From Cyclobacterium marinum DSM 745 (GTDB lineage Bacteria; Bacteroidota; Bacteroidia; Cytophagales; Cyclobacteriaceae), in NCBI RefSeq assembly GCF_000222485.1, contig NC_015914.1, forward strand, positions 1,054,001-1,118,000: a stretch of DNA of 64,000 bases, given 5' to 3'. Of this stretch, positions 1 to 64,000 are shown piece by piece (within the stretch, counting starts at the first letter, position 1; the number at the start of each line of letters is the position of its first letter). The position numbers and the translations under genes are program-made. The notes below the pieces were generated by a model. That model ran no database searches. It was not told the origin of the DNA and saw nothing but the letters and a program-made list of their open reading frames with translations.

Positions 1-77
1 ATGACAAGATGATAAAGGGCTTAGAAAAGGGTCTGTATCCTGACGATGGAGTGATCAGAGAACGGGAAGATCTGTGA
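1..77 (+). CDS. 3' end of an unidentified gene (partial)
   Basis: Reading from base 3, an open frame ends at the TGA at 75-77 and encodes 24 residues ending in PDDGVIREREDL. The charged composition looks like a real C-terminus, and the frame is open to the window edge. The fragment is too short for a family call. It converges on the sulfatase gene with an 83-base gap in which I see no clear hairpin. It could also be a chance open frame. Confidence 0.5.
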   Translation, partial: DKMIKGLEKGLYPDDGVIREREDL

Positions 78-160
78 TCTGGCAAACTGGTAGGCAAAAA
101 AATCTTTATCAGCGAAAATTAAAGCTCCACCCCATCAACAAAAAACATCACAACCCCATC

Positions 161-1669
161 TCACCTAAAATACTCCTTATTTACCGATACCTCTTCCAGC
201 AACGGATCGTTTATTTCTTTCATTTTATCCAATATTTTTTGATGTAAAACAGCAACTATCTCCCTCACCTCTTCCCTATTATCATGAATAAGATTGATAT
301 TTTCTTCAGGATCAATCGCAATATGATACAATTCATCTCTGCTAGGATCCATAAAATCTCTTACCAACTTCCAGTCCGGAGTTCTGTAACTTCTTAAAAA
401 AGAAGTAGCATAGTTTACCATACTGTATTCTGCATAAAAATCATTGTCCCAATCAGAAGCCTCTTCTCCTTTAATCAAAGACACAAGACTTCGCCCCCTA
501 AGTATTTGCTTGGAAGAAGACGGAAGCTCCACACCGGCCATCTCAAGTAATGTAGGGTAAATATCCAAAACAGAGACAGTCTGATCAACCTTTCTACCGG
601 CTTGGGCAACTCCTTTCCAATAAACAATTGCCGGAATTTTTAAGGAATTATCAAAAAGATTAGGTCTATATCCGGCATTGATATTTTCAGTTTCTTTGGG
701 AATTGTTTTGGTAATCCATTTACCATTGCCTTTATGCTTAATGCCATTGTGCCCCATATTATAACCATGGTCAGACATAAAGATAACAATGGTATTGTCC
801 ATAACCCCTTTTTCCTCTAGCGCTCCCAACACCCTTCCTACATTCCTGTCCATTCCGGCGGTGCTGGCAAGGTACTCTTTCATCTGTTTTTTGGCTTTTT
901 CAATATCTAAGTCCGGATAGTTTGGATTTGGAAGAATTGGATCCATACCTTCAAATGGCGCCCAGTCCTCTTCTGCAACAGGTAACCATTGACTATGAGG
1001 TGCCCTTGTGTTAAAACACAATAGAAAAGGAGCTTCTGTTTGATTTTTTATAAAAGAAATGGCATGGTCAGCCAAAATATCAGTGGTTAGCCCTTGAACA
1101 GTCTGCAAATTGCCTTCAATCTCAAGCTCGGGATTTACAGGGCTGGCACCACCACCGGCTAGCCCCATAAAAAAATCAAAACCATGATTTTTTGGGTGAT
1201 ATTTTCTCCCTTCTTCCGAAGCCCAATCTCCAAGATGCCATTTCCCAACCAAACCGGTATGATACCCGGCATTTTGTAACATTTCAGCAAAAGTAATGCT
1301 ACCGGGATCCAATCCGGCATTTACATTGGGATCATATTTTAGCTTGCTATGATTAGGACTAACAATAAAGTCCAAAATATTGTATTCACTTGCATAGCGA
1401 CCTGTCATAATGCTTGTCCGCGAAGGACTACAAACCGGCGTGGTCGTAAATGCATTTTGAAAAGTCACTCCTTTTGCTGCCAATTTATCAATATTGGGAG
1501 TATAAGCATTAGGATCTCCTGAGGCACCAAAAGCCCAAGGGGCTTGGTCATCCGTTAATATGAACAAAATATTTGGCCGCTCATCTTTGTTTTGGAAGGG
1601 ATAAACCTCCTGAACAATCATTAATAAATAAAACGCAGCTCCGACAAACTTGATAATTTTGGAATTCAT
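161..1669 (-). CDS. Secreted sulfatase (arylsulfatase family, type I)
   Basis: The 502-residue protein is a family S1 sulfatase, which hydrolyses sulfate esters, typically on sulfated glycans or aryl sulfates. Residues 1-25 form a hydrophobic signal peptide. The metal-binding Asp pair is D40/D41 in ILTDDQ. The sulfatase signature CSPSR starts at C80, the residue that would be converted to formylglycine. A later MSDHGYNMG stretch supplies further metal ligands, and the C-terminal region has the usual DPEENINL element. Length is normal for the family. No formylglycine-generating enzyme is encoded in the window, so maturation must depend on a gene elsewhere. The natural substrate cannot be read from the sequence. 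Sulfatases of this kind are common in marine Bacteroidota that degrade algal polysaccharides. Confidence 0.93.
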   Translation of the reverse strand: MNSKIIKFVGAAFYLLMIVQEVYPFQNKDERPNILFILTDDQAPWAFGASGDPNAYTPNIDKLAAKGVTFQNAFTTTPVCSPSRTSIMTGRYASEYNILDFIVSPNHSKLKYDPNVNAGLDPGSITFAEMLQNAGYHTGLVGKWHLGDWASEEGRKYHPKNHGFDFFMGLAGGGASPVNPELEIEGNLQTVQGLTTDILADHAISFIKNQTEAPFLLCFNTRAPHSQWLPVAEEDWAPFEGMDPILPNPNYPDLDIEKAKKQMKEYLASTAGMDRNVGRVLGALEEKGVMDNTIVIFMSDHGYNMGHNGIKHKGNGKWITKTIPKETENINAGYRPNLFDNSLKIPAIVYWKGVAQAGRKVDQTVSVLDIYPTLLEMAGVELPSSSKQILRGRSLVSLIKGEEASDWDNDFYAEYSMVNYATSFLRSYRTPDWKLVRDFMDPSRDELYHIAIDPEENINLIHDNREEVREIVAVLHQKILDKMKEINDPLLEEVSVNKEYFR

Positions 1670-1809
1670 TGTTAATTAATAATTTTAATCCTCACCCACC
1701 CACCAAAAAGGATTAGTGCCTTTTAATTTTCTAAAAAAGGCTCATTTTAGTAAATGAATAGAGAAATCCCTCAAGAGCATCTACTTGAGAAAAACCTTTC
1801 TTTGCCATC

Positions 1810-1840
1810 TTGGCATTTTCTCCTTCAATTTATAGCTTTG
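1810..1840 (+). promoter_or_regulatory. Candidate promoter of the truA-like gene
   Basis: A TTG at 1810-1812 is followed after 20 bases by TAGCTTTG at 1833-1840, a full match to the Bacteroidota -7 consensus TAnnTTTG. Only four bases separate the box from the ATG at 1845, so transcription would begin at or very near the start codon. That implies a leaderless mRNA (inference). Confidence 0.5.
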
Positions 1841-1844
1841 CAGC

Positions 1845-2639
1845 ATGCAGACCAAGCCTTTTAAATACTTATTTAGAATTCAATACTTAGGCCTTCGTTA
1901 TCATGGGTGGCAGGTACAGAAAGGGGTTAAGACCATTCAGGGTACTTTAGAGAAAACATTCCGCTATGTACTGCAACATGAAAACTTTAAAATTCTGGGA
2001 TCAAGCCGTACAGACACGGGAGTCTCTTGTTTAAATGGAGCTTTTGAATTGTTTTTGCCTTATATCATTGATCCAAACAGCTTGATAGGCCCATTAAACG
2101 ATTTTCTACCGGCAGACATCAGGATTTTAGAAGGTTTTCAAAGCAGCTATGACTTCAATGTAATTCAAGATGTGGCCAACAAAAGTTATGGGTACTATTT
2201 TTCTTTTGGCCCTAAGCCACACCCCATGTATGCCGGTTCTGTAGCTTATGCCGGACAATCTTTGGATTTGGGATTAATGAATGAGGGGGCAGCACTATTT
2301 AAAGGGAAGCATGACTTTAGGAGGTTTTGCAGTCAAGGGAAAAATACACATGATTTTATACGAGAGATTACTTATGCTCAAATTGATGAACCTTCGGAGC
2401 ATTTTACTTTCCTGCCCGAAAAAAACGTAAAGGTTTTTAGGGTCAAGGGCAGTGGATTTTTAATGCATCAAGTAAGAAGGATGGCCGCTTGTCTTATATC
2501 TTTAGGAAAAGGTGAACTAAAACTGGGTGAGATTGAGGAAGCACTTACCAGTTCAGAAAAAACGCCTTTAAGTTCCAAAGCGCCTGCGAACGGCCTAATT
2601 TTAGAAAAAGTATCATTTGTAGGAGACAAATTTGAATAA
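1845..2639 (+). CDS. truA: tRNA pseudouridine synthase A family protein (divergent active-site motif)
   Basis: This 264-residue protein belongs to the TruA family, which isomerises uridine to pseudouridine at positions 38-40 of the tRNA anticodon arm. The N-terminal RIQYLG...YHGWQ stretch (about 11-23) matches the family fold. The catalytic Asp is D57 in SSRTDTGVSC. Most TruA proteins have RTDAGVHA at this place, so the residues after the catalytic Asp are unusual. The C-terminal half keeps GSGFLMHQVRRMA, another family motif. Bacteroidota can carry more than one TruA-like gene, so this may be a paralogue with altered specificity rather than the main TruA. The ATG at 1845 is supported by the promoter box just upstream and by the family N-terminus. 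Confidence 0.85.
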   Translation: MQTKPFKYLFRIQYLGLRYHGWQVQKGVKTIQGTLEKTFRYVLQHENFKILGSSRTDTGVSCLNGAFELFLPYIIDPNSLIGPLNDFLPADIRILEGFQSSYDFNVIQDVANKSYGYYFSFGPKPHPMYAGSVAYAGQSLDLGLMNEGAALFKGKHDFRRFCSQGKNTHDFIREITYAQIDEPSEHFTFLPEKNVKVFRVKGSGFLMHQVRRMAACLISLGKGELKLGEIEEALTSSEKTPLSSKAPANGLILEKVSFVGDKFE

Positions 2640-2767
2640 TAAGCAAAGGAAGGCTAAGATGAAAAACCCATCAAAAGCCGGCCTTAAATTGTATCTCTTG
2701 TTACTAAAAAATAAAAAGTCAAGACGATTAATTCCAGTAAATTTCACGGATTTCTTACAAAGGTTTT

Positions 2768-2796
2768 TTTGTTTTTAGTATTTCAGATTACCTTCG
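2768..2796 (+). promoter_or_regulatory. Candidate promoter of the DUF4494 gene
   Basis: TTTG at 2768-2771 and TACCTTCG at 2789-2796 (seven of eight positions of TAnnTTTG) are separated by 17 bases. The box lies 29 bases before the ATG at 2826, a normal leader length. Confidence 0.4.
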
Positions 2797-2825
2797 TAAC
2801 TTCATCGTAAAGAAGAAATACAGAT

Positions 2826-3347
2826 ATGAGAACATGGTTTTTGTGTAAGGTAAAGTATGCCAAAGAAAATGAAGAGGGACTTCTCAAAAATGTCTCAGAA
2901 CAATATTTGGTGGATGCGGTTTCATTTACAGAAGCTGAAGCCAGAATTTATGACATGCTTGGCAGTGTCATCAGAGGGGATTTTCAGGTAACAAGTATCA
3001 GCAAAAGTAATATTGTTGATGTATTTTTCTTTGATGATGTGGATGTATGGCACAAATGTAAGATTACTTATATTGTGGCTGATGCTGACAGTGGCAAAGA
3101 GAAAAAAGTAACCCAATACATGTTGGTCACTGCACATAATGTCAAGGAAGCATATGATCGGATTTACGAAAGTTTGAACAATATGCTTGTAAGTTTCAAT
3201 GTCCCGGATATTTCAGAAAGTCCAATTGTAGAAATATTCCCGTACGAAAAAGACGACGAAGAACTAAATCCTGCAATCCCTGATAATTTAAAACCACTTT
3301 CTGAAGTGGAAGAGAGCAGTGCGAATGTAGAAGATAGCCAATCTTAA
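2826..3347 (+). CDS. DUF4494 domain-containing protein
   Basis: The 173-residue protein begins MRTWFLCKVKYAKENEEG and continues with YLVDAVSFTEAEARI, which I recognise as the conserved core of DUF4494, a family largely confined to Bacteroidota. It lacks a signal peptide or membrane segment and should be cytoplasmic. The sequence shows an internal duplication-like pattern: WFLCKVKY...VDAVSFTEAEARIYDML near the start and WHKCKITY...VTAHNVKEAYDRIYESL further on suggest two related halves. The last 30 residues are acidic and probably disordered. It is a single-gene unit with its own promoter-like box and a strong terminator. The function of the family is unknown to me. Confidence 0.88.
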   Translation: MRTWFLCKVKYAKENEEGLLKNVSEQYLVDAVSFTEAEARIYDMLGSVIRGDFQVTSISKSNIVDVFFFDDVDVWHKCKITYIVADADSGKEKKVTQYMLVTAHNVKEAYDRIYESLNNMLVSFNVPDISESPIVEIFPYEKDDEELNPAIPDNLKPLSEVEESSANVEDSQS

Positions 3348-3415
3348 CAAAAATCTTTAAATAATACTTAGTGCATTCTTGATAAAAAATCTAGTATGCC
3401 TTTCAAAAAAACACG

Positions 3416-3452
3416 ATCCGAGGTTGCCTAAGGCTTACCTCGGATTTTTTTT
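3416..3452 (+). terminator. Rho-independent terminator after the DUF4494 gene
   Basis: Perfect 9-bp arms ATCCGAGGT (3416-3424) and ACCTCGGAT (3437-3445) are followed directly by eight T residues. The inner GCC/GGC bases can extend the stem. Confidence 0.9.
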
Positions 3453-3612
3453 ACCTCCCGGCAATACCTTAATTACCTATATGGTTAATTTCCACCCCCT
3501 ATTTTAATGTATAGCAGAGATTGGCTTGTAAAGATTAAATTTACTGTGGATTCTTAATTTCAATACTATTCAAACAGCTGAGCGCTCCACAATAAAATAT
3601 TTCTAAGAACTT

Positions 3613-3655
3613 CTTGATCTGTATCAAGTTATTTATCGTAAATGATAAACAACTT
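3613..3655. repeat. Two overlapping inverted repeats upstream of a barrel-protein gene
   Basis: CTTGAT (3613-3618) pairs with ATCAAG (3623-3628). A second repeat pairs the 12 bases 3626-3637 with 3644-3655 at 11 of 12 positions around a 6-base loop. The two share bases 3626-3628, so as RNA the hairpins would compete; as DNA they could be an operator. They lie 106 bases before the start of the outer-membrane gene at 3762. The rest of 3453-3761 is AT-rich with no gene visible. Confidence 0.5.
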
Positions 3656-3761
3656 CGAAAGCACAAATCAAAATGTTTTAACCTCATACGAACTACATTT
3701 TGCTTTATATATTTAGAACTTATTACTAACTTGTCAGGAGCATATTGAAAATTAAGAAATT

Positions 3762-4460
3762 ATGAAAAGTTTTGCATCATTTTTAATTTGCATCTTTTTA
3801 TTGTCAATGAACCCAATTTTAGCCCAAGATAGCCGAACAGATAGAATAGGTATTGGCGTTGGACCATCTTTTATGTATGGAGACAATACAGGTGTTCACA
3901 GTAAGTTTAAATTTAAGGTATTACCTGCCCTATCACTGGATTATCATAAAAAAATCAATCCTTTCTTTGATGTAAAAGGTACCCTTGGTTGGCAATTGGT
4001 AAGCAGTGGAGATCATTATACTCAAGAATTGAAAGAATCCATTTCAAATGCTAACCAGCCTTATGGTTTTTCAGGAAGTGTGCTGTTTGGGGACATAATG
4101 CCTATATATCATTTCAACCCAAACTTAAGCGGTTATATCCCTTCCCTAATAAAGGTTTACAGTGGCCTAGGCTTGGGGTACTTCTACTCAAGTCGGACTG
4201 ATGAAAAATTCATTTTGGATGAATCAATGAATCGTATCGAAAGCTATAAAGCCTCTGATTCAGGAATTTACATCCCATTTAGGGTTGGAGCTTTTAAAGA
4301 CCTAAAATCTGATGCTGATATTGGTTTAGAAGCCACCTTCATTTACAGCCCTTTTAGTGAACTTGACGGAAATGATCTTCAACAAAAACGAATCAGCGCA
4401 GATATGCTGATGCAATTCCAGTTTTTTTACAGAGTTCATATTGGACAAAGGTATCGATGA
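3762..4460 (+). CDS. Outer-membrane beta-barrel protein (porin-like)
   Basis: The 232-residue protein has a clear signal peptide (about 1-22, ending ILAQ). The remainder alternates polar and hydrophobic residues with aromatic girdle positions, as in small beta-barrels: IGIGVGPSFMYGD near the N-terminus, and FDVKGTLGWQL, YSGLGLGYFYSS and DIGLEATFIYSPFS further on. I place it in the broad Bacteroidota outer-membrane beta-barrel group without a specific ligand or role. It stands alone between AT-rich gaps, with palindromic DNA upstream, so regulated expression is plausible but unproven. Confidence 0.75.
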   Translation: MKSFASFLICIFLLSMNPILAQDSRTDRIGIGVGPSFMYGDNTGVHSKFKFKVLPALSLDYHKKINPFFDVKGTLGWQLVSSGDHYTQELKESISNANQPYGFSGSVLFGDIMPIYHFNPNLSGYIPSLIKVYSGLGLGYFYSSRTDEKFILDESMNRIESYKASDSGIYIPFRVGAFKDLKSDADIGLEATFIYSPFSELDGNDLQQKRISADMLMQFQFFYRVHIGQRYR

Positions 4461-4864
4461 AGCTTTTTCCGACAGCTAGGCACATAATAACCCCTTCAAA
4501 ATATTCCAATGCTACAATTTAAAGGAGCCCTACTTAAGTCACGTATTCAAAAAATAAATTTTTAACACCTCCTAGTCTCAAAGAATTTTTTGCTGATCTC
4601 GGATAAATAAAACGATACTGAATTTTATAACCGGAAGAATATCAATCAGTTTTGAGATTACAACGAAGTATCTGTTGGGTAAAATTTAAAACAGCAATGA
4701 AGTGGCTAGTTATTGATTAATTTCCGTGCGAAATAGCTTGTTGATTGTATGATTCAGGATAAATCGGCTTTGTTACCCAGGACTTATTTAACTTAAAATC
4801 AAATAAATTTTTTAAAAAGACTATATCTTTCTAGATTTAAAAAATCTTCACATCCCGATAACCT
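4461..4864. other. Gene-free gap before the sugar transporter
   Basis: This 404-base AT-rich stretch has no convincing open frame. A weak -7-like TATCTTTC at 4824-4831 lies about 33 bases before the transporter ATG, but I see no good upstream TTG partner. No terminator hairpin was found after the barrel-protein gene. Confidence 0.6.
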
Positions 4865-6208
4865 ATGAAAATTAATAGTTATGTTTTGTTTCTCTCTCTA
4901 GTCGCAGCCTTGGGAGGGTTTTTATTTGGTTTTGATACTGCTGTAATTTCCGGTGCAGAAAGACAGATTCAAGAGTTATGGTCTTTGAGTGATTGGAGCC
5001 ATGGATTGGCCATAGCTATTGCACTTTATGGTACTGTTATAGGCGCTTTGTTTGGAGGAATTCCTGCCGACAAATATGGAAGGAAAACATCCCTCATCTG
5101 GATTGGAATACTCTTTTTTGTTTCTGCATTAGGCTCAGCCATAGCTCCGGAAATATACTCTTTTATGTTCTTCAGATTTATTGGAGGTTTAGGAGTGGGA
5201 GCCTCTTCTGTAGTGGCTCCAATGTACATCAGTGAAATATCTCCCGCTAAAAACAGGGGACAATTGGTGGCTTTGTACCAATTTAATCTTGTCTTTGGGA
5301 TTTTGATGGCCTATTTATCTAATTACCTTATCGATTTAAATATTCAGACCAATAGCTGGAGGTGGATGTTGGGTATGGAAGCTATACCTGCATTGATTTA
5401 TACGCTATTGGTATTTAGAGTACCTTTAAGCCCTCGGTGGTTAATTGCTAAAAAAGATGATTTCGAAAATGCCGAAAGAATTTTAACGCGAACGGATCCT
5501 GAAGGTGTTGAAGAGGCTGTGCGCCTCGCAATAGAAGAGAAAAAACTTAACAAAGCCCAAGTTGGGTTTATGGCCTTGTTCAATAGGAAATATATCAAAA
5601 TTACTTTACTGGCAATTCTAATTGCCTTATTTAACCAATTGTCAGGCATCAATGCCATCATCTACTTTGCCCCAAGGATCTTTGACATGGCAGGAATCAG
5701 CGCCGAGAGCGCGTTGTTGTCCACCGTTGGTATTGGTGTTACCAACATTATCGCAACCATGTTAGGGCTTTTCTTAATTGACAGAATAGGAAGAAAAAAA
5801 TTAATGTACATAGGCTCTTTCGGTTATATTATATCCTTACTCCTAATTGCCTATTCATTCTCAGGTGCTCAAATTAACAATACTTTCTTACCTATTTTTG
5901 TATTCATGTTTATCGCCTCCCATGCCGTAGGTCAAGGGGCTGTTATTTGGGTTTTTATTTCTGAAATATTTCCAAATGAACTAAGGGCCCACGGCCAATC
6001 AATGGGCTGTTTTACTCATTGGATACTTGCAGCTATTATAGCCAATGTTTTCCCACTTATGGCTAATCAATTTGGCCCTGTAGTGATTTTCGGTTTCTTT
6101 GCTTTAATGATGGTACTTCAATTAATCTGGGTATTTACAAAGATGCCGGAAACAAAAGGCCGCTCATTGGAAGAGATTCAACAAGAATTTATAAAAGATC
6201 ATGGTTAA
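4865..6208 (+). CDS. Sugar porter family MFS transporter
   Basis: The 447-residue inner-membrane protein has the 12-helix pattern and hallmark motifs of the MFS sugar porter family: GFLFGFDTAVISGAE in helix 1, DKYGRKT in the 2-3 loop, GGLGVGASSVVAPMYISE, the sugar-binding NQLSGINAIIYFAPRIF stretch of helix 7, DRIGRKK and the C-terminal PETKGRSLEEIQ. Members such as XylE and related fructose or glucose porters use proton symport or facilitated diffusion. The gene overlaps the following kinase by 8 bases, so the two are co-translated. The partner suggests a hexose, perhaps fructose, as substrate; the sequence does not decide it. Confidence 0.92.
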   Translation: MKINSYVLFLSLVAALGGFLFGFDTAVISGAERQIQELWSLSDWSHGLAIAIALYGTVIGALFGGIPADKYGRKTSLIWIGILFFVSALGSAIAPEIYSFMFFRFIGGLGVGASSVVAPMYISEISPAKNRGQLVALYQFNLVFGILMAYLSNYLIDLNIQTNSWRWMLGMEAIPALIYTLLVFRVPLSPRWLIAKKDDFENAERILTRTDPEGVEEAVRLAIEEKKLNKAQVGFMALFNRKYIKITLLAILIALFNQLSGINAIIYFAPRIFDMAGISAESALLSTVGIGVTNIIATMLGLFLIDRIGRKKLMYIGSFGYIISLLLIAYSFSGAQINNTFLPIFVFMFIASHAVGQGAVIWVFISEIFPNELRAHGQSMGCFTHWILAAIIANVFPLMANQFGPVVIFGFFALMMVLQLIWVFTKMPETKGRSLEEIQQEFIKDHG

Positions 6209-7082
6209 AAAGATAATCTGCTTTGGTGAAATGCTGTGGGATGTCTTTCCTAAGGAAAGCATTGCAGGAGGAGCACCGATGAATGTGGCCTTACACTTAC
6301 ATCACCTTGGATTGGATGTGAAAATGATTTCCAAAATAGGAGATGATAAACCGGGCCGAAAATTATTAACCTTTACAGAAAAATATGGCTTGTCGCAGGA
6401 TCTTATTCAAGTGGATAAGGAATTCCCTACTGGAAGCGTTCTTGTCAATGATGGGGACAAGGAGAATATTAAGTATGAAATTGTAAAACCTGTAGCTTGG
6501 GATCATATTCAATGGAATCAGCAAATAGATAGAGAATGTAGAATTGCTGATGCGCTTATTTTTGGTTCACTTGCTGCTAGAGAAGTAGAAAGTCGGGAAA
6601 CGCTTTTCAAAATGCTGGATACCCCTGCATTGAAAATTTTAGACATCAACCTGCGTCCCCCCTTTTATACGGCTGACTTGCTAGACAAACTATTAACCAA
6701 AGCAGACATCCTTAAAATAAACGAGGATGAACTTACTCTTTTGGCGAATTTTTATGACTTACCCAATCAGATGGATGCCGCATTGGAAAAACTAAGTGAG
6801 TTGTTTTCCTTTGAGTTGGTTTGCATTACCCTGGGAAGCAAAGGTGCAGCTATCTATCAGGATGGGGAAATTATTAATCATCCAGGATATCCTGTAGAGG
6901 TAAAAGATACTGTTGGTTCAGGGGATGCTTTTCTAGCGGGCTTTATTTATAAATACCTAGGCAAAGAGTCGCTCGAAAAAACCTTGGATTTTGCATGTGC
7001 TTTGGGAGCCTTAGTGGCCACCTTCAATGGGGGAACACCACAGTATCAAGCAGAAGACATTCGCACAATCATGGAAATATAA
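6201..7082 (+). CDS. PfkB-family carbohydrate kinase, probable fructokinase
   Basis: This 293-residue ribokinase/PfkB-fold enzyme phosphorylates a sugar with ATP. The N-terminal ICFGEMLWDVFP and AGGAPMNVALHLHHLG elements match fructokinases. The second PfkB signature is DTVGSGDAFLAGF, starting at D236, with D242 as the expected catalytic base. The overlap with the upstream sugar porter fits uptake followed by phosphorylation, giving for example fructose 6-phosphate. Fructokinase is the best guess from the N-terminal motif; other sugar or nucleoside kinases of the family are possible. Confidence 0.87.
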   Translation: MVKKIICFGEMLWDVFPKESIAGGAPMNVALHLHHLGLDVKMISKIGDDKPGRKLLTFTEKYGLSQDLIQVDKEFPTGSVLVNDGDKENIKYEIVKPVAWDHIQWNQQIDRECRIADALIFGSLAAREVESRETLFKMLDTPALKILDINLRPPFYTADLLDKLLTKADILKINEDELTLLANFYDLPNQMDAALEKLSELFSFELVCITLGSKGAAIYQDGEIINHPGYPVEVKDTVGSGDAFLAGFIYKYLGKESLEKTLDFACALGALVATFNGGTPQYQAEDIRTIMEI

Positions 7083-7086
7083 AAAA

Positions 7087-7122
7087 GACAGCATCCAATA
7101 AATAAATTTACAGGATGTTGTC
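7087..7122. terminator. Hairpin after the fructokinase gene
   Basis: GACAGCATCC (7087-7096) pairs with GGATGTTGTC (7113-7122) with one G-U pair and a 16-base loop. An A-tract at 7081-7086 gives a U-run only on the minus strand, so it fits best as a terminator for leftward transcripts. It may also end the plus-strand sugar operon. Confidence 0.5.
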
Positions 7123-7354
7123 TCCTTTAGCCCTTACCAAAATCTACCTGAGTAGGACCGAAATTTCGATAATACAAAAATCTCAAGTTGTTTGGAGATT
7201 TTAACATAACATCGATATAATGAACATTATTGCCGACAGACAAGGTTAAAGATAGCAACGAATGGGCTAATTTTGAATCGATTTCAACTCGCAAAAGAAA
7301 ACTTTTTGCACATTTCGGGTTTTATTAGATCCTTTACCCGGGCCGAGTTTTATC

Positions 7355-7939
7355 CTAGAAGCTAATTCCTGCGGACAATTTAAACCCTCTGTTATATACT
7401 GAGGCATCCGAATCTTTGAAAACAGGGTTGATACCAAAATCATAACTGGCTTGTAGGTTAAAACCTTTTGGCAAATTATACCCTACACCTACAACTACTG
7501 CAGCGTCAAAATCATTAATACTGTCTGTATCCCAGCCGTAGGTATTTCCCAAAGCATCTGCCTCAAAACTTGAACCTACCAATACTGAGGCCTGGGGTCC
7601 AAAAAACAAGTTTACTCCATCAGTAGCATAAATCCTAAACAATACTGGTAACTCTACATAATCTAAAACAGCCCTTGAATTGACCATGTCATCATTTTGA
7701 GTACCTTTTACCGAATAATACAATCCCGGTTCAATTGAAAATCTTTCTGATACAAAGCCATTTCCATAAATACCGGCATGAAAACCTACACGATTATTGT
7801 AATCATTGCTATTTACATCCGATCCTCCCCATGTGAAAAAATTTGCTCCACCTCTAACACCGAGCCCAGATTTACTCTGCGCTTGAACTGCCACAGTTCC
7901 TATTAACAAAAGCGATAATAATAATCCTAGTTTCTTCAT
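7355..7939 (-). CDS. Outer-membrane beta-barrel protein (PorT-like barrel family)
   Basis: The 194-residue protein has a typical signal peptide (MKKLGLLLSLLLIGTVAVQAQ). An eight-stranded-barrel-like sequence follows: GVRGGANFFTW, RVGFHAGIYGNGFV, RFSIEPGLYYSVKG, DYVELPVLFRIYA, NLFFGPQASVLVG and a C-terminal FKLSAGISF ending in Phe. This order (AGANF, HAGIYG, EPGLYYS, ELPVLFR) is the common Bacteroidota outer-membrane barrel domain family. It stands alone, and its upstream DNA contains a perfect inverted repeat next to the start codon. The specific role is not identifiable. Confidence 0.85.
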   Translation of the reverse strand: MKKLGLLLSLLLIGTVAVQAQSKSGLGVRGGANFFTWGGSDVNSNDYNNRVGFHAGIYGNGFVSERFSIEPGLYYSVKGTQNDDMVNSRAVLDYVELPVLFRIYATDGVNLFFGPQASVLVGSSFEADALGNTYGWDTDSINDFDAAVVVGVGYNLPKGFNLQASYDFGINPVFKDSDASVYNRGFKLSAGISF

Positions 7940-7950
7940 AGCTATATAAT

Positions 7951-7980
7951 AATTGGTTTAGGATAAGTATTAAACCAATT
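7951..7980. promoter_or_regulatory. Perfect inverted repeat upstream of the barrel-protein gene
   Basis: AATTGGTTTA (7951-7960) and TAAACCAATT (7971-7980) are perfect 10-bp arms around a 10-base spacer. They lie 11 bases upstream of the minus-strand start codon at 7939. The geometry suits a dimeric repressor operator or a leader hairpin that could hide the start codon region. No regulator gene lies next to it. Confidence 0.5.
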
Positions 7981-8220
7981 CTATGCCAAATCTTAATGTG
8001 GAGTTTGATCAATTTAATTCGAAGCAGGTAGGTAGCTCCAAATTGTACACACTATACTTTTTAAAGAAGAAGTACATACAAGAAAAAAAACAACCATTAA
8101 GTATCGAAACTCACAGCATTTCTTGTGTGAATCCGAAAACAGTAAGAAACCAATTGATTATAAATGATTTAAAGAATAGCTATAAAAAATCCTACTATCC
8201 ATCAAGTGTAGGTATAAAAA
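7981..8220. other. Gap with one doubtful small open frame
   Basis: The region holds an 84-codon plus-strand frame (7983-8237) between two minus-strand genes. It starts two bases after an inverted repeat, runs into the arm of a terminator, is rich in Lys, Ser and Tyr as expected from AT-rich noncoding DNA, and matches nothing I recognise. I do not call it a gene. No other structure was noted. Confidence 0.5.
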
Positions 8221-8277
8221 AGTTTCTTAGCTATTGAGTTCTTTGGCATTTGAGAACAAATCAATAACTAAGAAACT
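8221..8277 (-). terminator. Long terminator hairpin of the symporter-racemase operon
   Basis: The 17-base arm 8221-8237 pairs with 8261-8277 with a single mismatch, and inner GTTCT/AGAAC bases (8238-8242, 8253-8257) extend the structure. Read leftward, it starts 7 bases after the racemase stop codon and is followed by five U residues (complement of 8216-8220). Confidence 0.7.
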
Positions 8278-8284
8278 GTATCAA

Positions 8285-9355
8285 TTAAACTACTCTTTTT
8301 TCGATATAACTGGAGTTTAGGATGGCCAGTGCCCCCATGTATTTAAGTTGAAATTTTATCAGGTCGCCTACTTTATATTTCTTAGGGTTCTCTCCAAGAT
8401 TTATTATAATCATATCTGAACTAGCACCTAAAATTTCAAAGGCCCCATCGTCTGGTAATAAGTATTTAGGATCTACATCCAAAAGTCCCAGATCTAATAT
8501 TGCCCGATAGGAAGATTTCCCATAAAGGGATTCATCAATTTCCAATATCTCGCCTTGAGGGTTAGAAGCCAAAGTACCGGTAGGAAGCAAAGGTTTCTCC
8601 TGCATTTCTATGATTTCGGCAAACAATTCGAATACATTGTCATGCATCCCTTCAATCGTTTTTTCCTCCACCAGATCCACTCCAAAATAAAGGGTCTCTC
8701 CAATTCTAAAATGGTTAACTCCTTTAGGTAATTGTTTGCGTAACATAAGAGGAATGGTGACGGAAGTACCTGCGGACACCCAAGGTATCTTTTTATTGAA
8801 TTTCAATTCAATAATTTGCTTGTAAAGCGAAAGTTGTATCAACTTATCTGCAGATGGAAGAACCCCATTTAAGCAGTTCAAATTGGTTCCCAGCCCGATG
8901 ATCTCAAGGTTTGGAAGGTCAAAAACTTTGGCATAAAAATCAAGAAGATGGTCTCCCATTACCCCCTCCCTAAGGTCGCCTGTTTCTACCATTATGATTA
9001 TTTTGTGGCTTTTATTCTGCTTGACAGCTTCCTCACTTATCCATCGAATGGTATTTAACTCGCTATTTAGGCTAACATCTGCATACCTCACCACATCTCC
9101 AAGATTTCTTTTTGAAGGAGGTTTGATATATACCGTTTGAACATCAGGGTTTAGTTCTTTTACTTTTGCGAGGTTACTAATTCGTGAATCATGGATTTCC
9201 CTAGCTCCCATGTCTATGAGCTCTTGCAGATACATACGGTTTCCACAAAGGATTTTGGACACCACCCCCCATGAAACCTCGTAAGTATTAAATTCTTTTT
9301 TTAGAAATTCAAAGTTTGATTTGAGCTTATCTCTGTATAGATTTAAATATGCCAT
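8285..9355 (-). CDS. Alanine/ornithine racemase family PLP-dependent enzyme
   Basis: The 356-residue protein matches the N-terminal TIM-barrel of fold-type III PLP enzymes, in the branch that includes ornithine racemase and YhfX rather than classical alanine racemase. The PLP lysine is probably K34 in VVSKILCGN. Supporting motifs include IHDSRISNLAKV, VETGDLREGVM, GLGTNLNCLNG and the C-terminal-phase HFRIGETLYFGVD, all typical of this branch. It would interconvert L- and D-forms of an amino acid; the substrate is not evident. The gene lies 1 base after a GNAT gene and downstream of a sodium:solute symporter, and a strong terminator follows it. Together they suggest uptake and processing of an amino acid. 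Confidence 0.85.
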   Translation of the reverse strand: MAYLNLYRDKLKSNFEFLKKEFNTYEVSWGVVSKILCGNRMYLQELIDMGAREIHDSRISNLAKVKELNPDVQTVYIKPPSKRNLGDVVRYADVSLNSELNTIRWISEEAVKQNKSHKIIIMVETGDLREGVMGDHLLDFYAKVFDLPNLEIIGLGTNLNCLNGVLPSADKLIQLSLYKQIIELKFNKKIPWVSAGTSVTIPLMLRKQLPKGVNHFRIGETLYFGVDLVEEKTIEGMHDNVFELFAEIIEMQEKPLLPTGTLASNPQGEILEIDESLYGKSSYRAILDLGLLDVDPKYLLPDDGAFEILGASSDMIIINLGENPKKYKVGDLIKFQLKYMGALAILNSSYIEKRVV

Positions 9356-9356
9356 A

Positions 9357-9797
9357 TTATTTTTTCAACCTCATTTCTAGGTATTTGTTAGTAAAGCCTA
9401 ATTTTTCATAAAGAATTTTTGCCGGATTATCCGGTTCAACATGAAGGGCTATATCACCATGAGCCATATCAATGGCTGTTTTCATAAGCTTTTTACCTAC
9501 TCCTTTACCTCTTTGTGAGGCATCCACTGCTATATAAACAAGGATATTTTCAGGAATATAACCTGACATGCCGGTCTTATTAACGATCACTGCGCCAACT
9601 ATTTCACCTTCTTCACGCGCCAATACTGAAAAACCACCTTTGTCTCCCGCTTGATCTAGTGCGTAATCCAGACATTTCATAATATCTTCTTTTGGATCAC
9701 CGTATTGCTCTAGGTGCTCAAATAAAAAGTCGGCAATTTCATTCTTTTGTAAGTAAGTGGCATTATCAATAGCCGATAGTGTTTCTAAGGTAAGCAT
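9357..9797 (-). CDS. GNAT family N-acetyltransferase
   Basis: This 146-residue protein carries the GNAT acetyl-CoA-binding core: LVYIAVDASQRGKGVGKKLMKTA (a V-x6-QRGKGVG loop) followed by the LHVEPDNPAKILYEKLGF C-terminal motif. Such enzymes acetylate an amine on a small molecule or protein. It sits inside the symporter-racemase operon, 33 bases after the symporter and 1 base before the racemase, so an amino acid or amine from the same pathway is a reasonable but unproven substrate. Confidence 0.87.
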   Translation of the reverse strand: MLTLETLSAIDNATYLQKNEIADFLFEHLEQYGDPKEDIMKCLDYALDQAGDKGGFSVLAREEGEIVGAVIVNKTGMSGYIPENILVYIAVDASQRGKGVGKKLMKTAIDMAHGDIALHVEPDNPAKILYEKLGFTNKYLEMRLKK

Positions 9798-9830
9798 TTA
9801 TGGTTTGAATTTTAATTAAATTTAATCTAT

Positions 9831-11240
9831 TCATTTATCAATCCTAAAAACAAGCAAAAACACTGCTAAAGATGCAAAAACGCCAAAAAAGTTAGGATCA
9901 AGACCAAATGGCAGGGGAAATTTCATCAAAGACAATGCTGCGGTAGTTACTCCTCCTATAATCATCGATGCCAAAGCTGCTTTTGGAGATCTCATGTTCC
10001 AAAATAAGCCAGCAATAATTGGTACAAAAAGACCCGACACCATAAAAGCATAGGAATAAAGCATCAGTTCTAATACATTGGTCATTTGAAGGGCTATTAC
10101 AAGAGCGACGATACCTATTAGCAAGGTAAACAGTTGACTGATCCGCATCACGAATTTATCATCCTTGGTTTTGAGTATTTTCCCAAATAAATCTGTGGTT
10201 AGATTTCCGGAGGCAGCCATAAGACAAGAATCGGCAGTAGATAACACCGCAGAAAAATAAGCAGACATCATCAGGCCCATTATCCCGGGAGGTAAAACAG
10301 TGCTTAATAAAATTGGCAATCCCATTTCCGGATCAAGGGTATCCAAACTTTCCACAATAAGCCCTTGTTCAAAGGCCACTTTTGCCAATAAACCCAAAGA
10401 AACACCCATAAATGCCATGATAGGCCATTCAAACAACCCGGCTATAAACCAGGCTTTTTTGGCTGACTTCACATCTGCGCTTGCAAATATCCTTTGGTAC
10501 AAGGTCATCCCCACAAACCAAATAGGCAAAATGGTAATGCCCCAATTGGCAAAGTCTTGCCAGCTTAAGTTGGTAAGTGAAAAATATTCATCCGGCAATG
10601 TACTTCTGATAGCTTCCCAGCCACCCACATGAAAATAAGATATTGGCAGTCCTATAAAAATAAAGCCTGCCATCAAGACAATCCACTGAATAGTATCTGT
10701 ATAAATCACAGCTTTTAACCCTCCTAGTACTGTATACACCACTGCAATGATACCCATGATAAGAAGTGCCATATTTAAATCGAGGGCAGGAAAGGTGCCT
10801 GAGGCTAATTTTGCCCCGGCTAGCAATTGGGAGGAGGTAAATCCCAAGTACCCCACAAAGGAAATAACGGCAGCGGCAATCCCCACCTTCTTATCAAATA
10901 AATGTTGGAAAATTTGAGGTAAAGTATAAAAATTCTCAAAGGCAGGGTTGGATCGTACCTTTGGTATTAACAATACTGCAGCCATCCAGGCACCTAAAAG
11001 CCCTGTAAAAAGCATCCAGCTACCGGACAAGCCCATCATAAAGCCTAGCCCACCTAAACCCACTGAAAAGCCTCCCCCAACATCAGTGGCCACAACAGAG
11101 AGTCCTATGTGCCAACTTCCTATATTCCGCCCACCCACATAGTAGTCATCCTGGCCGGTATTCTTTCTCATAAAATAAAAGCCTACTCCAAGCATTAAAA
11201 TCATGTAGACGATAAAAATAGATAAATCTATAAGTGACAT
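9831..11240 (-). CDS. Sodium:solute symporter family protein
   Basis: The 469-residue inner-membrane protein has 12-13 hydrophobic segments and the motifs of the sodium:solute symporter (SSS/SLC5) family: DYYVGGRNIGSWHIGLSV near residues 32-49, VVATDVGGGFSVGLGG, and YSAVLSTADSCLMAASGN in the later sodium-site region. These carriers use the sodium gradient to import amino acids, sugars or other small solutes. It is the first gene of a three-gene operon with a GNAT enzyme and a PLP racemase, which points to an amino-acid-like substrate. No close promoter match was seen upstream. Confidence 0.9.
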   Translation of the reverse strand: MSLIDLSIFIVYMILMLGVGFYFMRKNTGQDDYYVGGRNIGSWHIGLSVVATDVGGGFSVGLGGLGFMMGLSGSWMLFTGLLGAWMAAVLLIPKVRSNPAFENFYTLPQIFQHLFDKKVGIAAAVISFVGYLGFTSSQLLAGAKLASGTFPALDLNMALLIMGIIAVVYTVLGGLKAVIYTDTIQWIVLMAGFIFIGLPISYFHVGGWEAIRSTLPDEYFSLTNLSWQDFANWGITILPIWFVGMTLYQRIFASADVKSAKKAWFIAGLFEWPIMAFMGVSLGLLAKVAFEQGLIVESLDTLDPEMGLPILLSTVLPPGIMGLMMSAYFSAVLSTADSCLMAASGNLTTDLFGKILKTKDDKFVMRISQLFTLLIGIVALVIALQMTNVLELMLYSYAFMVSGLFVPIIAGLFWNMRSPKAALASMIIGGVTTAALSLMKFPLPFGLDPNFFGVFASLAVFLLVFRIDK

Positions 11241-11352
11241 TTATATTTGGTTATTTGATTGATAGCCTTCCATAGATAAAATAATTACTTAGAATTCCTA
11301 ATGTCTACGTCTTGAATTACCAAGCCGTCATTAATTATTACAATGGATAGGC

Positions 11353-11380
11353 AAAAAAAAAGACCGGAAGTCCGGTCTTT
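11353..11380 (-). terminator. Rho-independent terminator of the sdh operon
   Basis: AAAGACCGG (11359-11367) pairs perfectly with CCGGTCTTT (11372-11380). On the minus strand a run of at least six U residues follows. It lies 21 bases past the sdhB stop codon. Confidence 0.92.
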
Positions 11381-11401
11381 CATCTATGAGTTTAGAAAAT
11401 T

Positions 11402-12151
11402 TTAGCTTTCATCGGTACTAAGAGAGGCAGCAAAATATTCCCGATTCAGTCTAGCAATATTACTTAAGTCAATTTCTTTAGGACATTCGGCCGAACAAGC
11501 GCCTGTATTGGTACATGCTCCAAACCCCTCTTGGTCCATCTGGGCAACCATTTTTTCAGCACGCTCCCTTTTTTCAACTTTCCCTTGAGGCAATAGTGCC
11601 AGTTGAGAAACTTTGGCAGAGACAAACAACATGGCAGAAGCATTTTTACAAGCTGCCACACAAGCTCCACAACCAATACAAGTGGCCGAATCAAAAGCTT
11701 CGTCAGCAATGATTTTTGGAATAGGAATTTCATTGGCATCAGGAACACCGCCGGTATTAACCGAAACGTACCCTCCTGACTGTATGATCCTATCAAAGGA
11801 ACCTCTGTCAACAACCAAATCCTTAATAATAGGAAAAGCATTGGCTCTCCATGGTTCTATGGTGATGGTATCTCCATCTTTGAAAGAACGCATGTGCAAT
11901 TGACATGTAGTGGTCTGGGTTGGCCCATGTGGTTGTCCGTTGATATACAATGAACACATTCCACAAATACCTTCCCTACAGTCATGGTCAAAATGAACAG
12001 GGTCTTCCCCCTTTTCTGAAAGGTCTTCATTCAAAACGTCTAACATTTCCAAGAAAGACATATCTGCAGAAATTCCACTTAATTTATATTCTTTAAAACC
12101 CCCTTTATCAGACGGGTTTTGTTGCCTCCACACTTTTAATGTAAGATTCAT
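11402..12151 (-). CDS. sdhB: Succinate dehydrogenase/fumarate reductase iron-sulfur subunit
   Basis: This 249-residue protein is the electron-transfer subunit of complex II. The plant-type [2Fe-2S] ligands are C58, C63, C66 and C83 ([10 protein letters not shown]...TTTC). The second domain has [11 protein letters not shown] (C158, C161, C164, C168) and C213, C219 and C223 ([12 protein letters not shown]) for the [4Fe-4S] and [3Fe-4S] clusters. It passes electrons from the flavoprotein to menaquinone via the cytochrome b subunit at the cytoplasmic side of the inner membrane. It follows sdhA by 29 bases and ends at a strong terminator. Sequence does not distinguish SDH from FRD direction; the gene order C-A-B is the usual Bacteroidota type. 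Confidence 0.95.
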
Positions 12152-12180
12152 ATTATGATGAATTTTATAGGTTCAATCAA

Positions 12181-14118
12181 TTATTTGTAGCTTCTCTGTG
12201 TAAGCTTAACGTTTTCAAAAACAAGATCCTCTTTATTCAAGATTTCTTCTTTCTCTTCACCTGCGTACTCCCAAGCAGCTACATAGGCAAATTTCTCATC
12301 ATCTCTCAAAGCTTCTCCTTCAGGAGTTTGATACTCTTCTCTGAAATGACCACCACAAGACTCTTCTCGATGCAAGGCATCCACTACCATTAGCTCTCCT
12401 AATTCTAAGAAATCAGCCACTCTATGTGCTTTTTCTAGAGAAAGGTTAAGCTCCTCACCGGTACCAAGAACTTTCACATCAGACCAAAACTCTTTTTTCA
12501 GTTCTTTGATCATTTCTTTTGCTTTGGTAAGGCCTGCCGCATTCCTAGCCATTCCACAATAATTCCACATGATCTTACCTAATTTTTTGTGGAAATGATC
12601 TACAGTTTTACTACCGTTGATGCTTAACAATTTCTGAATCTTGGCTTTTACTTCATCCTCACATTTTTTGAACTCAGGATGATCTACAGACACTTTTTCA
12701 TTTGGATGGTTTGCCAAGTAATCACCAATGGTATAAGGGATAACAAAGTAACCATCTGCTAATCCTTGCATAAGAGCAGATGCTCCTAGGCGGTTGGCCC
12801 CATGATCAGAGAAATTAGCCTCTCCCAGAGCATACAAACCGGACACATTGGTCATTAAATTATAATCTACCCAAAGACCTCCCATAGTATAATGGACTGC
12901 CGGATAAATCTTCATTGGCGTTTGGTATGGATTTTCCCCGGTGATTTTCTCGTACATGTCAAACAAGTTGCCATATTTTCCTCTCACCGCATCTTCTCCA
13001 TCTCTTAAAATAGCATCTCTGAAATCTAGGAATACTGCTTCTCCGGTTTCGTTAACTCCTCGGCCATCATCACAAACATATTTTGCATTTCTTGATGCTA
13101 CATCCCTTGGCACTAGGTTACCAAACGATGGATATTTTGTTTCCAAGTAATAGTCTCGGTCTTCATCTTTGATGTCCTTCGGAGCTATTTCTTTTTTCCT
13201 TAATTTTTCAGCCATCTCCACCGTCTTGGGTACCCATACACGTCCATCATTCCTTAATGATTCAGACATGAGGGTCAACTTAGACTGATGGTCACCTGAA
13301 ACAGGTATACATGTAGGGTGAATTTGAGTGTAACATGGGTTGCTGAAGTAAGCTCCTTTTTTATGTGCCCTCCAAGCTGCTGTCACATTGGACCCCATGG
13401 CGTTGGTAGACAGGAAAAACACATTGCCATAGCCACCAGTACAAAGCAACACAGCATCTCCACTATGAGACTCAATGGCACCTGTAATGAGGTTTCTTGT
13501 AACTATACCTTTGGCTTTACCATCGATAGTCACCACATCCATCATCTCTGTTCTTGGATATAGCTTTACCTTACCGTTGGCTACCTGACGGCTCAAGGCA
13601 GAATAAGCACCCAACAACAATTGCTGTCCTGTTTGGCCTCTGGCATAAAAGGTCCTAGACACCTGAGCACCACCAAAAGATCTATTGGCCAATAAGCCAC
13701 CGTATTCTCTTGCAAATGGCACCCCTTGTGCTACACACTGGTCAATGATATTTACAGATACCTGAGCTAGACGATACACATTGGCTTCTCTAGAACGGTA
13801 ATCCCCACCTTTGATGGTGTCATAAAATAAGCGGAAGACTGAATCACCGTCATTTTGATAATTCTTAGCAGCATTTATCCCTCCCTGGGCAGCAATGGAA
13901 TGAGCTCTTCTAGGACTGTCTTGAAAGCAAAAAGCCTGTACATTGTATCCCAATTCGGCAAGAGAAGCCGCCGCTGAGGCCCCGGCCAAACCGGTACCTA
14001 CCACTATAATATTGTATTTTCTTTTATTGGCCGGATTGACCAACTTAACGTTAAACTTATGATTGGTCCATTTATCAGCCAAAGGACCATTGGGTATTTT
14101 TGAATCAAGTTTCATCAA
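12181..14118 (-). CDS. sdhA: Succinate dehydrogenase/fumarate reductase flavoprotein subunit
   Basis: This 645-residue flavoprotein oxidises succinate to fumarate (or the reverse). The dinucleotide-binding motif [19 protein letters not shown] spans about 39-57. The covalent FAD histidine is H73 in [14 protein letters not shown]. Substrate-site elements include the [19 protein letters not shown] region and [10 protein letters not shown]. The C-terminal [13 protein letters not shown] stretch is typical of the long b558-type enzymes of epsilonproteobacteria and Bacteroidota. Length agrees with that group. It lies between sdhC and sdhB in one operon. Confidence 0.96.
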
Positions 14119-14161
14119 TATTCAAATTTAATTTCCCTTTAATTTCTTAATTGTAGTCTCC

Positions 14162-14845
14162 TTAGCTTCCCTGAATAAACATCACAATGGGAATCAACGC
14201 AAACAAGGCAGGAACTATTATGGCAAATGCCAATCCCAGCTTCTTGATAAAAGGGGTGTATTTTGTATGATTAATTCCTAAAGTTTGAAAAGCACTCGCA
14301 AAACCATGCGATAAGTGAAATGCCAAAACACCCATACTTACCACGTAAAAAATCACATAAAGTATATTTTGGTAGGCAGCTGATACAATGGCAAAGCTAT
14401 CTTTATAACTCACACCATCATAAGTAACCATCGGCACCTCACCAAACTTCAATTCATACCAAAAACCTCTCAGGTGAACCAAAAGGAAAATGAAAATCAA
14501 AGTTCCCAGAATCCCCATACTTCTGGAGCTCCAAGTGCTATTCTCTGAAGCTTTTGAAACGGCATAGCCTATAGGCCTGGATTTCTTATTGTGTCGCGTA
14601 AGAATAACCGCATACACCGCATGGAGGAGAATAAAACCAAAGTTTAAAATTGAAACAACTCTGATTAAAGGATTCGTTGCCATTGTTTCTGCATAGATGT
14701 TAAATGACTTCCCCTCATCCGGGAAAATCAATTGTAGGTTACCGGCAAGGTGAACCACAAGAAACAAAATAAGAAATAATCCCGTTAGGGCCATCAATAT
14801 TTTTTTGCCCAGCGTACTATTTAAGGTTTTAGATACCCAACTCAT
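14162..14845 (-). CDS. sdhC: Succinate dehydrogenase cytochrome b subunit (b558 type)
   Basis: The 227-residue membrane anchor has five hydrophobic helices with the first at about 15-37 (LMALTGLFLILFLVVHLAG). Histidines in helices (for example in VVHLAGN, LLHAVYAV, LLVHLRGFWYEL, FHLSHGFASAFQTLG) can ligate haem b. A single five-helix anchor replaces the SdhC/SdhD pair of enterobacteria, as in B. subtilis and Bacteroidota. It is the first gene of the operon, 43 bases before sdhA, and a good promoter match lies about 40 bases upstream. Confidence 0.94.
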   Translation of the reverse strand: MSWVSKTLNSTLGKKILMALTGLFLILFLVVHLAGNLQLIFPDEGKSFNIYAETMATNPLIRVVSILNFGFILLHAVYAVILTRHNKKSRPIGYAVSKASENSTWSSRSMGILGTLIFIFLLVHLRGFWYELKFGEVPMVTYDGVSYKDSFAIVSAAYQNILYVIFYVVSMGVLAFHLSHGFASAFQTLGINHTKYTPFIKKLGLAFAIIVPALFALIPIVMFIQGS

Positions 14846-14885
14846 ATAATTTTTCGTTATTACGGTTTGATCTTAGTAATGAGGC

Positions 14886-14917
14886 CAAATTTACATTTGT
14901 AATCAATAGCAAACAAT
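14886..14917 (-). promoter_or_regulatory. Candidate promoter of the sdhCAB operon
   Basis: On the minus strand, TAAATTTG (complement of 14886-14893) is a full match to TAnnTTTG. A TTG lies 20 bases upstream (complement of 14914-14916). The box ends 40 bases before the sdhC start codon. Confidence 0.6.
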
Positions 14918-15325
14918 CAATCATCTGTCAATCATCTTATTTTAAATAGTTCTAAATAAACAGGCGTTAATAAAAATTTACGTTAATAATAACCGTTATT
15001 AATACGGTTTTGTTTGGTTTCTTCTGCCCTTTAAATATGAAAGCCCTAATGATCAGGCCCCTCTGAATGTACAATCCTATTTACATCGTGGATAGGATCG
15101 CCTTTAGTGACCATTAAAAGACTTGGAAAAAAAATTAAAGCAAGTGAAAACTAAACAATAATAAATACCTGAAGGAGTGAAAAATTCACCATAAAGCTAT
15201 AATTTAGGGTAACCATTGAAAAAATAAAAACGTTTTGATCTAAGAGAGTGGTTTTGAATGGATAATCTTCAAAAATACAAAACCAAATAACTTGACTAGA
15301 GCAAACCGCTGAAATATACCAACAT
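14918..15325. other. Divergent intergenic region with a repeat cluster
   Basis: CGTTAATAA occurs twice as a direct repeat (14965-14973 and 14981-14989), followed at 14993-15007 by the near-palindrome CCGTTATTAATACGG. Together with 14846-14917 this forms the 480-base gap between sdhC and the T9SS-exported protein gene. The cluster may be a transcription-factor site for either gene. No clear promoter for the plus-strand gene was found. Confidence 0.45.
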
Positions 15326-18100
15326 ATGAAATATTGTTACTTTCTTTTGGGCTTTACAGCCTTGATGCTAAGCGCTACCTCTTCTTATGCCACCCACATT
15401 AGAGCCGGAGAGATCATTGCCGAAAGAGTTTCTACTCAAACATTGACTTATAAAATAACAGTTGTAGGCTATACCGATACCCGCTCCTCTGTGGTTTTTG
15501 GTCCAGGAGAAATAGACTTTGGAGATGGTAGAGTAGAAGTGCTTAACACTGAAAGTGACATTACGAGTACAGAAAACTTGGGAAATGACATTGAAAAAAA
15601 CACTTTTGTAATTACCCATACCTACCAGGGCCCCGGAACTTACACCATCCGATTCATGGAATTTAACCGGAATGCGAATACCTTAAACATGGATCAATCC
15701 GTTGACACCCCTTTTTATATTGAAACCATGATAAATATTGACCCCTTCTTAGGTGTCAATAACTCTCCGGTCCTTACCATTGCCCCTGTAGACAATGGTG
15801 CTGTTAATCAAACCTATATTCACAACCCGGGAGCTTATGATCCTGATGGCGACAGTTTAGCTTATGTTTTGGATATCCCCAAACAAGCATTTCAACGTCA
15901 AGTAAACAATTACAGAAGCCCTGCATCAAGTGAATTTAGCTTCACGAGACAAGATGGTTCTACTCCTCCCATTTTAGAATTAGACCCTGTTACCGGAGAT
16001 TTAATTTGGGATGCCCCAGGCATTGCAGGTCAATACAATGTAGCCTTTCGAATTGAAGAATGGCGTCTAGTAGCAGGGGAATGGACACGGATAGGCTATG
16101 TTTTGCGAGACATGCAAATAATCGTCGAAAACACCGACAATCGAAGACCTGAATTGATTATGCCGGATGATATTTGTGTAGAAGCCGGTACTGAAATAAC
16201 AGAAATTTTTCAAGGAATGGACCCTGATGGAGATCCTATTTTAATTGAGGTCTTTGGAGACCCTATTGAAATCACTTCCTCTCCGGCTAGCTATAATCCC
16301 ATTTCGACCTTTCAGTCCTCTCCCGGCATTGTTAATTTCCAATGGCAAACTGTATGTAGTCATGTAAGGGCCCGAACCTATCAGGTAAGGGTGAGGATTG
16401 CAGATGATCCGGATTCCGGTCCCTCCTTGGTGGACATTAAAACATGGAACATCACAGTAGTGGCTCCACCCCCTAGTTTCTTTGGGATTGAACAAGCACC
16501 GGGGAGATCAGTCAATTTGGAGTGGGATCCATATTCCTGTGCCAACACAGCAGAAACCATGCAGGTTTGGAGAAGGATCAATAGCGATAATTATGAACCT
16601 GACTCATGTGAAACAGGCATTAGACCTGGATATGAGCTGGTAGGCACTACAAGCATGGACGAAGTCGAATTTCTTGACAATAACAATGGTATGGGTTTAA
16701 GTCCCGGAAATACTTATTGTTACCGATTAGTGGCAGCCTTTCCGGCCCCGAGAAGTGGTGAAAGTTATGTGTCAGATGAAATTTGTATAACCATAGATGT
16801 AGACGTACCACTCATCACCAATGTAAGTGTAGAAAAAACCAGTACAGACGAAGGTGAAATTTTAGTGAGATGGACACCTCCGTATGACATTGACACCCAG
16901 TTGTATCCCGGACCTTACACTTATCAATTGCTGCGAAGTGAAGGATTTTCCGGTACCAATGACCGAACTTCACTAATCACCACCAGCGATACCGTATTCA
17001 CAGACAGTAATATCAATACTGAAAATCTGGTGTACAATTATCAAGTAATCCTACTCTCTCAGGGAGTAAAAACAGATTCATCCAATACAGCCTCCTCAGT
17101 GAGACTAGAACCCACCATTATCAATGAAGCCATTGAGTTAAGTTGGGATTTTGAAGTTTCTTGGAACAATGAAGTTGCCCAATACCCGCATCAGGTTTAC
17201 AGGAATAGGACGGATGCAAATGCAGCGGATGAAGACACCTTTGTATTGATCGGGGAAGTGGATGTTACACAGAATGGTTTTGTTTTCCTTGATGACGGAA
17301 GTCATAACGGAGTACCTTTGGATACCGAAAAGGAGTATTGCTATTATGTAATTACAAATGGAGATTATAATTTAGACATATTGGAATACCCCTTGGCCAA
17401 TAAATCACAGGTTGTATGTGCAAAACCTGATGATGACAGATTGCCTTGCCCTCCGGTACTTTCCTACGAAGGACCTGAATGCGAAGCCTTTTTAGCAGAC
17501 AAGCCTTGCAATTTTAGTGACTTCTATCATGACTTAAGTTGGGATCCTGACTTCTCAGGCAATTGTGATACAGAGTTAAATGGCTACAAGATTTATTTCT
17601 CTGAAACAGGAGAAGAGGGCACCTTTAGCTTCGTAAAAGATGTTTCGGTAATCAACAATGAAACGAGGATTGAAGGCCTAAATGAACTGAAGGGTTGTTA
17701 TTATATTACAGCCATTGACCGGTCTGGAAATGAAAGTGAGCCAAGCAATATCGTTTGTATTGATAATTGTCCATATTATGAGCTTCCAAATGTTTTCACG
17801 CCAAATGGAGACAATGTGAACGAAACCTTTCAAGCTTTTGACAATCCTTATGCCAAGTGCCCAAGGTTTGTAGAAGCTGTTGCCATCAAAATCTATAACA
17901 GATGGGGTGTATTGGTACATGATTACAACAGTGCACAGGCTTCAGAGAACAATATTTTCATCAATTGGGATGGTAAAGACCAAAATGGTAATGATCTTCC
18001 TTCTGGCACCTATTACTATGAAGCAATCATTCTTTTTGATGTCTTGGACGCAAACCGTAGGCAGCAAAAAATCAAAGGCACTGTTCAACTGATGAAATAA
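15326..18100 (+). CDS. Large secreted protein with T9SS type-B (gliding-motility-associated) C-terminal domain
   Basis: This 924-residue exported protein has a signal peptide (about 1-22, ending SYA). Beta-rich repeats follow: PKD/cadherin-like segments with DPDGDSLAY and DPDGDPILIEV (about 170 and 300), then three or more fibronectin-III-like modules with ELSWDFEVSW, NLEWDPYSC and DLSWDPDFSG. The last 107 residues (YELPNVFTPNGDNVNE, IYNRWGVLVHD, WDGKDQNGNDLPSGTYYYE, IKGTVQLMK) form the gliding-motility-associated C-terminal domain used as a type-B sorting signal by the type IX secretion system. It should be exported to the cell surface or medium. Adhesion is a common role for such proteins but is not shown here. 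The gene is monocistronic. Confidence 0.92.
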   Translation: MKYCYFLLGFTALMLSATSSYATHIRAGEIIAERVSTQTLTYKITVVGYTDTRSSVVFGPGEIDFGDGRVEVLNTESDITSTENLGNDIEKNTFVITHTYQGPGTYTIRFMEFNRNANTLNMDQSVDTPFYIETMINIDPFLGVNNSPVLTIAPVDNGAVNQTYIHNPGAYDPDGDSLAYVLDIPKQAFQRQVNNYRSPASSEFSFTRQDGSTPPILELDPVTGDLIWDAPGIAGQYNVAFRIEEWRLVAGEWTRIGYVLRDMQIIVENTDNRRPELIMPDDICVEAGTEITEIFQGMDPDGDPILIEVFGDPIEITSSPASYNPISTFQSSPGIVNFQWQTVCSHVRARTYQVRVRIADDPDSGPSLVDIKTWNITVVAPPPSFFGIEQAPGRSVNLEWDPYSCANTAETMQVWRRINSDNYEPDSCETGIRPGYELVGTTSMDEVEFLDNNNGMGLSPGNTYCYRLVAAFPAPRSGESYVSDEICITIDVDVPLITNVSVEKTSTDEGEILVRWTPPYDIDTQLYPGPYTYQLLRSEGFSGTNDRTSLITTSDTVFTDSNINTENLVYNYQVILLSQGVKTDSSNTASSVRLEPTIINEAIELSWDFEVSWNNEVAQYPHQVYRNRTDANAADEDTFVLIGEVDVTQNGFVFLDDGSHNGVPLDTEKEYCYYVITNGDYNLDILEYPLANKSQVVCAKPDDDRLPCPPVLSYEGPECEAFLADKPCNFSDFYHDLSWDPDFSGNCDTELNGYKIYFSETGEEGTFSFVKDVSVINNETRIEGLNELKGCYYITAIDRSGNESEPSNIVCIDNCPYYELPNVFTPNGDNVNETFQAFDNPYAKCPRFVEAVAIKIYNRWGVLVHDYNSAQASENNIFINWDGKDQNGNDLPSGTYYYEAIILFDVLDANRRQQKIKGTVQLMK

Positions 18101-18216
18101 TCAAAGAGTTCAATCTCAAATTTACCCTACCAAGTAGACTTGGGGCTTAAGATTAGTCTTACACCGCTAGGCATAGCTTATTACTCAAGTTAGGAGGGTT
18201 GCCAAATTACTAAAAA

Positions 18217-18247
18217 TTGAGCCTACTCAATTTTTTACTTATCTTTG
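18217..18247 (+). promoter_or_regulatory. Candidate promoter of fabD
   Basis: TTG at 18217-18219 and TATCTTTG at 18240-18247 (full consensus) are separated by 20 bases. The box lies 30 bases before the ATG at 18278. An alternative ATG at 18245 would fall inside the box, which supports the later start. Confidence 0.6.
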
Positions 18248-18277
18248 AGCCTTTATTTTAAATTTGAACCAATTACA

Positions 18278-19156
18278 ATGGTAGCTTATATGTTTCCGGG
18301 CCAAGGAGCCCAATTCCCAGGCATGGGGAAATCACTTTATGAAAGCAGTTCTGAAGCCAAAGCATTATTTGAAAAGGCCAATGAAATTCTTGGGTTTAGT
18401 ATAACAGATATCATGTTTGATGGTACCCAAGAAGAATTAAAACAAACCAATGTAACCCAACCGGCCGTTTTTCTTCATTCCGCCATAGCCGCATTAACTG
18501 CTTCTAACTTTAATCCCGACATGGTAGCAGGCCATTCCTTAGGGGAATTTTCTGCCCTTGTAGCCAATAAAGCATTAAAATTTGAGGACGCATTAAAACT
18601 GGTCCACCAAAGGGCCCTCGCCATGCAAGAAGCTTGTGAAATCAACCCTTCAACTATGGCAGCAATCCTTGGTTTAGCTGATGAGAAAGTAGAAGAAATT
18701 TGTGCTTCCATTGAAGGACAAACAGTTGTAGCAGCCAATTACAATTGCCCCGGGCAATTGGTGATTTCAGGAAGTCTGGAAGGGATACAAATTGCCTGTG
18801 AGCAATTAAAAGAAGCCGGTGCTAAGCGGGCTCTCCCATTGCCTGTGGGAGGCGCTTTTCATTCACCATTAATGGAGCCTGCCAAGCTAAAGCTGGAAGC
18901 TGCTATTAATGCTACTACTTTTTCCGAACCGATTTGCCCTGTCTACCAAAACGTAAGTACCACTGCGGTAAGCGATATTGAAGCCATCAAGGCAAATTTA
19001 ATAGCCCAGCTTACAGCTCCTGTCAAGTGGACCCAATCTGTGCAAAACATGATTAAAGATGGGGCTTCAACCTTTATAGAATGTGGACCAGGTAAAGTAT
19101 TGCAAGGTTTAGTAAAAAAGATCAATAAAGAAGCAGAAACCAAATCACTCGATTAG
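18278..19156 (+). CDS. fabD: Malonyl-CoA:ACP transacylase
   Basis: FabD transfers malonyl groups from CoA to acyl carrier protein to feed fatty-acid elongation. The 292-residue protein begins MVAYMFPGQGAQFPGMG, the standard family N-terminus. An upstream in-frame ATG (18245) would add 11 residues without family similarity and would overlap the promoter box, so I reject it. The catalytic serine is S87 in AGHSLGE, and the partner histidine lies in GGAFHSPLM near residue 199. A C-terminal IECGPGKVLQGLVKKI completes the fold. It is monocistronic with its own promoter and terminator. Confidence 0.96.
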   Translation: MVAYMFPGQGAQFPGMGKSLYESSSEAKALFEKANEILGFSITDIMFDGTQEELKQTNVTQPAVFLHSAIAALTASNFNPDMVAGHSLGEFSALVANKALKFEDALKLVHQRALAMQEACEINPSTMAAILGLADEKVEEICASIEGQTVVAANYNCPGQLVISGSLEGIQIACEQLKEAGAKRALPLPVGGAFHSPLMEPAKLKLEAAINATTFSEPICPVYQNVSTTAVSDIEAIKANLIAQLTAPVKWTQSVQNMIKDGASTFIECGPGKVLQGLVKKINKEAETKSLD

Positions 19157-19181
19157 TATATTCTATTTAGCAATAACTTGA

Positions 19182-19223
19182 GAAAAAAGGCTATTCTCCA
19201 ATGATGGAAAACAGCCTTTTTTC
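19182..19223. terminator. Bidirectional terminator between fabD and folK
   Basis: GAAAAAAGGCT (19182-19192) and AGCCTTTTTTC (19213-19223) are perfect 11-bp arms, and an inner TCCA/TGGA can pair too. A U-rich arm follows in both directions, which suits the convergent genes on either side. Confidence 0.8.
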
Positions 19224-19340
19224 TATTGGCTTTTAGCCCATATATTGCTAAATTCCTAGTGCTAAAAGAAGATCAATCAATCTATTAAATAACCGGGGTT
19301 AATTGTCAAGCTTACCTCTTGGCAATTACAAAGTTTATTT

Positions 19341-19829
19341 CTACCCCTCCTTTTGCCAAACCTTCACTTTTAATTTATCTTCACACTTTTGCATTAATTC
19401 TAAGGAAGACTTCCCAAACTGAGGATGAATAAATTCCGGTAATACTTCTGCCAAAGGAACGAGCACAAAGTTTCTTGAGGTCAAATGAGGATGTGGCACT
19501 TTCAGCCTTTCAGTCTCAATGATTTCATGGTCAAAATACAGAATGTCAATATCCATGGTTCTATCTCCCCACTTCACCCCACGCTTCCTGCCCAATTGAT
19601 TTTCAATTTGTTGGATAAAATTCAAGCATTCCTCCGCCTTCATAGACGTTCTCAAAACAAGCACCTGATTTAAATAGGCCCCATGCGAATTCCCTCCCCA
19701 AGCGGCTGTATGATAGATTGAAGACGCCTTTTCCAAGTCCATTTTTTGGGCGAGTAGTTGGCTTGCTTTGTTTAGCAAGGCAAGCCGGTCTCCCCTATTT
19801 CCACCTAAGCCCAATACTACCTGATGCAT
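19341..19829 (-). CDS. folK: 2-amino-4-hydroxy-6-hydroxymethyldihydropteridine diphosphokinase
   Basis: The 162-residue enzyme pyrophosphorylates 6-hydroxymethyl-dihydropterin in folate synthesis. Family elements are LGLGGNRGDR at 6-15, an YHTAAWG pterin-site stretch, FIQQIENQLGRKR and the signature KWGDRTMDIDILYF, whose two Asp residues bind magnesium. PHPHLTSRNFVLVPLAEV follows as usual. Length is normal. It is divergent from sppA across 78 bases. Confidence 0.95.
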   Translation of the reverse strand: MHQVVLGLGGNRGDRLALLNKASQLLAQKMDLEKASSIYHTAAWGGNSHGAYLNQVLVLRTSMKAEECLNFIQQIENQLGRKRGVKWGDRTMDIDILYFDHEIIETERLKVPHPHLTSRNFVLVPLAEVLPEFIHPQFGKSSLELMQKCEDKLKVKVWQKEG

Positions 19830-19874
19830 AAAGAATTAATTAAATCAAAACCAACAGTTTTGTGAAAAATAGGT

Positions 19875-19882
19875 TAATTTTG
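19875..19882 (+). promoter_or_regulatory. Candidate -7 box of sppA
   Basis: TAATTTTG fully matches TAnnTTTG and ends 25 bases before the sppA ATG. The nearest TTTG upstream (19859-19862) is only 12 bases away, closer than usual, so the -33 element is unclear. Confidence 0.35.
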
Positions 19883-19907
19883 AAGATTATTAAAAGAGAG
19901 CAAAGAT

Positions 19908-21668
19908 ATGAAATTTTTAAGCAATGTATTGGCCGTCATTGTTGGTCTGCTAATTTTCTGGGTAATAGGTTTCTTTTTATTGGCCGGAATTATCGCTATT
20001 GGATCCAGTGGAGATCAAGCAACTATTGAAGAAAATTCAGTGCTACACATAAAGCTTAACGGTATTCCTATTGTAGAAAGCGCACCTGATGATGATATTG
20101 GTTTACCAACCCTACCCTATCTTGGGAATACTACCACTATAGGGCTCAATCAAATAATAAAAGCCATCCGCACAGCTGAAGAAAATGACGATATCAAGGG
20201 GATTTACTTGGAAAGCGGTATGCTTTCGGCGGGTCAGGCCCATATTCTAGAAATTAGAAATGCGCTTAAGGAGTTTAGAAATAGCGGAAAATTTATTATT
20301 TCTTATTCTGAGTACTATACTGAGCCCGGTTATTTTCTTAGTTCCGTCGCAGATGAAATCTACGTCAACCCCATAGGGGATGTCGAGTTCAATGGTCTGG
20401 CAAGTGCACCGGTTTTCTTCAAAGGCCTATTTGAAAAACTAGAGATTGAACCTGTAATATTTAGAGTAGGTGAATTTAAAAGCGCCGTTGAACCATTCAT
20501 TTTAAAGAAAATGAGTGAAGAAAACCAACTACAGACCAAACAATACCTCAATGACATCAACAATGTTCTCGTAGAAAGTGTAGCTGAAAGCCGTCAACTT
20601 GACCTCGAAAAGATGAGGGCGGTTAATGATGGCATGTTGGTAAGAAATGCTCAAGATGCGCTTGACTACAAATTGGTCGACGGGCTTTGGTATGATGATC
20701 AGGTAAAAACACGATTGAAGGAAAAGTTGGGCTTATCAGAAGACAGCAAAGAAATCAATAGTATCGGCATCACAGGAATCAATCAAACTGCAAAAGCAAA
20801 AAATCGCCTTTCTGAAAATACCATAGCACTTATCATTGCTGATGGTGAGATAGTGGGAGGTGAAGCTTTGGATCAAATTAGTTCTGATCGCTTTCTGAAA
20901 GAAATCAGAAAAGCAAGAAAAAATGAGGACGTGAAGGCCATAGTAATAAGAATTAACTCTCCAGGAGGCTCCGTAATTGCTTCGGAGGTAATTTGGAGGG
21001 AGCTTTCTGAAGCCCAAAAAGAAAAGCCATTGATCGCTTCCATGTCCAACTATGCTGCATCCGGAGGCTATTATATAGCTGCACCGGCAGACACCATCGT
21101 GGCCTATCCCAACACCATTACCGGATCTATTGGTATTTTTGGTTTATGGTTTAATGCCAAGGGATTCTTGAACAACAAACTTGGCATTACTACAGATGAA
21201 GTCAAAACAGGACAATATTCGAACTTACTCGACCCGACGAAAACTATTTCAGAAACAGAAAAAGCCATCATGCAAAAAAAGGTAGAAGAAGGTTATGATA
21301 CTTTTATTAGCAGAGTTTCTGAAGGCCGAAAGATGAGCAAAGAGCAAGTGTTAGCCATTGCCGGTGGCAGGGTTTGGTCCGGTAAAATGGCCAAAGAAAA
21401 AGGTTTGGTAGATGTTCTTGGAGGTTTTGATGATGCCATCGAGATTGCAGCGAAAAAAGCCGGCATAGAGGAGGACTACAAATTGGTGGTTTACCCTAAA
21501 CAAAAGAGCATGTTAGAACAGATTATGGAAGATTTTGGCACTGATGTAGAAAGCACCTACCAACGCATCAAAATGGGTCAATCCTATGAAATCTTTAAAA
21601 CTCTTGAAAAACTCGAAAAACTGCAAGGCAGGATGGTGCTTTTACCTTTTCAATCAGAAATTAAATAA
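19908..21668 (+). CDS. sppA: Signal peptide peptidase SppA, 67K type
   Basis: The 586-residue membrane protease degrades cleaved signal peptides. An N-terminal helix (about 5-32) anchors it to the inner membrane. It is the long, tandem-domain form: the catalytic lysine is K191 in GEFKSAVEPF of the first half, and the nucleophile is S385 in NYAASGGYYIAAPADTI of the second half. That is the Lys-Ser arrangement of E. coli SppA. The SPGGSV oxyanion element and GSIGIFG follow the family pattern. It is followed after 12 bases by an exonuclease/phosphatase-fold gene, probably in one transcript. Confidence 0.94.
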   Translation: MKFLSNVLAVIVGLLIFWVIGFFLLAGIIAIGSSGDQATIEENSVLHIKLNGIPIVESAPDDDIGLPTLPYLGNTTTIGLNQIIKAIRTAEENDDIKGIYLESGMLSAGQAHILEIRNALKEFRNSGKFIISYSEYYTEPGYFLSSVADEIYVNPIGDVEFNGLASAPVFFKGLFEKLEIEPVIFRVGEFKSAVEPFILKKMSEENQLQTKQYLNDINNVLVESVAESRQLDLEKMRAVNDGMLVRNAQDALDYKLVDGLWYDDQVKTRLKEKLGLSEDSKEINSIGITGINQTAKAKNRLSENTIALIIADGEIVGGEALDQISSDRFLKEIRKARKNEDVKAIVIRINSPGGSVIASEVIWRELSEAQKEKPLIASMSNYAASGGYYIAAPADTIVAYPNTITGSIGIFGLWFNAKGFLNNKLGITTDEVKTGQYSNLLDPTKTISETEKAIMQKKVEEGYDTFISRVSEGRKMSKEQVLAIAGGRVWSGKMAKEKGLVDVLGGFDDAIEIAAKKAGIEEDYKLVVYPKQKSMLEQIMEDFGTDVESTYQRIKMGQSYEIFKTLEKLEKLQGRMVLLPFQSEIK

Positions 21669-21680
21669 CTAAACATAACA

Positions 21681-22577
21681 ATGAATATTTCCAACTTTTC
21701 AGGATTTAAAGCACCCATTTTCAATCTATCAATTTTAAAAATTCAAGTAGCACTATTCTTACTGATTGGGATTCAGGTCCCCGAAGGATTTGCCCAAGAA
21801 ACCTACAATATCGCTACCTATAACATTCGCTATGCCAACCAAAATGATGAGGGCAATTTATGGGAAGACAGAGCCCCACATTTGATAAACTTGATACAAT
21901 TCCATGAAATGGACATCATTGGAACCCAAGAGGGATTGTTTAACCAGCTTGAAATGGTTAAAGAAGGTTTAAATTTCCCCTATATTGGTGTGGGAAGAGA
22001 TACAGGAAAGAAGGAAGGAGAGTTTAGTGCTGTATTTTATAACCCCGAAAAATTCACTTTAATTGAGCAGAATACTTTTTGGCTTTCTCCTACTCCAGAA
22101 AAACCCTCTAAAGGCTGGGATGCCTCATTGAACCGGGTTTGTTCTTGGGCTAAATTCAAAACCCAAGATGGCCAGGAATTCTATGTTTTCAATGTTCACT
22201 ATGACCACAGAGGACAAAAAGCAAGGGAAGAAAGCAGCAAGTTATTGCTTAAAAAAATCAAATCTATCAACAAAGATAATCTCCCATGTATTCTTACAGG
22301 AGATTTTAATATAGAGGATGACAATCCTGCCTACGATGAAATCACCAAGGGGAATCTAATGAAAGACAGTAAAAAAGAATCTTTACTCCCTCCTTATGGG
22401 CCATTGGGCACCTTTACCGGGTTTAAATGGGATATGTTACCCGATAGGAGAATAGATTACATTTTTGTCAACGATAAAGTAAAAACGCTTCACCACGGAA
22501 CCATATCGGATAATTATGGCAAAAAATACCCTTCTGATCATTTCCCGGTAATGGTAAAAGTTCAACTGGGAAATTAA
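21681..22577 (+). CDS. Secreted endonuclease/exonuclease/phosphatase family protein
   Basis: The 298-residue protein has a long N-terminal leader with a hydrophobic segment at about 22-35 and a likely cleavage near FAQ (38). The rest is the EEP metallohydrolase fold: ATYNIRYANQND (Asn metal ligand), IIGTQEGLFNQ (Glu ligand), NVHYDHRGQKAREESS, LTGDFNIEDDNPAY (Asp-Asn pair) and the C-terminal SDHFPVMV (catalytic His). Such secreted enzymes act on phosphodiesters or phosphate esters of nucleic acids, lipids or sugars; the substrate cannot be told. The long leader leaves some doubt about the exact start. Confidence 0.88.
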   Translation: MNISNFSGFKAPIFNLSILKIQVALFLLIGIQVPEGFAQETYNIATYNIRYANQNDEGNLWEDRAPHLINLIQFHEMDIIGTQEGLFNQLEMVKEGLNFPYIGVGRDTGKKEGEFSAVFYNPEKFTLIEQNTFWLSPTPEKPSKGWDASLNRVCSWAKFKTQDGQEFYVFNVHYDHRGQKAREESSKLLLKKIKSINKDNLPCILTGDFNIEDDNPAYDEITKGNLMKDSKKESLLPPYGPLGTFTGFKWDMLPDRRIDYIFVNDKVKTLHHGTISDNYGKKYPSDHFPVMVKVQLGN

Positions 22578-22673
22578 CGGTCTTACAGCAATTCATCGTC
22601 TTTCCACTTGCAAAAAGTAGATAACTTTTGGTAATCCTTATCTATAAAGGTGCGCCAAAAAGTATTAATGTAT

Positions 22674-22681
22674 TATTTTTG
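22674..22681 (+). promoter_or_regulatory. Candidate -7 box of valS
   Basis: TATTTTTG fully matches TAnnTTTG and ends 19 bases before the valS ATG. I see no clear TTG at the right distance upstream. Confidence 0.35.
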
Positions 22682-22700
22682 CACCTCAAAATGATTTAAA

Positions 22701-25328
22701 ATGGCACTACCTACCAAATATACTCCCTCAAATACTGAATCTAAATGGTACCAATACTGGATGGAACAAGGAATGTTTCATTCAGAACCGGACGGTAATA
22801 AAGAACCTTATTCAATTGTAATCCCCCCACCCAATGTCACAGGTGTACTCCACATGGGGCATATGTTAAACAACACCATCCAAGATATCCTTGTAAGGAA
22901 AGCGAGAATGGAAGGCAAAAATGTCTGTTGGGTTCCCGGTACTGACCATGCTTCCATAGCCACTGAGGCAAAGGTGGTGGCCATGTTAAAAGAAAAAGGG
23001 ATAGAGAAAAAATCACTTAACAGAGAATCTTTTCTAACCCATGCTTGGGAATGGAAAGAAAAATATGGTGGAATTATTCTTGAACAACTCAAAAAATTAG
23101 GTGCATCTTGTGACTGGGAAAGAACGCGTTTCACCATGGACAAGGACCTCAGTGAGGCTGTCATCAATGTATTTATTGACCTACATAAAAAAGGGAAAAT
23201 TTATAGGGGTATAAGAATGGTCAACTGGGATCCTAAGGGTCGGACGGCACTTTCTGATGATGAGGTAATCTTCAAAGAAATTTCTTCAAAGCTTTACTAT
23301 ATCAATTATAATATTGAAGGTGAAGATGAATACCTTACCATAGCCACCACCAGACCGGAAACCATAATGGCGGATGTGGCCATATGTATTCATCCGGATG
23401 ACCCCAGATTTTCACATCTAAAAGGGAAAAAAGCAGTAATTCCATTGATCAATAAACCCATTCCAATTATTGAAGATGCCTATGTGGACATGGAGTTTGG
23501 TACCGGTTGTTTAAAAATCACACCGGCCCATGATATCAATGATTACGAGATTGGAATAAGGCATCAACTTGAAGTCATCGATATTTTGAGCGATGACGGA
23601 ACCTTAAACGAAAAAGCTCAGCTGCTTGTAGGTGAGGACCGATTTATTGCGAGAAAAAAGATAGCCAAGCTATTAAAAGAGGCCGGCCAACTCAACAAGG
23701 AAGAAGCTTATACATCTAATGTAGGGCATTCTGAACGAACAGATGCAGTAATTGAGCCCAAATTATCCATGCAGTGGTTTTTGAACATGGAGGAGATTAC
23801 CCAACCTGCGCTTAAGGCTGTGATGGATGATAGCGTAAAGCTATTCCCACCCAAATTTAAAAACATGTACAAAAGTTGGATGGAAAACGTAAGGGATTGG
23901 TGCATTTCAAGACAACTTTGGTGGGGCCATCAAATCCCTGCATACTACCTTCCTAATGGAGAATATGTGGTAGCATCAACCATAGAAGAAGCAGTCCAAC
24001 TGGCCAACGAAAATCATGAAGGAGAATTCACTGCTTCAGACCTAAGGCAAGATGAGGATGTTTTGGACACCTGGTTTTCGTCATGGCTTTGGCCTATTTC
24101 AGTTTTTGATCCTGACTTTTTCAAAACAGGTAAAAAAAATGAAGATCTTGCTTATTACTATCCTACCAATGATTTGGTAACAGCACCGGAAATATTATTT
24201 TTCTGGGTGGCACGAATGATAATTGCAGGCTATGAGTACACGGGAGAGAAACCATTTAGAAATGTTTATTTAACAGGGATTGTAAGGGACAAACTCGGCA
24301 GAAAAATGTCCAAATCACTAGGCAACTCACCTGACCCACTAGAGTTAATAGAGCAATATGGTGCAGATGGAGTGAGGACAGGAATGCTTTTCAGTAGTCC
24401 TGCAGGCAATGATCTTCTGTATGACGAAAAACTTGTAGAGCAAGGGAGAAATTTCTGCAATAAAATATGGAATGCCTACCGTTTGATCGAGGGATGGGAA
24501 GTAACTGAGAAAGCAGATACAAGCAATGACACTGCCATTGCTTGGTTTGAAAACCGATTCAACCAAGCTCTTCATGAGATTACAGATCACTTTCAGAAAT
24601 TCCGAATTTCGGATGCCTTGATGTCTGTTTATAAATTAATTTGGGATGACTTTTGCTCCTGGTATCTGGAAATGATTAAACCTGAATACCAAGCACCGAT
24701 CGACAAGGCCACAAAAGAGCAGACCATTGTTTTCTTCGAAAACCTTATGAAGGTCTTACACCCATTTATGCCCTTCATTACCGAGGAGCTTTGGCAGCAA
24801 TTGGGTGACAGGAAAGAAGGGGAAGCCATCATGATCTCCTCTTGGCCTGAATTGGGAGAATTTGACAGCAAAATTATTGAAGAAGCTGCCAAAGTATTTG
24901 AAATTGTATCCCAAATTCGAAATGTCAGGGCTTCCAAAGGGATTTCTCCTAAAGAAGCTTTTGAACTGACCATTCACACCTCCGACACAAGTTTATACGA
25001 TGGATATGGTGAAATTATTTCAAAATTGGCGAATATATCCAGTATCCAATTTGGGGAGAACGTAGCCAATGCGGTTAGCTTTGTGGTAAAATCAGATGAA
25101 TTTTTTATTCCATTGAATGAAAAGATCGACCTTGACCAAGAAAGAGAAAACCTTCAGAAGGAATTGGATTACACCTTAGGATTCTTAAAAGCTGTTTCTA
25201 AAAAACTAGAAAATGAGCGTTTTGTCAACCATGCCCCTGAGGCTGTCGTTGCAAGGGAAAAGAAAAAGATGGAGGATGCTAAATCTAAAGTTAAAGCCTT
25301 AGAAGACAATATTAAAAAGCTAGGCTAA
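22701..25328 (+). CDS. valS: Valine-tRNA ligase
   Basis: The 875-residue class I synthetase charges tRNA-Val. The ATP-binding HIGH motif is HMGH at 51-54 ([13 protein letters not shown]) and the KMSKS loop is at 535-539. An editing CP1 domain lies between, with [15 protein letters not shown] and [15 protein letters not shown] as landmarks. The anticodon-binding domain follows, and the C-terminal 60-70 residues form the charged coiled-coil arm typical of ValRS. Length is normal. A large hairpin follows the stop codon. Confidence 0.97.
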
Positions 25329-25333
25329 AAAGA

Positions 25334-25393
25334 AACTCCTTTAATTTCAGATATAAATAGCCTTTCTATACTATATCTGGAATTAAAGGAGTT
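25334..25393. terminator. 22-bp hairpin between valS and ppa
   Basis: Bases 25334-25355 pair with 25372-25393 at 21 of 22 positions, the exception being a G-U pair, around a 16-base loop. Leftward the stem is followed by a U-rich stretch (complement of 25326-25333), so it fits ppa termination best and may also stop valS transcripts. Confidence 0.65.
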
Positions 25394-25425
25394 AAATATT
25401 CAGGATAAACTTAGGTTTATTTTTT

Positions 25426-25965
25426 TTATTTTACTGTCCTAAAAGTTTTGTCATAAAGCTCTACAGCATCTGTAATGATTCGCATGGCATCTTCTTTACC
25501 AAGAAAATCCTCAACTTTCACTTCTTTATTTTCGAGTTTCTTATAATCCTCAAAAAATCTGTGTGTTTCTTTCATCAAATGTGGAGGAAGTTCTGAAATA
25601 TCCTCGTAATAATTTACGGACTGATCGTCAGCAGCAACAGCAATAATTTTATCATCTGCCTCTCCCCCATCAATCATTCTCATTACGCCTATAACTTTGG
25701 CTTTGACAAGCGTCATCGAAGGTATATCAATCTGGGAAATAATTAATATATCCAGTGGATCACGGTCCTCACAGAATGTCTGAGGGATGAAACCATAATT
25801 TGCCGGATAATGGACTGCTGAAAAAAGCACTCGATCCAACAAAAGCATACCTGATTTTTTATCAAGTTCATACTTACCTTTACTTCCTTTGGGTATCTCA
25901 ATTACTCCCGTTACGTATTCCGGTGAGTCGTCCCCAATACTTACATCATGCCAAGGGTTAATCAT
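25426..25965 (-). CDS. ppa: Inorganic pyrophosphatase (family I)
   Basis: This 179-residue cytoplasmic enzyme hydrolyses pyrophosphate to phosphate. The family I signature [10 protein letters not shown] provides the metal-binding aspartates. [19 protein letters not shown] near 22-40 and [13 protein letters not shown] near 57-69 are the other classic stretches. [12 protein letters not shown] and the C-terminal [16 protein letters not shown] are also typical. Length is normal. It is monocistronic between an upstream 194-base gap and the shared hairpin. Confidence 0.96.
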
Positions 25966-26159
25966 AAAAAAACATCTTAATTGATAAAACTAATGTTGCA
26001 AATTACCTCCATTTTATATCTCAACAAAGGAATTAATAAAATTTAAAAAGGATTTCAAGATATTCAAGCTAACCGGACAGTAGAAAATTGCGAACTTTAT
26101 TCAAAAACATTCCTAAACCAATAGTCCGAGAAAAAGAAAATACTATAAATAACACTGTG

Positions 26160-27248
26160 TCAAAGCTCTAGCAAATTTGGAAGATATACAAGGACCTCTG
26201 TACCATTTCCGGGAGTTGAATTCAGTTCTACTTTTCCTTTGAGTTGCTCTATAGATTCTTTAACCATATAGAGTCCAAGACCTGAGCCAACATTTCTCTG
26301 GGTGGCTCGATGAAAAAGATTAAACACATCATTTTTGTGTCTTTCTTCAATCCCTATTCCATTATCAGAAATATGGATCACTGCTGTTTCTTGATTTGCC
26401 TTTATGACAATTTTTATCCATTTACCGGGTTCATCCTTTTGAAACTTAAAGGCGTTACTGAATAAATTATTAAGGATGACCCTAATTTTTGATTCATCCG
26501 AATGAAAAGATTCCTCTTGTTCTATCGCCACACATAATTCAATCCCTGTAAGGTTCCATTTTGCTTTATATTCAGCTAGCAATTGGTCTAGAATCCCATT
26601 GAAATTGATGGCTACAACTTTATTTTCAATTTTTGTGGACCTGTAAAAATCCAGCATTTTATAAATAAAGTCATCCAATTTCAATGTGGCAGAATCAATC
26701 ATTTCAAAATATTCAATGATCCCCGGATCTGAAACTTCCATTTTGGCAAGCTTGGATATCCCCGAAATACTCATGAGGGGGCCACGCAATTCGTGTGACA
26801 AACTGTATACAAACTGATTCATTTCAGAATGCAGCTTCTGCAATCGTGTATTTTTTTCTTTTAATTCCTTTCTTGCGTCAAATATTTCAGCCGCATTTAA
26901 AATTGCATTTTTTATTTGCTCAATATTCCAGGGCTTATCAATAAAACGATAAACCTCACCTCTATTGATGGCGTCAATAACACTTGAAATATCCGAATAA
27001 CCGGTTAATAATATTCTAATAGGGTCGGGGTTAATTTCAACAAGCTTTTCGAAAAACTCAACGCCTGTCATTCCAGGCATCCTTTGATCAGCAATGACCA
27101 CCTGAAATTCATAATTTTTTGCAAGGATCAGCCCCTCCTCAGCATCCATAGCTGTTTGCACTTTAAACTCTTTCCTCAATGCTGCCTTGAATGAATTCAG
27201 ATTATTATCCTCATCATCAATGTACAGCACATCGATCCTTTTCCTCAT
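26160..27248 (-). CDS. Response regulator receiver-histidine kinase hybrid
   Basis: The 362-residue soluble protein has an N-terminal receiver domain (about 5-122) with acidic pocket D11/D12, phosphoacceptor D54 in IADQRMPGMTG, T82 and K105. A short linker coiled coil follows. A HisKA domain has the phosphoacceptor H152 in SLSHELRGPL, and an ATPase domain has NNLFSNAFKF, DNGIGI and GSGLGLYMVKES. The receiver-first layout suggests a phosphorelay intermediate whose kinase activity is set by its receiver. It is the last gene of a four-gene operon, starting 3 bases after the stop of a membrane sensor kinase that is its likely upstream partner. Its receiver closely resembles that of the divergent gene at 31444. 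It has no DNA-binding domain. Confidence 0.92.
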   Translation of the reverse strand: MRKRIDVLYIDDEDNNLNSFKAALRKEFKVQTAMDAEEGLILAKNYEFQVVIADQRMPGMTGVEFFEKLVEINPDPIRILLTGYSDISSVIDAINRGEVYRFIDKPWNIEQIKNAILNAAEIFDARKELKEKNTRLQKLHSEMNQFVYSLSHELRGPLMSISGISKLAKMEVSDPGIIEYFEMIDSATLKLDDFIYKMLDFYRSTKIENKVVAINFNGILDQLLAEYKAKWNLTGIELCVAIEQEESFHSDESKIRVILNNLFSNAFKFQKDEPGKWIKIVIKANQETAVIHISDNGIGIEERHKNDVFNLFHRATQRNVGSGLGLYMVKESIEQLKGKVELNSTPGNGTEVLVYLPNLLEL

Positions 27249-27251
27249 CTG

Positions 27252-29390
27252 TTATCCTTTTTGGTTAACCGGCAATCCTATATAAAAAACTGTCCCTACA
27301 TTTTCTTCAGATTCTACCTCTAAGGTTCCTTTATGGTTCTCTAATATAATGGTATACACAATAGAGAGTCCAAGCCCAGTACCTTTGCCAACTGCTTTAG
27401 TGGTAAAAAATGGGTCAAAAATCTTCTCTTTGACACTTTCCGGCATTCCTATACCGTTATCCTTGATTTCAATCATAACAAATCCATTTTTAAAGGAAGT
27501 GTTAATCGTTAGTTCAGGTTCTCTACCTTCAATAGGATGATCCAGAAGGGCATGAATGGCATTACTAATGATATTCATAAAAACCTGATTTATTTTTCCT
27601 GCAAGGCATTCTACCATAGGAATTTCCTCGTAGTTTTTATTCACTTTAATCCTACCAGAAATAGTACTATTAAGTAAGATCAATGTACTATCCAATCCTT
27701 CTCGTAGGTCAACTTCTTTGACATCTTGCTCATCTACCCGCGAAAACAATTTCAATCCACGAACAATCTCTACAGTCCTTTTGGCACCGTCTTCCATCCC
27801 GGTAAGCAATTGATCCACTTCTTCTAAAAGGTATTCAAACTCAATATCTTCTTCCAGTTCTTCAATCTCCTCTTTACTTTCTTCTGAAAATTCCAATTTA
27901 CCTTTCTCTCGATAAACATCCATCAACTCTAAAATATCCTTCATATCTCTCTTTAGCGGTGATATGTTGGAACTTACAAAGTTAATGGGATTATTAATCT
28001 CGTGTGCAATACCCGCTGTTAACTGACCCAAAGAGGCCATTTTCTCTTGATTCACAAGTTGGGTTTGTGTATTTTGAAGGTTTTTGAGCGTCAATTCCAG
28101 TTCTTCTGTTCTAGACTTAACCATTTTTTCCAAGTAAATGTTTTGCTCTTTTATCAACCTTTCATTTTCTTTTACCGCTTCCAACTTATCTATTTGCTCT
28201 TTTTCTTTCTCTTTCTTTAATATATTGATTTTATCAGCCAAAGCAAAAGAAAGTAATAGGGCTTCTATAGCTGTTCCCGCCAATAATGGGGCATTGGCAA
28301 AGGAACCCAGATTAATGATCATCAAATTATGAAGGATATAGACCACCAAGCCAATCAACAAAAAGCTCCAAGCCAACAAAAAGAAGTAGGCTGATCGATA
28401 CCCCCCTTTTGCCGCAATTATTCCAATGGTAAAGAAGCAAATGGCTAAAATTAAACCATTCAAATCCATTATTGAATAACTGATCTCAATTACACCTAAC
28501 ACCCTTAATACCAGGGCAACTATATAGGAAATAGGGATGAGGTAAAGGTATTTCTCGTATTTCGGCACATATTCATCCGTTTTTAAAAAAAGCTGGATGA
28601 AAGGAATTACAAAGATACTCGATAAAGTAGTAAAGCCTATGATACTAATTTCGTAGAGAAAGGCATTCTCACCGAGAAGAAAGAATGAATGTCCGGAAAT
28701 TGATAGTTGGGCCAAGGCAATAAACAATATATAAAAACAATAGAATAAATAAACTTTGTCTTTTACCGAAAAATAAAGTATTAAATTATAGATAAAAAGG
28801 GCAATCATTATTCCAAAGTAAACACTAATGATAATGAGCCTAAAACTATAATTTTGAAAATAAGAGGAATAAGGAAAAATATAAGCCTCAAATTTTAATG
28901 GAACTTGGGAAGCTATTCTTAACACAATTGATGAATTAAGCTCCCCATCAAGTTTAATATTAAAAAAGGGACTGGGATTTTTCAACGGGTTTGAATTCCC
29001 AACTATGGTGCCCGCAATTTCTTTATAAACAAGGTTACCTTCAGTATCAAACCGAAACATTTCTACCTCCCTAAATCCCGGATTAGTCAATTCAAGGATG
29101 TATAGGCTATCTGAATTCAGCCAATTAAAGTCATTGAGGTCAAGTTTTACAAATAAATTATTGTTGATTGCCCCTAAGTCAATTCCTCCAAAGGCTGTAG
29201 AATCAAAGGTATTCAGATTTAATTCATTTTTTACAGAGGTATTATCCCCCACATAATAGGTGTAATGACTAAACCTAAATTCATCGTCCTGCTTAAGCAT
29301 CCCTAAGAAATAGATGGTAGGGATGATAAGCACCACTAGTAATAAAAATGTTAAAGCTGCATATTTAAAATAGGGATTATTCTTTTTCAT
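27252..29390 (-). CDS. 7TMR-DISM sensor histidine kinase
   Basis: The 712-residue inner-membrane kinase starts MKKNNPYFKYAAL, with a transmembrane helix at about 9-30. An extracytoplasmic sensor domain (about 35-175) follows, then seven hydrophobic helices (about 178-386) of the 7TMR-DISM type, a coiled coil, and a HisKA domain with H463 in GIAHEINNP. The ATPase domain has QVFMNIISNAIHAL, DNGIGMP and GKGTGLGLSIVY. An in-frame ATG 57 bases upstream would add 19 residues without signal character and deepen the overlap with the previous gene, so I prefer 29390. That start overlaps the preceding gene by 14 bases. 7TMR-DISM proteins are thought to sense extracellular carbohydrates or other small ligands; this ligand is unknown. 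Confidence 0.92.
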   Translation of the reverse strand: MKKNNPYFKYAALTFLLLVVLIIPTIYFLGMLKQDDEFRFSHYTYYVGDNTSVKNELNLNTFDSTAFGGIDLGAINNNLFVKLDLNDFNWLNSDSLYILELTNPGFREVEMFRFDTEGNLVYKEIAGTIVGNSNPLKNPSPFFNIKLDGELNSSIVLRIASQVPLKFEAYIFPYSSYFQNYSFRLIIISVYFGIMIALFIYNLILYFSVKDKVYLFYCFYILFIALAQLSISGHSFFLLGENAFLYEISIIGFTTLSSIFVIPFIQLFLKTDEYVPKYEKYLYLIPISYIVALVLRVLGVIEISYSIMDLNGLILAICFFTIGIIAAKGGYRSAYFFLLAWSFLLIGLVVYILHNLMIINLGSFANAPLLAGTAIEALLLSFALADKINILKKEKEKEQIDKLEAVKENERLIKEQNIYLEKMVKSRTEELELTLKNLQNTQTQLVNQEKMASLGQLTAGIAHEINNPINFVSSNISPLKRDMKDILELMDVYREKGKLEFSEESKEEIEELEEDIEFEYLLEEVDQLLTGMEDGAKRTVEIVRGLKLFSRVDEQDVKEVDLREGLDSTLILLNSTISGRIKVNKNYEEIPMVECLAGKINQVFMNIISNAIHALLDHPIEGREPELTINTSFKNGFVMIEIKDNGIGMPESVKEKIFDPFFTTKAVGKGTGLGLSIVYTIILENHKGTLEVESEENVGTVFYIGLPVNQKG

Positions 29391-30087
29391 TGTTTGGCTT
29401 TGGGACTTGAAGTTCAAACTGTAATTCCATTTCCCCTTTCGGACCACTCTCTACAGTATTAAAATTTATTTTATTCCTCAATTCAAAAATGTAATCTCTT
29501 TCAGCTTCTTGGGCCTGTGATAATTCATTAATGTCATTTATTTCCAAGGCGGTAGCTATTAATCCTTCTTTGGGATAGTAAAAGGAGCCTTTGTCTCCTA
29601 ACCCCGTAATAATTTCATAACCTACACTTTTAGATATACTTAAAGTCACAGGAGAGCTCAATCCAAATAGCTTTTTCAAATCCAATTGGGGAAGAATTGC
29701 GATCCCTACCCGAACCAAATAGATGCTACCTATTCCATACCCTGCTACCTCTCTGCTGTTCCATAGGCCACAATATTCAGCCACTTCCAAATCTTTAAAC
29801 TCAGAAAGATAATCTTCAATCTTTGGATCAATATCTTTGATGGCCAATTCAAATGGTAAGGGGAAATTTTCTGTTCTAAGCTGAATTCTTCCACCCCCCA
29901 AAATTCTTTGGTCGTCCATAGATTCAAAAAGGATGAGATATACATGAGGATTAAGAGCCCATGATCTATCAGCTGATGTTACTTTAGTTATCCCATAAGA
30001 TTCCAAAACCTTATGGTGACCAAAAATGTACTTCTCTGTAGCCTCGACATCATCTATTGCCCTAACTATCCTTACTCTAACTTTCAT
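29377..30087 (-). CDS. GNAT/autoinducer-synthase-like acyltransferase (putative)
   Basis: The 236-residue protein has no signal peptide. Its layout resembles the acyl-CoA/acyl-ACP N-acyltransferase fold used by LuxI-type and FeeM-type synthases: an N-terminal YIFGHHKVLESYGI helix, a central strand pair PHVYLILFES...ILGGGRIQLRT, and AEYCGLWNSREVAGYGIG leading into a helix (about 100-125), where the V/P-loop would bind the pantetheine. I can see the pattern but not a definite family. It overlaps the ThiF-like gene by 11 bases and the sensor kinase by 14, so the three are translationally coupled. A plain GNAT modifying the product of the ThiF enzyme is an equally good reading. Confidence 0.6.
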   Translation of the reverse strand: MKVRVRIVRAIDDVEATEKYIFGHHKVLESYGITKVTSADRSWALNPHVYLILFESMDDQRILGGGRIQLRTENFPLPFELAIKDIDPKIEDYLSEFKDLEVAEYCGLWNSREVAGYGIGSIYLVRVGIAILPQLDLKKLFGLSSPVTLSISKSVGYEIITGLGDKGSFYYPKEGLIATALEINDINELSQAQEAERDYIFELRNKINFNTVESGPKGEMELQFELQVPKPNNEKE

Positions 30088-31186
30088 TAAAATTGATTAT
30101 CTTGTCTAAATCAACATAAAACCTTCCTGAATCTATTTTTTGATCCAATAATAATAGCCTTGCATAATGACAACAAGCTGCCCCTCCTAAAAAAACAGAA
30201 GATGCTAACTGAGGCCAAGATGTAATGGATTTTCCTAGCTCAGAAAAACTAAATTTCACTCTTGGTGAAAGATTATCAAATTGCAACAATGACATCATCA
30301 TCTCTTTGCCACTTTCTGACAATCTTGACATAATTTTATCCTCTGGCCCAAATTCTGCCAATAATCCATGAAAAATTAATCGATCGGGGTCTAAATCAAA
30401 CCTCTCGATATCCATCATACCACGGTCACTTGTATCCATTAAAACAGGTATTTTAAGCGCCTTCGCTTTAATTCTACTCAAGAGCTTAATCGGTAAACTA
30501 TCACATTCTTCAATCAATAGATCCATTTTTCCGTTTAAGTTAAAAAAATCATTGATATTATCCTCAATAATCCCTTCATTATATACGGTAACTTTCAAAT
30601 AGGGGTCAATTTCAGCTATTTCTCTTGCAACTATCCATGATTTCTTCAATCCGATGTTATAAATCCCAGTTCTTATCCGATTCATATTACTCAAATCCAA
30701 GGTATCGAAATCAGCAATTCTAATCTCTCCAAAACACCTTTCCATTGCCAAGCTTAAAGCAACGCTTTGCCCCACCGAAAGACCAATAATTCCGACAATC
30801 TTTTTTTGAAGCAACTCTTGTTCTTCATCTGTAATTTTATAACGATTTCGGAGAGTGCGCAATTTCACAAATTCTTTTTCTTCTAAAATCCGAACCATCG
30901 TATTTCTCCAAGGGTAATAAACCCATACCCCATTTTCAGAAGCTGGCAATCCGGAATTATTATAAAATTCTTGTTTTTTTTCTTCTGTCTCCTCCTGAGA
31001 CAGTTTTCTTGATGGATTTTGTGATTTGATAAGTTCCGCTAGCTGTAAATCAAAGGAATCAAAAAACATTATTTTACCTGTTGCTAGAAGTTTTTTGAGC
31101 TCATTTTTATCCTCCTCATTTTTTGGGGAGAATAGAACAGGCTTGAAGGACTCATTAAACTCACTAATCTTAATTGAGTTTTCCAT
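30077..31186 (-). CDS. ThiF/E1-like adenylyltransferase family protein
   Basis: The 369-residue protein has about 125 N-terminal residues of unknown type followed by a ThiF/MoeB/E1 Rossmann domain. VGIIGLSVGQSVALSLA (131-147) is the nucleotide loop, and DFDTLDLSNMNR (159-170) is the diagnostic ThiF motif, including the Asn and Arg that contact ATP. EECDS (227-231) holds the Asp expected near the magnesium. I find no CxxC zinc pairs, and no obvious E1-type catalytic cysteine; the only cysteines are C151, C228, C339 and C340. It would activate a carboxylate by adenylation; the substrate is unknown. It may resemble the ThiF part of mycobacterial Rv1355c-type proteins (from memory, unchecked). 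It is first in the operon with the acyltransferase-like and kinase genes. Confidence 0.82.
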   Translation of the reverse strand: MENSIKISEFNESFKPVLFSPKNEEDKNELKKLLATGKIMFFDSFDLQLAELIKSQNPSRKLSQEETEEKKQEFYNNSGLPASENGVWVYYPWRNTMVRILEEKEFVKLRTLRNRYKITDEEQELLQKKIVGIIGLSVGQSVALSLAMERCFGEIRIADFDTLDLSNMNRIRTGIYNIGLKKSWIVAREIAEIDPYLKVTVYNEGIIEDNINDFFNLNGKMDLLIEECDSLPIKLLSRIKAKALKIPVLMDTSDRGMMDIERFDLDPDRLIFHGLLAEFGPEDKIMSRLSESGKEMMMSLLQFDNLSPRVKFSFSELGKSITSWPQLASSVFLGGAACCHYARLLLLDQKIDSGRFYVDLDKIINFNES

Positions 31187-31443
31187 AAATATAAGTAACT
31201 AAAAAAGGAGATAATGTAGGTAAAGTTATATTTTTGTTATTACAAATAATCAAGTGAGAAGAATTAATTTATTATTTTTTTGCAATTCAGTTTTAATTCA
31301 TTAATTTATAAAATAAACTTTTGAATATAAATATATTAGGCTTAAACTAGTAGATCAATTTGAAAACAGGTTAAATTTGCTTAAAATTAAAAATTCAAGT
31401 TTTAAATCTTTGCAATTAATCGCGGTATTTCGATATTTAAGGT

Positions 31444-31908
31444 ATGGAAAAAAATAAAATCAGAATCCTTTATGTGGATGATGAGGTCAATAACTTGAAA
31501 GCGTTTAAGGCCACTTTTAGAAGAGATTACAAGATTTTTTTAGCAGATTCTGCTGATGAGGGTAGGGATATTTTGCTTCAGGAAGACATTGATATAATCA
31601 TTACTGATCAAAGAATGCCCAAAGAAAACGGCGTGGATTTTCTGGAATCAATTATACCAATGCACCCTGACCCAATGCGTATATTGCTAACAGGATACAC
31701 TGATATTCAAGCAGTAATTGATGCTATTAACAAGGGAAAAGTATATCACTACTTAACCAAACCATGGGAAGAAGACTACCTTCGAACTGTTGTAAAAAAT
31801 GCTTACGAAGTATTCTCCCTTAGGAAAGAAAACAAACAACTGACAGACAGCCTATTGAAGGCAAATGATCAACTAGAATTTCTCCTAAGACAAAATCTTC
31901 TTTCTTAG
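31444..31908 (+). CDS. Stand-alone response regulator receiver protein
   Basis: The 154-residue protein is essentially one receiver domain (about 5-125) with D12/D13, phosphoacceptor D55 in IITDQRMPKENG, the LLTGYTD switch residue and K of LTKPWEED. A short charged C-terminal helix follows. It shares DDE-x-NNL, DQRMP, PDP-x-RILLTGY and VIDAIN with the hybrid kinase at 26160-27248, so the two are close paralogues. With no output domain, it probably acts as a phosphate shuttle or by protein binding. It is transcribed divergently from the ThiF operon across 257 AT-rich bases that contain isolated TAnnTTTG boxes (31229-31236 and 31372-31379) on the plus strand. Confidence 0.92.
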   Translation: MEKNKIRILYVDDEVNNLKAFKATFRRDYKIFLADSADEGRDILLQEDIDIIITDQRMPKENGVDFLESIIPMHPDPMRILLTGYTDIQAVIDAINKGKVYHYLTKPWEEDYLRTVVKNAYEVFSLRKENKQLTDSLLKANDQLEFLLRQNLLS

Positions 31909-31909
31909 T

Positions 31910-31939
31910 GGCTTGCCGGGTAATCAATACCTGGCAGCC
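31910..31939. terminator. Hairpin between convergent receiver and ald genes
   Basis: GGCTTGCCGGGTA (31910-31922) can pair with TACCTGGCAGCC (31928-31939) with one bulge and one wobble. It overlaps the ald stop codon. No U-run follows, so termination is only likely. Confidence 0.4.
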
Positions 31940-33144
31940 AATAACAATTGTAGTTCTTTATGGGTCATTTGAAATTTTCTAGCTAAATGTGCATTTGTTA
32001 GGCTACCCCTATAAGTGTAAACCCCTTTCATAAACCATTTGTAATTAAATACCATCTCTTCTGCCCCTCCAATATCCGCCATTTGTAGTAAAATCGGTGT
32101 AAATATATTGCTTAGTGAATAAGAAGCCGTTCTTGACACCCTTGATGCAATATTTGGTACACAATAATGAATTACCCCATGTTTTTTAAACACGGGTTGA
32201 GTATGACTGGTCATTTCTGCTGTTTCTATACAGCCCCCTTGGTCAATACTTACATCAATGATAATGCTTCCTTCCATCATTTGAGAAACCATCTCCTCAA
32301 AAACTACAATTTTGGACCTTCCTTTTTCTGCCCTAAGTGCCCCAATTACCACATCGGACTCTTTTAAGGCTTGTCCCAAAACATAATTGTCAATCGTGGA
32401 TGTAAACACTTGTTGACCTAACACCTGCTTTATACGCCTTAACTTATAAATCTGATTATCAAATATTTTAATATTGGCTCCAAGTCCCAATGCCGTTCTG
32501 GCAGCATATTCAGCTACTGTCCCTGCACCTATTATCACTACTTGGGTGGGTGGGACACCGGTAATACCTCCTAAAATCAGACCTTTTCCATCATTCACAT
32601 TGCTTAAGTATTCTGCAGCAATAAGCATTACAGTACTTCCTGCAATTTCGCTCATGGCTCTAACCACAGGCATTCCTCCAACCTTATCCTCTAAATTCTC
32701 GAAAGCTACAGCTGTGATTTTCTTCTGATTCAACTGATGAATAAATGCAGCATTTTGTTTTCCCAACTGTAGAGCAGAGATTAGGCAGGCGCCCTGCCGC
32801 ATGTAATTTATTTCTTCTTCGGTGGGTGGCTCAACTTTTAAGATCACCTCTGCATCATAAGCTTCTTTACTGGTATAAACCACCTTTGCCCCTGCATCTG
32901 AATAGTCCTTGTCTGAAAATTTTGAAAATTTCCCTGCATCTGCTTCCACCACAACACGCTGTCCATTATTAACCAATAAGGCGACCGCTTCAGGAGTGAG
33001 TACTACCCGCTTTTCTTGATCAGCTGTTTCTTTTGGTATCCCTATCAAAACAGGAGGACCCTTCCTTTTCAACCGATCCATAGATTCTTGAGTATATACT
33101 AGCGATTCTTCGGCAATTTCGGTAAAACCTGACTTACCTATCAT
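31924..33144 (-). CDS. ald: Alanine dehydrogenase family protein
   Basis: The 406-residue NAD-dependent enzyme belongs to the alanine dehydrogenase/PNT family, which interconverts L-alanine and pyruvate plus ammonia. VLIGIPKETADQEKRVVLTP (about 32-51) is the conserved N-terminal strand-loop with the substrate-binding Arg and Lys. The nucleotide-binding loop is VVIIGAGTVAEYAARTALGLGA (a GAGTVAEYAA core), followed by SDVVIGA and IIIDVSIDQGGCIETAE. About 30 extra N-terminal residues precede the usual start, a feature I associate with Bacteroidota members. It overlaps tsaE by 4 bases and is the third gene after porX. A pyridine-nucleotide transhydrogenase alpha role is less likely because the beta partner is absent. 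Confidence 0.88.
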   Translation of the reverse strand: MIGKSGFTEIAEESLVYTQESMDRLKRKGPPVLIGIPKETADQEKRVVLTPEAVALLVNNGQRVVVEADAGKFSKFSDKDYSDAGAKVVYTSKEAYDAEVILKVEPPTEEEINYMRQGACLISALQLGKQNAAFIHQLNQKKITAVAFENLEDKVGGMPVVRAMSEIAGSTVMLIAAEYLSNVNDGKGLILGGITGVPPTQVVIIGAGTVAEYAARTALGLGANIKIFDNQIYKLRRIKQVLGQQVFTSTIDNYVLGQALKESDVVIGALRAEKGRSKIVVFEEMVSQMMEGSIIIDVSIDQGGCIETAEMTSHTQPVFKKHGVIHYCVPNIASRVSRTASYSLSNIFTPILLQMADIGGAEEMVFNYKWFMKGVYTYRGSLTNAHLARKFQMTHKELQLLLAARY

Positions 33145-33569
33145 TGATTGATGGTTTTAATGGCAATAATTCTTTTTTCATCACTTTCACTTTCAATCGA
33201 AATCAACGCAAACTCATCCGGCAAAAACATAGGGATTCTTTCTGCCCATTCCACAAAACAATAACTCCCACTTGCAAAGTATTCCTCAACACCCATATCA
33301 AATGCCTCCATGGGATCCTTTAATCTGTAAAAATCAAAATGGTAAATTGCATCACCTTCTTCATCTGTATATTCATTGACAATAGAGAAAGTAGGGCTAC
33401 TGACTGCATCGACTATTCCAAGTTTTTCACAAATTGCTTTAATAAGCGTAGTCTTGCCAGCTCCCATTTCCCCTTGAAAAACCCATACTTTATTATCCTT
33501 GCATAAAGCTATAATTTTTTCAGCAATTATTGGAATTTCGCTAATATGATCACATTGAATTTGCTTCAA
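33141..33569 (-). CDS. tsaE: tRNA threonylcarbamoyladenosine biosynthesis ATPase TsaE
   Basis: The 142-residue ATPase supports the TsaBCDE complex that makes t6A at position 37 of ANN-decoding tRNAs. The Walker A loop GEMGAGKTT is at 33-41, followed by SPTFSIVNEYT and HFDFYRL, which carry the family's Thr and Asp contacts. VEWAERIP is the C-terminal signature. It lies 7 bases after porX and overlaps ald by 4 bases. Confidence 0.95.
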   Translation of the reverse strand: MKQIQCDHISEIPIIAEKIIALCKDNKVWVFQGEMGAGKTTLIKAICEKLGIVDAVSSPTFSIVNEYTDEEGDAIYHFDFYRLKDPMEAFDMGVEEYFASGSYCFVEWAERIPMFLPDEFALISIESESDEKRIIAIKTINQ

Positions 33570-33576
33570 ACAGATT

Positions 33577-35130
33577 TTATTTTGGCTGTAAATGTACGAT
33601 AGGAATAATCATTTCCTCCAAAGAAACGCCTCCGTGCTGAAAAGTATCCCTATAATAATTAACATAATAATTGTAATTGTTAGGATAGGCAAAGAAATAA
33701 TCTTCAACAGCAAAAACATAACTGGAGGAGATATTTAATCGAGGCAGCCTGGCTTCATCAGGCTTGTCGACTTCAAATACCTTTCCAGATTCAAAATTAA
33801 GGTTTTTTCCTTGTTTATACCTTAAATTGGTAGTAACGTTTCGATCGCCAATGATTTTATAAGGCTTGTTGACCCGCTTGGTCCCATGATCCGTAGTGAC
33901 AATAACTTCTGCACCGGCAGCACTTATTTTTTTAAATAGTTCAAACAATGAACTATGAAGGAACCAGCTAGTGGTTAACGAGCGGTAGGCAGATTCATCC
34001 GGAGCCAATTCTCTGATCATTTTCATATCGGTCCTTGCATGAGACATCATGTCCACAAAATTGTAAACAAGCACATTCAATTCATTTTTCATCAGATTAG
34101 GAAACTGATCCAAAACTGCTTTGCCTTGGTTTGTTTGAATGATCTTATTATAGCTGGATCGTATTGAAAGTCTATTTTTCTTTAGGTTTACATTTAGGAA
34201 CTCCTCTTCATGGTTGTTTTTACCTTCATCTGTATCCTCTCCCTCCCATAAATCAGGGTGAGATTTAGCCATTTCCAAAGGCATCATACCACTAAACAAG
34301 GCATTCCTTGAAAAGGCTGTGGTGGTAGGTAATATACTATAATACGTCCCGTTTTCTTTCACCAAAAAATAATCCCTGAGTTGATTTTCAATCATTTCCC
34401 ATTGATCCAGCCTCAAATTATCAATCACAATAAAAAATAAAGGTTTGTCCTGCTTCAATTTAGGGAAAACATGTTTTTTCATCACCTGGTGAGATAAAAC
34501 AGGCTTACTAATTTTCGGCAGGTTTAACCAATCCAAGTAATTTTCCTTTATAAAACGGGCAAAGTTTGCATTGGCTTCTACTTTTTGAGATTCCAGCACT
34601 TCCTGCATACTTTTATTCTCCGTTTCATCTATTTCCAGCTCCCAGTAAGTCAGCTTCTTATAAATATCTACCCATTCCTCATGATCAATGGCATCATTAT
34701 AGGCCATGCTAATGTTCCTAAAATCTTGTTGATAGGAGAGATTGGTCTTCTCGCTAATCAATTGCTTATTTTGCAGGATTTTCTTAACGGACAGAAAAAT
34801 TTGATTTGGGTTGATTGGCTTGATTAGATAATCGGCAATTTTACCACCAATTGCATCATCCATGATATGCTCTTCTTCACTCTTAGTGATCATCACTACA
34901 GGAATTTGAGGTTTTAATGTTTTGATTTGTTGTAGAGTTTCCAGGCCTGTCATCCCGGGCATCATCTCATCCAAAAAAATCACATCAAAATTATCTTCTT
35001 CCACTTTCTCTATGGCATCCAGACCACTATTTACTGTAACTATATCATAACCTTTCTGTTTTAAGAATAAAATATGTGGTTTTAGAAGATCAATCTCGTC
35101 ATCTGCCCATAATATTTTGAAATTTTGCAT
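33577..35130 (-). CDS. porX: T9SS response regulator PorX (receiver-PglZ)
   Basis: PorX controls the type IX secretion system. The 517-residue protein has a receiver domain (1-120) with D10/D11 and the phosphoacceptor D54 in IFLDEMMPGMTG. A helical linker follows, then a PglZ/alkaline-phosphatase-like domain with IVIDNLRLDQWE, the TTTAFSRNALFSGMMP nucleophile region and VTTDHGTKRV metal ligands. In P. gingivalis the PglZ part cleaves oligonucleotide second messengers; the visible metal residues suggest this domain is intact. The usual kinase partner PorY is not in the window. It heads a porX-tsaE-ald operon. The T9SS-exported protein at 15326 is a plausible downstream beneficiary. Confidence 0.95.
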   Translation of the reverse strand: MQNFKILWADDEIDLLKPHILFLKQKGYDIVTVNSGLDAIEKVEEDNFDVIFLDEMMPGMTGLETLQQIKTLKPQIPVVMITKSEEEHIMDDAIGGKIADYLIKPINPNQIFLSVKKILQNKQLISEKTNLSYQQDFRNISMAYNDAIDHEEWVDIYKKLTYWELEIDETENKSMQEVLESQKVEANANFARFIKENYLDWLNLPKISKPVLSHQVMKKHVFPKLKQDKPLFFIVIDNLRLDQWEMIENQLRDYFLVKENGTYYSILPTTTAFSRNALFSGMMPLEMAKSHPDLWEGEDTDEGKNNHEEEFLNVNLKKNRLSIRSSYNKIIQTNQGKAVLDQFPNLMKNELNVLVYNFVDMMSHARTDMKMIRELAPDESAYRSLTTSWFLHSSLFELFKKISAAGAEVIVTTDHGTKRVNKPYKIIGDRNVTTNLRYKQGKNLNFESGKVFEVDKPDEARLPRLNISSSYVFAVEDYFFAYPNNYNYYVNYYRDTFQHGGVSLEEMIIPIVHLQPK

Positions 35131-35135
35131 ATCAA

Positions 35136-35169
35136 TTGGTTTAATTCTTTTTTAGTTTAATTACTTTTG
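35136..35169 (+). promoter_or_regulatory. Candidate promoter of the HD-lpx operon
   Basis: TACTTTTG at 35162-35169 fully matches TAnnTTTG, with TTG at 35136-35138, 23 bases upstream (longer than ideal). The box ends 13 bases before the ATG at 35183, so the leader would be only about 9 bases. Confidence 0.4.
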
Positions 35170-35182
35170 GCAAGTTGCTTCT

Positions 35183-36424
35183 ATGAAACGGACATTGAAA
35201 AGTTATAAAATAATAAATGACCCTGTCTATGGGTTCATTAACATTCCAAGTGAATTGATTTTTGCCGTCATTGACCATCCTTACTTTCAAAGGTTACGTA
35301 GAATCAAGCAACTTGGTTTGACAGACATGGTATACCCGGGAGCCTTACACACACGTTTTCATCATGCCATTGGAGCGATGCACCTTATGAGTATCACCTT
35401 GGACCAACTCCGCAACAAAGGAATTGAAATTTCTGACCAAGAATATGAAGCTGCATTGCTTGCCATTCTCCTCCATGACATTGGCCATGGCCCTTTCTCC
35501 CATGCATTAGAGTCCATTCTTTTAAAAGGTCAGCATCATGAAACCTTATCTCTTCTCTTCTTTGACGAATTAAATAAACAATTTAATGGCCAACTTTCTA
35601 TGGCAAAAGATATTTTTGTCGGAAGTTACGAAAGAAAATTCTTTCACCAACTAGTCTCGAGTCAATTGGATATCGACAGACTGGACTATTTACAAAGGGA
35701 TTGCTTTTTTACAGGAGTTTCTGAGGGCACCATTGGAGCAGATAGAATTATTAAAATGATGACCATCATTAATGATGAGGTGGTTATCGAAGAGAAAGGA
35801 ATCTATAGTATCGAAAATTTTCTTAATGCCAGAAGGCTGATGTACTGGCAGGTCTACCTGCACAAAACCACGGTATGTGCTGAAAAAATGCTTATCAACC
35901 TAATTTTGAGAGCCAAACATCTGGCACGCTCAGGGGTAATACTCCCGGGATCCATAGAATTTTTGGGATTTCTAAAAAAAGACCTTCCCCAAAAGAATTC
36001 ACCGGGAACACCTATTTGGCTAAATGACTTTGCCCAGCTGGATGATTTGGATATTTGGGGTGCAATAAAACTTTGGAAAAACACCGATGATTTTGTCTTG
36101 AAAGAAATTTCAAAAATGTTTTTAACCAGAAACTTATTTAAAATTCATTTTAGCAATACTCCTTTCAAAAGGGCTGAGATAGATAAGTTGAGATTAAAAA
36201 CTCAAAATAAACTAGCTGTTTCTGATGATGAATTAAAATATTTTTTCTCTGAAGGTGAAATTAGTAATTATGGATATTTAACTGAAAATAAAATTTTAAT
36301 TTTGACAAAAAAGGGCAAAGTCTTGGATGTGGCCACGGCTGCAGATTTGCCGAACATCAAAGCGATGAGTAAAATTGTTAAAAAACACTATGCTTGTCAT
36401 GCTAAAAATTTAACTTTACGGTAA
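35183..36424 (+). CDS. HD domain phosphohydrolase (dNTPase-like)
   Basis: The 413-residue protein has the HD-superfamily metal site in RFHHAIGAMHLM (about 59-70) and LLHDIGHGPFSHALE (about 95-109), followed by QLDIDRLDYLQRD, whose Asp completes the metal ligands. This order is that of SAMHD1/YdhJ-type dNTP triphosphohydrolases and relatives. No signal peptide or membrane segment is present. It starts a five-gene operon, 15 bases before lpxD. A link to lipid A synthesis is not known to me; co-transcription of an HD protein with lpxD-lpxC-lpxA is, as far as I recall, common in Bacteroidota. Confidence 0.9.
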   Translation: MKRTLKSYKIINDPVYGFINIPSELIFAVIDHPYFQRLRRIKQLGLTDMVYPGALHTRFHHAIGAMHLMSITLDQLRNKGIEISDQEYEAALLAILLHDIGHGPFSHALESILLKGQHHETLSLLFFDELNKQFNGQLSMAKDIFVGSYERKFFHQLVSSQLDIDRLDYLQRDCFFTGVSEGTIGADRIIKMMTIINDEVVIEEKGIYSIENFLNARRLMYWQVYLHKTTVCAEKMLINLILRAKHLARSGVILPGSIEFLGFLKKDLPQKNSPGTPIWLNDFAQLDDLDIWGAIKLWKNTDDFVLKEISKMFLTRNLFKIHFSNTPFKRAEIDKLRLKTQNKLAVSDDELKYFFSEGEISNYGYLTENKILILTKKGKVLDVATAADLPNIKAMSKIVKKHYACHAKNLTLR

Positions 36425-36439
36425 AAATTAATTAACCCA

Positions 36440-37459
36440 ATGGAATTCACCATCGATCAAATTGCTCAACTTTTGGAAGGAACTGTAGAAGGTGATGGTT
36501 CGCAGGTAATTGATACCCTCAAAAAAATCCAAGAAGGCACCCCTGGAAGCATAGGGTTTCTTTCTAACTTAAAATATGAGAAGTACCTCTACACTACCAA
36601 ATGCTCTGCAATAATCGTTTCCGAGGATTTTACCCCTCAAAAAAAAATCACCACTACTTTAATCAAGGTTAAAGATCCTTACACAGCTTTTTCTAAACTG
36701 CTCGAAAATTATGCTGCACTTACCAAACCCAATCCCTTAGGAAAAGAAGAACCTTGTTATCTCGGGGAAAACAGCACCATCGGCGAAGGGTTTTATCGAG
36801 GAGCCTATTCTTATATTGGCAAAAATTGCACAATTGGGGAGAATGTAAAAATTTACCCACAAGTATACATCGGAGACGGTGTTACCATTGGTAACAATTG
36901 CGTACTCCATTCGGGAGTAAAAATTTACTCCCAATCAAAAATAGGTAATGACTGTGAAATTCACTCCGGAGCCATCATCGGGTCAGATGGTTTTGGTTTC
37001 TCTCCACAGGCAGATGGCACTTACAAAAACGTGCCCCAACTAGGCAATGTTGTATTGGAAGACAATGTTAGCATTGGCGCCAACTCGACCATCGACTGTG
37101 CTACCTTGGGTTCTACTTTAATTAAAAAGGGAGCGAAATTAGACAATCAAGTTCAAATTGCTCACAATGTTACCATCGGTGAAAATACTGTTATCGCTTC
37201 CCAAGCAGGTGTTGCTGGTTCAACAATTATAGGTAAAAATTGTGTCTTGGCAGGTAAATCTTCTATTGTGGGGCATATTGAGCTTGCAGATCGAACCATT
37301 GTTGGAGGAAACACAGGAATAATGAAATCAGTTAATGAACCAGGAACAACCCTTTTTGGTTTTATAGGCTTTGACTTAAAAGCATCACTTAAATCTTATT
37401 CTATCTTTAAGAAGTTGCCTTTACTTCAAGACAAATTAAGAGAGCTTGAAAAAAAATAA
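36440..37459 (+). CDS. lpxD: UDP-3-O-(3-hydroxyacyl)glucosamine N-acyltransferase
   Basis: LpxD adds the second 3-hydroxyacyl chain in lipid A synthesis. The 339-residue protein has the N-terminal uridine-binding domain (1-100), where IAQLLEGTVEGDG and GSIGFLSNLKYEKYL are recognisable. A left-handed beta-helix of hexapeptide repeats (about 100-305) follows, with the catalytic His in QIAHNVTIGENTVIASQAGVAG. A short C-terminal helix completes the fold. It lies between the HD gene and lpxC/fabZ. Confidence 0.96.
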   Translation: MEFTIDQIAQLLEGTVEGDGSQVIDTLKKIQEGTPGSIGFLSNLKYEKYLYTTKCSAIIVSEDFTPQKKITTTLIKVKDPYTAFSKLLENYAALTKPNPLGKEEPCYLGENSTIGEGFYRGAYSYIGKNCTIGENVKIYPQVYIGDGVTIGNNCVLHSGVKIYSQSKIGNDCEIHSGAIIGSDGFGFSPQADGTYKNVPQLGNVVLEDNVSIGANSTIDCATLGSTLIKKGAKLDNQVQIAHNVTIGENTVIASQAGVAGSTIIGKNCVLAGKSSIVGHIELADRTIVGGNTGIMKSVNEPGTTLFGFIGFDLKASLKSYSIFKKLPLLQDKLRELEKK

Positions 37460-37511
37460 TAAATTTGAAAATTGAAATTGGAGCACCTCTAGTATATAGT
37501 TATTTATTTAA

Positions 37512-38906
37512 ATGAAAGTAAAACAGCATACCATAAAAAAACAAGTTACCCTGAACGGTGTAGGTTTACATACGGGAGTCGTAGCTAACATGACCTTTTT
37601 ACCGGCCAGTCCTAACCATGGGTACAAATTTCAAAGAATGGACCTAGAGGGACAGCCCATAATCGATGCTGATGTTGACAATGTGGTAGATGTATCAAGG
37701 GGAACTACGTTAGAGCAAGGTGGAGCGAGGGTATTTACGGTTGAGCATGTCTTGGCGGCGCTTGTAGGAATGGAAATAGATAATGTATTGATCCAACTTA
37801 ACGGACCTGAACCGCCAATTTTAGATGGCAGTAGCATCCAATTCATCAACATTCTTGAAGAGGCAGGGCTTGAGGAACAAAATGCCTTGCGAAGGTTTTT
37901 TGAAGTCCCTGAAAGCATTCATTACAGAGACAGCGCCAGAGAAGTAGAAATCGCTGCTTTGCCTTTAGATGATTTTAGGGTTACCGTAATGGTGGATTAC
38001 AACTCTCCGGTGTTAGGGAGTCAGCATGCTTCCATCACAGATATCAGTCAATTTCGACAAGAAATCGCTTCCTGTAGGACTTTTTGTTTTTTGCATGAAC
38101 TAGAGATGTTGTATAAAAACAACCTCATAAAAGGTGGAGATCTCAACAACGCTATTGTGGTTGTAGACAGAATTGTTGAAGAGAAAGAACTTGCGAACCT
38201 AGCCAAAATGTTCAATAAGCAAAAGGTAGAAGTTAAGAAAGAAGGTATATTGAACAATGTAGAGTTAAGGTATAAAAATGAGCCTGCAAGACATAAGCTT
38301 TTGGATGTTATCGGTGACTTGGCCTTGGTAGGCCGACCTTTGAAAGCACAAATCCTTGCTGCAAGGCCCGGCCATGCCGCCAATGTAGCTTTTGCAAAGA
38401 AAATAAAACGGGCAATGGAGAAAGCAGGGCCTATGCATATTCCGTATTACGATCCTAAATCACCACCTGTATTAGACATCAATCAAATTAGCAATATCCT
38501 ACCGCACAGGTATCCTTTCCAATTATTAGACAAGGTGATATATCTGGACGATAAAGTAGTGGCCGGTGTAAAAAACGTCACTATCAATGAACCATTTTTT
38601 ATGGGGCACTTCCCCAATAATCCTGTCATGCCGGGCGTTTTGCAAGTAGAAGCCATGGCTCAAACAGGTGGAATACTGGTTTTGAGTACTGTAGAGGACC
38701 CGGAAAATTATTGGACCTATTTTCTCAGTATAGAAAACTGCAAATTCAGAAAGATGGTATTACCCGGTGACACATTGATTTTTAAATGTGAATTACTTAA
38801 TCCAATAAGAAGAGGAATAGCAAAAATGAAAGGGGAGGCATTTGTTGGAAACGCCTTGGTTTGCGAAGCAATTATGACTGCCAGCATTGTAAGAAAAGAC
38901 GCATGA
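37512..38906 (+). CDS. lpxC/fabZ: Bifunctional LpxC deacetylase / FabZ dehydratase
   Basis: This 464-residue fusion combines two enzymes, as is usual in Bacteroidota. Residues 1 to about 305 are LpxC, the zinc deacetylase committing step of lipid A synthesis, with zinc ligands in TVEHVLAALVGM and ARHKLLDVIGDLAL. Residues about 320-464 are FabZ, the 3-hydroxyacyl-ACP dehydratase of fatty-acid synthesis, with LPHRYPFQLLDKV and the catalytic His and Glu in GHFPNNPVMPGVLQVEAMAQ. The fusion balances use of 3-hydroxyacyl-ACP between the two pathways. Its stop codon overlaps the lpxA start in ATGA. Confidence 0.97.
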   Translation: MKVKQHTIKKQVTLNGVGLHTGVVANMTFLPASPNHGYKFQRMDLEGQPIIDADVDNVVDVSRGTTLEQGGARVFTVEHVLAALVGMEIDNVLIQLNGPEPPILDGSSIQFINILEEAGLEEQNALRRFFEVPESIHYRDSAREVEIAALPLDDFRVTVMVDYNSPVLGSQHASITDISQFRQEIASCRTFCFLHELEMLYKNNLIKGGDLNNAIVVVDRIVEEKELANLAKMFNKQKVEVKKEGILNNVELRYKNEPARHKLLDVIGDLALVGRPLKAQILAARPGHAANVAFAKKIKRAMEKAGPMHIPYYDPKSPPVLDINQISNILPHRYPFQLLDKVIYLDDKVVAGVKNVTINEPFFMGHFPNNPVMPGVLQVEAMAQTGGILVLSTVEDPENYWTYFLSIENCKFRKMVLPGDTLIFKCELLNPIRRGIAKMKGEAFVGNALVCEAIMTASIVRKDA

Positions 38907-39682
38907 TCAGTAAACTATCCGAAATAAGTGAAAAGGCCCATTTGGGAGAAAATGTTTCAATTGAAGCTTTCTCGTCTGTCCATCCTGATGTTGAAATTGG
39001 GGATGGCACGTGGATAGGTTCAAATGTCACCATTTACCCTGGAGCAAGAATTGGTAAGAATTGCAGAATCTTTCCAGGAGCAGTGATTGCTGCAATTCCT
39101 CAAGATTTGAAATTCAATGGTGAGCCATCTTTGGTAGAAATTGGAGACAATACCACCATTAGAGAGTTTGTAACAATCAATAGAGGGACTGCAGATAAGC
39201 AAACCACCAAAATTGGAGACAACTGTCTAATCATGGCATATGTTCATATTGCCCATGATTGTATCATACAGAACCGTGTAATCATTGCTAACTCTGTACA
39301 AGTAGCAGGGCATGTTACCATTGATGATTGGGCTTTCGTAGGTGGCAGTAGTGCTATCCATCAATTTGTAAAAATTGGTATGCATAGCATGATCTCAGGA
39401 GGTTCTCTTGTAAGAAAAGATGTGCCTCCTTTTACCAAAGCAGCTAGAGAACCATTGAGTTATGCCGGAGTAAATTCTTTGGGATTGAGAAGAAGGGGGT
39501 TTGAAAGTCATACCATAAGCGAAATTCAGGAGGTTTATCGATTCTTATTTTTAAACAATTGGAACAATAGCAAGGCATTGGAAGAGATCGAAATCAATTT
39601 ACCTGCAACCAAAGAGAGGGATGAGATAGTCAATTTCATCCGATCTTCGGAAAGAGGTGTAATGAAAGGTTATATCCAATAA
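38903..39682 (+). CDS. lpxA: UDP-N-acetylglucosamine acyltransferase
   Basis: LpxA transfers a 3-hydroxyacyl chain to UDP-GlcNAc, the first step of lipid A synthesis. The 259-residue protein begins MISKLSEISEKAHLGENV; an upstream ATG (38861) inside lpxC/fabZ would add 14 residues unlike the family. Hexapeptide repeats run to about 190, with the catalytic His in MAYVHIAHDCIIQN. The helical C-terminal domain contains NSLGLRRRGFESHTISEIQEVYRFL-like family sequence. It is followed after 2 bases by an ABC ATPase. Confidence 0.96.
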   Translation: MISKLSEISEKAHLGENVSIEAFSSVHPDVEIGDGTWIGSNVTIYPGARIGKNCRIFPGAVIAAIPQDLKFNGEPSLVEIGDNTTIREFVTINRGTADKQTTKIGDNCLIMAYVHIAHDCIIQNRVIIANSVQVAGHVTIDDWAFVGGSSAIHQFVKIGMHSMISGGSLVRKDVPPFTKAAREPLSYAGVNSLGLRRRGFESHTISEIQEVYRFLFLNNWNNSKALEEIEINLPATKERDEIVNFIRSSERGVMKGYIQ

Positions 39683-39684
39683 AT

Positions 39685-40311
39685 ATGTTGTCTGTAAAGC
39701 TGGAAGGGGCAGGAAAGAAATTCCAGCGGGAGTGGATTTTTAGGAACTTAAGTCTTGAGCTAACCCAAGGTTCAAAAACCGCTATCATAGGAAGCAATGG
39801 CTCAGGAAAATCCACATTGATAAAATGTCTATCCTCGCAAATGCCTCTGACGGAAGGGAAGTTAAGCTTCATTCATAAAGAAAAGGAGCTTGCAATGGAA
39901 GATGTTTATAAATATTTGACAATTTGCGCACCTTACTTAGACTTACCTGAAGAATTTTCACTGAATGAATTATTAAACTTTCATTTCAAATTCAAAGCAC
40001 TTAGTAGGGGATTAAATATTCAGCAACTTACAGAGATATTGTATCTGGAAAACGCTGTAAACAAACCCATTAATATTTTTTCCTCCGGGATGAAACAACG
40101 GTTGAAACTTGGTCTTTGTTTTTTTTCTGATTCCCCCTTAATGCTTTTGGATGAACCTACCTCAAATTTAGATAAACGAGGCATTCAATGGTACAGGGAT
40201 TTGATCCTCCAATACAGCAGCAATAAATGCATTCTTATCGCTTCAAATGATAAAAGAGAATTTGACTTTTGCGAAGAAATTGTATCAATTGAAGATTATA
40301 AACTAAAGTGA
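39685..40311 (+). CDS. ABC transporter ATP-binding protein, no permease nearby
   Basis: The 208-residue ATPase has Walker A GSNGSGKST (about 36-44), signature FSSGMKQRLKLGL, Walker B LMLLDEPTSNLD and an H-loop position occupied by Asn in IASNDKRE rather than His. It is short and lacks a fused membrane domain. It starts 2 bases after lpxA, so it is co-expressed with lipid A genes, but no permease is encoded next to it. It may serve a permease elsewhere or be a CcmA/heme-type small ATPase. The substitution at the H-loop is worth noting because that His normally supports ATP hydrolysis. Confidence 0.85.
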   Translation: MLSVKLEGAGKKFQREWIFRNLSLELTQGSKTAIIGSNGSGKSTLIKCLSSQMPLTEGKLSFIHKEKELAMEDVYKYLTICAPYLDLPEEFSLNELLNFHFKFKALSRGLNIQQLTEILYLENAVNKPINIFSSGMKQRLKLGLCFFSDSPLMLLDEPTSNLDKRGIQWYRDLILQYSSNKCILIASNDKREFDFCEEIVSIEDYKLK

Positions 40312-40357
40312 ATACTTTGATAAAATCCGGAAATGATTAAATTTACCTTTTAAGCAT

Positions 40358-40849
40358 ATGGATATGAGATCGCTAGTTAGAAATTATTTTACTTTTACTT
40401 TTATTTTTATAGTATTTACCGCTTGTACTGATAACACTTCCAGTGAACCGGAAAAATCTGCCGAAGAAATAGCTACTGAATTATTGGCCGGCCTAGAAGG
40501 TAGTCAGACATGGACCGTGGCAAACGGTGGCTCGGTTTCAAAAGATGGATCAACGGTGACTAACGATTTTGAAGGTTTTGAAATCCGTTTCATAGCCAAC
40601 AATACAGGAAAAACATATACCGCAATAAACAGCAACTTATTGTTTGACAGCAATGGGAACTGGGTCTTTACAGGATCAAATTACGATAAAATCACCCTCT
40701 CGGGTATCCAACCAGCATCAAATAAAGAAATTTCATTTACTAAAAACCAAGATAAATTACGTCTGGAATTTGTGGTCCCTGCACCTCAAAATGCCCGTGT
40801 TAATGCTTTGGCCGGTTTTTATGTCTTTGACTTAATCCTTCTAAATTAA
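40358..40849 (+). CDS. Hypothetical lipoprotein
   Basis: The 163-residue protein has a lipoprotein signal (hydrophobic stretch then FTAC at about 20-23, followed by TDNTS), so it is probably anchored in the outer membrane. The mature part is Ser/Thr/Asn-rich and beta-like (SQTWTVANGGSVSKDG, NSNLLFDSNGNWVFTGSNYDKI). The C-terminal AGFYVFDLILLN suggests a compact beta domain. I do not recognise the family. A second ATG 6 bases downstream is an equally possible start. It is probably co-directional with, but not clearly part of, the preceding lipid A operon. Confidence 0.75.
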   Translation: MDMRSLVRNYFTFTFIFIVFTACTDNTSSEPEKSAEEIATELLAGLEGSQTWTVANGGSVSKDGSTVTNDFEGFEIRFIANNTGKTYTAINSNLLFDSNGNWVFTGSNYDKITLSGIQPASNKEISFTKNQDKLRLEFVVPAPQNARVNALAGFYVFDLILLN

Positions 40850-40870
40850 TTTCACAAATCCAATTGAAAA

Positions 40871-41296
40871 ATGTTTAAATACTTCTTTACCCTATGTTTC
40901 CTTTTTTCTTCAGCGCTACTGGCTCAAGATAAACAAATCGTGGCAGTAGAAAATGCCGTAACCGAATTGGTGGATGCCATGGTGGCCGGTGATGCTTCTC
41001 GTCTTGAGAAAATCACAGACCCAAACCTTAGCTATGGACACTCAAACGGTTTGATTGAAAACCAAAGTGAGTTTATTAAGGCCTTAAGTTCAGGAGTTTC
41101 AAACTTTACTGAAATTGACATTCAAAACCAAACCGTCAGTATTACCGGAAAAACCGCTTTGGTAAGACATTTTCTAATTGGCAAAACACACAATAAGGAT
41201 AGTGCTCCGGGCCCTGTAAACCTTGGCGTATTAACCGTATGGCAAAAGAAAGGTAAATCTTGGATCTTACTTGCACGCCAGGCCTATAAAAGATAA
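40871..41296 (+). CDS. Exported NTF2-like (DUF4440/SnoaL) protein
   Basis: The 141-residue protein has a signal peptide (about 1-18, ending LLAQ) and an NTF2-like cone fold. AVENAVTELVDAMVAGDASRLEKITDPNLSYGHS-type sequence matches the N-terminal helix and pocket of DUF4440 proteins, followed by VSITGKTALVRHFLIG and LTVWQKKGKSWILLARQAYK. Members include isomerases, hydrolases and binding proteins; no active site can be assigned. It follows the lipoprotein gene by 21 bases and may be co-transcribed with it. Confidence 0.85.
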   Translation: MFKYFFTLCFLFSSALLAQDKQIVAVENAVTELVDAMVAGDASRLEKITDPNLSYGHSNGLIENQSEFIKALSSGVSNFTEIDIQNQTVSITGKTALVRHFLIGKTHNKDSAPGPVNLGVLTVWQKKGKSWILLARQAYKR

Positions 41297-41330
41297 AAAC
41301 GGAAAACGGGGGTAACAGTCATAACCGCTG

Positions 41331-43724
41331 TTAATCTTTAAACTGCACCAATGTTACCCCTGAACCTCCCCTATCTGCGTGCTCATCAGAAAAACCTGCG
41401 ACTGAAGATGAGTTTCTAAGTAGATTCCTCGTCAGTTCCCTAAGAATTCCATCACCCTTTCCATGGATTACCTTCACATCATTGATACCTAGCATATGTG
41501 CTTCATCGATAAAGTTTTGAATCAATCCAAAAACTTCCTCTCCTCGTTTCCCTCTAATATCTAGGTTCGGAGAAAAATTAGCCATCTTTGAAGTGGTATC
41601 ATAACTCATTCTTTTATCAATTGCCCTTTTCTCTTTTTTAAGAGAGGTATTGGATATCTTTTCCAATCGGTTGAGCTTCACCGTTGATTTAAGGTCACCA
41701 ATAAGGATAACAACCTGCTTACCTTTGATCTCCAATACTTCAGCCAAAGCGCCATTGTCTTTGATCCTTACTTGATCTCCAATGCCAATGGCTCCACTTT
41801 CCACCTTTATGGTTTCCTGTTGTACAATTGGCTTCTTTTCCAGTTTAATCCCGGCTTTATGGTCGTCAAGTTCCTGCCTTATTTTTTTGGTAGCCTCCTT
41901 ATTGGCTTGTGATTCTTTAATAGATCGAATGGTGTTTTCAATTTTTCGATTGGTATCGTCCAACAAGAGCTTGGCTTGAGCTTTGGCTTCATTTATGATT
42001 GCCTTTTTCTGATCTTCAAGGGTTGCTTTCAATGCATTGTATTCTTTCAGTCTGGAAGCCAGCAATCGGTCTTTCCGTTCAGCTTCAACCATGAGGTTTT
42101 CATACTTGCTCTTTTCACTTTCTACTTTTAAAAGCAACTTGTCATACCGCACTCTAGTTTCTCCGATCTGGGCTTTTGCATGAAGTACAATCTCCTTGGG
42201 AATTCCAATTTTACCTGCAATTTCAAAAGCAAATGAACTTCCGGGCTTCCCTATCTCCAACTCATACAAAGGCTCTAGGCGATCCACATCAAACCTCATT
42301 GCGCCATTCACCATTCCTTGACTCTTAGAGGCAAGTTGTTTTAAGTTACCATAATGAGTGGTCACCAAACCAAATGCTCCAGATTTATTCAGTGCAATCA
42401 ATAATGCTTCAGCTATGGCTCCGCCAAACTGTGGTTCGGTTCCGGTACCAAATTCATCAATAAAAAATAACGTACGTTTATTGGCAAAAAATGTGAAATG
42501 CTTCATATTCATCAAATGCGAACTATAAGTACTGAGGTCATTCTCAATATTTTGTTCATCTCCAATATCAATAAAGAATTGATCAAATATAGCACACTTT
42601 GACTTGGGTTCCATCGGCACAAGTAAACCACACTGAAACATATACTGCACCAATGCCACAGTCTTAAGCGTCACGGACTTTCCTCCAGCATTGGGTCCTG
42701 ATATCACCAACAAGCGATGATTGGGGTCCAAGCTTATAGAAACTGGCACTATGGCCTTGCCTTGGTGCTTAAGAGACATTTCAAGAAGAGGGTGCCTGGC
42801 CTTTTGCCAAGCCATCTCCCGTTCTTTAACCATTTCAGGATTGATACCATTGATCTTTACTGCAAACTTGGCTTTAGCCCGAATAAAATCAACCATTCCT
42901 AAAAAATGAAATGCCCTCTTTAAAATGGGAATATATTCCCTGAGCTCATCAGTAAGCCTGGTAAGGATTTTTTGTACCTCCCTACGCTCCATATACAAGA
43001 GATCTTTGATATCATTATTGATATCCAATACCTCTGCAGGCTCCAAATATACAGTCTGGCCTGTTGCGGATTCATCATGTATAAAGCCTTTGATTCGTCT
43101 TTTATATTCTGCAAGAATGGGAATTACCATTCTCCCTCCCCTAATCGTAATGGAAGCATCTTCAGGCGTAAAACCCTGAGATTTTGCAGACCTATATAAA
43201 CTATCCAACACTTTTCTTATTCGATTCTCTTCATAAGCAAGCTGAGTCCGAACAATGTTTAATTCCTTTGAAGCATTGTCCTTCATTTTCCCCTTGTCAT
43301 CCAAGACTCTATCAATACTGAAAGTGAGGGATATATTATCTTCTACCATCCCCAAGAGCTGAGCCAGTTGAGGGTACTCCTCCGCATTCTTTTTAAAAAA
43401 GAGCACACAACTTTCAAGGGTCTTTAAGCCCAAACGAATTTCATGGAAATCCTCCTCAAACAAAAAAGTACCTTCAATTTTAGCTTTGTTGAGATAGGGA
43501 TAAATATTTATATAATTATTATTGGGAAACGGCTCTCCTGAGACCAAAATTTGCCTGAACTCTTCTGTCTGTGTCAAAAGCCTGCTGAGTAACTTTCTGT
43601 CCTTTGAGAAAGCAATTTTTTTTACAAAATCCGCACCCAGTACACCTGTACATTCCTCTCTTATTAAATCTTTGATTTTATCAAAGTCTATTTTTTCCTC
43701 CAAATTATCTGGATACAATCTCAT
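41331..43724 (-). CDS. mutS2: MutS2 family endonuclease
   Basis: The 797-residue protein is a MutS2, an ATPase that suppresses recombination or rescues collided ribosomes rather than repairing mismatches. The core and lever region (about 1-300) lacks the mismatch-reading MutS domain I. The ATPase has Walker A GPNAGGKSVT, a LSTYSSHLMNM stretch, Walker B LFFIDEFGTGTEP and TTHYGNLK. A KOW-like linker and the C-terminal Smr nuclease domain (LDIRGKRGEE, VKVIHGKGDGILRE) complete it. It starts directly after the stop of the DUF4296 gene. Confidence 0.95.
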   Translation of the reverse strand: MRLYPDNLEEKIDFDKIKDLIREECTGVLGADFVKKIAFSKDRKLLSRLLTQTEEFRQILVSGEPFPNNNYINIYPYLNKAKIEGTFLFEEDFHEIRLGLKTLESCVLFFKKNAEEYPQLAQLLGMVEDNISLTFSIDRVLDDKGKMKDNASKELNIVRTQLAYEENRIRKVLDSLYRSAKSQGFTPEDASITIRGGRMVIPILAEYKRRIKGFIHDESATGQTVYLEPAEVLDINNDIKDLLYMERREVQKILTRLTDELREYIPILKRAFHFLGMVDFIRAKAKFAVKINGINPEMVKEREMAWQKARHPLLEMSLKHQGKAIVPVSISLDPNHRLLVISGPNAGGKSVTLKTVALVQYMFQCGLLVPMEPKSKCAIFDQFFIDIGDEQNIENDLSTYSSHLMNMKHFTFFANKRTLFFIDEFGTGTEPQFGGAIAEALLIALNKSGAFGLVTTHYGNLKQLASKSQGMVNGAMRFDVDRLEPLYELEIGKPGSSFAFEIAGKIGIPKEIVLHAKAQIGETRVRYDKLLLKVESEKSKYENLMVEAERKDRLLASRLKEYNALKATLEDQKKAIINEAKAQAKLLLDDTNRKIENTIRSIKESQANKEATKKIRQELDDHKAGIKLEKKPIVQQETIKVESGAIGIGDQVRIKDNGALAEVLEIKGKQVVILIGDLKSTVKLNRLEKISNTSLKKEKRAIDKRMSYDTTSKMANFSPNLDIRGKRGEEVFGLIQNFIDEAHMLGINDVKVIHGKGDGILRELTRNLLRNSSSVAGFSDEHADRGGSGVTLVQFKD

Positions 43725-44075
43725 TTATGGCTGTTGGTTTTGCTGTGCTTCTTTTTCTTTTACGGACAATGAATCTATCGTCCTTTCATATAAATATTCC
43801 ATTTTGGCTGCATCCCTCAAATAAAATTCCAAACTTTTTATATAAACAGAGTCGGGAACCCCATGTTTCTCAAAAATTCGCTTTTCCAAAATTGGATAAA
43901 GGACCTTTGTTGAATCATAGGGAATGGAGAGGGACTGCACAAAGCCCTCTGTCAGATGTATATCCACAAGAATATTGACCATGGTATCTTCTGACAAAAT
44001 GCCTTCGGCTTCATTATTCTTTGCACAAGAAAATGTCCCGAAAAGGCAAGCAATAGCTATAGATAGGTATTTCAC
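43725..44075 (-). CDS. DUF4296 lipoprotein
   Basis: The 116-residue protein starts with GTG, because an in-frame stop lies just two codons upstream. A lipoprotein signal follows (MKYLSIAIACLFGTFSC, lipidated Cys about 17). The mature part has MVNILVDIHLTEGFV and KHGVPDSVYIKSLEFYLRD, the core of DUF4296, a Bacteroidota family of unknown function. The gene abuts mutS2 with no spacing, so the two are co-translated. Confidence 0.85.
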   Translation of the reverse strand: MKYLSIAIACLFGTFSCAKNNEAEGILSEDTMVNILVDIHLTEGFVQSLSIPYDSTKVLYPILEKRIFEKHGVPDSVYIKSLEFYLRDAAKMEYLYERTIDSLSVKEKEAQQNQQP

Positions 44076-44079
44076 ATTT

Positions 44080-44111
44080 CAAAATTACCTAATTCCTTTT
44101 AAAATTGACAA
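44080..44111 (-). promoter_or_regulatory. Candidate promoter of DUF4296-mutS2
   Basis: On the minus strand, TAATTTTG (complement of 44080-44087) fully matches TAnnTTTG, with a TTG 21 bases upstream (complement of 44109-44111). Four bases separate the box from the GTG start, so a leaderless mRNA is predicted. Confidence 0.5.
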
Positions 44112-44175
44112 TAAGTAAAGGCTAAGTCGTTTTATTATTCAAATATGACTGCTAAATTAGGCCTCTGATTAAAAA

Positions 44176-45060
44176 ATGAAAATGAATCAACTGATAAAAA
44201 AGCTTAGAAAATATGAAATCCTTCTAAGGAAAGTGGCCAATAGCCACCTTCAAGGAGACCATCAATCTATTTTCAAAGGTGCAGGCTTAGAGTTTGATGA
44301 CCTTCGCCCTTATCAGTATGGTGATGATGTCCGGACGATTGAATGGAAGGTTTCTGCAAAAGGGCACGGAACATTTGTAAAGACCTTTAAAGAAGATAAA
44401 GATCAAAGTGTCTATTTTCTTTTGGATGTAAGTGGCTCCCAAGACATCGGTAGCAAGGAACGTAAAAAAATTGACCTTGGAAAAGAAATTGCCGGGGTAT
44501 TAACATTGGCCTCTATCCATGATGGCTCTCAAGTGGGCTTGATAAGTTATTCAGATCAAAAGGAAAAAATCGTACTACCGGGAAAAGGCACCCGTCAAGC
44601 CGTAAAGGTTATTCGAGGAATATTTAGCCAGGATATGAAATCCAAGAAAACTGACCTCGAGGGGATGTTTACCTTTAGTCTCAATCTCATTAAAAAGAGG
44701 GCTATAATTTTTGTTATATCTGACTTTATTGATGAAGGGTATGAAAGAACCTTAAAAGCATTGGCTTTCAAACATGATTTAGTGGTATTACAAATGACTG
44801 ACCCCATAGAAGCTGCATTACCCTCTTTAGGTATCATACCTGTTTTTGACAAAGAAGAAGATAAAACCACTTGGGTAAATACGGCCTTTGGCGGATTCTC
44901 CAAAAAGATCGCGTCCTCTTTTGTCTCTGAACGGAACCATCTTAAGGATTTTTGTAAAAAAAACCAGATCAATTACCTTCAGATCGCCACAAACCAAGAC
45001 ATCGTCCTCCCTTTGATGGAATTATTTAAGTCGAGAAATAAAACCATGAAACGTGGATAG
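44176..45060 (+). CDS. DUF58 domain-containing protein
   Basis: The 294-residue cytoplasmic protein has the DUF58 core DLRPYQYGDDVRTIEWKVSA (about 42-61) and a degenerate von Willebrand factor A fold with VYFLLDVSGSQDIG (MIDAS-like DxSxS). DUF58 proteins usually sit beside MoxR AAA ATPases and Bat proteins. Here it starts a three-gene unit with a BatD-like gene (8-base overlap) and BatA, but no MoxR gene is adjacent. A second ATG at 44182 is an alternative start. Confidence 0.92.
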   Translation: MKMNQLIKKLRKYEILLRKVANSHLQGDHQSIFKGAGLEFDDLRPYQYGDDVRTIEWKVSAKGHGTFVKTFKEDKDQSVYFLLDVSGSQDIGSKERKKIDLGKEIAGVLTLASIHDGSQVGLISYSDQKEKIVLPGKGTRQAVKVIRGIFSQDMKSKKTDLEGMFTFSLNLIKKRAIIFVISDFIDEGYERTLKALAFKHDLVVLQMTDPIEAALPSLGIIPVFDKEEDKTTWVNTAFGGFSKKIASSFVSERNHLKDFCKKNQINYLQIATNQDIVLPLMELFKSRNKTMKRG

Positions 45061-45955
45061 AATAATTAAACTAAGTTATTTGCTTGTCTTTCTGATCATA
45101 CCTTTCTCCTTTGTACAAGGTCAAGATGTCCATGTAGAAGGGTATTTCTTACAGGATTCCGCAAAATTAGGTGAAAGGGTTGGCTATGTCTTGAAATCTA
45201 GCTATCCCAGTGAGCTTCCAATAATATTTCCGGATTCTACCTATGATTTTGGTGATTTTGAGTTTTTAGACAAACAAATTTTCACTTCCTTCACCGAAGA
45301 CAGCATCACTTTGGATAGTGCTGTTTACTGGATTTCAAACTTCTCCTTAGATTCTATACAGGCATTTAAAATCCCTGTGTATGAAGTTTTAAATTATGAC
45401 AGCATAAGCCACTATCCTCAACCTGCTTCTTTGGCCCTCACCCTTACCATTGAAGAAATACCGGAAGAGTTGGTTTTTGAACAAAACAACAGTTACCTCA
45501 ACATCCCACAAGCTTTCAATTACCCTTACCTTATCATTGGTATAGTGGCAGTCGTAATTCTAGTAGTTTTGGCTATCCTACTTTTCGGTAAAGGGCTAAT
45601 TAAAAGATGGAAAGCCTATAGAGAGCGTAAAAAATGGAACAAATTCGAATCTCAGTGGGAAAGTTCTATGCAGCAATTGATAAATCAACCCGGTATCCAA
45701 GAGGCTGATGAACTCTTAGGCTTATGGAAAAATTATTTAGAAAATTTGACCGAGCAGCCATATAAGGAATGGACAAGTACCGAGATTGCTGAGCATTTGA
45801 ATAAACCGGAAATAATCAAAGATTTCCGAAAAATAGAACTGATTATATATGCCAATCGGGTAGATGATAATATTCGGGAAGCCTGTGATAATTTATTAAA
45901 AGTATCAGTAGGGCTATTGGAAGAAAAAATAGATAAAATACTTAACCATGACTGA
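45053..45955 (+). CDS. BatD-like single-pass membrane protein
   Basis: The 300-residue protein has a signal peptide (about 1-23, ending QGQ), a periplasmic beta domain (about 25-155) similar in character to BatD (VHVEGYFLQDSAKLGERVGYVL-type sequence), a transmembrane helix at about 163-183 (LIIGIVAVVILVVLAILLFG) and a cytoplasmic helical tail of about 115 residues. It overlaps both neighbours by 8 bases. The sequence is not strongly conserved, so the BatD assignment rests on topology and position. Confidence 0.7.
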   Translation: MDRIIKLSYLLVFLIIPFSFVQGQDVHVEGYFLQDSAKLGERVGYVLKSSYPSELPIIFPDSTYDFGDFEFLDKQIFTSFTEDSITLDSAVYWISNFSLDSIQAFKIPVYEVLNYDSISHYPQPASLALTLTIEEIPEELVFEQNNSYLNIPQAFNYPYLIIGIVAVVILVVLAILLFGKGLIKRWKAYRERKKWNKFESQWESSMQQLINQPGIQEADELLGLWKNYLENLTEQPYKEWTSTEIAEHLNKPEIIKDFRKIELIIYANRVDDNIREACDNLLKVSVGLLEEKIDKILNHD

Positions 45956-46988
45956 TGTCTCTTCTTTTTTTTCTTGGAGCTGGTTTTCGCCTGAAACCCT
46001 GCGGAGTTTTGAGTGGGAAAATTTCTTCTTACTCCATCTGATATGGATCATCCCTATATTATTATTGATCAGAAAATTCATTAAACTGATCAAAAAACCC
46101 GCTTTAGAACTTTCCCTTCCAAAAATAGTTCCGGCAAAAAACCCATGGACCTACCTCCGTCTTTTGCCTACATTCTTCTTTCTTTTGGCACTTTGGATGG
46201 TAGTAATTGCACTGGCCCGCCCCCAACGTACCAATGAAAAAGTAGAGCAATATACCGAAGGAATTGACATCATGTTGGTTATGGACATTTCAGAGTCCAT
46301 GGATCTGCAAGACTTTACTCCTAATCGGCTAGAGGCTGCTAAGGAAACCGCAATAGATTTCATCAATGGTAGGATAGCTGACAGAATAGGTATGGTAATT
46401 TTCTCAGGAGAAGCTTTTTCCCTAGCCCCTCTTACTACAGATTATGAACTCCTTACAGATTTGGTCAACAGCATCACTTTCAATATGATGGATGCCAAGG
46501 GAACAGCTATAGGTAGTGCTGTATCTACAGGTATTAACCGCATGAGAGAATCAGAAGCCAAATCCAAAGTAATGGTTTTGCTAAGTGATGGAGACAATAA
46601 CGCAGGAAATGTCGACCCTGTATTTGCAGCTCAACTAGCAGAAGCAATGGATATCAAAATCTACACCATCGCTGTAGGTAAAGACGGGATGGTTCCATAT
46701 GGTACAGACTTTTTCGGAAGACCTCAGATGATCGAGAGTTACCTTAATGAGGAAACTTTAAGAAATATTGCTCGAATTACCAAAGCAGAGTTTTTTAGAG
46801 CTTCTGACGACAAAGCCTTGGAAAATATTTTTACAAAAATTGATGAACTAGAAAAAGCTGAAATAATCGAATCCCGCTATAAAGAAACCATGGATTATTA
46901 CCGACCTTATCTCATTTGGGGAATAATCTTTTTCTTTATCTGGCTGACCCTAAAAAACACATTCTTCAATAATTTCTTATTGGATTGA
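45948..46988 (+). CDS. batA: VWA domain membrane protein BatA
   Basis: The 346-residue protein has a transmembrane segment near 25-42, another at about 70-90 (RLLPTFFFLLALWMVVIALA), a VWA domain at about 105-300 and a C-terminal helix (about 315-335). The metal site DxSxS is MDISESMD, followed by a MIDAS Thr region and LLSDGDNNAGN. BatA-type proteins of Bacteroidota are linked to aerotolerance and to MoxR chaperones. BatB and BatC, which often follow, are absent. A hairpin lies 57 bases downstream. Confidence 0.9.
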   Translation: MTDVSSFFSWSWFSPETLRSFEWENFFLLHLIWIIPILLLIRKFIKLIKKPALELSLPKIVPAKNPWTYLRLLPTFFFLLALWMVVIALARPQRTNEKVEQYTEGIDIMLVMDISESMDLQDFTPNRLEAAKETAIDFINGRIADRIGMVIFSGEAFSLAPLTTDYELLTDLVNSITFNMMDAKGTAIGSAVSTGINRMRESEAKSKVMVLLSDGDNNAGNVDPVFAAQLAEAMDIKIYTIAVGKDGMVPYGTDFFGRPQMIESYLNEETLRNIARITKAEFFRASDDKALENIFTKIDELEKAEIIESRYKETMDYYRPYLIWGIIFFFIWLTLKNTFFNNFLLD

Positions 46989-47360
46989 GAACCGGTACTT
47001 ATCCTTGTGCATGACAAGAAACCTTTCAATTCACAATTAAAAATTCCCATCATGCCAATCTTATTGATTGACATGATGGGCTCTAGGTATCAAACAAACC
47101 CTTTCTCGAAGAAGGTGACTCATTATCTTTCCTTACTCTGAAATTACAAAAACCGGTTTAACTATTAAATCGGTCTTTGTAATAGCCCCATCCAGAACCC
47201 CGAAGGTGATCAGAAAGCACTATGAGGTTTATACTTAAAATATCCAATAACAGCCTATTACATGCTGAAATCACCTTAAAATCTAGTAACGGTAATTTAC
47301 CACCTGATGGGAATGGATTGCAACATATAAAAGGAAGCCTATTAAGTGATAAGGCTGAGT
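46989..47360. other. Gap after batA with one long hairpin
   Basis: CCCATCATG (47046-47054) pairs with CATGATGGG (47072-47080), and inner CAATC/GATTG (47056-47060, 47066-47070) extends the stem around a 5-base loop. No strong U-run follows on the plus strand; leftward a short one does. It may end the Bat operon. A 72-codon minus-strand frame at 47158-47376 overlaps the next gene and looks spurious. Nothing else was seen. Confidence 0.55.
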
Positions 47361-48782
47361 TTAACTCATTTCCCATCCACTTCTTACAGGTTCTTTGATA
47401 TATTTATCAGCTTCAGCTAGCCCTTTAGCCTTAAGATTTTCTGCATCCCAATTAATTTTCTGTCCTTTCATTCTTAGAGAAAGCACTCCCAGCAAGGTGA
47501 TTTCTGTTAAATGTGCTCCATATTCGAAGTTAGAACTGGCTTCAGGACCGCCTTTAATGGCATCAACCCAGTCTCTAAAATGTCCTTTAGATCGAGGAAT
47601 CACTTCTTTTGGTTTTTTCATATTCTCGGCTAGGCTTTTAGGAAAAACTTGCGGAACACGATCTCCTCCATTTACTATAATCCCTTTTTCTCCTACAAAC
47701 ATTGCCGCTCTTGAAGGCCATTGGTACCCTTCAGGCAAAGCAGGGTGTAATTTTGGTTTTAGTCCTCCTGAATACCATGTTAATTGAATTGGTTTTCCGG
47801 TATTATTATCAGGAAAATTATAGTACCCTATTTCCCCATATGGGGCGATATTTTCATTGCTAAATCCTGAGGGAAAAACCTCAATGGTATCCGGATGTCC
47901 AAGTTCAAAGGCCCAAGTTGCTGCATCCATATCGTGGCAACCGAAGTCTCCTAAGGCTCCACAACCAAAATCCCAAAAATCTCTCCAAGTAACAGGTGTA
48001 TACCATTTGTGAAAAGGTCTATTGGCTGATGGCCCCAACCACAGGTCCCAATCAAAGCCATGTGGCTTTTCTGTATTGGTGGTAGGCACCCCTTGCATTT
48101 CATCTATCCACCTAGAAGCAGGTACCCAAGAATGTGTTTCTTTAACTTCTCCAATCACACCTGCCCTTAGGTATTCCACCGTTTGGCGAATTCCATCAGT
48201 GCTATGCCCTACATTCCCCATCTGAGTGGCCAAACCGGTCTCCTTGGTCAATTGCTTGATCATTCTTGCTTCCCATATATTATGGGTTAGGGGCTTTTCA
48301 CAATACACATGCTTGCCTAACTTCATGGAAGCATAAGTAACAAATGCATGTGTATTGTCAGGTGTCGAGCAACAAACAGCATCCAGCCCCTGTTCTTTTT
48401 CAAGCATTTCACGAAAATCAAAGTATTCGTTTACTTTGAAATTTTCTGTTTTGTCTTCATAATGATCCTCTATCAAGCGCTTCACCGGCTCTCTACCGGC
48501 AATAGACCTATAATAAAAATTAGCCAAATCCCAATACTCTGCAGGGTCTGCAATAGCAGTAATCTGCACATCATCCAACTTCATTAAATCAATGGAGTTT
48601 TTTCTCCCTTTCCCTCCTACTCCTATCATGCCAATATTTACTTTATCGCTAGGCGCTATATGTCCTTGTCCACCAAGCACAAATCTTGGCACAATAAAAA
48701 AACTAGCAGCACTTAATGAGGCAGTTTTAATGAAATCTCTCCTGGAATCAGGCTTTTTATTTTTATCTGGTTTATCAAGCAT
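47361..48782 (-). CDS. Gfo/Idh/MocA family oxidoreductase, Tat-exported
   Basis: The 473-residue protein has a twin-arginine signal (SRRDFIKTASLSAASFF, about 13-29), then a Rossmann domain (VNIGMIGVGGKGRKNS) and the Gfo/Idh/MocA motif HVYCEKPLTHN, whose Lys is catalytic. The C-terminal alpha/beta domain contains HDMDAATWAFELGHP. Such enzymes are NAD(P)-dependent sugar or polyol dehydrogenases; Tat export implies the cofactor is bound before transport. It is downstream of an amidohydrolase and a TrpB-like gene, possibly in one transcript (gaps 95 and 18 bases). The substrate is unknown. Confidence 0.92.
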   Translation of the reverse strand: MLDKPDKNKKPDSRRDFIKTASLSAASFFIVPRFVLGGQGHIAPSDKVNIGMIGVGGKGRKNSIDLMKLDDVQITAIADPAEYWDLANFYYRSIAGREPVKRLIEDHYEDKTENFKVNEYFDFREMLEKEQGLDAVCCSTPDNTHAFVTYASMKLGKHVYCEKPLTHNIWEARMIKQLTKETGLATQMGNVGHSTDGIRQTVEYLRAGVIGEVKETHSWVPASRWIDEMQGVPTTNTEKPHGFDWDLWLGPSANRPFHKWYTPVTWRDFWDFGCGALGDFGCHDMDAATWAFELGHPDTIEVFPSGFSNENIAPYGEIGYYNFPDNNTGKPIQLTWYSGGLKPKLHPALPEGYQWPSRAAMFVGEKGIIVNGGDRVPQVFPKSLAENMKKPKEVIPRSKGHFRDWVDAIKGGPEASSNFEYGAHLTEITLLGVLSLRMKGQKINWDAENLKAKGLAEADKYIKEPVRSGWEMS

Positions 48783-48877
48783 TGTTGAATTTTTAGTTTA
48801 TCGAAAGAATAAGCACATTAAATTTTCTCTATAAATTTAGAAAAATTCCACTTTAAATTAAATTTTCACCTTGTATA

Positions 48878-49792
48878 TTATACCCTATAAACAGTTCTGG
48901 CATTTTGGTGGTATAGTTTTCTCTTTTCACTTGATGTCAATCCTTCAGACAAAGCATGGAAGACATTAACCCATTCTTGATAGCTCGCCGCTCGCAATAA
49001 TACAGGCCAATCGCCCCCAAAAACAACCCTATCAACACCAAAAACTTCTAATACGGTATTGAAATAAGGTCGCATTTGCTCCAATCGATTTCCGGATTGA
49101 CTCGTTTTTGTTAACATTCCTGAAATTTTACAAATCACATTGTCTAAAGAAGAAAAAGGTGAAATTGCTTTTGCCCACGCTTCCCATTCCATATTCCCAA
49201 TGTCCGGATTCGCTATATGATCCAATATGATCCTAAGATCAGGGTTAGCTTTCGCAAATGCATAAGCCCTTGGCAACTCTGTAGGCCTTATATTTAGATC
49301 GTAAGAAAAACCCATCTTTATAAGTATCCGGATACCTGCCTTAAATCCTGAATGTTCAGGCATAAAAGCCTTTCGAATTCCTCTTACAATATCTCTTTCA
49401 GCCAAGACTTCCATTTCTTTCATGCCTCTTTCCCCTTTCTCCAGTGGGAAATACGCCACCATTCCAGCGATCCTGTTGTCTTTTTCACGAACCTTAGCCA
49501 CCCAATCCACTTCCTCAAGGTATTGATTAGGCTCCCGTCCACACTCTACAAAAACCATTTTCTCAATCGGAAATCCCTCAATGGCTTGATGGTAATCATT
49601 CAAAAGAAAATTTCTGGAAAGTATATTATTTGAATTTTTTAGCCAAGGATAGTCCAACTGATCTAAATCCCACAAATGAAGATGGGTGTCTATCATCGGA
49701 ATTTTTTCTTCAATTAAAAAAGCAGGGTTAATCGGTAGCGACATTGCGCCTCCGATTAACCCTCCTTTTCTTATAAAACTTCTTCTATCCAT
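48878..49792 (-). CDS. Amidohydrolase family protein (amidohydro-rel type)
   Basis: The 304-residue protein has a Tat-like N-terminus (MDRRSFIRKGGLIGGAMSL) and an amidohydrolase-2 TIM barrel: MIDTHLHLWDLDQLDYPWL (metal His pair), VEWVAKV-type helices, IILDHIANPDIG, ICKISGML and VVFGGDWPVLL (metal Asp). The HLHLWD...YPWL beginning is typical of lactonase-like members such as fuconolactone or rhamnonolactone hydrolases, so a sugar lactone is a plausible substrate (inference). It lies 18 bases after the TrpB-like gene. Confidence 0.85.
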   Translation of the reverse strand: MDRRSFIRKGGLIGGAMSLPINPAFLIEEKIPMIDTHLHLWDLDQLDYPWLKNSNNILSRNFLLNDYHQAIEGFPIEKMVFVECGREPNQYLEEVDWVAKVREKDNRIAGMVAYFPLEKGERGMKEMEVLAERDIVRGIRKAFMPEHSGFKAGIRILIKMGFSYDLNIRPTELPRAYAFAKANPDLRIILDHIANPDIGNMEWEAWAKAISPFSSLDNVICKISGMLTKTSQSGNRLEQMRPYFNTVLEVFGVDRVVFGGDWPVLLRAASYQEWVNVFHALSEGLTSSEKRKLYHQNARTVYRV

Positions 49793-49810
49793 CTAGTGCT
49801 CCCTTCCTCC

Positions 49811-51181
49811 TTAAGCGGGGATTTCGGGGGTATTAAGTTTGGCAATGGATTGATCAATCTCCTCTTGTCCTAGCTCATGACTTTTTATTTTACCGGAAAA
49901 ATAATCGTCATAGGCCTTCATGTCAAAATTTCCATGCCCACAGAGATTAAACAAAATAGTTTTTGAAACCCCTTCCTCCTTGCACTTCTTAGCCTCTTTA
50001 ATGGCTGTGGCAATGCCGTGATTGGCTTCCGGAGCAGGAATAATTCCTTCTGACCTGGCAAAAAGCACTCCTGCATCGAAGATTTCAAGGTTATCATGAG
50101 ATTGGGCTTCAATCAATTTATCTTTTAGCAACTGACTCACAATCACCCCGGCACCGTGATACCGCAGCCCTCCTGCGTGAATTGGAGCCGGTATAAAGTC
50201 ATGCCCTAGCGTATACATTGGCAATAGTGGAGTCATTCCGGCTGTATCACCAAAATCATACCTAAATACCCCACGGGTAAGTTTTGGACAAGAAGAGGGT
50301 TCACTGGCAATGCACCGAATATTATTTCCTTCTTCTAGATTTAATCGCAAAAATGGAAAAGAAAGCCCTGCAAAATTCGATCCGCCACCAAATGGTGCAA
50401 TTACAATGTCAGGCATATCGCTACCTGCTTTTTCAAGTTGTTTAATCGCCTCTAAACCTATAATGGTTTGATGTAATTTCACATGATTTAAGACACTCCC
50501 CAAGGCATATTTGGTATCATCTCTAGTAGCGGCCATTTCTACGGCTTCGGAAATAGCTATCCCAAGACTTCCCGGCGAGTCAGGGAACTCTGCCAGAATC
50601 TTTCTACCTGCTTCAGTCCTGTCTGAAGGAGATGGGTAAACATTAGCGCCCCAGGTATTCATCATCATTTTTCTATAAGGCTTGTCTTTGTAAGAAAGCC
50701 TTACCATATATACATCACATTCAAGTCCGAAATGCTGACAAGCAAAACTCAAAGCACTTCCCCACTGTCCTGCGCCGGTTTCTGTGGTGATTCGCTTGAC
50801 CCCTTCTTGTTTGTTATAATAAGCCTGAGGAATAGCTGTATTGGGCTTATGGGAACCAGAAGGACTGACCCCTTCATATTTATAATAAATTTTTGCCGGT
50901 GTATCTAGCGCTTTTTCCAAGCCATACGCACGATACATGGGTGTAGGTCTCCAAATAGAATACATATTCCTTACTTCATCCGGAATTGTAACCCACTTAT
51001 CAGTAGTTACTTCTTGTTTAATCAAAGCTTCAGGAAATAGAGGCGCAAGTGCTTCCGGCCCTAAAGGCTGCATGGTGCCGGGATTTAAAGGTGGCAATGG
51101 TTTATTGGGCATATCAGCTATGATATTGTACCAATTTTCTGGAATCTCGCTTTCTTCTAAGTTTATTTTTCTGTTTTTCAT
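49811..51181 (-). CDS. TrpB-like pyridoxal-phosphate-dependent enzyme (TrpB2 type)
   Basis: The 456-residue fold-type II PLP enzyme is of the TrpB2 group, longer than TrpB1. The PLP lysine lies in [11 protein letters not shown] (about 110). [18 protein letters not shown] is the catalytic Glu region, and a phosphate-binding glycine loop [15 protein letters not shown] follows. [15 protein letters not shown] is typical of the group. TrpB2 enzymes can make tryptophan from indole and serine or salvage it; no other trp genes are present. It is flanked by the FG-GAP protein gene upstream (113-base gap) and the amidohydrolase downstream. Confidence 0.92.
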
Positions 51182-51294
51182 TTATTGAATTAATAAAAGG
51201 GTTACTGATATTTACTTAATAAGAATCCTCATCAAAAACTAAGATGGAAAATATTCATAAAAACAATCCCGTAAGGAAAGTGATACTAAAATAT

Positions 51295-54200
51295 TTATTT
51301 ATTGTTATTGTTTAAGATGCTTTCTGACAAACTTTTATTGACCACATAGGCCTCAATCCCTTGGTTATTTACTCCCACCAACAATACTTTCAAATGGGAT
51401 AAATCAATTATTTCAATACTTTTTACATCGCCTACAAAGTTTAAACCAGAGACTGAAGGAGAGACATGGGTAAACTCTCCTTTGCCATTCCCCAAGTATA
51501 CCTGACCAAAATTTGCATCAATCATCCCCAATCGAAGCCGAGCCGTATTCTGGTTTCCTCCCAAAATAAAATCCAAATTCCCATCACCATCAAAATCCAT
51601 AACCACAATACCATATACGGGTGCAAACTGAGCCTCCACCGGCAAATCATGATTCTCTAATTTATTACCTTTATTTTCAAGATAAACAGTCCTCAATTCA
51701 TTTAACTCCACCTTCATTGCTGTTTTTAAAGTCTCTTCACTAAAAAAGTCCTTTAGCTTGGCCTTAGAAAAAGAAGCATAATCAGTGAACTTACTTCGCA
51801 TTCCATACATTTGATCCAAGAGCTCATCCCTACTCATAAATGGCACCAGCTCCCCATCAATAAAATTGTTTAAAATTGGATCCACAGATCCATTTCCATC
51901 AAAATCAGCATAGACCAATGTCAAAGGCCTTTCTTCACTTGCTTTTAATTGGCTATTGTTCCCGAAATTACCAACCACAAAATCCAAATCCCCATCACCA
52001 TCAAAATCACCGGTAGACAATTTGGACCACTTCCCTACTAAAGGCTTGTCAAAATACTGTGCTGTATGATTGCTGAGCGACTGGCCCTTATTGTTTAAAT
52101 ACACGCTGATAGGCATCCAATCTCCAATGATTACCAAGTCCTCCCAACCATCTTTATTCAAGTCCAACCAAGCAGCATCGGTTACCATGCCCAATGCATT
52201 TAATTCTGGCAGCAAGGTTTCTGAATGGTCTTCAAACTTACCATTGCCATCATTGATTAGTATTTGTGATGAGGCAGGTTTTGGATACTGACCGGGAATA
52301 ACCCTTCCGCCAATGAATAAATCCAAATCCCCATCTTTGTCAAAATCAACTGCTTTTACAACACTTCCACTATTTTTAATATTTGGCAAAGCATCTTCTT
52401 CTTTTTTAAAATTTCCAGCTCCTTGGTTAATGTACAACTGGTCTGCTAATTCAGGAGAATCCCTTTCAAAGTCATGGTACCCCCCTTTAACTAAATACAG
52501 GTCTACCAAACCATCTCCGTTCGCATCAAAAAATAAAGCATCAGTAGTAGCTGCACCTATCTCCTCCGACAAGTCCAACCCTTGAGATTCAAGGAATTGC
52601 CCAGTAGAAACCTGGAAATACAATTTCCCTGGTTTTTCAGAAGTCCCGCCTACGAAAACATCTGTGAAACCATTGTTATTTACATCTCCCTTAGCAATCA
52701 CAGGACCGGTCGGTGACAACATATGTGACAATAGGGGTTGCCTTTTGAAATCATTAAATCCTGCCTCTTCATGAAGGTATGGGATAGGAGAAACTATTTT
52801 AGTAAAAACAGATGGTCGAGGTTTATTTTTTTTATCTGATTGTTTTTTGGCATCCTCCTCTTTTAAAACAAGTATTTGATTTGCATTTACATTTCGTACC
52901 CATTGTTCTTTACCTCCGGGCCAAGTAATTCTTAAAGAATCAATAATTTCAGCCATCCCTAAACCTAAATGTAGCACATGGCTTACAGAAGACTGAAACC
53001 CTCTGGTAGGTTGTTGCTCAAGATACTGTTGCATTCCGTTGACATACACCTTTACTTTTGCCCCGATTCCGCTGGAATTTAAACCATCCCCCTTTAACAT
53101 TAACCGTAAATAATTGCCTTTATTTTTTTCAGGCTTTAAAATATTGGCATAAATTCCGGCATAGTCATTTAAATGATTGATTACTAAATCCAGTGCCCCA
53201 TCATTGTTTAGATCTGCGTAAGCAGCCCCATTGGAGAAATTCGGATCTGACAGCCCCCAGTCTTCAGACACCTCTTTGAAATTGATGCCATTTTCATTTT
53301 TAAATAAATAATCATGAATTGGGGTAGAGCTCATGCTGGTAACCAAATGAAGGGTATCTGCCTTTTCATTCGCCCTTGCCTTACTAAAATAGTAATCCCC
53401 TTTGTATTTTAAGAAATCTCGATTGGTATAATCTCGGTAGTACCCATTACTTACGAATAAATCCTTCCAGCCGTCATTGTCAAAATCAGTAAAAAATGCT
53501 GCCCAACTCCAATCCGTATTGGACATACCCGCCAACTGCCCAATTTCGCTAAACAAGCCAGTCCCTTGATTGATATGGAGCATATTTCTCATGTTTTGGT
53601 GGTAAAAGCCTTTCATTACCATTAAGGCATACTGTTCATAATTCTCAGGACCATAAAGTAATTTTTGACGTATATCTTCCTCCGGAAGCATGTCTAAAGT
53701 AAAAATATCTACCAGCCCATCATTATTGACGTCAGAAATATCAGAGCCCATGGAAAAATAGGATATGTGCTGCAATTTCTCGGTTAAACTTTCCGAGAAA
53801 GTACCATCACCATTGTTTATGTACAGGTAATCCGGCTCAATATAATCATTAGAAACATGGAGGTCAGGAAACCCATCTTCATTGATATCAGCTACTGCTA
53901 TCCCCAAACCGAATCCCATAGAATTGCCCATAATCCCCGCACTCTCGCTTATATCGGTAAATACGCCTCCATCGTTTCTAAACAATTTATCCCCAGCCAA
54001 TGGATTTCTATCCTTTCTTTTGGCATCAAAATCAATTTCATTAATTACCTGAGTATTGTGATTCAGCAAATACATATCCAGATCCCCATCAAGATCAAAG
54101 TCAAAAAAAGCAGCCTGTATACTATTGGCCGGGTCTGCCAGCCCATATTTTTCAGCCTCATCAATAAAAGTATTGTCTTGCTGGTTGATAAATAATTCGT

Positions 54201-54627
54201 TCTTTCTAGAGGCTTCATTTCCTTTACCGGAATAACAAACATAGATATCTAAGTAACCATCACCATTGATATCAACCATTGTCGCCCCTGTACTCCAGGC
54301 ATTTTTACCCTGTACACCTGATGCTTTTCCAATGTTTTTGAATTTAAAATCTCCCTGGTTGAGATAAAGCGCATTTGGTGTCATGTTTCCTGTAAAAAAC
54401 AGATCATCAAGACCATCATTATTAATATCTCCAATGGCCACTCCTCCACCATTATAAAAATATTCATAGGTCAAAATATTGGTATGTTGGTCTTCAATAA
54501 GTTTGTTCTGAAACTTCACACCTGTTTTTCTGCCAGGGAGTTTCTCAAATCCTTGAGAAATGGAATTAAAATACACCCCATGAAAGATTACGATCAAAAA
54601 GAGGTATGTTATTCGTTTTTTTATCAT
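51295..54627 (-). CDS. Exported FG-GAP/VCBS repeat protein with ASPIC/UnbV domain (CRTAC1 family)
   Basis: The 1110-residue protein has a signal peptide (about 1-25, ending ISQ). It contains about 14 calcium-loop motifs of the type DxNxDGxxD (for example DINNDGLDDLFF, DFDNDGWKDLF, DFDGDGNLDFIL), the marks of FG-GAP beta-propeller repeats. Near the middle an ASPIC/UnbV segment is visible (RLMLKGDGLNSSGIGAKV, SLRITWPGGKEQW). Such proteins are surface or secreted and are thought to bind ligands or matrix; enzymatic activity is not established. It is divergent from a second FG-GAP protein and lies near the SusCD pair. Confidence 0.92.
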   Translation of the reverse strand: MIKKRITYLFLIVIFHGVYFNSISQGFEKLPGRKTGVKFQNKLIEDQHTNILTYEYFYNGGGVAIGDINNDGLDDLFFTGNMTPNALYLNQGDFKFKNIGKASGVQGKNAWSTGATMVDINGDGYLDIYVCYSGKGNEASRKNELFINQQDNTFIDEAEKYGLADPANSIQAAFFDFDLDGDLDMYLLNHNTQVINEIDFDAKRKDRNPLAGDKLFRNDGGVFTDISESAGIMGNSMGFGLGIAVADINEDGFPDLHVSNDYIEPDYLYINNGDGTFSESLTEKLQHISYFSMGSDISDVNNDGLVDIFTLDMLPEEDIRQKLLYGPENYEQYALMVMKGFYHQNMRNMLHINQGTGLFSEIGQLAGMSNTDWSWAAFFTDFDNDGWKDLFVSNGYYRDYTNRDFLKYKGDYYFSKARANEKADTLHLVTSMSSTPIHDYLFKNENGINFKEVSEDWGLSDPNFSNGAAYADLNNDGALDLVINHLNDYAGIYANILKPEKNKGNYLRLMLKGDGLNSSGIGAKVKVYVNGMQQYLEQQPTRGFQSSVSHVLHLGLGMAEIIDSLRITWPGGKEQWVRNVNANQILVLKEEDAKKQSDKKNKPRPSVFTKIVSPIPYLHEEAGFNDFKRQPLLSHMLSPTGPVIAKGDVNNNGFTDVFVGGTSEKPGKLYFQVSTGQFLESQGLDLSEEIGAATTDALFFDANGDGLVDLYLVKGGYHDFERDSPELADQLYINQGAGNFKKEEDALPNIKNSGSVVKAVDFDKDGDLDLFIGGRVIPGQYPKPASSQILINDGNGKFEDHSETLLPELNALGMVTDAAWLDLNKDGWEDLVIIGDWMPISVYLNNKGQSLSNHTAQYFDKPLVGKWSKLSTGDFDGDGDLDFVVGNFGNNSQLKASEERPLTLVYADFDGNGSVDPILNNFIDGELVPFMSRDELLDQMYGMRSKFTDYASFSKAKLKDFFSEETLKTAMKVELNELRTVYLENKGNKLENHDLPVEAQFAPVYGIVVMDFDGDGNLDFILGGNQNTARLRLGMIDANFGQVYLGNGKGEFTHVSPSVSGLNFVGDVKSIEIIDLSHLKVLLVGVNNQGIEAYVVNKSLSESILNNNNK

Positions 54628-54967
54628 TCAATTTTTTGCCTTTATCCCATCTTTTATTTTACGATCAAGCAGTAGTAAATCTACATTTTTTCAAGGGATC
54701 GAACAATAGCAAAAATTGCACAATAAAATGTTTAATTTAAAATATATACGTATTTCACCTTTTCTCCTTTATTAAGCACCACTCCTCATTATTTCCTCTA
54801 TCAATCTTCGGCTAAGTAATTTTCGGCATCTACTCAATTCTCCAACACCTATTTGAAGCTTTGGGGGAAATATTTAGGATACAATAAATGATCTCAAGCC
54901 GATTATTTCATATTTGTCCCTTGGTTAAAATTTGATTATTATTATTCTTTCGTCAACCTGCCCAGAA
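54628..54967. other. AT-rich divergent intergenic region
   Basis: This 340-base gap separates the two FG-GAP protein genes. I found no full -33/-7 promoter pair, no large palindrome and no open frame that looks coding. Short self-complementary words (GCAAAAATTGC near 54711) are too small to interpret. Confidence 0.6.
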
Positions 54968-56473
54968 ATGCCATTCTATAAAAAACTTTCGATTATTTTT
55001 ATTTTATACACTTTAATCATAATCACCTCTTGCAACAAAAAAAAGAACAGTCAATTGGTATGGGAATCAAACTTCCCGGTAATTGGCTCTCAATCCTCCC
55101 CAAGAGCGGTAGATTTAAACAGTGATGGGGTCTTGGATTTTGTAATTGGTGCAGGAAAGAATGAGTATGAGTATACAGCGTTGGGTATTTTAGCCATCAA
55201 TGGTCTGGATGGTGAATTGTTATGGACTCATGAAACCCAAGATCAAGTTTTTGGTTCTGCTACTTTTCTAGACATCAATCGAGATGAAACTCCGGATGTA
55301 TTTATTGGAGGTCGTGGACCATACTTAAAAGCTCTCGATGGGAAAACCGGGAATTTAATTTGGGAATTTGACACTTTAGACCACCTCCACCATCCTATCC
55401 TTCAAAATGCACGGTTTAATTTTTACAACAGTGTGACCATCCCTGATCAAAATGGTGATGGAGTTAATGAGTTATTGACCAGCAATGGGGGAAATGCAAA
55501 GGTAGCCCCCAATCAAACCGAGGGGAGATTCCCGGGTGTACTGATGGTAATTGACCCGGTTAATGGAGATATTTTGGCAGCAGACACCATGCCAGATGGT
55601 GGAGAAACCTATTTATCACCATTATTTATTGACCAAAAAGAGTCAGGAGTTCAACAGGTTTTATTCGGAAGTGGTGGTGAAACCCTTTCAGGCAACTTAT
55701 ATTTAGCAAATCTCAGGGACCTCATGGGTAATAATTTATCAAACGCTAAGCCATTGGTGGGTGAAAAAAATCATGGCTTTATTGCTCCTCCTGTATTGGT
55801 TGACCTAAATGAGGATGGGATTCTTGACATTGTTTCCGTTTCACATGCAAGTACAATGACAGCCATTTGTGGGAAAAATCTTGAACCGATATGGCAACTT
55901 AAAATACCAAACACAGAAAGTAGTAATAGCTTTGCACTAGGACAATTCACGGCTGATGATATTCCTGATTTGTTTACCTTTGTAAGTAAAGGTGTCTGGC
56001 CTGAAAACACAGGTTTGGTTCAGGTATTAATAGATGGTAGTTCAGGAAAACTTTTGCTAGAAATGGAAATGGGATGTTCCGGCTTTTCTTCTCCAATTGC
56101 CTATGATTTAAATGGAGATGGTTTTGATGAGGTAATTTTTAGCATAAATGAATACGATTGTACCAGACCTATAGATGATCGATCTGCTTTCTCCATAGAG
56201 AACAAACTGGTATTGATGGACTTCAAAGCGGACACCACTTACTTGCTTGATCAAACGAAAAGTTTCAAAAATATTTTCTCTACTCCTTGGTTGGGCGACA
56301 TCGATGGCGATGGGTACCTTGACCTGGTACATTGTCAGTATTTTAGCAATTCGGATATTTTATCTTTTTTAGGAATGAAAGTTAAGCGGATCGACCTACC
56401 GATAAAACTTAAAAATAAACCTCTTTGGGGAGGATTTATGGGATCATATGGCAATGCTACTTATCAAAAATAA
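54968..56473 (+). CDS. FG-GAP/PQQ-like propeller lipoprotein
   Basis: The 501-residue protein starts at the second ATG (54968), which gives a clean lipoprotein signal MPFYKKLSIIFILYTLIIITSC with the modified Cys at 22; the earlier ATG at 54932 adds 12 residues before it. Six calcium-loop motifs (DLNSDGVLDF, DINRDETPDV, DQNGDGVNEL, DLNEDGILDI, DLNGDGFDEV, DIDGDGYLDL) and repeats like INGLDGELLWTHETQD, LDGKTGNLIWEFD show a mixed FG-GAP/PQQ-like beta-propeller. It is likely on the outer membrane. It is divergent from a larger propeller gene and shares a terminator with the SusD gene. Confidence 0.85.
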   Translation: MPFYKKLSIIFILYTLIIITSCNKKKNSQLVWESNFPVIGSQSSPRAVDLNSDGVLDFVIGAGKNEYEYTALGILAINGLDGELLWTHETQDQVFGSATFLDINRDETPDVFIGGRGPYLKALDGKTGNLIWEFDTLDHLHHPILQNARFNFYNSVTIPDQNGDGVNELLTSNGGNAKVAPNQTEGRFPGVLMVIDPVNGDILAADTMPDGGETYLSPLFIDQKESGVQQVLFGSGGETLSGNLYLANLRDLMGNNLSNAKPLVGEKNHGFIAPPVLVDLNEDGILDIVSVSHASTMTAICGKNLEPIWQLKIPNTESSNSFALGQFTADDIPDLFTFVSKGVWPENTGLVQVLIDGSSGKLLLEMEMGCSGFSSPIAYDLNGDGFDEVIFSINEYDCTRPIDDRSAFSIENKLVLMDFKADTTYLLDQTKSFKNIFSTPWLGDIDGDGYLDLVHCQYFSNSDILSFLGMKVKRIDLPIKLKNKPLWGGFMGSYGNATYQK

Positions 56474-56497
56474 AAGGCTGCCTGATGGCAGCCTTTT
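56472..56497. terminator. Bidirectional terminator between the propeller lipoprotein and susD-like genes
   Basis: AAAAGGCTGCC (56472-56482) and GGCAGCCTTTT (56487-56497) are perfect 11-bp arms around TGAT. A U-rich arm exists in both directions. It overlaps the stop codon of the plus-strand gene. Confidence 0.9.
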
Positions 56498-56549
56498 ATA
56501 AAACACTAAATTAACCAAGTAAATATAAATACTTTCTAATTTCTACCGC

Positions 56550-58154
56550 CTAATTGGCCACATCCCACCATACTCGAGTGGTATTTACGTCAGGAAGGGT
56601 AGCCCCGGCCTGAAAGTTTGCATTTGCAGCTACTTCGGCAGCAGGGTACTTAAGTTTTCTCATGATTTGCCCTTGTGTTATATTTCCAGGATAGTTCGTC
56701 GGGGTCAACTGAGGATATCCGGTTCTTCTCCAGTCAGACCAAGCTTCCCACCAGTTGAAAAACTTACTTACCCACATTTGTTCACCTATCATTTCCAATG
56801 CCGGCTTCTCCACTCCATAAGGGTGTCTTTCGAGATAAGCTGTTACCTCTTCATCAGAAACTGTCAATGATGCATCAAAAGGTGTATACATTTGCATGGC
56901 TCCTTTTACACCTGATTCATAATGTTCCTTAGCAGAATTCGGAATTCCAGAACCAATCCCTCTTTCCAAGGCTTCTGCTTGCAAAAAGGCAGATTCAGCA
57001 TAATTCATAAATATATAAGGAGCATCTCTTTGAAGCATTAGGTAGTTAATTCTTGAATAGGTTGTTACTAAATCTACTGACTCTCCTTCCAATTCATCCA
57101 ATCCTGCAGCATCGTAGCCATTTGGCATGCCTTTTTGCTCCAATGGATTGGTGTTGGTTGGTGTCCATGCCACTGCAGACCAATCGGCTATTCCTCCACT
57201 AATAATCATGAGTCTAGGATCTACTTCATCTTCTGTACTTGCTCCCGCTTTAAGCCAGTCTACAAGTGTATTGCTTAGATAACCAGGCTGTCCCCCATCA
57301 CCAGGGTAAAAAGCCCTAGAAATACCATTCTGATTAATCCACAAACTTGGACCTTCGGACATGGGGACCCAAGCATTGTCATCATTGCTTTCCATAACGC
57401 CACCGGCAATGGCCTTAGTTACATATTCATCAGCCAATTGAGGGGCAACATTTGATACCCTCATCGCTAATCGTAACATTAGGGAATAACCAAATTTTTT
57501 CCATTTGGCAATATCTCCTTCATAGATAATGTCAGCGGTAGCAAAGCCTTCATCCGGATTGGAAGTGCTCAGGCCAGCAGTTGCCTCCTCCAATTCCTTC
57601 AATAAGTCAGGATAGATGGCTGATTGCTCGTCATACTCTGGAAAGAATACACCTTCCATTCCTTGAAGTGCATTGAAATAAGGTATATTCCCATAAAAAT
57701 CTGTTAGCCGATGAAAATTCAAAACCCTAATAATCCTTGCTGCATTTCTAGTGTTTATTTTATTTCCTTCATCATATCCTCCCGGACCAGTTTGCCTGAT
57801 AACCTCAGATATATTCTTCAATGCATCTCCGTAGAAGAATTCGAAAGGAGCACTATTTGACTCGAAGTTTTCAGTGTATTTATCCCCAGGAGCTATGCCT
57901 CCACCTGCATTGGCTAAATGCTGTATTAGGTATGCGGTCATACCAATATTTGTCCTCCAATCGAGGTACCTATTATCCCCTGCAGATCCTCCTGAAGCAG
58001 ACCCATGTTGTGCCGCCGTAAACATAAAATTCAAATCTATTTCATTTACTGCTTGCGGATTAATATTAAGTTCTTGTAAATCTTCAGTATTGCAAGCAGA
58101 AAAAGATATACTAACCGCCATTCCAAATAGAAGAAATTTATTTATAATTTTCAT
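56550..58154 (-). CDS. SusD/RagB family outer-membrane nutrient-binding lipoprotein
   Basis: The 534-residue protein has a lipoprotein signal ending FSAC (Cys 21) and the SusD-like N-terminus LQELNINPQAVNEIDLNFMFT. Helical TPR-like segments and NYAESAFLQAEALERGIG (the tetratricopeptide core near 380-400) fit the SusD-like group annotated as nutrient-binding. It forms a surface lid on the SusC transporter encoded 18 bases upstream in the operon. Ligands for this subgroup can be oligosaccharides or peptides; none can be deduced. Confidence 0.94.
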   Translation of the reverse strand: MKIINKFLLFGMAVSISFSACNTEDLQELNINPQAVNEIDLNFMFTAAQHGSASGGSAGDNRYLDWRTNIGMTAYLIQHLANAGGGIAPGDKYTENFESNSAPFEFFYGDALKNISEVIRQTGPGGYDEGNKINTRNAARIIRVLNFHRLTDFYGNIPYFNALQGMEGVFFPEYDEQSAIYPDLLKELEEATAGLSTSNPDEGFATADIIYEGDIAKWKKFGYSLMLRLAMRVSNVAPQLADEYVTKAIAGGVMESNDDNAWVPMSEGPSLWINQNGISRAFYPGDGGQPGYLSNTLVDWLKAGASTEDEVDPRLMIISGGIADWSAVAWTPTNTNPLEQKGMPNGYDAAGLDELEGESVDLVTTYSRINYLMLQRDAPYIFMNYAESAFLQAEALERGIGSGIPNSAKEHYESGVKGAMQMYTPFDASLTVSDEEVTAYLERHPYGVEKPALEMIGEQMWVSKFFNWWEAWSDWRRTGYPQLTPTNYPGNITQGQIMRKLKYPAAEVAANANFQAGATLPDVNTTRVWWDVAN

Positions 58155-58172
58155 AATTCTTTCTTTTAACGA

Positions 58173-61100
58173 TTAAAATGAAGCCCTTAAATTGAATCCA
58201 TAAGACCTTGATTGAGGCATCCCAAAGTAATCAAGCCCTTGTCCATTGCCGGAAGAATAACCTGACTCTGGATCTACATTGTCCACATTTTTCCATAGGA
58301 TGGATAGGTTTCTACCCACAAAAGACAAGCTAACATTAGTAAACGGTGTTTTTTCCATCAAACTCCTTGGAAAATTGTACCCAAAGGTTATTTGCCTCAA
58401 TTTGGCAAAAGAGCCATCGTAAATAAAGTGATCCTGTACCCTATTTCCCATTTGGTTCCAATAATTATTGGCCTCTCCTGGTGATAAAGTCTTCGTGAAA
58501 TCCTCATAAATAGGTGTACCATCAGAGGTCGATCCTGATTGTATTACCCCACTTATGGTAAGCGGTTCTTCACCTTCTCTTCCCTGTAGGGTTTGCTTGT
58601 GCAATCCCCATTGGGTGAGCCTTACATTGGTTCCGGAATAAATCTCTCCTCCTACTCTAAAGTCAATTAAAGCGGAAAGGTTAAACCCTTTATAAGTAAT
58701 ACTATTATTAAAACCACCGGTAAAATCAGGGATTCCGTTACCGATGACTTCCATTTGATCGGATTGTACCGGAGCACCATTTTCTTCAAATACAGGCTGC
58801 CCATCAGGAGACGTTTTCTGCACCCATCCTGCCAGTACGCCAAAAGGCTGTCCTGTCCTGTGTTGTACGAATACAGTCCTAGTTCTAGGTTCTTCTACGT
58901 TTAATATGTCTGTTCCTTCAATTAGGGAGATCACCTTGTTTCTATTTCTGGCAATATTGAATGAAACATCCCAGTTAAAGCTACTTGTCCGCACGGGTGA
59001 ACCTGTCAGCAAAATCTCAACTCCCTTATTCTCCATCTCTCCTAAGTTCACCAAAGTAGATCCAAAACCAGAAGCTCTTGATATTTGAGCATTCAACTGA
59101 TCTTCAGTACTATTCTGGTGGTAGTATGTGAAATCTAAGCCCAGTCTATTTTGCAATAGGCGAACATCAAAACCAAACTCTATTTCAGTAGACAATAAGG
59201 GTATTAAATTTGGATTTGGAATTGTTCCATTATTGTTACCTGCAGTGGCATAGGAGGCCATTGCAACCTGATTGCCATTAAAGTTTACAGCAGGAGCCGC
59301 TAACAAAGTAAAAGCATTCCGAGTCTGATAAGGGTCTACGGTAGAGTTACCTACCCTTGCCCAAGAAGCCCTGATTTTGCCAAAACTTAACCAAAAAGGA
59401 AGATCCTCCATGGCATCAGAAAAAACAAAACTACCACCTACAGAAGGATAGGTAATACCATTCAATTTAGGATTCAATGTAGAGAACCAATCCCTCCTAG
59501 CAGTGGTAGTAATGTAAAGGAAGTTTTTGTAATTAATTTCAGCAGATCCAAATACTGAATTAATACCGTTACTTTCAAACCCATACCCGAAATTTCTCGT
59601 CACAGTATTATTGATGGCATGGAAAAATGGAACATTAAAACCCTGACCATTTGCTGAGATATTTTCATTTTCTTTCCGCATTCTATTGGCACCCAAAAAG
59701 GCTACTACACCAAAATCTCCAAATTGTCTATTATAGCCTAACATCGCTTCTAGATTAATTTCGTTAACCCTTCGCTCAGCCTCTGACATATTTCCACCTC
59801 TAGAGTAACCAGTTCCTTGTGGGGTCAATGTAGTTCCTCTTCTAGTGTACCAATCCATTCCGGCTCTTCCGGACAAATACAAATGGTCAGTAATCATGTA
59901 TTTTAATGATCCTGAAGTGATAATTCTGTCTCTGGTATCGCTGATTGATAATTGATGGGTAGAAAAGTATGGATTTTGCCCCCAAGGGTTATTGGTCATC
60001 AGATATTCTTCTTGCTCTGCAAAACCCCATACACTTAATAGAGCCGGATCAGTCCCAACTGGAATCGTTCCTAGCCTATCCGGATCTCCTTGTCCCCAAA
60101 GCACATTAACATTTGGTGGTAAGGCAAAAATGGACTGAAATGCATTACCGGGTGAATCTGATAACCTAGGTCGATTTTTAGTTCTTTCATTGGAATAAAG
60201 TACTTTGGCATCAAAGGTTAATCTTTCTCCAAATTTACCGTTAGTAGCCAGTGACATATTGATTCGGTCAAACCCTGCATTTGGAATCACAGATGTACTC
60301 CTTAAGTCAGTTACATTGAATCGGAAAGTTTGGGTATCGCTCCCTCCTGACAAAGATAAGCTGTTGGTAAATGATTTACCTGTTTCATAAAACCGATCCC
60401 AATTGTCTCCTGCATATACATACGGTCTTTCAACTCCATCAAAATGCATAGAGGTACCAGAACCTAACCGTTCGCCCCAAGCTTGCGTTCCCCAATCGTA
60501 ACCATCTCTTACAGTGGCAGGTCTTACGGCACTACCTGTAATCTGATCTCCTTGAAATCTTCCGGACCCAAACTCGGTTTGCAAATCAGTTTGATTATTA
60601 ATCCTCTCAAACACCGCATTGGAATTGAATTCTACACCAATTCCTTTTCGTGAAGTCCCTCTTTTGGTGGTAATTAGAATTACTCCATTTGCTGCGCGTG
60701 ATCCATACAAGGCAGCCGCACTGGCTCCCTTTAATACAGACATGGATTCAATATCATCCGGATTGACACTAGTCATGCCATCTCCCTGATCGGCTCCACC
60801 CCATACACCTGCTTGTCCAAAACTTTGGTTATCCATAGGCACCCCATCGATTACATAAAGTGGCTGATTTCCACCTTGAAGGGAGGTGTTTCCTCGAATA
60901 ATAACCCGAGACGATCCGGCAGGGCCGGAGGCTACATTGCTCACATTTACACCAGCTACCCTACCGGCCAACTGATTGGCAATGTTATTTTCCCTAGCTT
61001 GGGTGAATTCTTCCCCCCCTACTTGGGTCAATGAATATTGGAGAGCTTTGACATTTCTTTCTATACCTAAAGCCGTTACAACCACCTCATTCAATTCAGA

Positions 61101-61397
61101 GGCATCTTCAGATAAGCTAACATCAATTGTACTGCGGTTGCCAACTGTTTCTTCTACCGCCTCAAACCCAAGAAAAGAATAAACCAAAACAGTTTGAGGT
61201 CCACTTACATTGAGTTGGTAATTCCCGTCCACATCTGTGGCGGTACCGGTGGATGTCCCCTTGATAAGGATTGACACACCGGGCAATGGCATTCCATCTG
61301 AACTGTCAGTGACTTTACCAGTGACAGTTTGCCCCAAGACATTTCCACCCATAGAAGTGAGAATTGCCATGGAGACAATAAGTAATAGGTTTTTCAT
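58173..61397 (-). CDS. SusC/RagA family TonB-linked outer-membrane transporter
   Basis: The 1074-residue protein has a signal peptide (about 1-23, ending LGQ). A carboxypeptidase-D-like regulatory domain (about 24-105; GKVTDSSDGMPLPGVSILIK) follows, then a TonB plug with VVTALGIERNVKALQYS and YVIDGVPMDNQSFG, VNPDDIESMSVLKGASAAALYG and GVILITTKRG. The rest is a 22-stranded barrel ending in NLRASF with a C-terminal Phe. With the SusD partner 18 bases downstream it forms a ligand-gated importer driven by TonB. No sigma/anti-sigma pair, and no glycoside hydrolase, is adjacent. Length is normal for SusC proteins. Confidence 0.96.
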   Translation of the reverse strand: MKNLLLIVSMAILTSMGGNVLGQTVTGKVTDSSDGMPLPGVSILIKGTSTGTATDVDGNYQLNVSGPQTVLVYSFLGFEAVEETVGNRSTIDVSLSEDASELNEVVVTALGIERNVKALQYSLTQVGGEEFTQARENNIANQLAGRVAGVNVSNVASGPAGSSRVIIRGNTSLQGGNQPLYVIDGVPMDNQSFGQAGVWGGADQGDGMTSVNPDDIESMSVLKGASAAALYGSRAANGVILITTKRGTSRKGIGVEFNSNAVFERINNQTDLQTEFGSGRFQGDQITGSAVRPATVRDGYDWGTQAWGERLGSGTSMHFDGVERPYVYAGDNWDRFYETGKSFTNSLSLSGGSDTQTFRFNVTDLRSTSVIPNAGFDRINMSLATNGKFGERLTFDAKVLYSNERTKNRPRLSDSPGNAFQSIFALPPNVNVLWGQGDPDRLGTIPVGTDPALLSVWGFAEQEEYLMTNNPWGQNPYFSTHQLSISDTRDRIITSGSLKYMITDHLYLSGRAGMDWYTRRGTTLTPQGTGYSRGGNMSEAERRVNEINLEAMLGYNRQFGDFGVVAFLGANRMRKENENISANGQGFNVPFFHAINNTVTRNFGYGFESNGINSVFGSAEINYKNFLYITTTARRDWFSTLNPKLNGITYPSVGGSFVFSDAMEDLPFWLSFGKIRASWARVGNSTVDPYQTRNAFTLLAAPAVNFNGNQVAMASYATAGNNNGTIPNPNLIPLLSTEIEFGFDVRLLQNRLGLDFTYYHQNSTEDQLNAQISRASGFGSTLVNLGEMENKGVEILLTGSPVRTSSFNWDVSFNIARNRNKVISLIEGTDILNVEEPRTRTVFVQHRTGQPFGVLAGWVQKTSPDGQPVFEENGAPVQSDQMEVIGNGIPDFTGGFNNSITYKGFNLSALIDFRVGGEIYSGTNVRLTQWGLHKQTLQGREGEEPLTISGVIQSGSTSDGTPIYEDFTKTLSPGEANNYWNQMGNRVQDHFIYDGSFAKLRQITFGYNFPRSLMEKTPFTNVSLSFVGRNLSILWKNVDNVDPESGYSSGNGQGLDYFGMPQSRSYGFNLRASF

Positions 61398-61923
61398 AAA
61401 AGGTTATTTTGGATAAAACAAATCAAAAAGACCATCTATACTTTTACACCAATGGAGAACCTACAAAAACTCTATCATTAATCTAAAGAAACTTTGTCCC
61501 TCTACTTAAAAACAATACTATTTATAAGTGGCTACAAATGATGATGAAAGGTTAAATAATCTTAAATCTCGCAGAAATGTAGAATATTAAAAAGAGAAAA
61601 AAAAATACTTTCAGCCATTTTTCTGTTTTTAATCAGAAAATATTTTTTACAACCGGAAAAATTAAAACAGTTTCAATTATTAGGTATCCTTTCTTCAATT
61701 GAAATTTAAAATGGTAATTAAACCCATACTCAAATGTTAATAAACTATCGTTCTAAATCAATTAAGTATTAGGTGAAATAGGCTAACCTTACCAATAATA
61801 AATGCAAAAGAAAACTTCACCAAACACTCAAGTCAAGTACAACATTTGTTTAAATGCAATTTTAAAAACAAACTTTAAGCTTGTTTAAGCACCTAATTTT
61901 TAGCATTGTCTCCAATATACCGA
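61398..61923. other. Gene-free region upstream of the susC-like gene
   Basis: This long AT-rich divergent region should contain the SusCD promoter, but I found no full TAnnTTTG match on the minus strand near the start codon. The nearest is a one-mismatch box at about 61734. Poly-A/T tracts around 61590-61640 could bend the DNA. An in-frame ATG at 61881 belongs to an N-terminal extension of the next gene that I do not accept. Confidence 0.5.
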
Positions 61924-61931
61924 TATCTTTG
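61924..61931 (+). promoter_or_regulatory. Candidate -7 box of the YggS-type gene
   Basis: TATCTTTG fully matches TAnnTTTG and ends 36 bases before the ATG at 61968. A TTG at 61906-61908 is only 15 bases upstream, closer than usual. The location argues against the longer frame starting at 61881. Confidence 0.4.
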
Positions 61932-61967
61932 TTTTTGATATTCTATTCAAGGGTAACAAATTTGGAA

Positions 61968-62651
61968 ATGCAAGCAACAGATATAAGCAAAAACCTAAAG
62001 AAAATCAGAGACACATTCCTAAACCAGGACTGTCTACTTGTGGCAGTAAGTAAGACCAAACCAATCTCCGCAATTCAAGAAGCCTATGATGCCGGAATTA
62101 GGGATTTCGGTGAAAACAAGGTTCAGGAGATCATCGAAAAAGCACCGGCTCTGCCTCAAGACATAAAATGGCATATGATCGGACATTTGCAGCGCAACAA
62201 GGTCAAATTTATTGTCCCTTTTATCTATCTGATCCATAGTGTAGATTCTTTGCGTTTGTTGAAACAAATTAATAAAGAGGCTGAAAAAATAAATAAAACC
62301 ATTCATTGCCTATTGCAAGTTCATATCGCAAAGGAGGGAACCAAATTCGGTTGGAATAAGGAAGAGTTAAACGAATTTCTTTTAGGAGATGAAATCAAAA
62401 GCATGCATAACATTAGGATCAAAGGTCTAATGGGTATGGCTACAAACACAGAAAATACAGAGATAATAACAGAGGAGTTCAGGACTTTAAAGGTACTTTT
62501 TGAAGCATTAAAAGCTCAGCCCTTACCTGAAATTGTCGATATGAAGGAAATTTCGATGGGTATGAGTGGAGATTACCTACTTGCTCAACAAGAAGGAAGC
62601 ACCATGGTCAGGATAGGAAGTGCCATTTTTGGGTCGAGAAATTACAATTAA
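61968..62651 (+). CDS. YggS family pyridoxal-phosphate homeostasis protein
   Basis: The 227-residue single-domain PLP protein controls vitamin B6 and amino-acid balance and has no known catalysis of its own. The PLP lysine is K29 in VAVSKTKP. IRDFGENKVQEI, WHMIGHLQRNKVK, IHSVDSL and the C-terminal SMGMSGDY...VRIGSAIFG follow the family pattern exactly. A longer frame from 61881 would add 29 hydrophobic residues unlike this cytoplasmic family, so I use 61968. DUF423 and PBP4-like genes follow at 5- and 11-base spacings, suggesting an operon. Confidence 0.94.
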   Translation: MQATDISKNLKKIRDTFLNQDCLLVAVSKTKPISAIQEAYDAGIRDFGENKVQEIIEKAPALPQDIKWHMIGHLQRNKVKFIVPFIYLIHSVDSLRLLKQINKEAEKINKTIHCLLQVHIAKEGTKFGWNKEELNEFLLGDEIKSMHNIRIKGLMGMATNTENTEIITEEFRTLKVLFEALKAQPLPEIVDMKEISMGMSGDYLLAQQEGSTMVRIGSAIFGSRNYN

Positions 62652-62656
62652 CCATT

Positions 62657-63031
62657 ATGAAATCAAATAGTATTATTCAAACCGCTGCGGTATTTGGTGC
62701 CTTGGCAGTTATTTTCGGGGCCTTTGGTGCTCATGCTTTAGAAGAGATGTTGGTGAATACCGGCAGATTAGACACCTATGAGACAGCAGTCAGCTATCAC
62801 TTTTATCATAGTTTAGCCTTGCTAATGGTGGGTGTCTTGTACTTTCAATTTCCTGAAAAAAAACGCTTAAAACTTAGTGCCCTATTTTTTGTGGCAGGTA
62901 TAATAATCTTCTCCGGGAGTCTTTATTTTCTTTGTTTAAGCCAAATGACCTGGTTGGGAGCCATCACACCTCTAGGAGGACTTTCATTTATTTTTGGGTG
63001 GGTGATTTTGCTTCTCAGTTTCGGTAAATAA
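62657..63031 (+). CDS. DUF423 family membrane protein
   Basis: The 124-residue inner-membrane protein has four hydrophobic segments and the family motif GAFGAHALEE near residue 22, then ETAVSYHFYHSLALL and the C-terminal WLGAITPLGGLSFIFGWV. DUF423 proteins are small integral membrane proteins of unknown function found across bacteria. It lies 5 bases after the YggS-type gene. Confidence 0.92.
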   Translation: MKSNSIIQTAAVFGALAVIFGAFGAHALEEMLVNTGRLDTYETAVSYHFYHSLALLMVGVLYFQFPEKKRLKLSALFFVAGIIIFSGSLYFLCLSQMTWLGAITPLGGLSFIFGWVILLLSFGK

Positions 63032-63042
63032 AAATTGATTTT

Positions 63043-64000
63043 ATGAAATTAAAATTTTTAGCAGCTGTTATTTTATGGCTGGTCATTTTTCAACAAACAG
63101 TAGCCCAAGATTTAAGATCATCATTTTTAGGATTGGACGAATTAATGGGTGAAAACTCGTTTTTTGACAACCATCTTACAGGCTTCATGTTATATGATTT
63201 AGATAGTCAACTGGTTCGTTACGAGAAAAACAGTCATATTTATTTCATCCCGGCATCTACCACCAAGCTATTTACCTTTTTTGGTGCTTTAATGGTGCTG
63301 TCAGATAGTAGTACTTTTATGCGATTTATTCCCCAAGGAAATAAGGCTACCATATGGGGAACTGGAGATCCTTCTTGGAAATATCCTACCCTCCCCCTTC
63401 CTGCCATTAAAGCATTTTTATCAAAATACGATACGCTTTATTACTCTGAGAGCAATTGGAAAAACGAGCCTTTTGGTTATGGCTGGCAATGGGATGATTT
63501 CAACCATTCCTATGCTGCAGAAATGTCACCAATTCCCCTTTTTGGAAACCTAGTTAGCGCAAAAAATGTAAACAATAAGCCTATATTAACCCCTGGTATT
63601 TTTAGTGTGAGTTATTCAGACAAACCTGTGAAAAATGTCCAACGAAATTGGCGTAACAATGAATTTTATTACAACCCTAGAACCTATAATGGAAGAGACA
63701 GTAAAGTTCCGTATATGACCTCTGCAGAAACTTTTTCTAAACTTGCAAGTAAAGAATGGGACATACCTGTTAAGCTATCCAATGCTACCCTTCCCCCAGA
63801 CCATTTTATTTTGAAAGGAATCCCCACCAAAAACCTTTATAAAGAGATGTTGCTGGAAAGCGACAATTTTATAGCAGAACAACTGCTCCTTCAAATTTCC
63901 GATAAATTGTTTTTTGAACTGGACAGTGAAAAGGCCATTGAATACATTAAAAAAACCTATCTTTATGACTTACCTGATGACCCTCAGTGGGTTGATGGGT
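63043..64000 (+). CDS. D-alanyl-D-alanine carboxypeptidase/endopeptidase, PBP4 (DacB) type, 5' part
   Basis: The visible 319 residues start with a signal peptide (about 1-22, ending VAQ). The active-site serine motif SxxK is S72-T-T-K75 in IPASTTKLFTFF. The second motif SDN lies in LLESDNFIAEQLLLQ, as in PBP4-type S13 peptidases, which trim peptidoglycan cross-links in the periplasm. The KTG motif would lie beyond the window edge. The frame is open to base 64000. Confidence 0.9.
   Translation, partial: MKLKFLAAVILWLVIFQQTVAQDLRSSFLGLDELMGENSFFDNHLTGFMLYDLDSQLVRYEKNSHIYFIPASTTKLFTFFGALMVLSDSSTFMRFIPQGNKATIWGTGDPSWKYPTLPLPAIKAFLSKYDTLYYSESNWKNEPFGYGWQWDDFNHSYAAEMSPIPLFGNLVSAKNVNNKPILTPGIFSVSYSDKPVKNVQRNWRNNEFYYNPRTYNGRDSKVPYMTSAETFSKLASKEWDIPVKLSNATLPPDHFILKGIPTKNLYKEMLLESDNFIAEQLLLQISDKLFFELDSEKAIEYIKKTYLYDLPDDPQWVDG

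What the first reader, a model, noticed from the sequence alone, without database searches (positions are those of the whole stretch)
26160..31908. Candidate new signalling module: ThiF-like enzyme + acyltransferase-like protein + 7TM kinase + receiver-kinase hybrid, with divergent receiver
Seen: four minus-strand genes overlap or abut by 11, 14 and 3 bases (ThiF-like, acyltransferase-like, 7TMR-DISM kinase, receiver-HisKA hybrid), and a receiver-only gene is divergent from them. Known: ThiF/E1 folds adenylate carboxylates, LuxI/FeeM-type GNAT folds acylate amines, and 7TMR-DISM kinases sense external small ligands. Inference: the two enzymes make or modify a small molecule that the kinase senses, or they modify a component of the relay. 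I know of no described system with this exact content.
Basis: partly seen in the sequence, partly recalled or inferred. Interest (0 to 1): 0.8.

Follow-up and report, generated by a model that had tools for sequence, protein, structure and literature searches.

The report
Acyl-amino-acid signal and matching receptor kinase
A block of bacterial genes appears to make a fatty-acid-tagged amino-acid signal and to carry the membrane receptor that reads it; in a related genus the signal-making enzyme and the receptor's outer half have been exchanged together many times, which points to an undescribed form of cell-to-cell signalling.

Summary

The unit recurs in several Bacteroidota families with different flanks and gene orders: of the best 80 loci, 80 have the 7TM kinase, 80 the lone receiver, 78 ThiF, 73 the receiver-kinase.

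Key result: at one place in 53 Algoriphagus genomes the acyltransferase falls into three types. Between types, identity falls from 74 to 42% (acyltransferase) and 76 to 36% (kinase 7TM part), but stays at 83-84% for the kinase half and 92-93% for PPase. Acyltransferase type and sensor type agree in 52 of 52; the types changed at least 9 times. This is strong evidence that the kinase reads the enzymes' product. The tailoring enzyme varies between loci, and the lone receiver's conserved C-terminal tail tracks the acyltransferase.

Best reading: a LuxM/LuxN-like signal-receptor module with oxazolone chemistry. No product or phenotype is shown.

The parts
30077..31186 (-). ThiF-type cyclase, homologous to the first half of TrzS/Rv1355c; predicted to close an oxazolone ring on an N-acyl amino acid
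   Evidence: Rv1355c family model 435.5 bits over positions 6-340 of 722, next family 61 bits; 39-41% identical to actinobacterial relatives, Cys228-Asp229 invariant
29377..30087 (-). FeeM-like acyltransferase; predicted N-acyl amino acid synthase; part of the exchanged tract
27252..29390 (-). 7TMR-DISM histidine kinase, the predicted receptor
   Evidence: Pfam 7TMR-DISM_7TM 127 bits, HisKA, HATPase_c; His463 invariant in 38 relatives; model pLDDT 78.5, pTM 0.56: periplasmic beta domain about 42-173, transmembrane helices about 174-355, signalling helix from 367
28266..30087 (-). Region equivalent to the tract exchanged as a unit between Algoriphagus types: acyltransferase plus kinase residues 1 to about 375
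   Evidence: in relatives, mapped onto the window by alignment
26160..27248 (-). Receiver-HisKA-HATPase hybrid, predicted second relay component
   Evidence: present in 73 of 80 loci
31444..31908 (+). Lone receiver, divergently transcribed, no output domain
   Evidence: Response_reg 68.5 bits; present in 80 of 80 loci; Asp12, Asp13, Asp55, Thr83, Lys106 invariant in 26 relatives
31873..31905 (+). Codons of the conserved C-terminal tail LEFLLRQNLLS of the lone receiver
   Evidence: present in 144 of 144 scored receivers of acyltransferase loci (141 strict, 3 near), absent in 10 of 10 without the acyltransferase
31187..31443 (.). Divergent intergenic region, A+T-rich, with conserved blocks among Cyclobacterium; likely promoters of both directions (inference)
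   Evidence: alignment of 9 sequences

Best explanation
A self-contained signal-receptor module. (1) The FeeM-like acyltransferase joins an acyl group to an amino acid (inferred from fold and neighbours). (2) The ThiF-type enzyme activates the free carboxylate with ATP and closes an oxazolone ring (inferred from homology to TrzS). Here the desaturase is absent, so the product should be a saturated N-acyl-amino-acid oxazolone. (3) The product reaches the periplasm or membrane and is recognised by the periplasmic and 7TM part of the kinase (supported by their repeated joint exchange; binding not shown). (4) The kinase, the receiver-kinase hybrid and the lone receiver form a phosphorelay (inferred from domains and conserved residues). 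(5) The lone receiver has no DNA-binding domain; its tail probably docks on the acyltransferase or its complex and feeds back on signal production (weakest step). It works like quorum sensing through a membrane kinase, with several specificity types coexisting in one genus.
For: Enzyme identity: and the pathway papers. Unit conserved over families with other flanks and gene orders: 71 of 80 loci with all five genes. Joint exchange: in 53 Algoriphagus loci, identity within/between types is acyltransferase 74/42, periplasmic domain 39/17, 7TM 76/36, but kinase half 84/83, receiver-kinase 81/79, lone receiver 87/85, AlaDH-like 83/83, PPase 93/93 (first done on 42). Acyltransferase and 7TM types agree in 52 of 52 and, in a set with other genera, 51 of 51. 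At least 12 type changes on a flank tree, 9 within Algoriphagus. Borders in two close pairs: start of the acyltransferase gene and end of the 7TM part. Adjacent ThiF-FDO is not exchanged between types 2 and 3. Similar covariation in Dyadobacter. Tailoring enzyme exchanged beside the same receptor: ThiF, ThiF-FDO, methyltransferase, FAD oxidase, none. Tail of the lone receiver tracks the acyltransferase.
Against: No product, export, binding or density-dependent phenotype is shown. The acyltransferase has no detectable sequence kinship with the neighbours of actinobacterial Rv1355c genes. The desaturase of the known pathways is missing in this lineage. Acyltransferase and sensor are adjacent, so one recombination event can move both. 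Two genera keep the kinases without the enzymes. ThiF itself also differs between type 1 and the others (50% against 65% within types). In Actinomycetota the ThiF family is not beside such kinases.
Confidence: 0.68

Rival explanations
1. Regulated lipid pathway: the kinase senses an unrelated external or envelope cue and the receivers switch the enzymes on or off; the oxazolone is a membrane, stress or redox lipid, not a signal.
For: No receiver has a DNA-binding output; the lone receiver's tail tracks the acyltransferase; two genera keep the kinases without the enzymes; oxazolones are mostly found in cells rather than medium in the published systems.
Against: It does not predict that the periplasmic and 7TM part of the kinase changes together with a cytosolic acyltransferase while both receivers and the kinase half do not.
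Confidence: 0.15
2. The product is an antimicrobial and the kinase is the producer's self-sensor; exchanged pairs are toxin-and-warning pairs.
For: N-acyl tyrosine derivatives can be antimicrobial (stated in PMC12856293); it also predicts joint exchange.
Against: No transporter or immunity gene belongs to the conserved unit.
Confidence: 0.08
3. Linkage artefact: a recombination-prone stretch moves two adjacent genes together without functional matching.
For: Acyltransferase and sensor half are contiguous in the Algoriphagus loci.
Against: ThiF-FDO touches the acyltransferase on the other side but is not exchanged between types 2 and 3. Within each type the sensor tracks the acyltransferase better than ThiF does (partial r 0.97/0.71/0.90 against 0.74/0.58/0.40). 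No mismatched combination among 52.
Confidence: 0.07
4. The enzymes modify a protein of the relay (E1-like conjugation or protein acylation).
For: ThiF fold; weak partial matches to E1-E2 defence models, at most 34 bits.
Against: Best family by far is the Rv1355c/TrzS cyclase (435 against 61 bits); no E2 or protease stands out in the conserved unit; in two loci a small-molecule-type methyltransferase stands in ThiF's place.
Confidence: 0.02

Closest known systems
Oxazolone biosynthesis: OxzAB, TyzACB, TrzAS (PMC12856293, PMC10404671)
   Same: N-acyl amino acid synthase of FeeM/BjaI fold beside a ThiF cyclase of the same family; relatives of the window in the same and other families have the ThiF-desaturase fusion.
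   Different: Here the desaturase is missing, and the genes form a unit with a 7TM receptor kinase and receivers. In Mtb the trz genes lie near c-di-GMP genes.
N-acyl tyrosine clusters such as the stieleriacine genes (PMC12479983, passages only)
   Same: N-acyl amino acid synthase with ThiF, nitroreductase and methyltransferase genes.
   Different: The word kinase does not occur in that paper; its abstract names Pseudomonadota, Actinomycetota and Planctomycetota as producers.
LuxM/LuxN and AinS/AinR quorum sensing of Vibrio (recalled)
   Same: Acyl-amide signal synthase beside a multi-pass membrane histidine kinase.
   Different: AHL chemistry, other synthase family, other receptor family, other phylum; no ThiF step.
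agr and comQXP specificity groups (recalled)
   Same: Signal-making gene and sensor part of the adjacent kinase vary together between relatives, kinase part conserved.
   Different: Those signals are peptides; here the maker is an acyltransferase.

Membership tests
Oxazolone biosynthesis cluster (OxzAB/TyzACB/TrzAS) | N-acyl amino acid synthase with FeeM/AHL-synthase fold | tested here: met
Oxazolone biosynthesis cluster (OxzAB/TyzACB/TrzAS) | ThiF cyclase of the Rv1355c/TrzS family with its conserved Cys-Asp motif | tested here: met
   435.5 bits; Cys228-Asp229 invariant. That Asp229 is the published Asp217 of TrzS is inferred
Oxazolone biosynthesis cluster (OxzAB/TyzACB/TrzAS) | Flavin-dependent desaturase fused or adjacent | tested here: not met
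   Absent in the window and no match in 12 Cyclobacterium genomes; present as a fusion in relatives
NCBIfam Rv1355c family (NF005901) | Full-length score above the curated cut-off of 476 bits | tested here: not met
   435.5 bits, first half only; three relatives with the fusion exceed 730 bits
Oxazolone biosynthesis cluster (OxzAB/TyzACB/TrzAS) | Oxazolone product | not testable with these tools
   Needs metabolomics
Quorum sensing with a membrane kinase (LuxM/LuxN-like) | Signal synthase genetically linked to a multi-pass receptor kinase | tested here: met
   80 of 80 loci; 13 of 13 in a phylum sample
Quorum sensing with a membrane kinase (LuxM/LuxN-like) | Released signal acting in a density-dependent way | not testable with these tools
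   Needs experiment
Known AHL synthase families | Sequence match to a curated family | tested here: not met
   No Pfam or NCBIfam family for the acyltransferase; resemblance is by fold only
agr/comQXP-like specificity groups | Joint variation of signal maker and sensor, conserved kinase | tested here: met
agr/comQXP-like specificity groups | Peptide signal | tested here: not met
   The conserved partner is an acyltransferase
7TMR-DISM sensor kinases | 7TMR-DISM_7TM region with kinase domains | tested here: met
   127.4 bits, HisKA, HATPase_c
7TMR-DISM sensor kinases | Extracellular DISMED domain | tested here: inconclusive
   DISMED2 19.2 bits, cut-off 22; 99.8 bits in relative L118
E1-E2 anti-phage defence | E1 with E2 and defence partners | tested here: not met
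   Partial E1 matches of at most 34 bits; no such partner gene in the conserved unit

The most novel reading that the evidence does not exclude
A family of Bacteroidota quorum-sensing systems whose signals are carboxyl-capped N-acyl amino acids: a conserved FeeM-like synthase, an exchangeable capping enzyme (ThiF cyclase, ThiF-desaturase, methyltransferase or flavin oxidase) and a 7TMR-DISM receptor kinase. It has specificity types older than genera, listener lineages that kept the receptor but lost the synthase, and a receiver whose C-terminal tail docks on the synthase to control signal production directly.
Probability: 0.45. Interest if true: 0.93.

Novelty: new variant of a known kind. Interest (0 to 1): 0.85.

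Why it matters
The authors of the tryptazolone study call the physiological role of oxazolones a major unresolved question (PMC12856293). This locus ties their enzymes to a dedicated receptor kinase and offers a ready experiment: three natural types at the same chromosomal place in one genus. If true, it gives Bacteroidota an acyl-amide signalling system with membrane receptors, and gives a 7TMR-DISM receptor group a predictable ligand. Ten searches of the held literature found no description of it; subscription papers and preprints were mostly out of reach.

Tried and rejected
ThiF as a thiamine, molybdopterin or tRNA enzyme: those models score 61 bits or less against 435 for the Rv1355c family. 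The genome's other ThiF-domain gene (266 bits) lies elsewhere and was not followed.

A desaturase acting in trans: none in 12 Cyclobacterium genomes at E 0.001 with the desaturase half of a relative as query; a more distant one is not excluded.

Synteny as the cause of co-occurrence: in Cyclobacteriaceae the flanks (TsaE, AlaDH-like, PPase) are conserved too, so that family alone proves little. Nine loci of other families that I checked (L118, L137, L151-L155, L174, L175) have no flanking gene like the window's.

Degraded enzyme genes in the genera with kinases only: tblastn of the gaps found nothing convincing (best E 0.03).

Sequence kinship of the acyltransferase with the neighbours of actinobacterial Rv1355c-family genes: none found (the profile has 2 sequences), so fold was used. 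The fold list is a second look at Foldseek's top 1000 chains and excludes nothing. For the kinase it covers only the kinase part; the sensor part is untested by fold.

Weak points of the counts: genes were called by a longest-ORF rule. Four related loci (L105, L108, L110, L111) seem to lack it truly. Protein lengths above 600 aa were taken as fusions. The REC column of the Dyadobacter comparison contains wrong picks. The pools hold some genomes twice (named and unnamed copies). The 80 loci are the best of 460 relatives; 380 were not seen. The flank tree is a quick tree, partly built from genes of the same locus, with 42 of the 53 Algoriphagus loci. Of the 148 receivers, 144 are from acyltransferase loci. 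Not scored there, because no lone receiver passed the threshold: L150 (a 206-aa receiver without the tail; the locus starts at a contig end), L153 and L176 (none in view), L158-L161, and L155, whose 163-aa gene scores only 24 bits yet ends in EFMLRHSLLS.
Full report
OBSERVATION. Pfam confirms four of them; the acyltransferase matches no Pfam or NCBIfam family. The genome is one contig of 6,221,273 bases; its nearest relatives are Cyclobacterium. I recall C. marinum DSM 745 as having that size; no call confirms it.

CONSERVATION AS A UNIT. A scan of species genomes with the acyltransferase alignment found 460 relatives and kept the best 80. Of these 80, 80 have the 7TM kinase, 80 a lone receiver, 78 ThiF, 73 the receiver-kinase, 71 all five; in 34 the ThiF protein exceeds 600 aa, i.e. 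a presumed fusion. By record title they are 39 Cyclobacteriaceae, 25 Spirosomataceae, 3 Cytophagaceae, 2 Chitinophagaceae, 1 Sphingobacteriaceae and 10 others or unplaced. The window's flanking genes are not there outside Cyclobacteriaceae (nine loci checked). The order of ThiF and acyltransferase and the side of the lone receiver change. In a sample of 395 Bacteroidota genomes the acyltransferase is in 13. The 11 genomes with the ThiF half of this family at over 140 bits are all among the 13, and all 13 loci have the 7TM kinase (window). In Cyclobacteriaceae the acyltransferase is in 110 of 390 genomes, 22 of 84 genera.

TAILORING ENZYMES ARE EXCHANGED. Beside the same acyltransferase, kinases and receivers stand ThiF alone, a ThiF-desaturase fusion, a methyltransferase of the ICMT/PEMT type (L174, L175), a FAD-binding oxidase (L147) or nothing (L136). 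ThiF and ICMT enzymes act on carboxylates (established knowledge), so capping the acid group may be the common purpose. But PEMT, an N-methyltransferase family, matches the methyltransferase nearly as well (60 against 71 bits), so this is inference. A more distant acyltransferase clade pairs with the FAD oxidase without these receivers. In 7 of its 8 Cyclobacteriaceae loci read, another histidine kinase lies next to the pair (L056, L158-L161, L163, L164; not L162); in L055 a 7TM-SpoIIE protein does.

THE CENTRAL TEST. If the kinase reads the product, acyltransferase and sensor must change together. All 51 g103 genomes with the gene were read, one a duplicate of a named locus; with three named loci this makes 53, at one place between AlaDH-like and PPase genes where the contig allows. 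The acyltransferase falls into three types (8, 18 and 27 loci). Mean identity within/between types: TsaE 62/62, AlaDH-like 83/83, lone receiver 87/85, ThiF half 66/58, acyltransferase 74/42, periplasmic domain 39/17, 7TM 76/36, signalling helix plus kinase 84/83, receiver-kinase 81/79, PPase 93/93. The first run on 42 loci gave the same picture. In the closest pair of different type (L156, L197) AlaDH-like is 99% identical, ThiF half 91, acyltransferase 46, periplasmic domain 21, 7TM 38, kinase 96, receiver-kinase 98. At DNA level these two align at 86% on both sides of an unalignable 1.6 kb; L217 and L201 show the same at 82-83%. Over all 288 type 2 x type 3 pairs of the first run, between-type identity lies within 5 points of within-type identity in every 20-residue block of the kinase from residue 381 on, and within 7 points throughout ThiF-FDO. 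It falls by 25-40 points in the acyltransferase and by 5-56 points in kinase residues 1-380. In the model (pLDDT 78.5, pTM 0.56) the last transmembrane helix ends at 355 and the signalling helix begins at 367. Types set separately on acyltransferase and 7TM part agree in 52 of 52 Algoriphagus loci with a full kinase, and in 51 of 51 of a set with other genera. On a quick flank tree of 51 loci the types need at least 12 changes, 9 within Algoriphagus. Types span genera: type 1 holds Cyclobacterium, Lunatimonas, Belliella, Anditalea, Algoriphagus and an Echinicola; type 3 holds Algoriphagus and genomes of two other genus codes. Type 1 has ThiF alone, types 2 and 3 the fusion. In Dyadobacter (24 loci, 276 pairs) the acyltransferase correlates with periplasmic domain and 7TM (partial 0.77, 0.88) and less with ThiF (0.64), not with the receiver-kinase (0.03).

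Linkage alone is a weak account. ThiF touches the acyltransferase on its other side but is not exchanged between types 2 and 3, and within each type the sensor tracks the acyltransferase better than ThiF does. This is the pattern I recall for agr and comQXP specificity groups.

THE RECEIVER'S TAIL. The lone receiver ends in LEFLLRQ-x-LLS. Of 148 such proteins in the pool (some genomes twice), 141 match a strict pattern, 3 nearly, and the other 4 are exactly the loci with kinases but no enzymes. Six more receivers from genomes without the acyltransferase also lack it, though L181 and L228 end in sequences that may be decayed tails. The tail stays where ThiF is absent but the acyltransferase present (L136, L147, L174, L175), and even in L155, whose receiver is otherwise barely recognisable. 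It tracks the acyltransferase, which suggests a docking site and direct output on the enzyme. The 10 tail-less cases come from few genera, so independent losses are few. FAD-oxidase loci L158-L161 have no lone receiver in view.

WHAT SPEAKS AGAINST. Product, release, binding and phenotype are all unshown. The acyltransferase's role rests on fold and neighbours. The desaturase is missing here. Two genera keep the kinases without the enzymes, which fits listeners but also another function. Outside Bacteroidota the ThiF family lies beside other genes, e.g. GGDEF in Rhodococcus, as PMC12856293 notes for Mtb.

KNOWN OR NOT. Ten searches found the oxazolone papers and none tying them to a receptor kinase. 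In PMC12856293 the terms two-component, histidine kinase and receptor do not occur; in PMC12479983 kinase does not (passages). [quoted passage not shown] The founding oxazolone paper (de Rond 2021) is not held. I rate it a new variant of a known kind: it works like an acyl-amide signal with a membrane kinase, but with other enzymes, receptor, chemistry and phylum, and with matched specificity types.

Noticed in passing
L171, L182, L183, L226, L227 (genus code g86): Receiver, 7TM kinase and receiver-kinase at the same place without the enzymes; a fast-changing small ORF with conserved start MRLAS.LDL stands before the kinase, overlapping its start by 4-7 nt in four of the five. Listener lineage, replacement signal gene or remnant: unknown.
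   Followed up: partly
L180, L181, L228, L229: Only the lone receiver, without the tail, remains between AlaDH-like and PPase genes.
   Followed up: partly
L055, L056, L158-L164: Sister clade: distant acyltransferase paired with a FAD_binding_4 oxidase, beside other histidine kinases or a 7TM-SpoIIE protein; in L158 a lactonase-family gene follows.
   Followed up: partly
33577-35130: PorX, the T9SS response regulator (833 bits), lies near the module here and in Cyclobacteriaceae relatives; a functional tie was not tested.
   Followed up: no
L060 / L072 (Cyclobacterium qasimii M12-11B): The ThiF frame is split into 216 and 149 aa in a draft assembly; real loss or sequencing error.
   Followed up: no
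L052 (G031): The kinase is split into a 145-aa DISMED2 part and a 542-aa 7TM-kinase part.
   Followed up: no
L168 (Streptomyces sp. NBC_01471 plasmid): A ThiF-only relative overlaps a gene annotated as GNAT family, without desaturase or kinase directly beside it; a sensor and response regulator lie about 5 kb away.
   Followed up: no
L126 and L127: MAG contigs titled Azovibrio (Pseudomonadota) and uncultured Bacteroides carry nearly identical modules, so at least one is probably mis-binned.
   Followed up: no
L118, L126, L136, L155: A further single-domain receiver (129-133 aa) follows the receiver-kinase; genes of that size stand there in many Spirosomataceae loci.
   Followed up: partly
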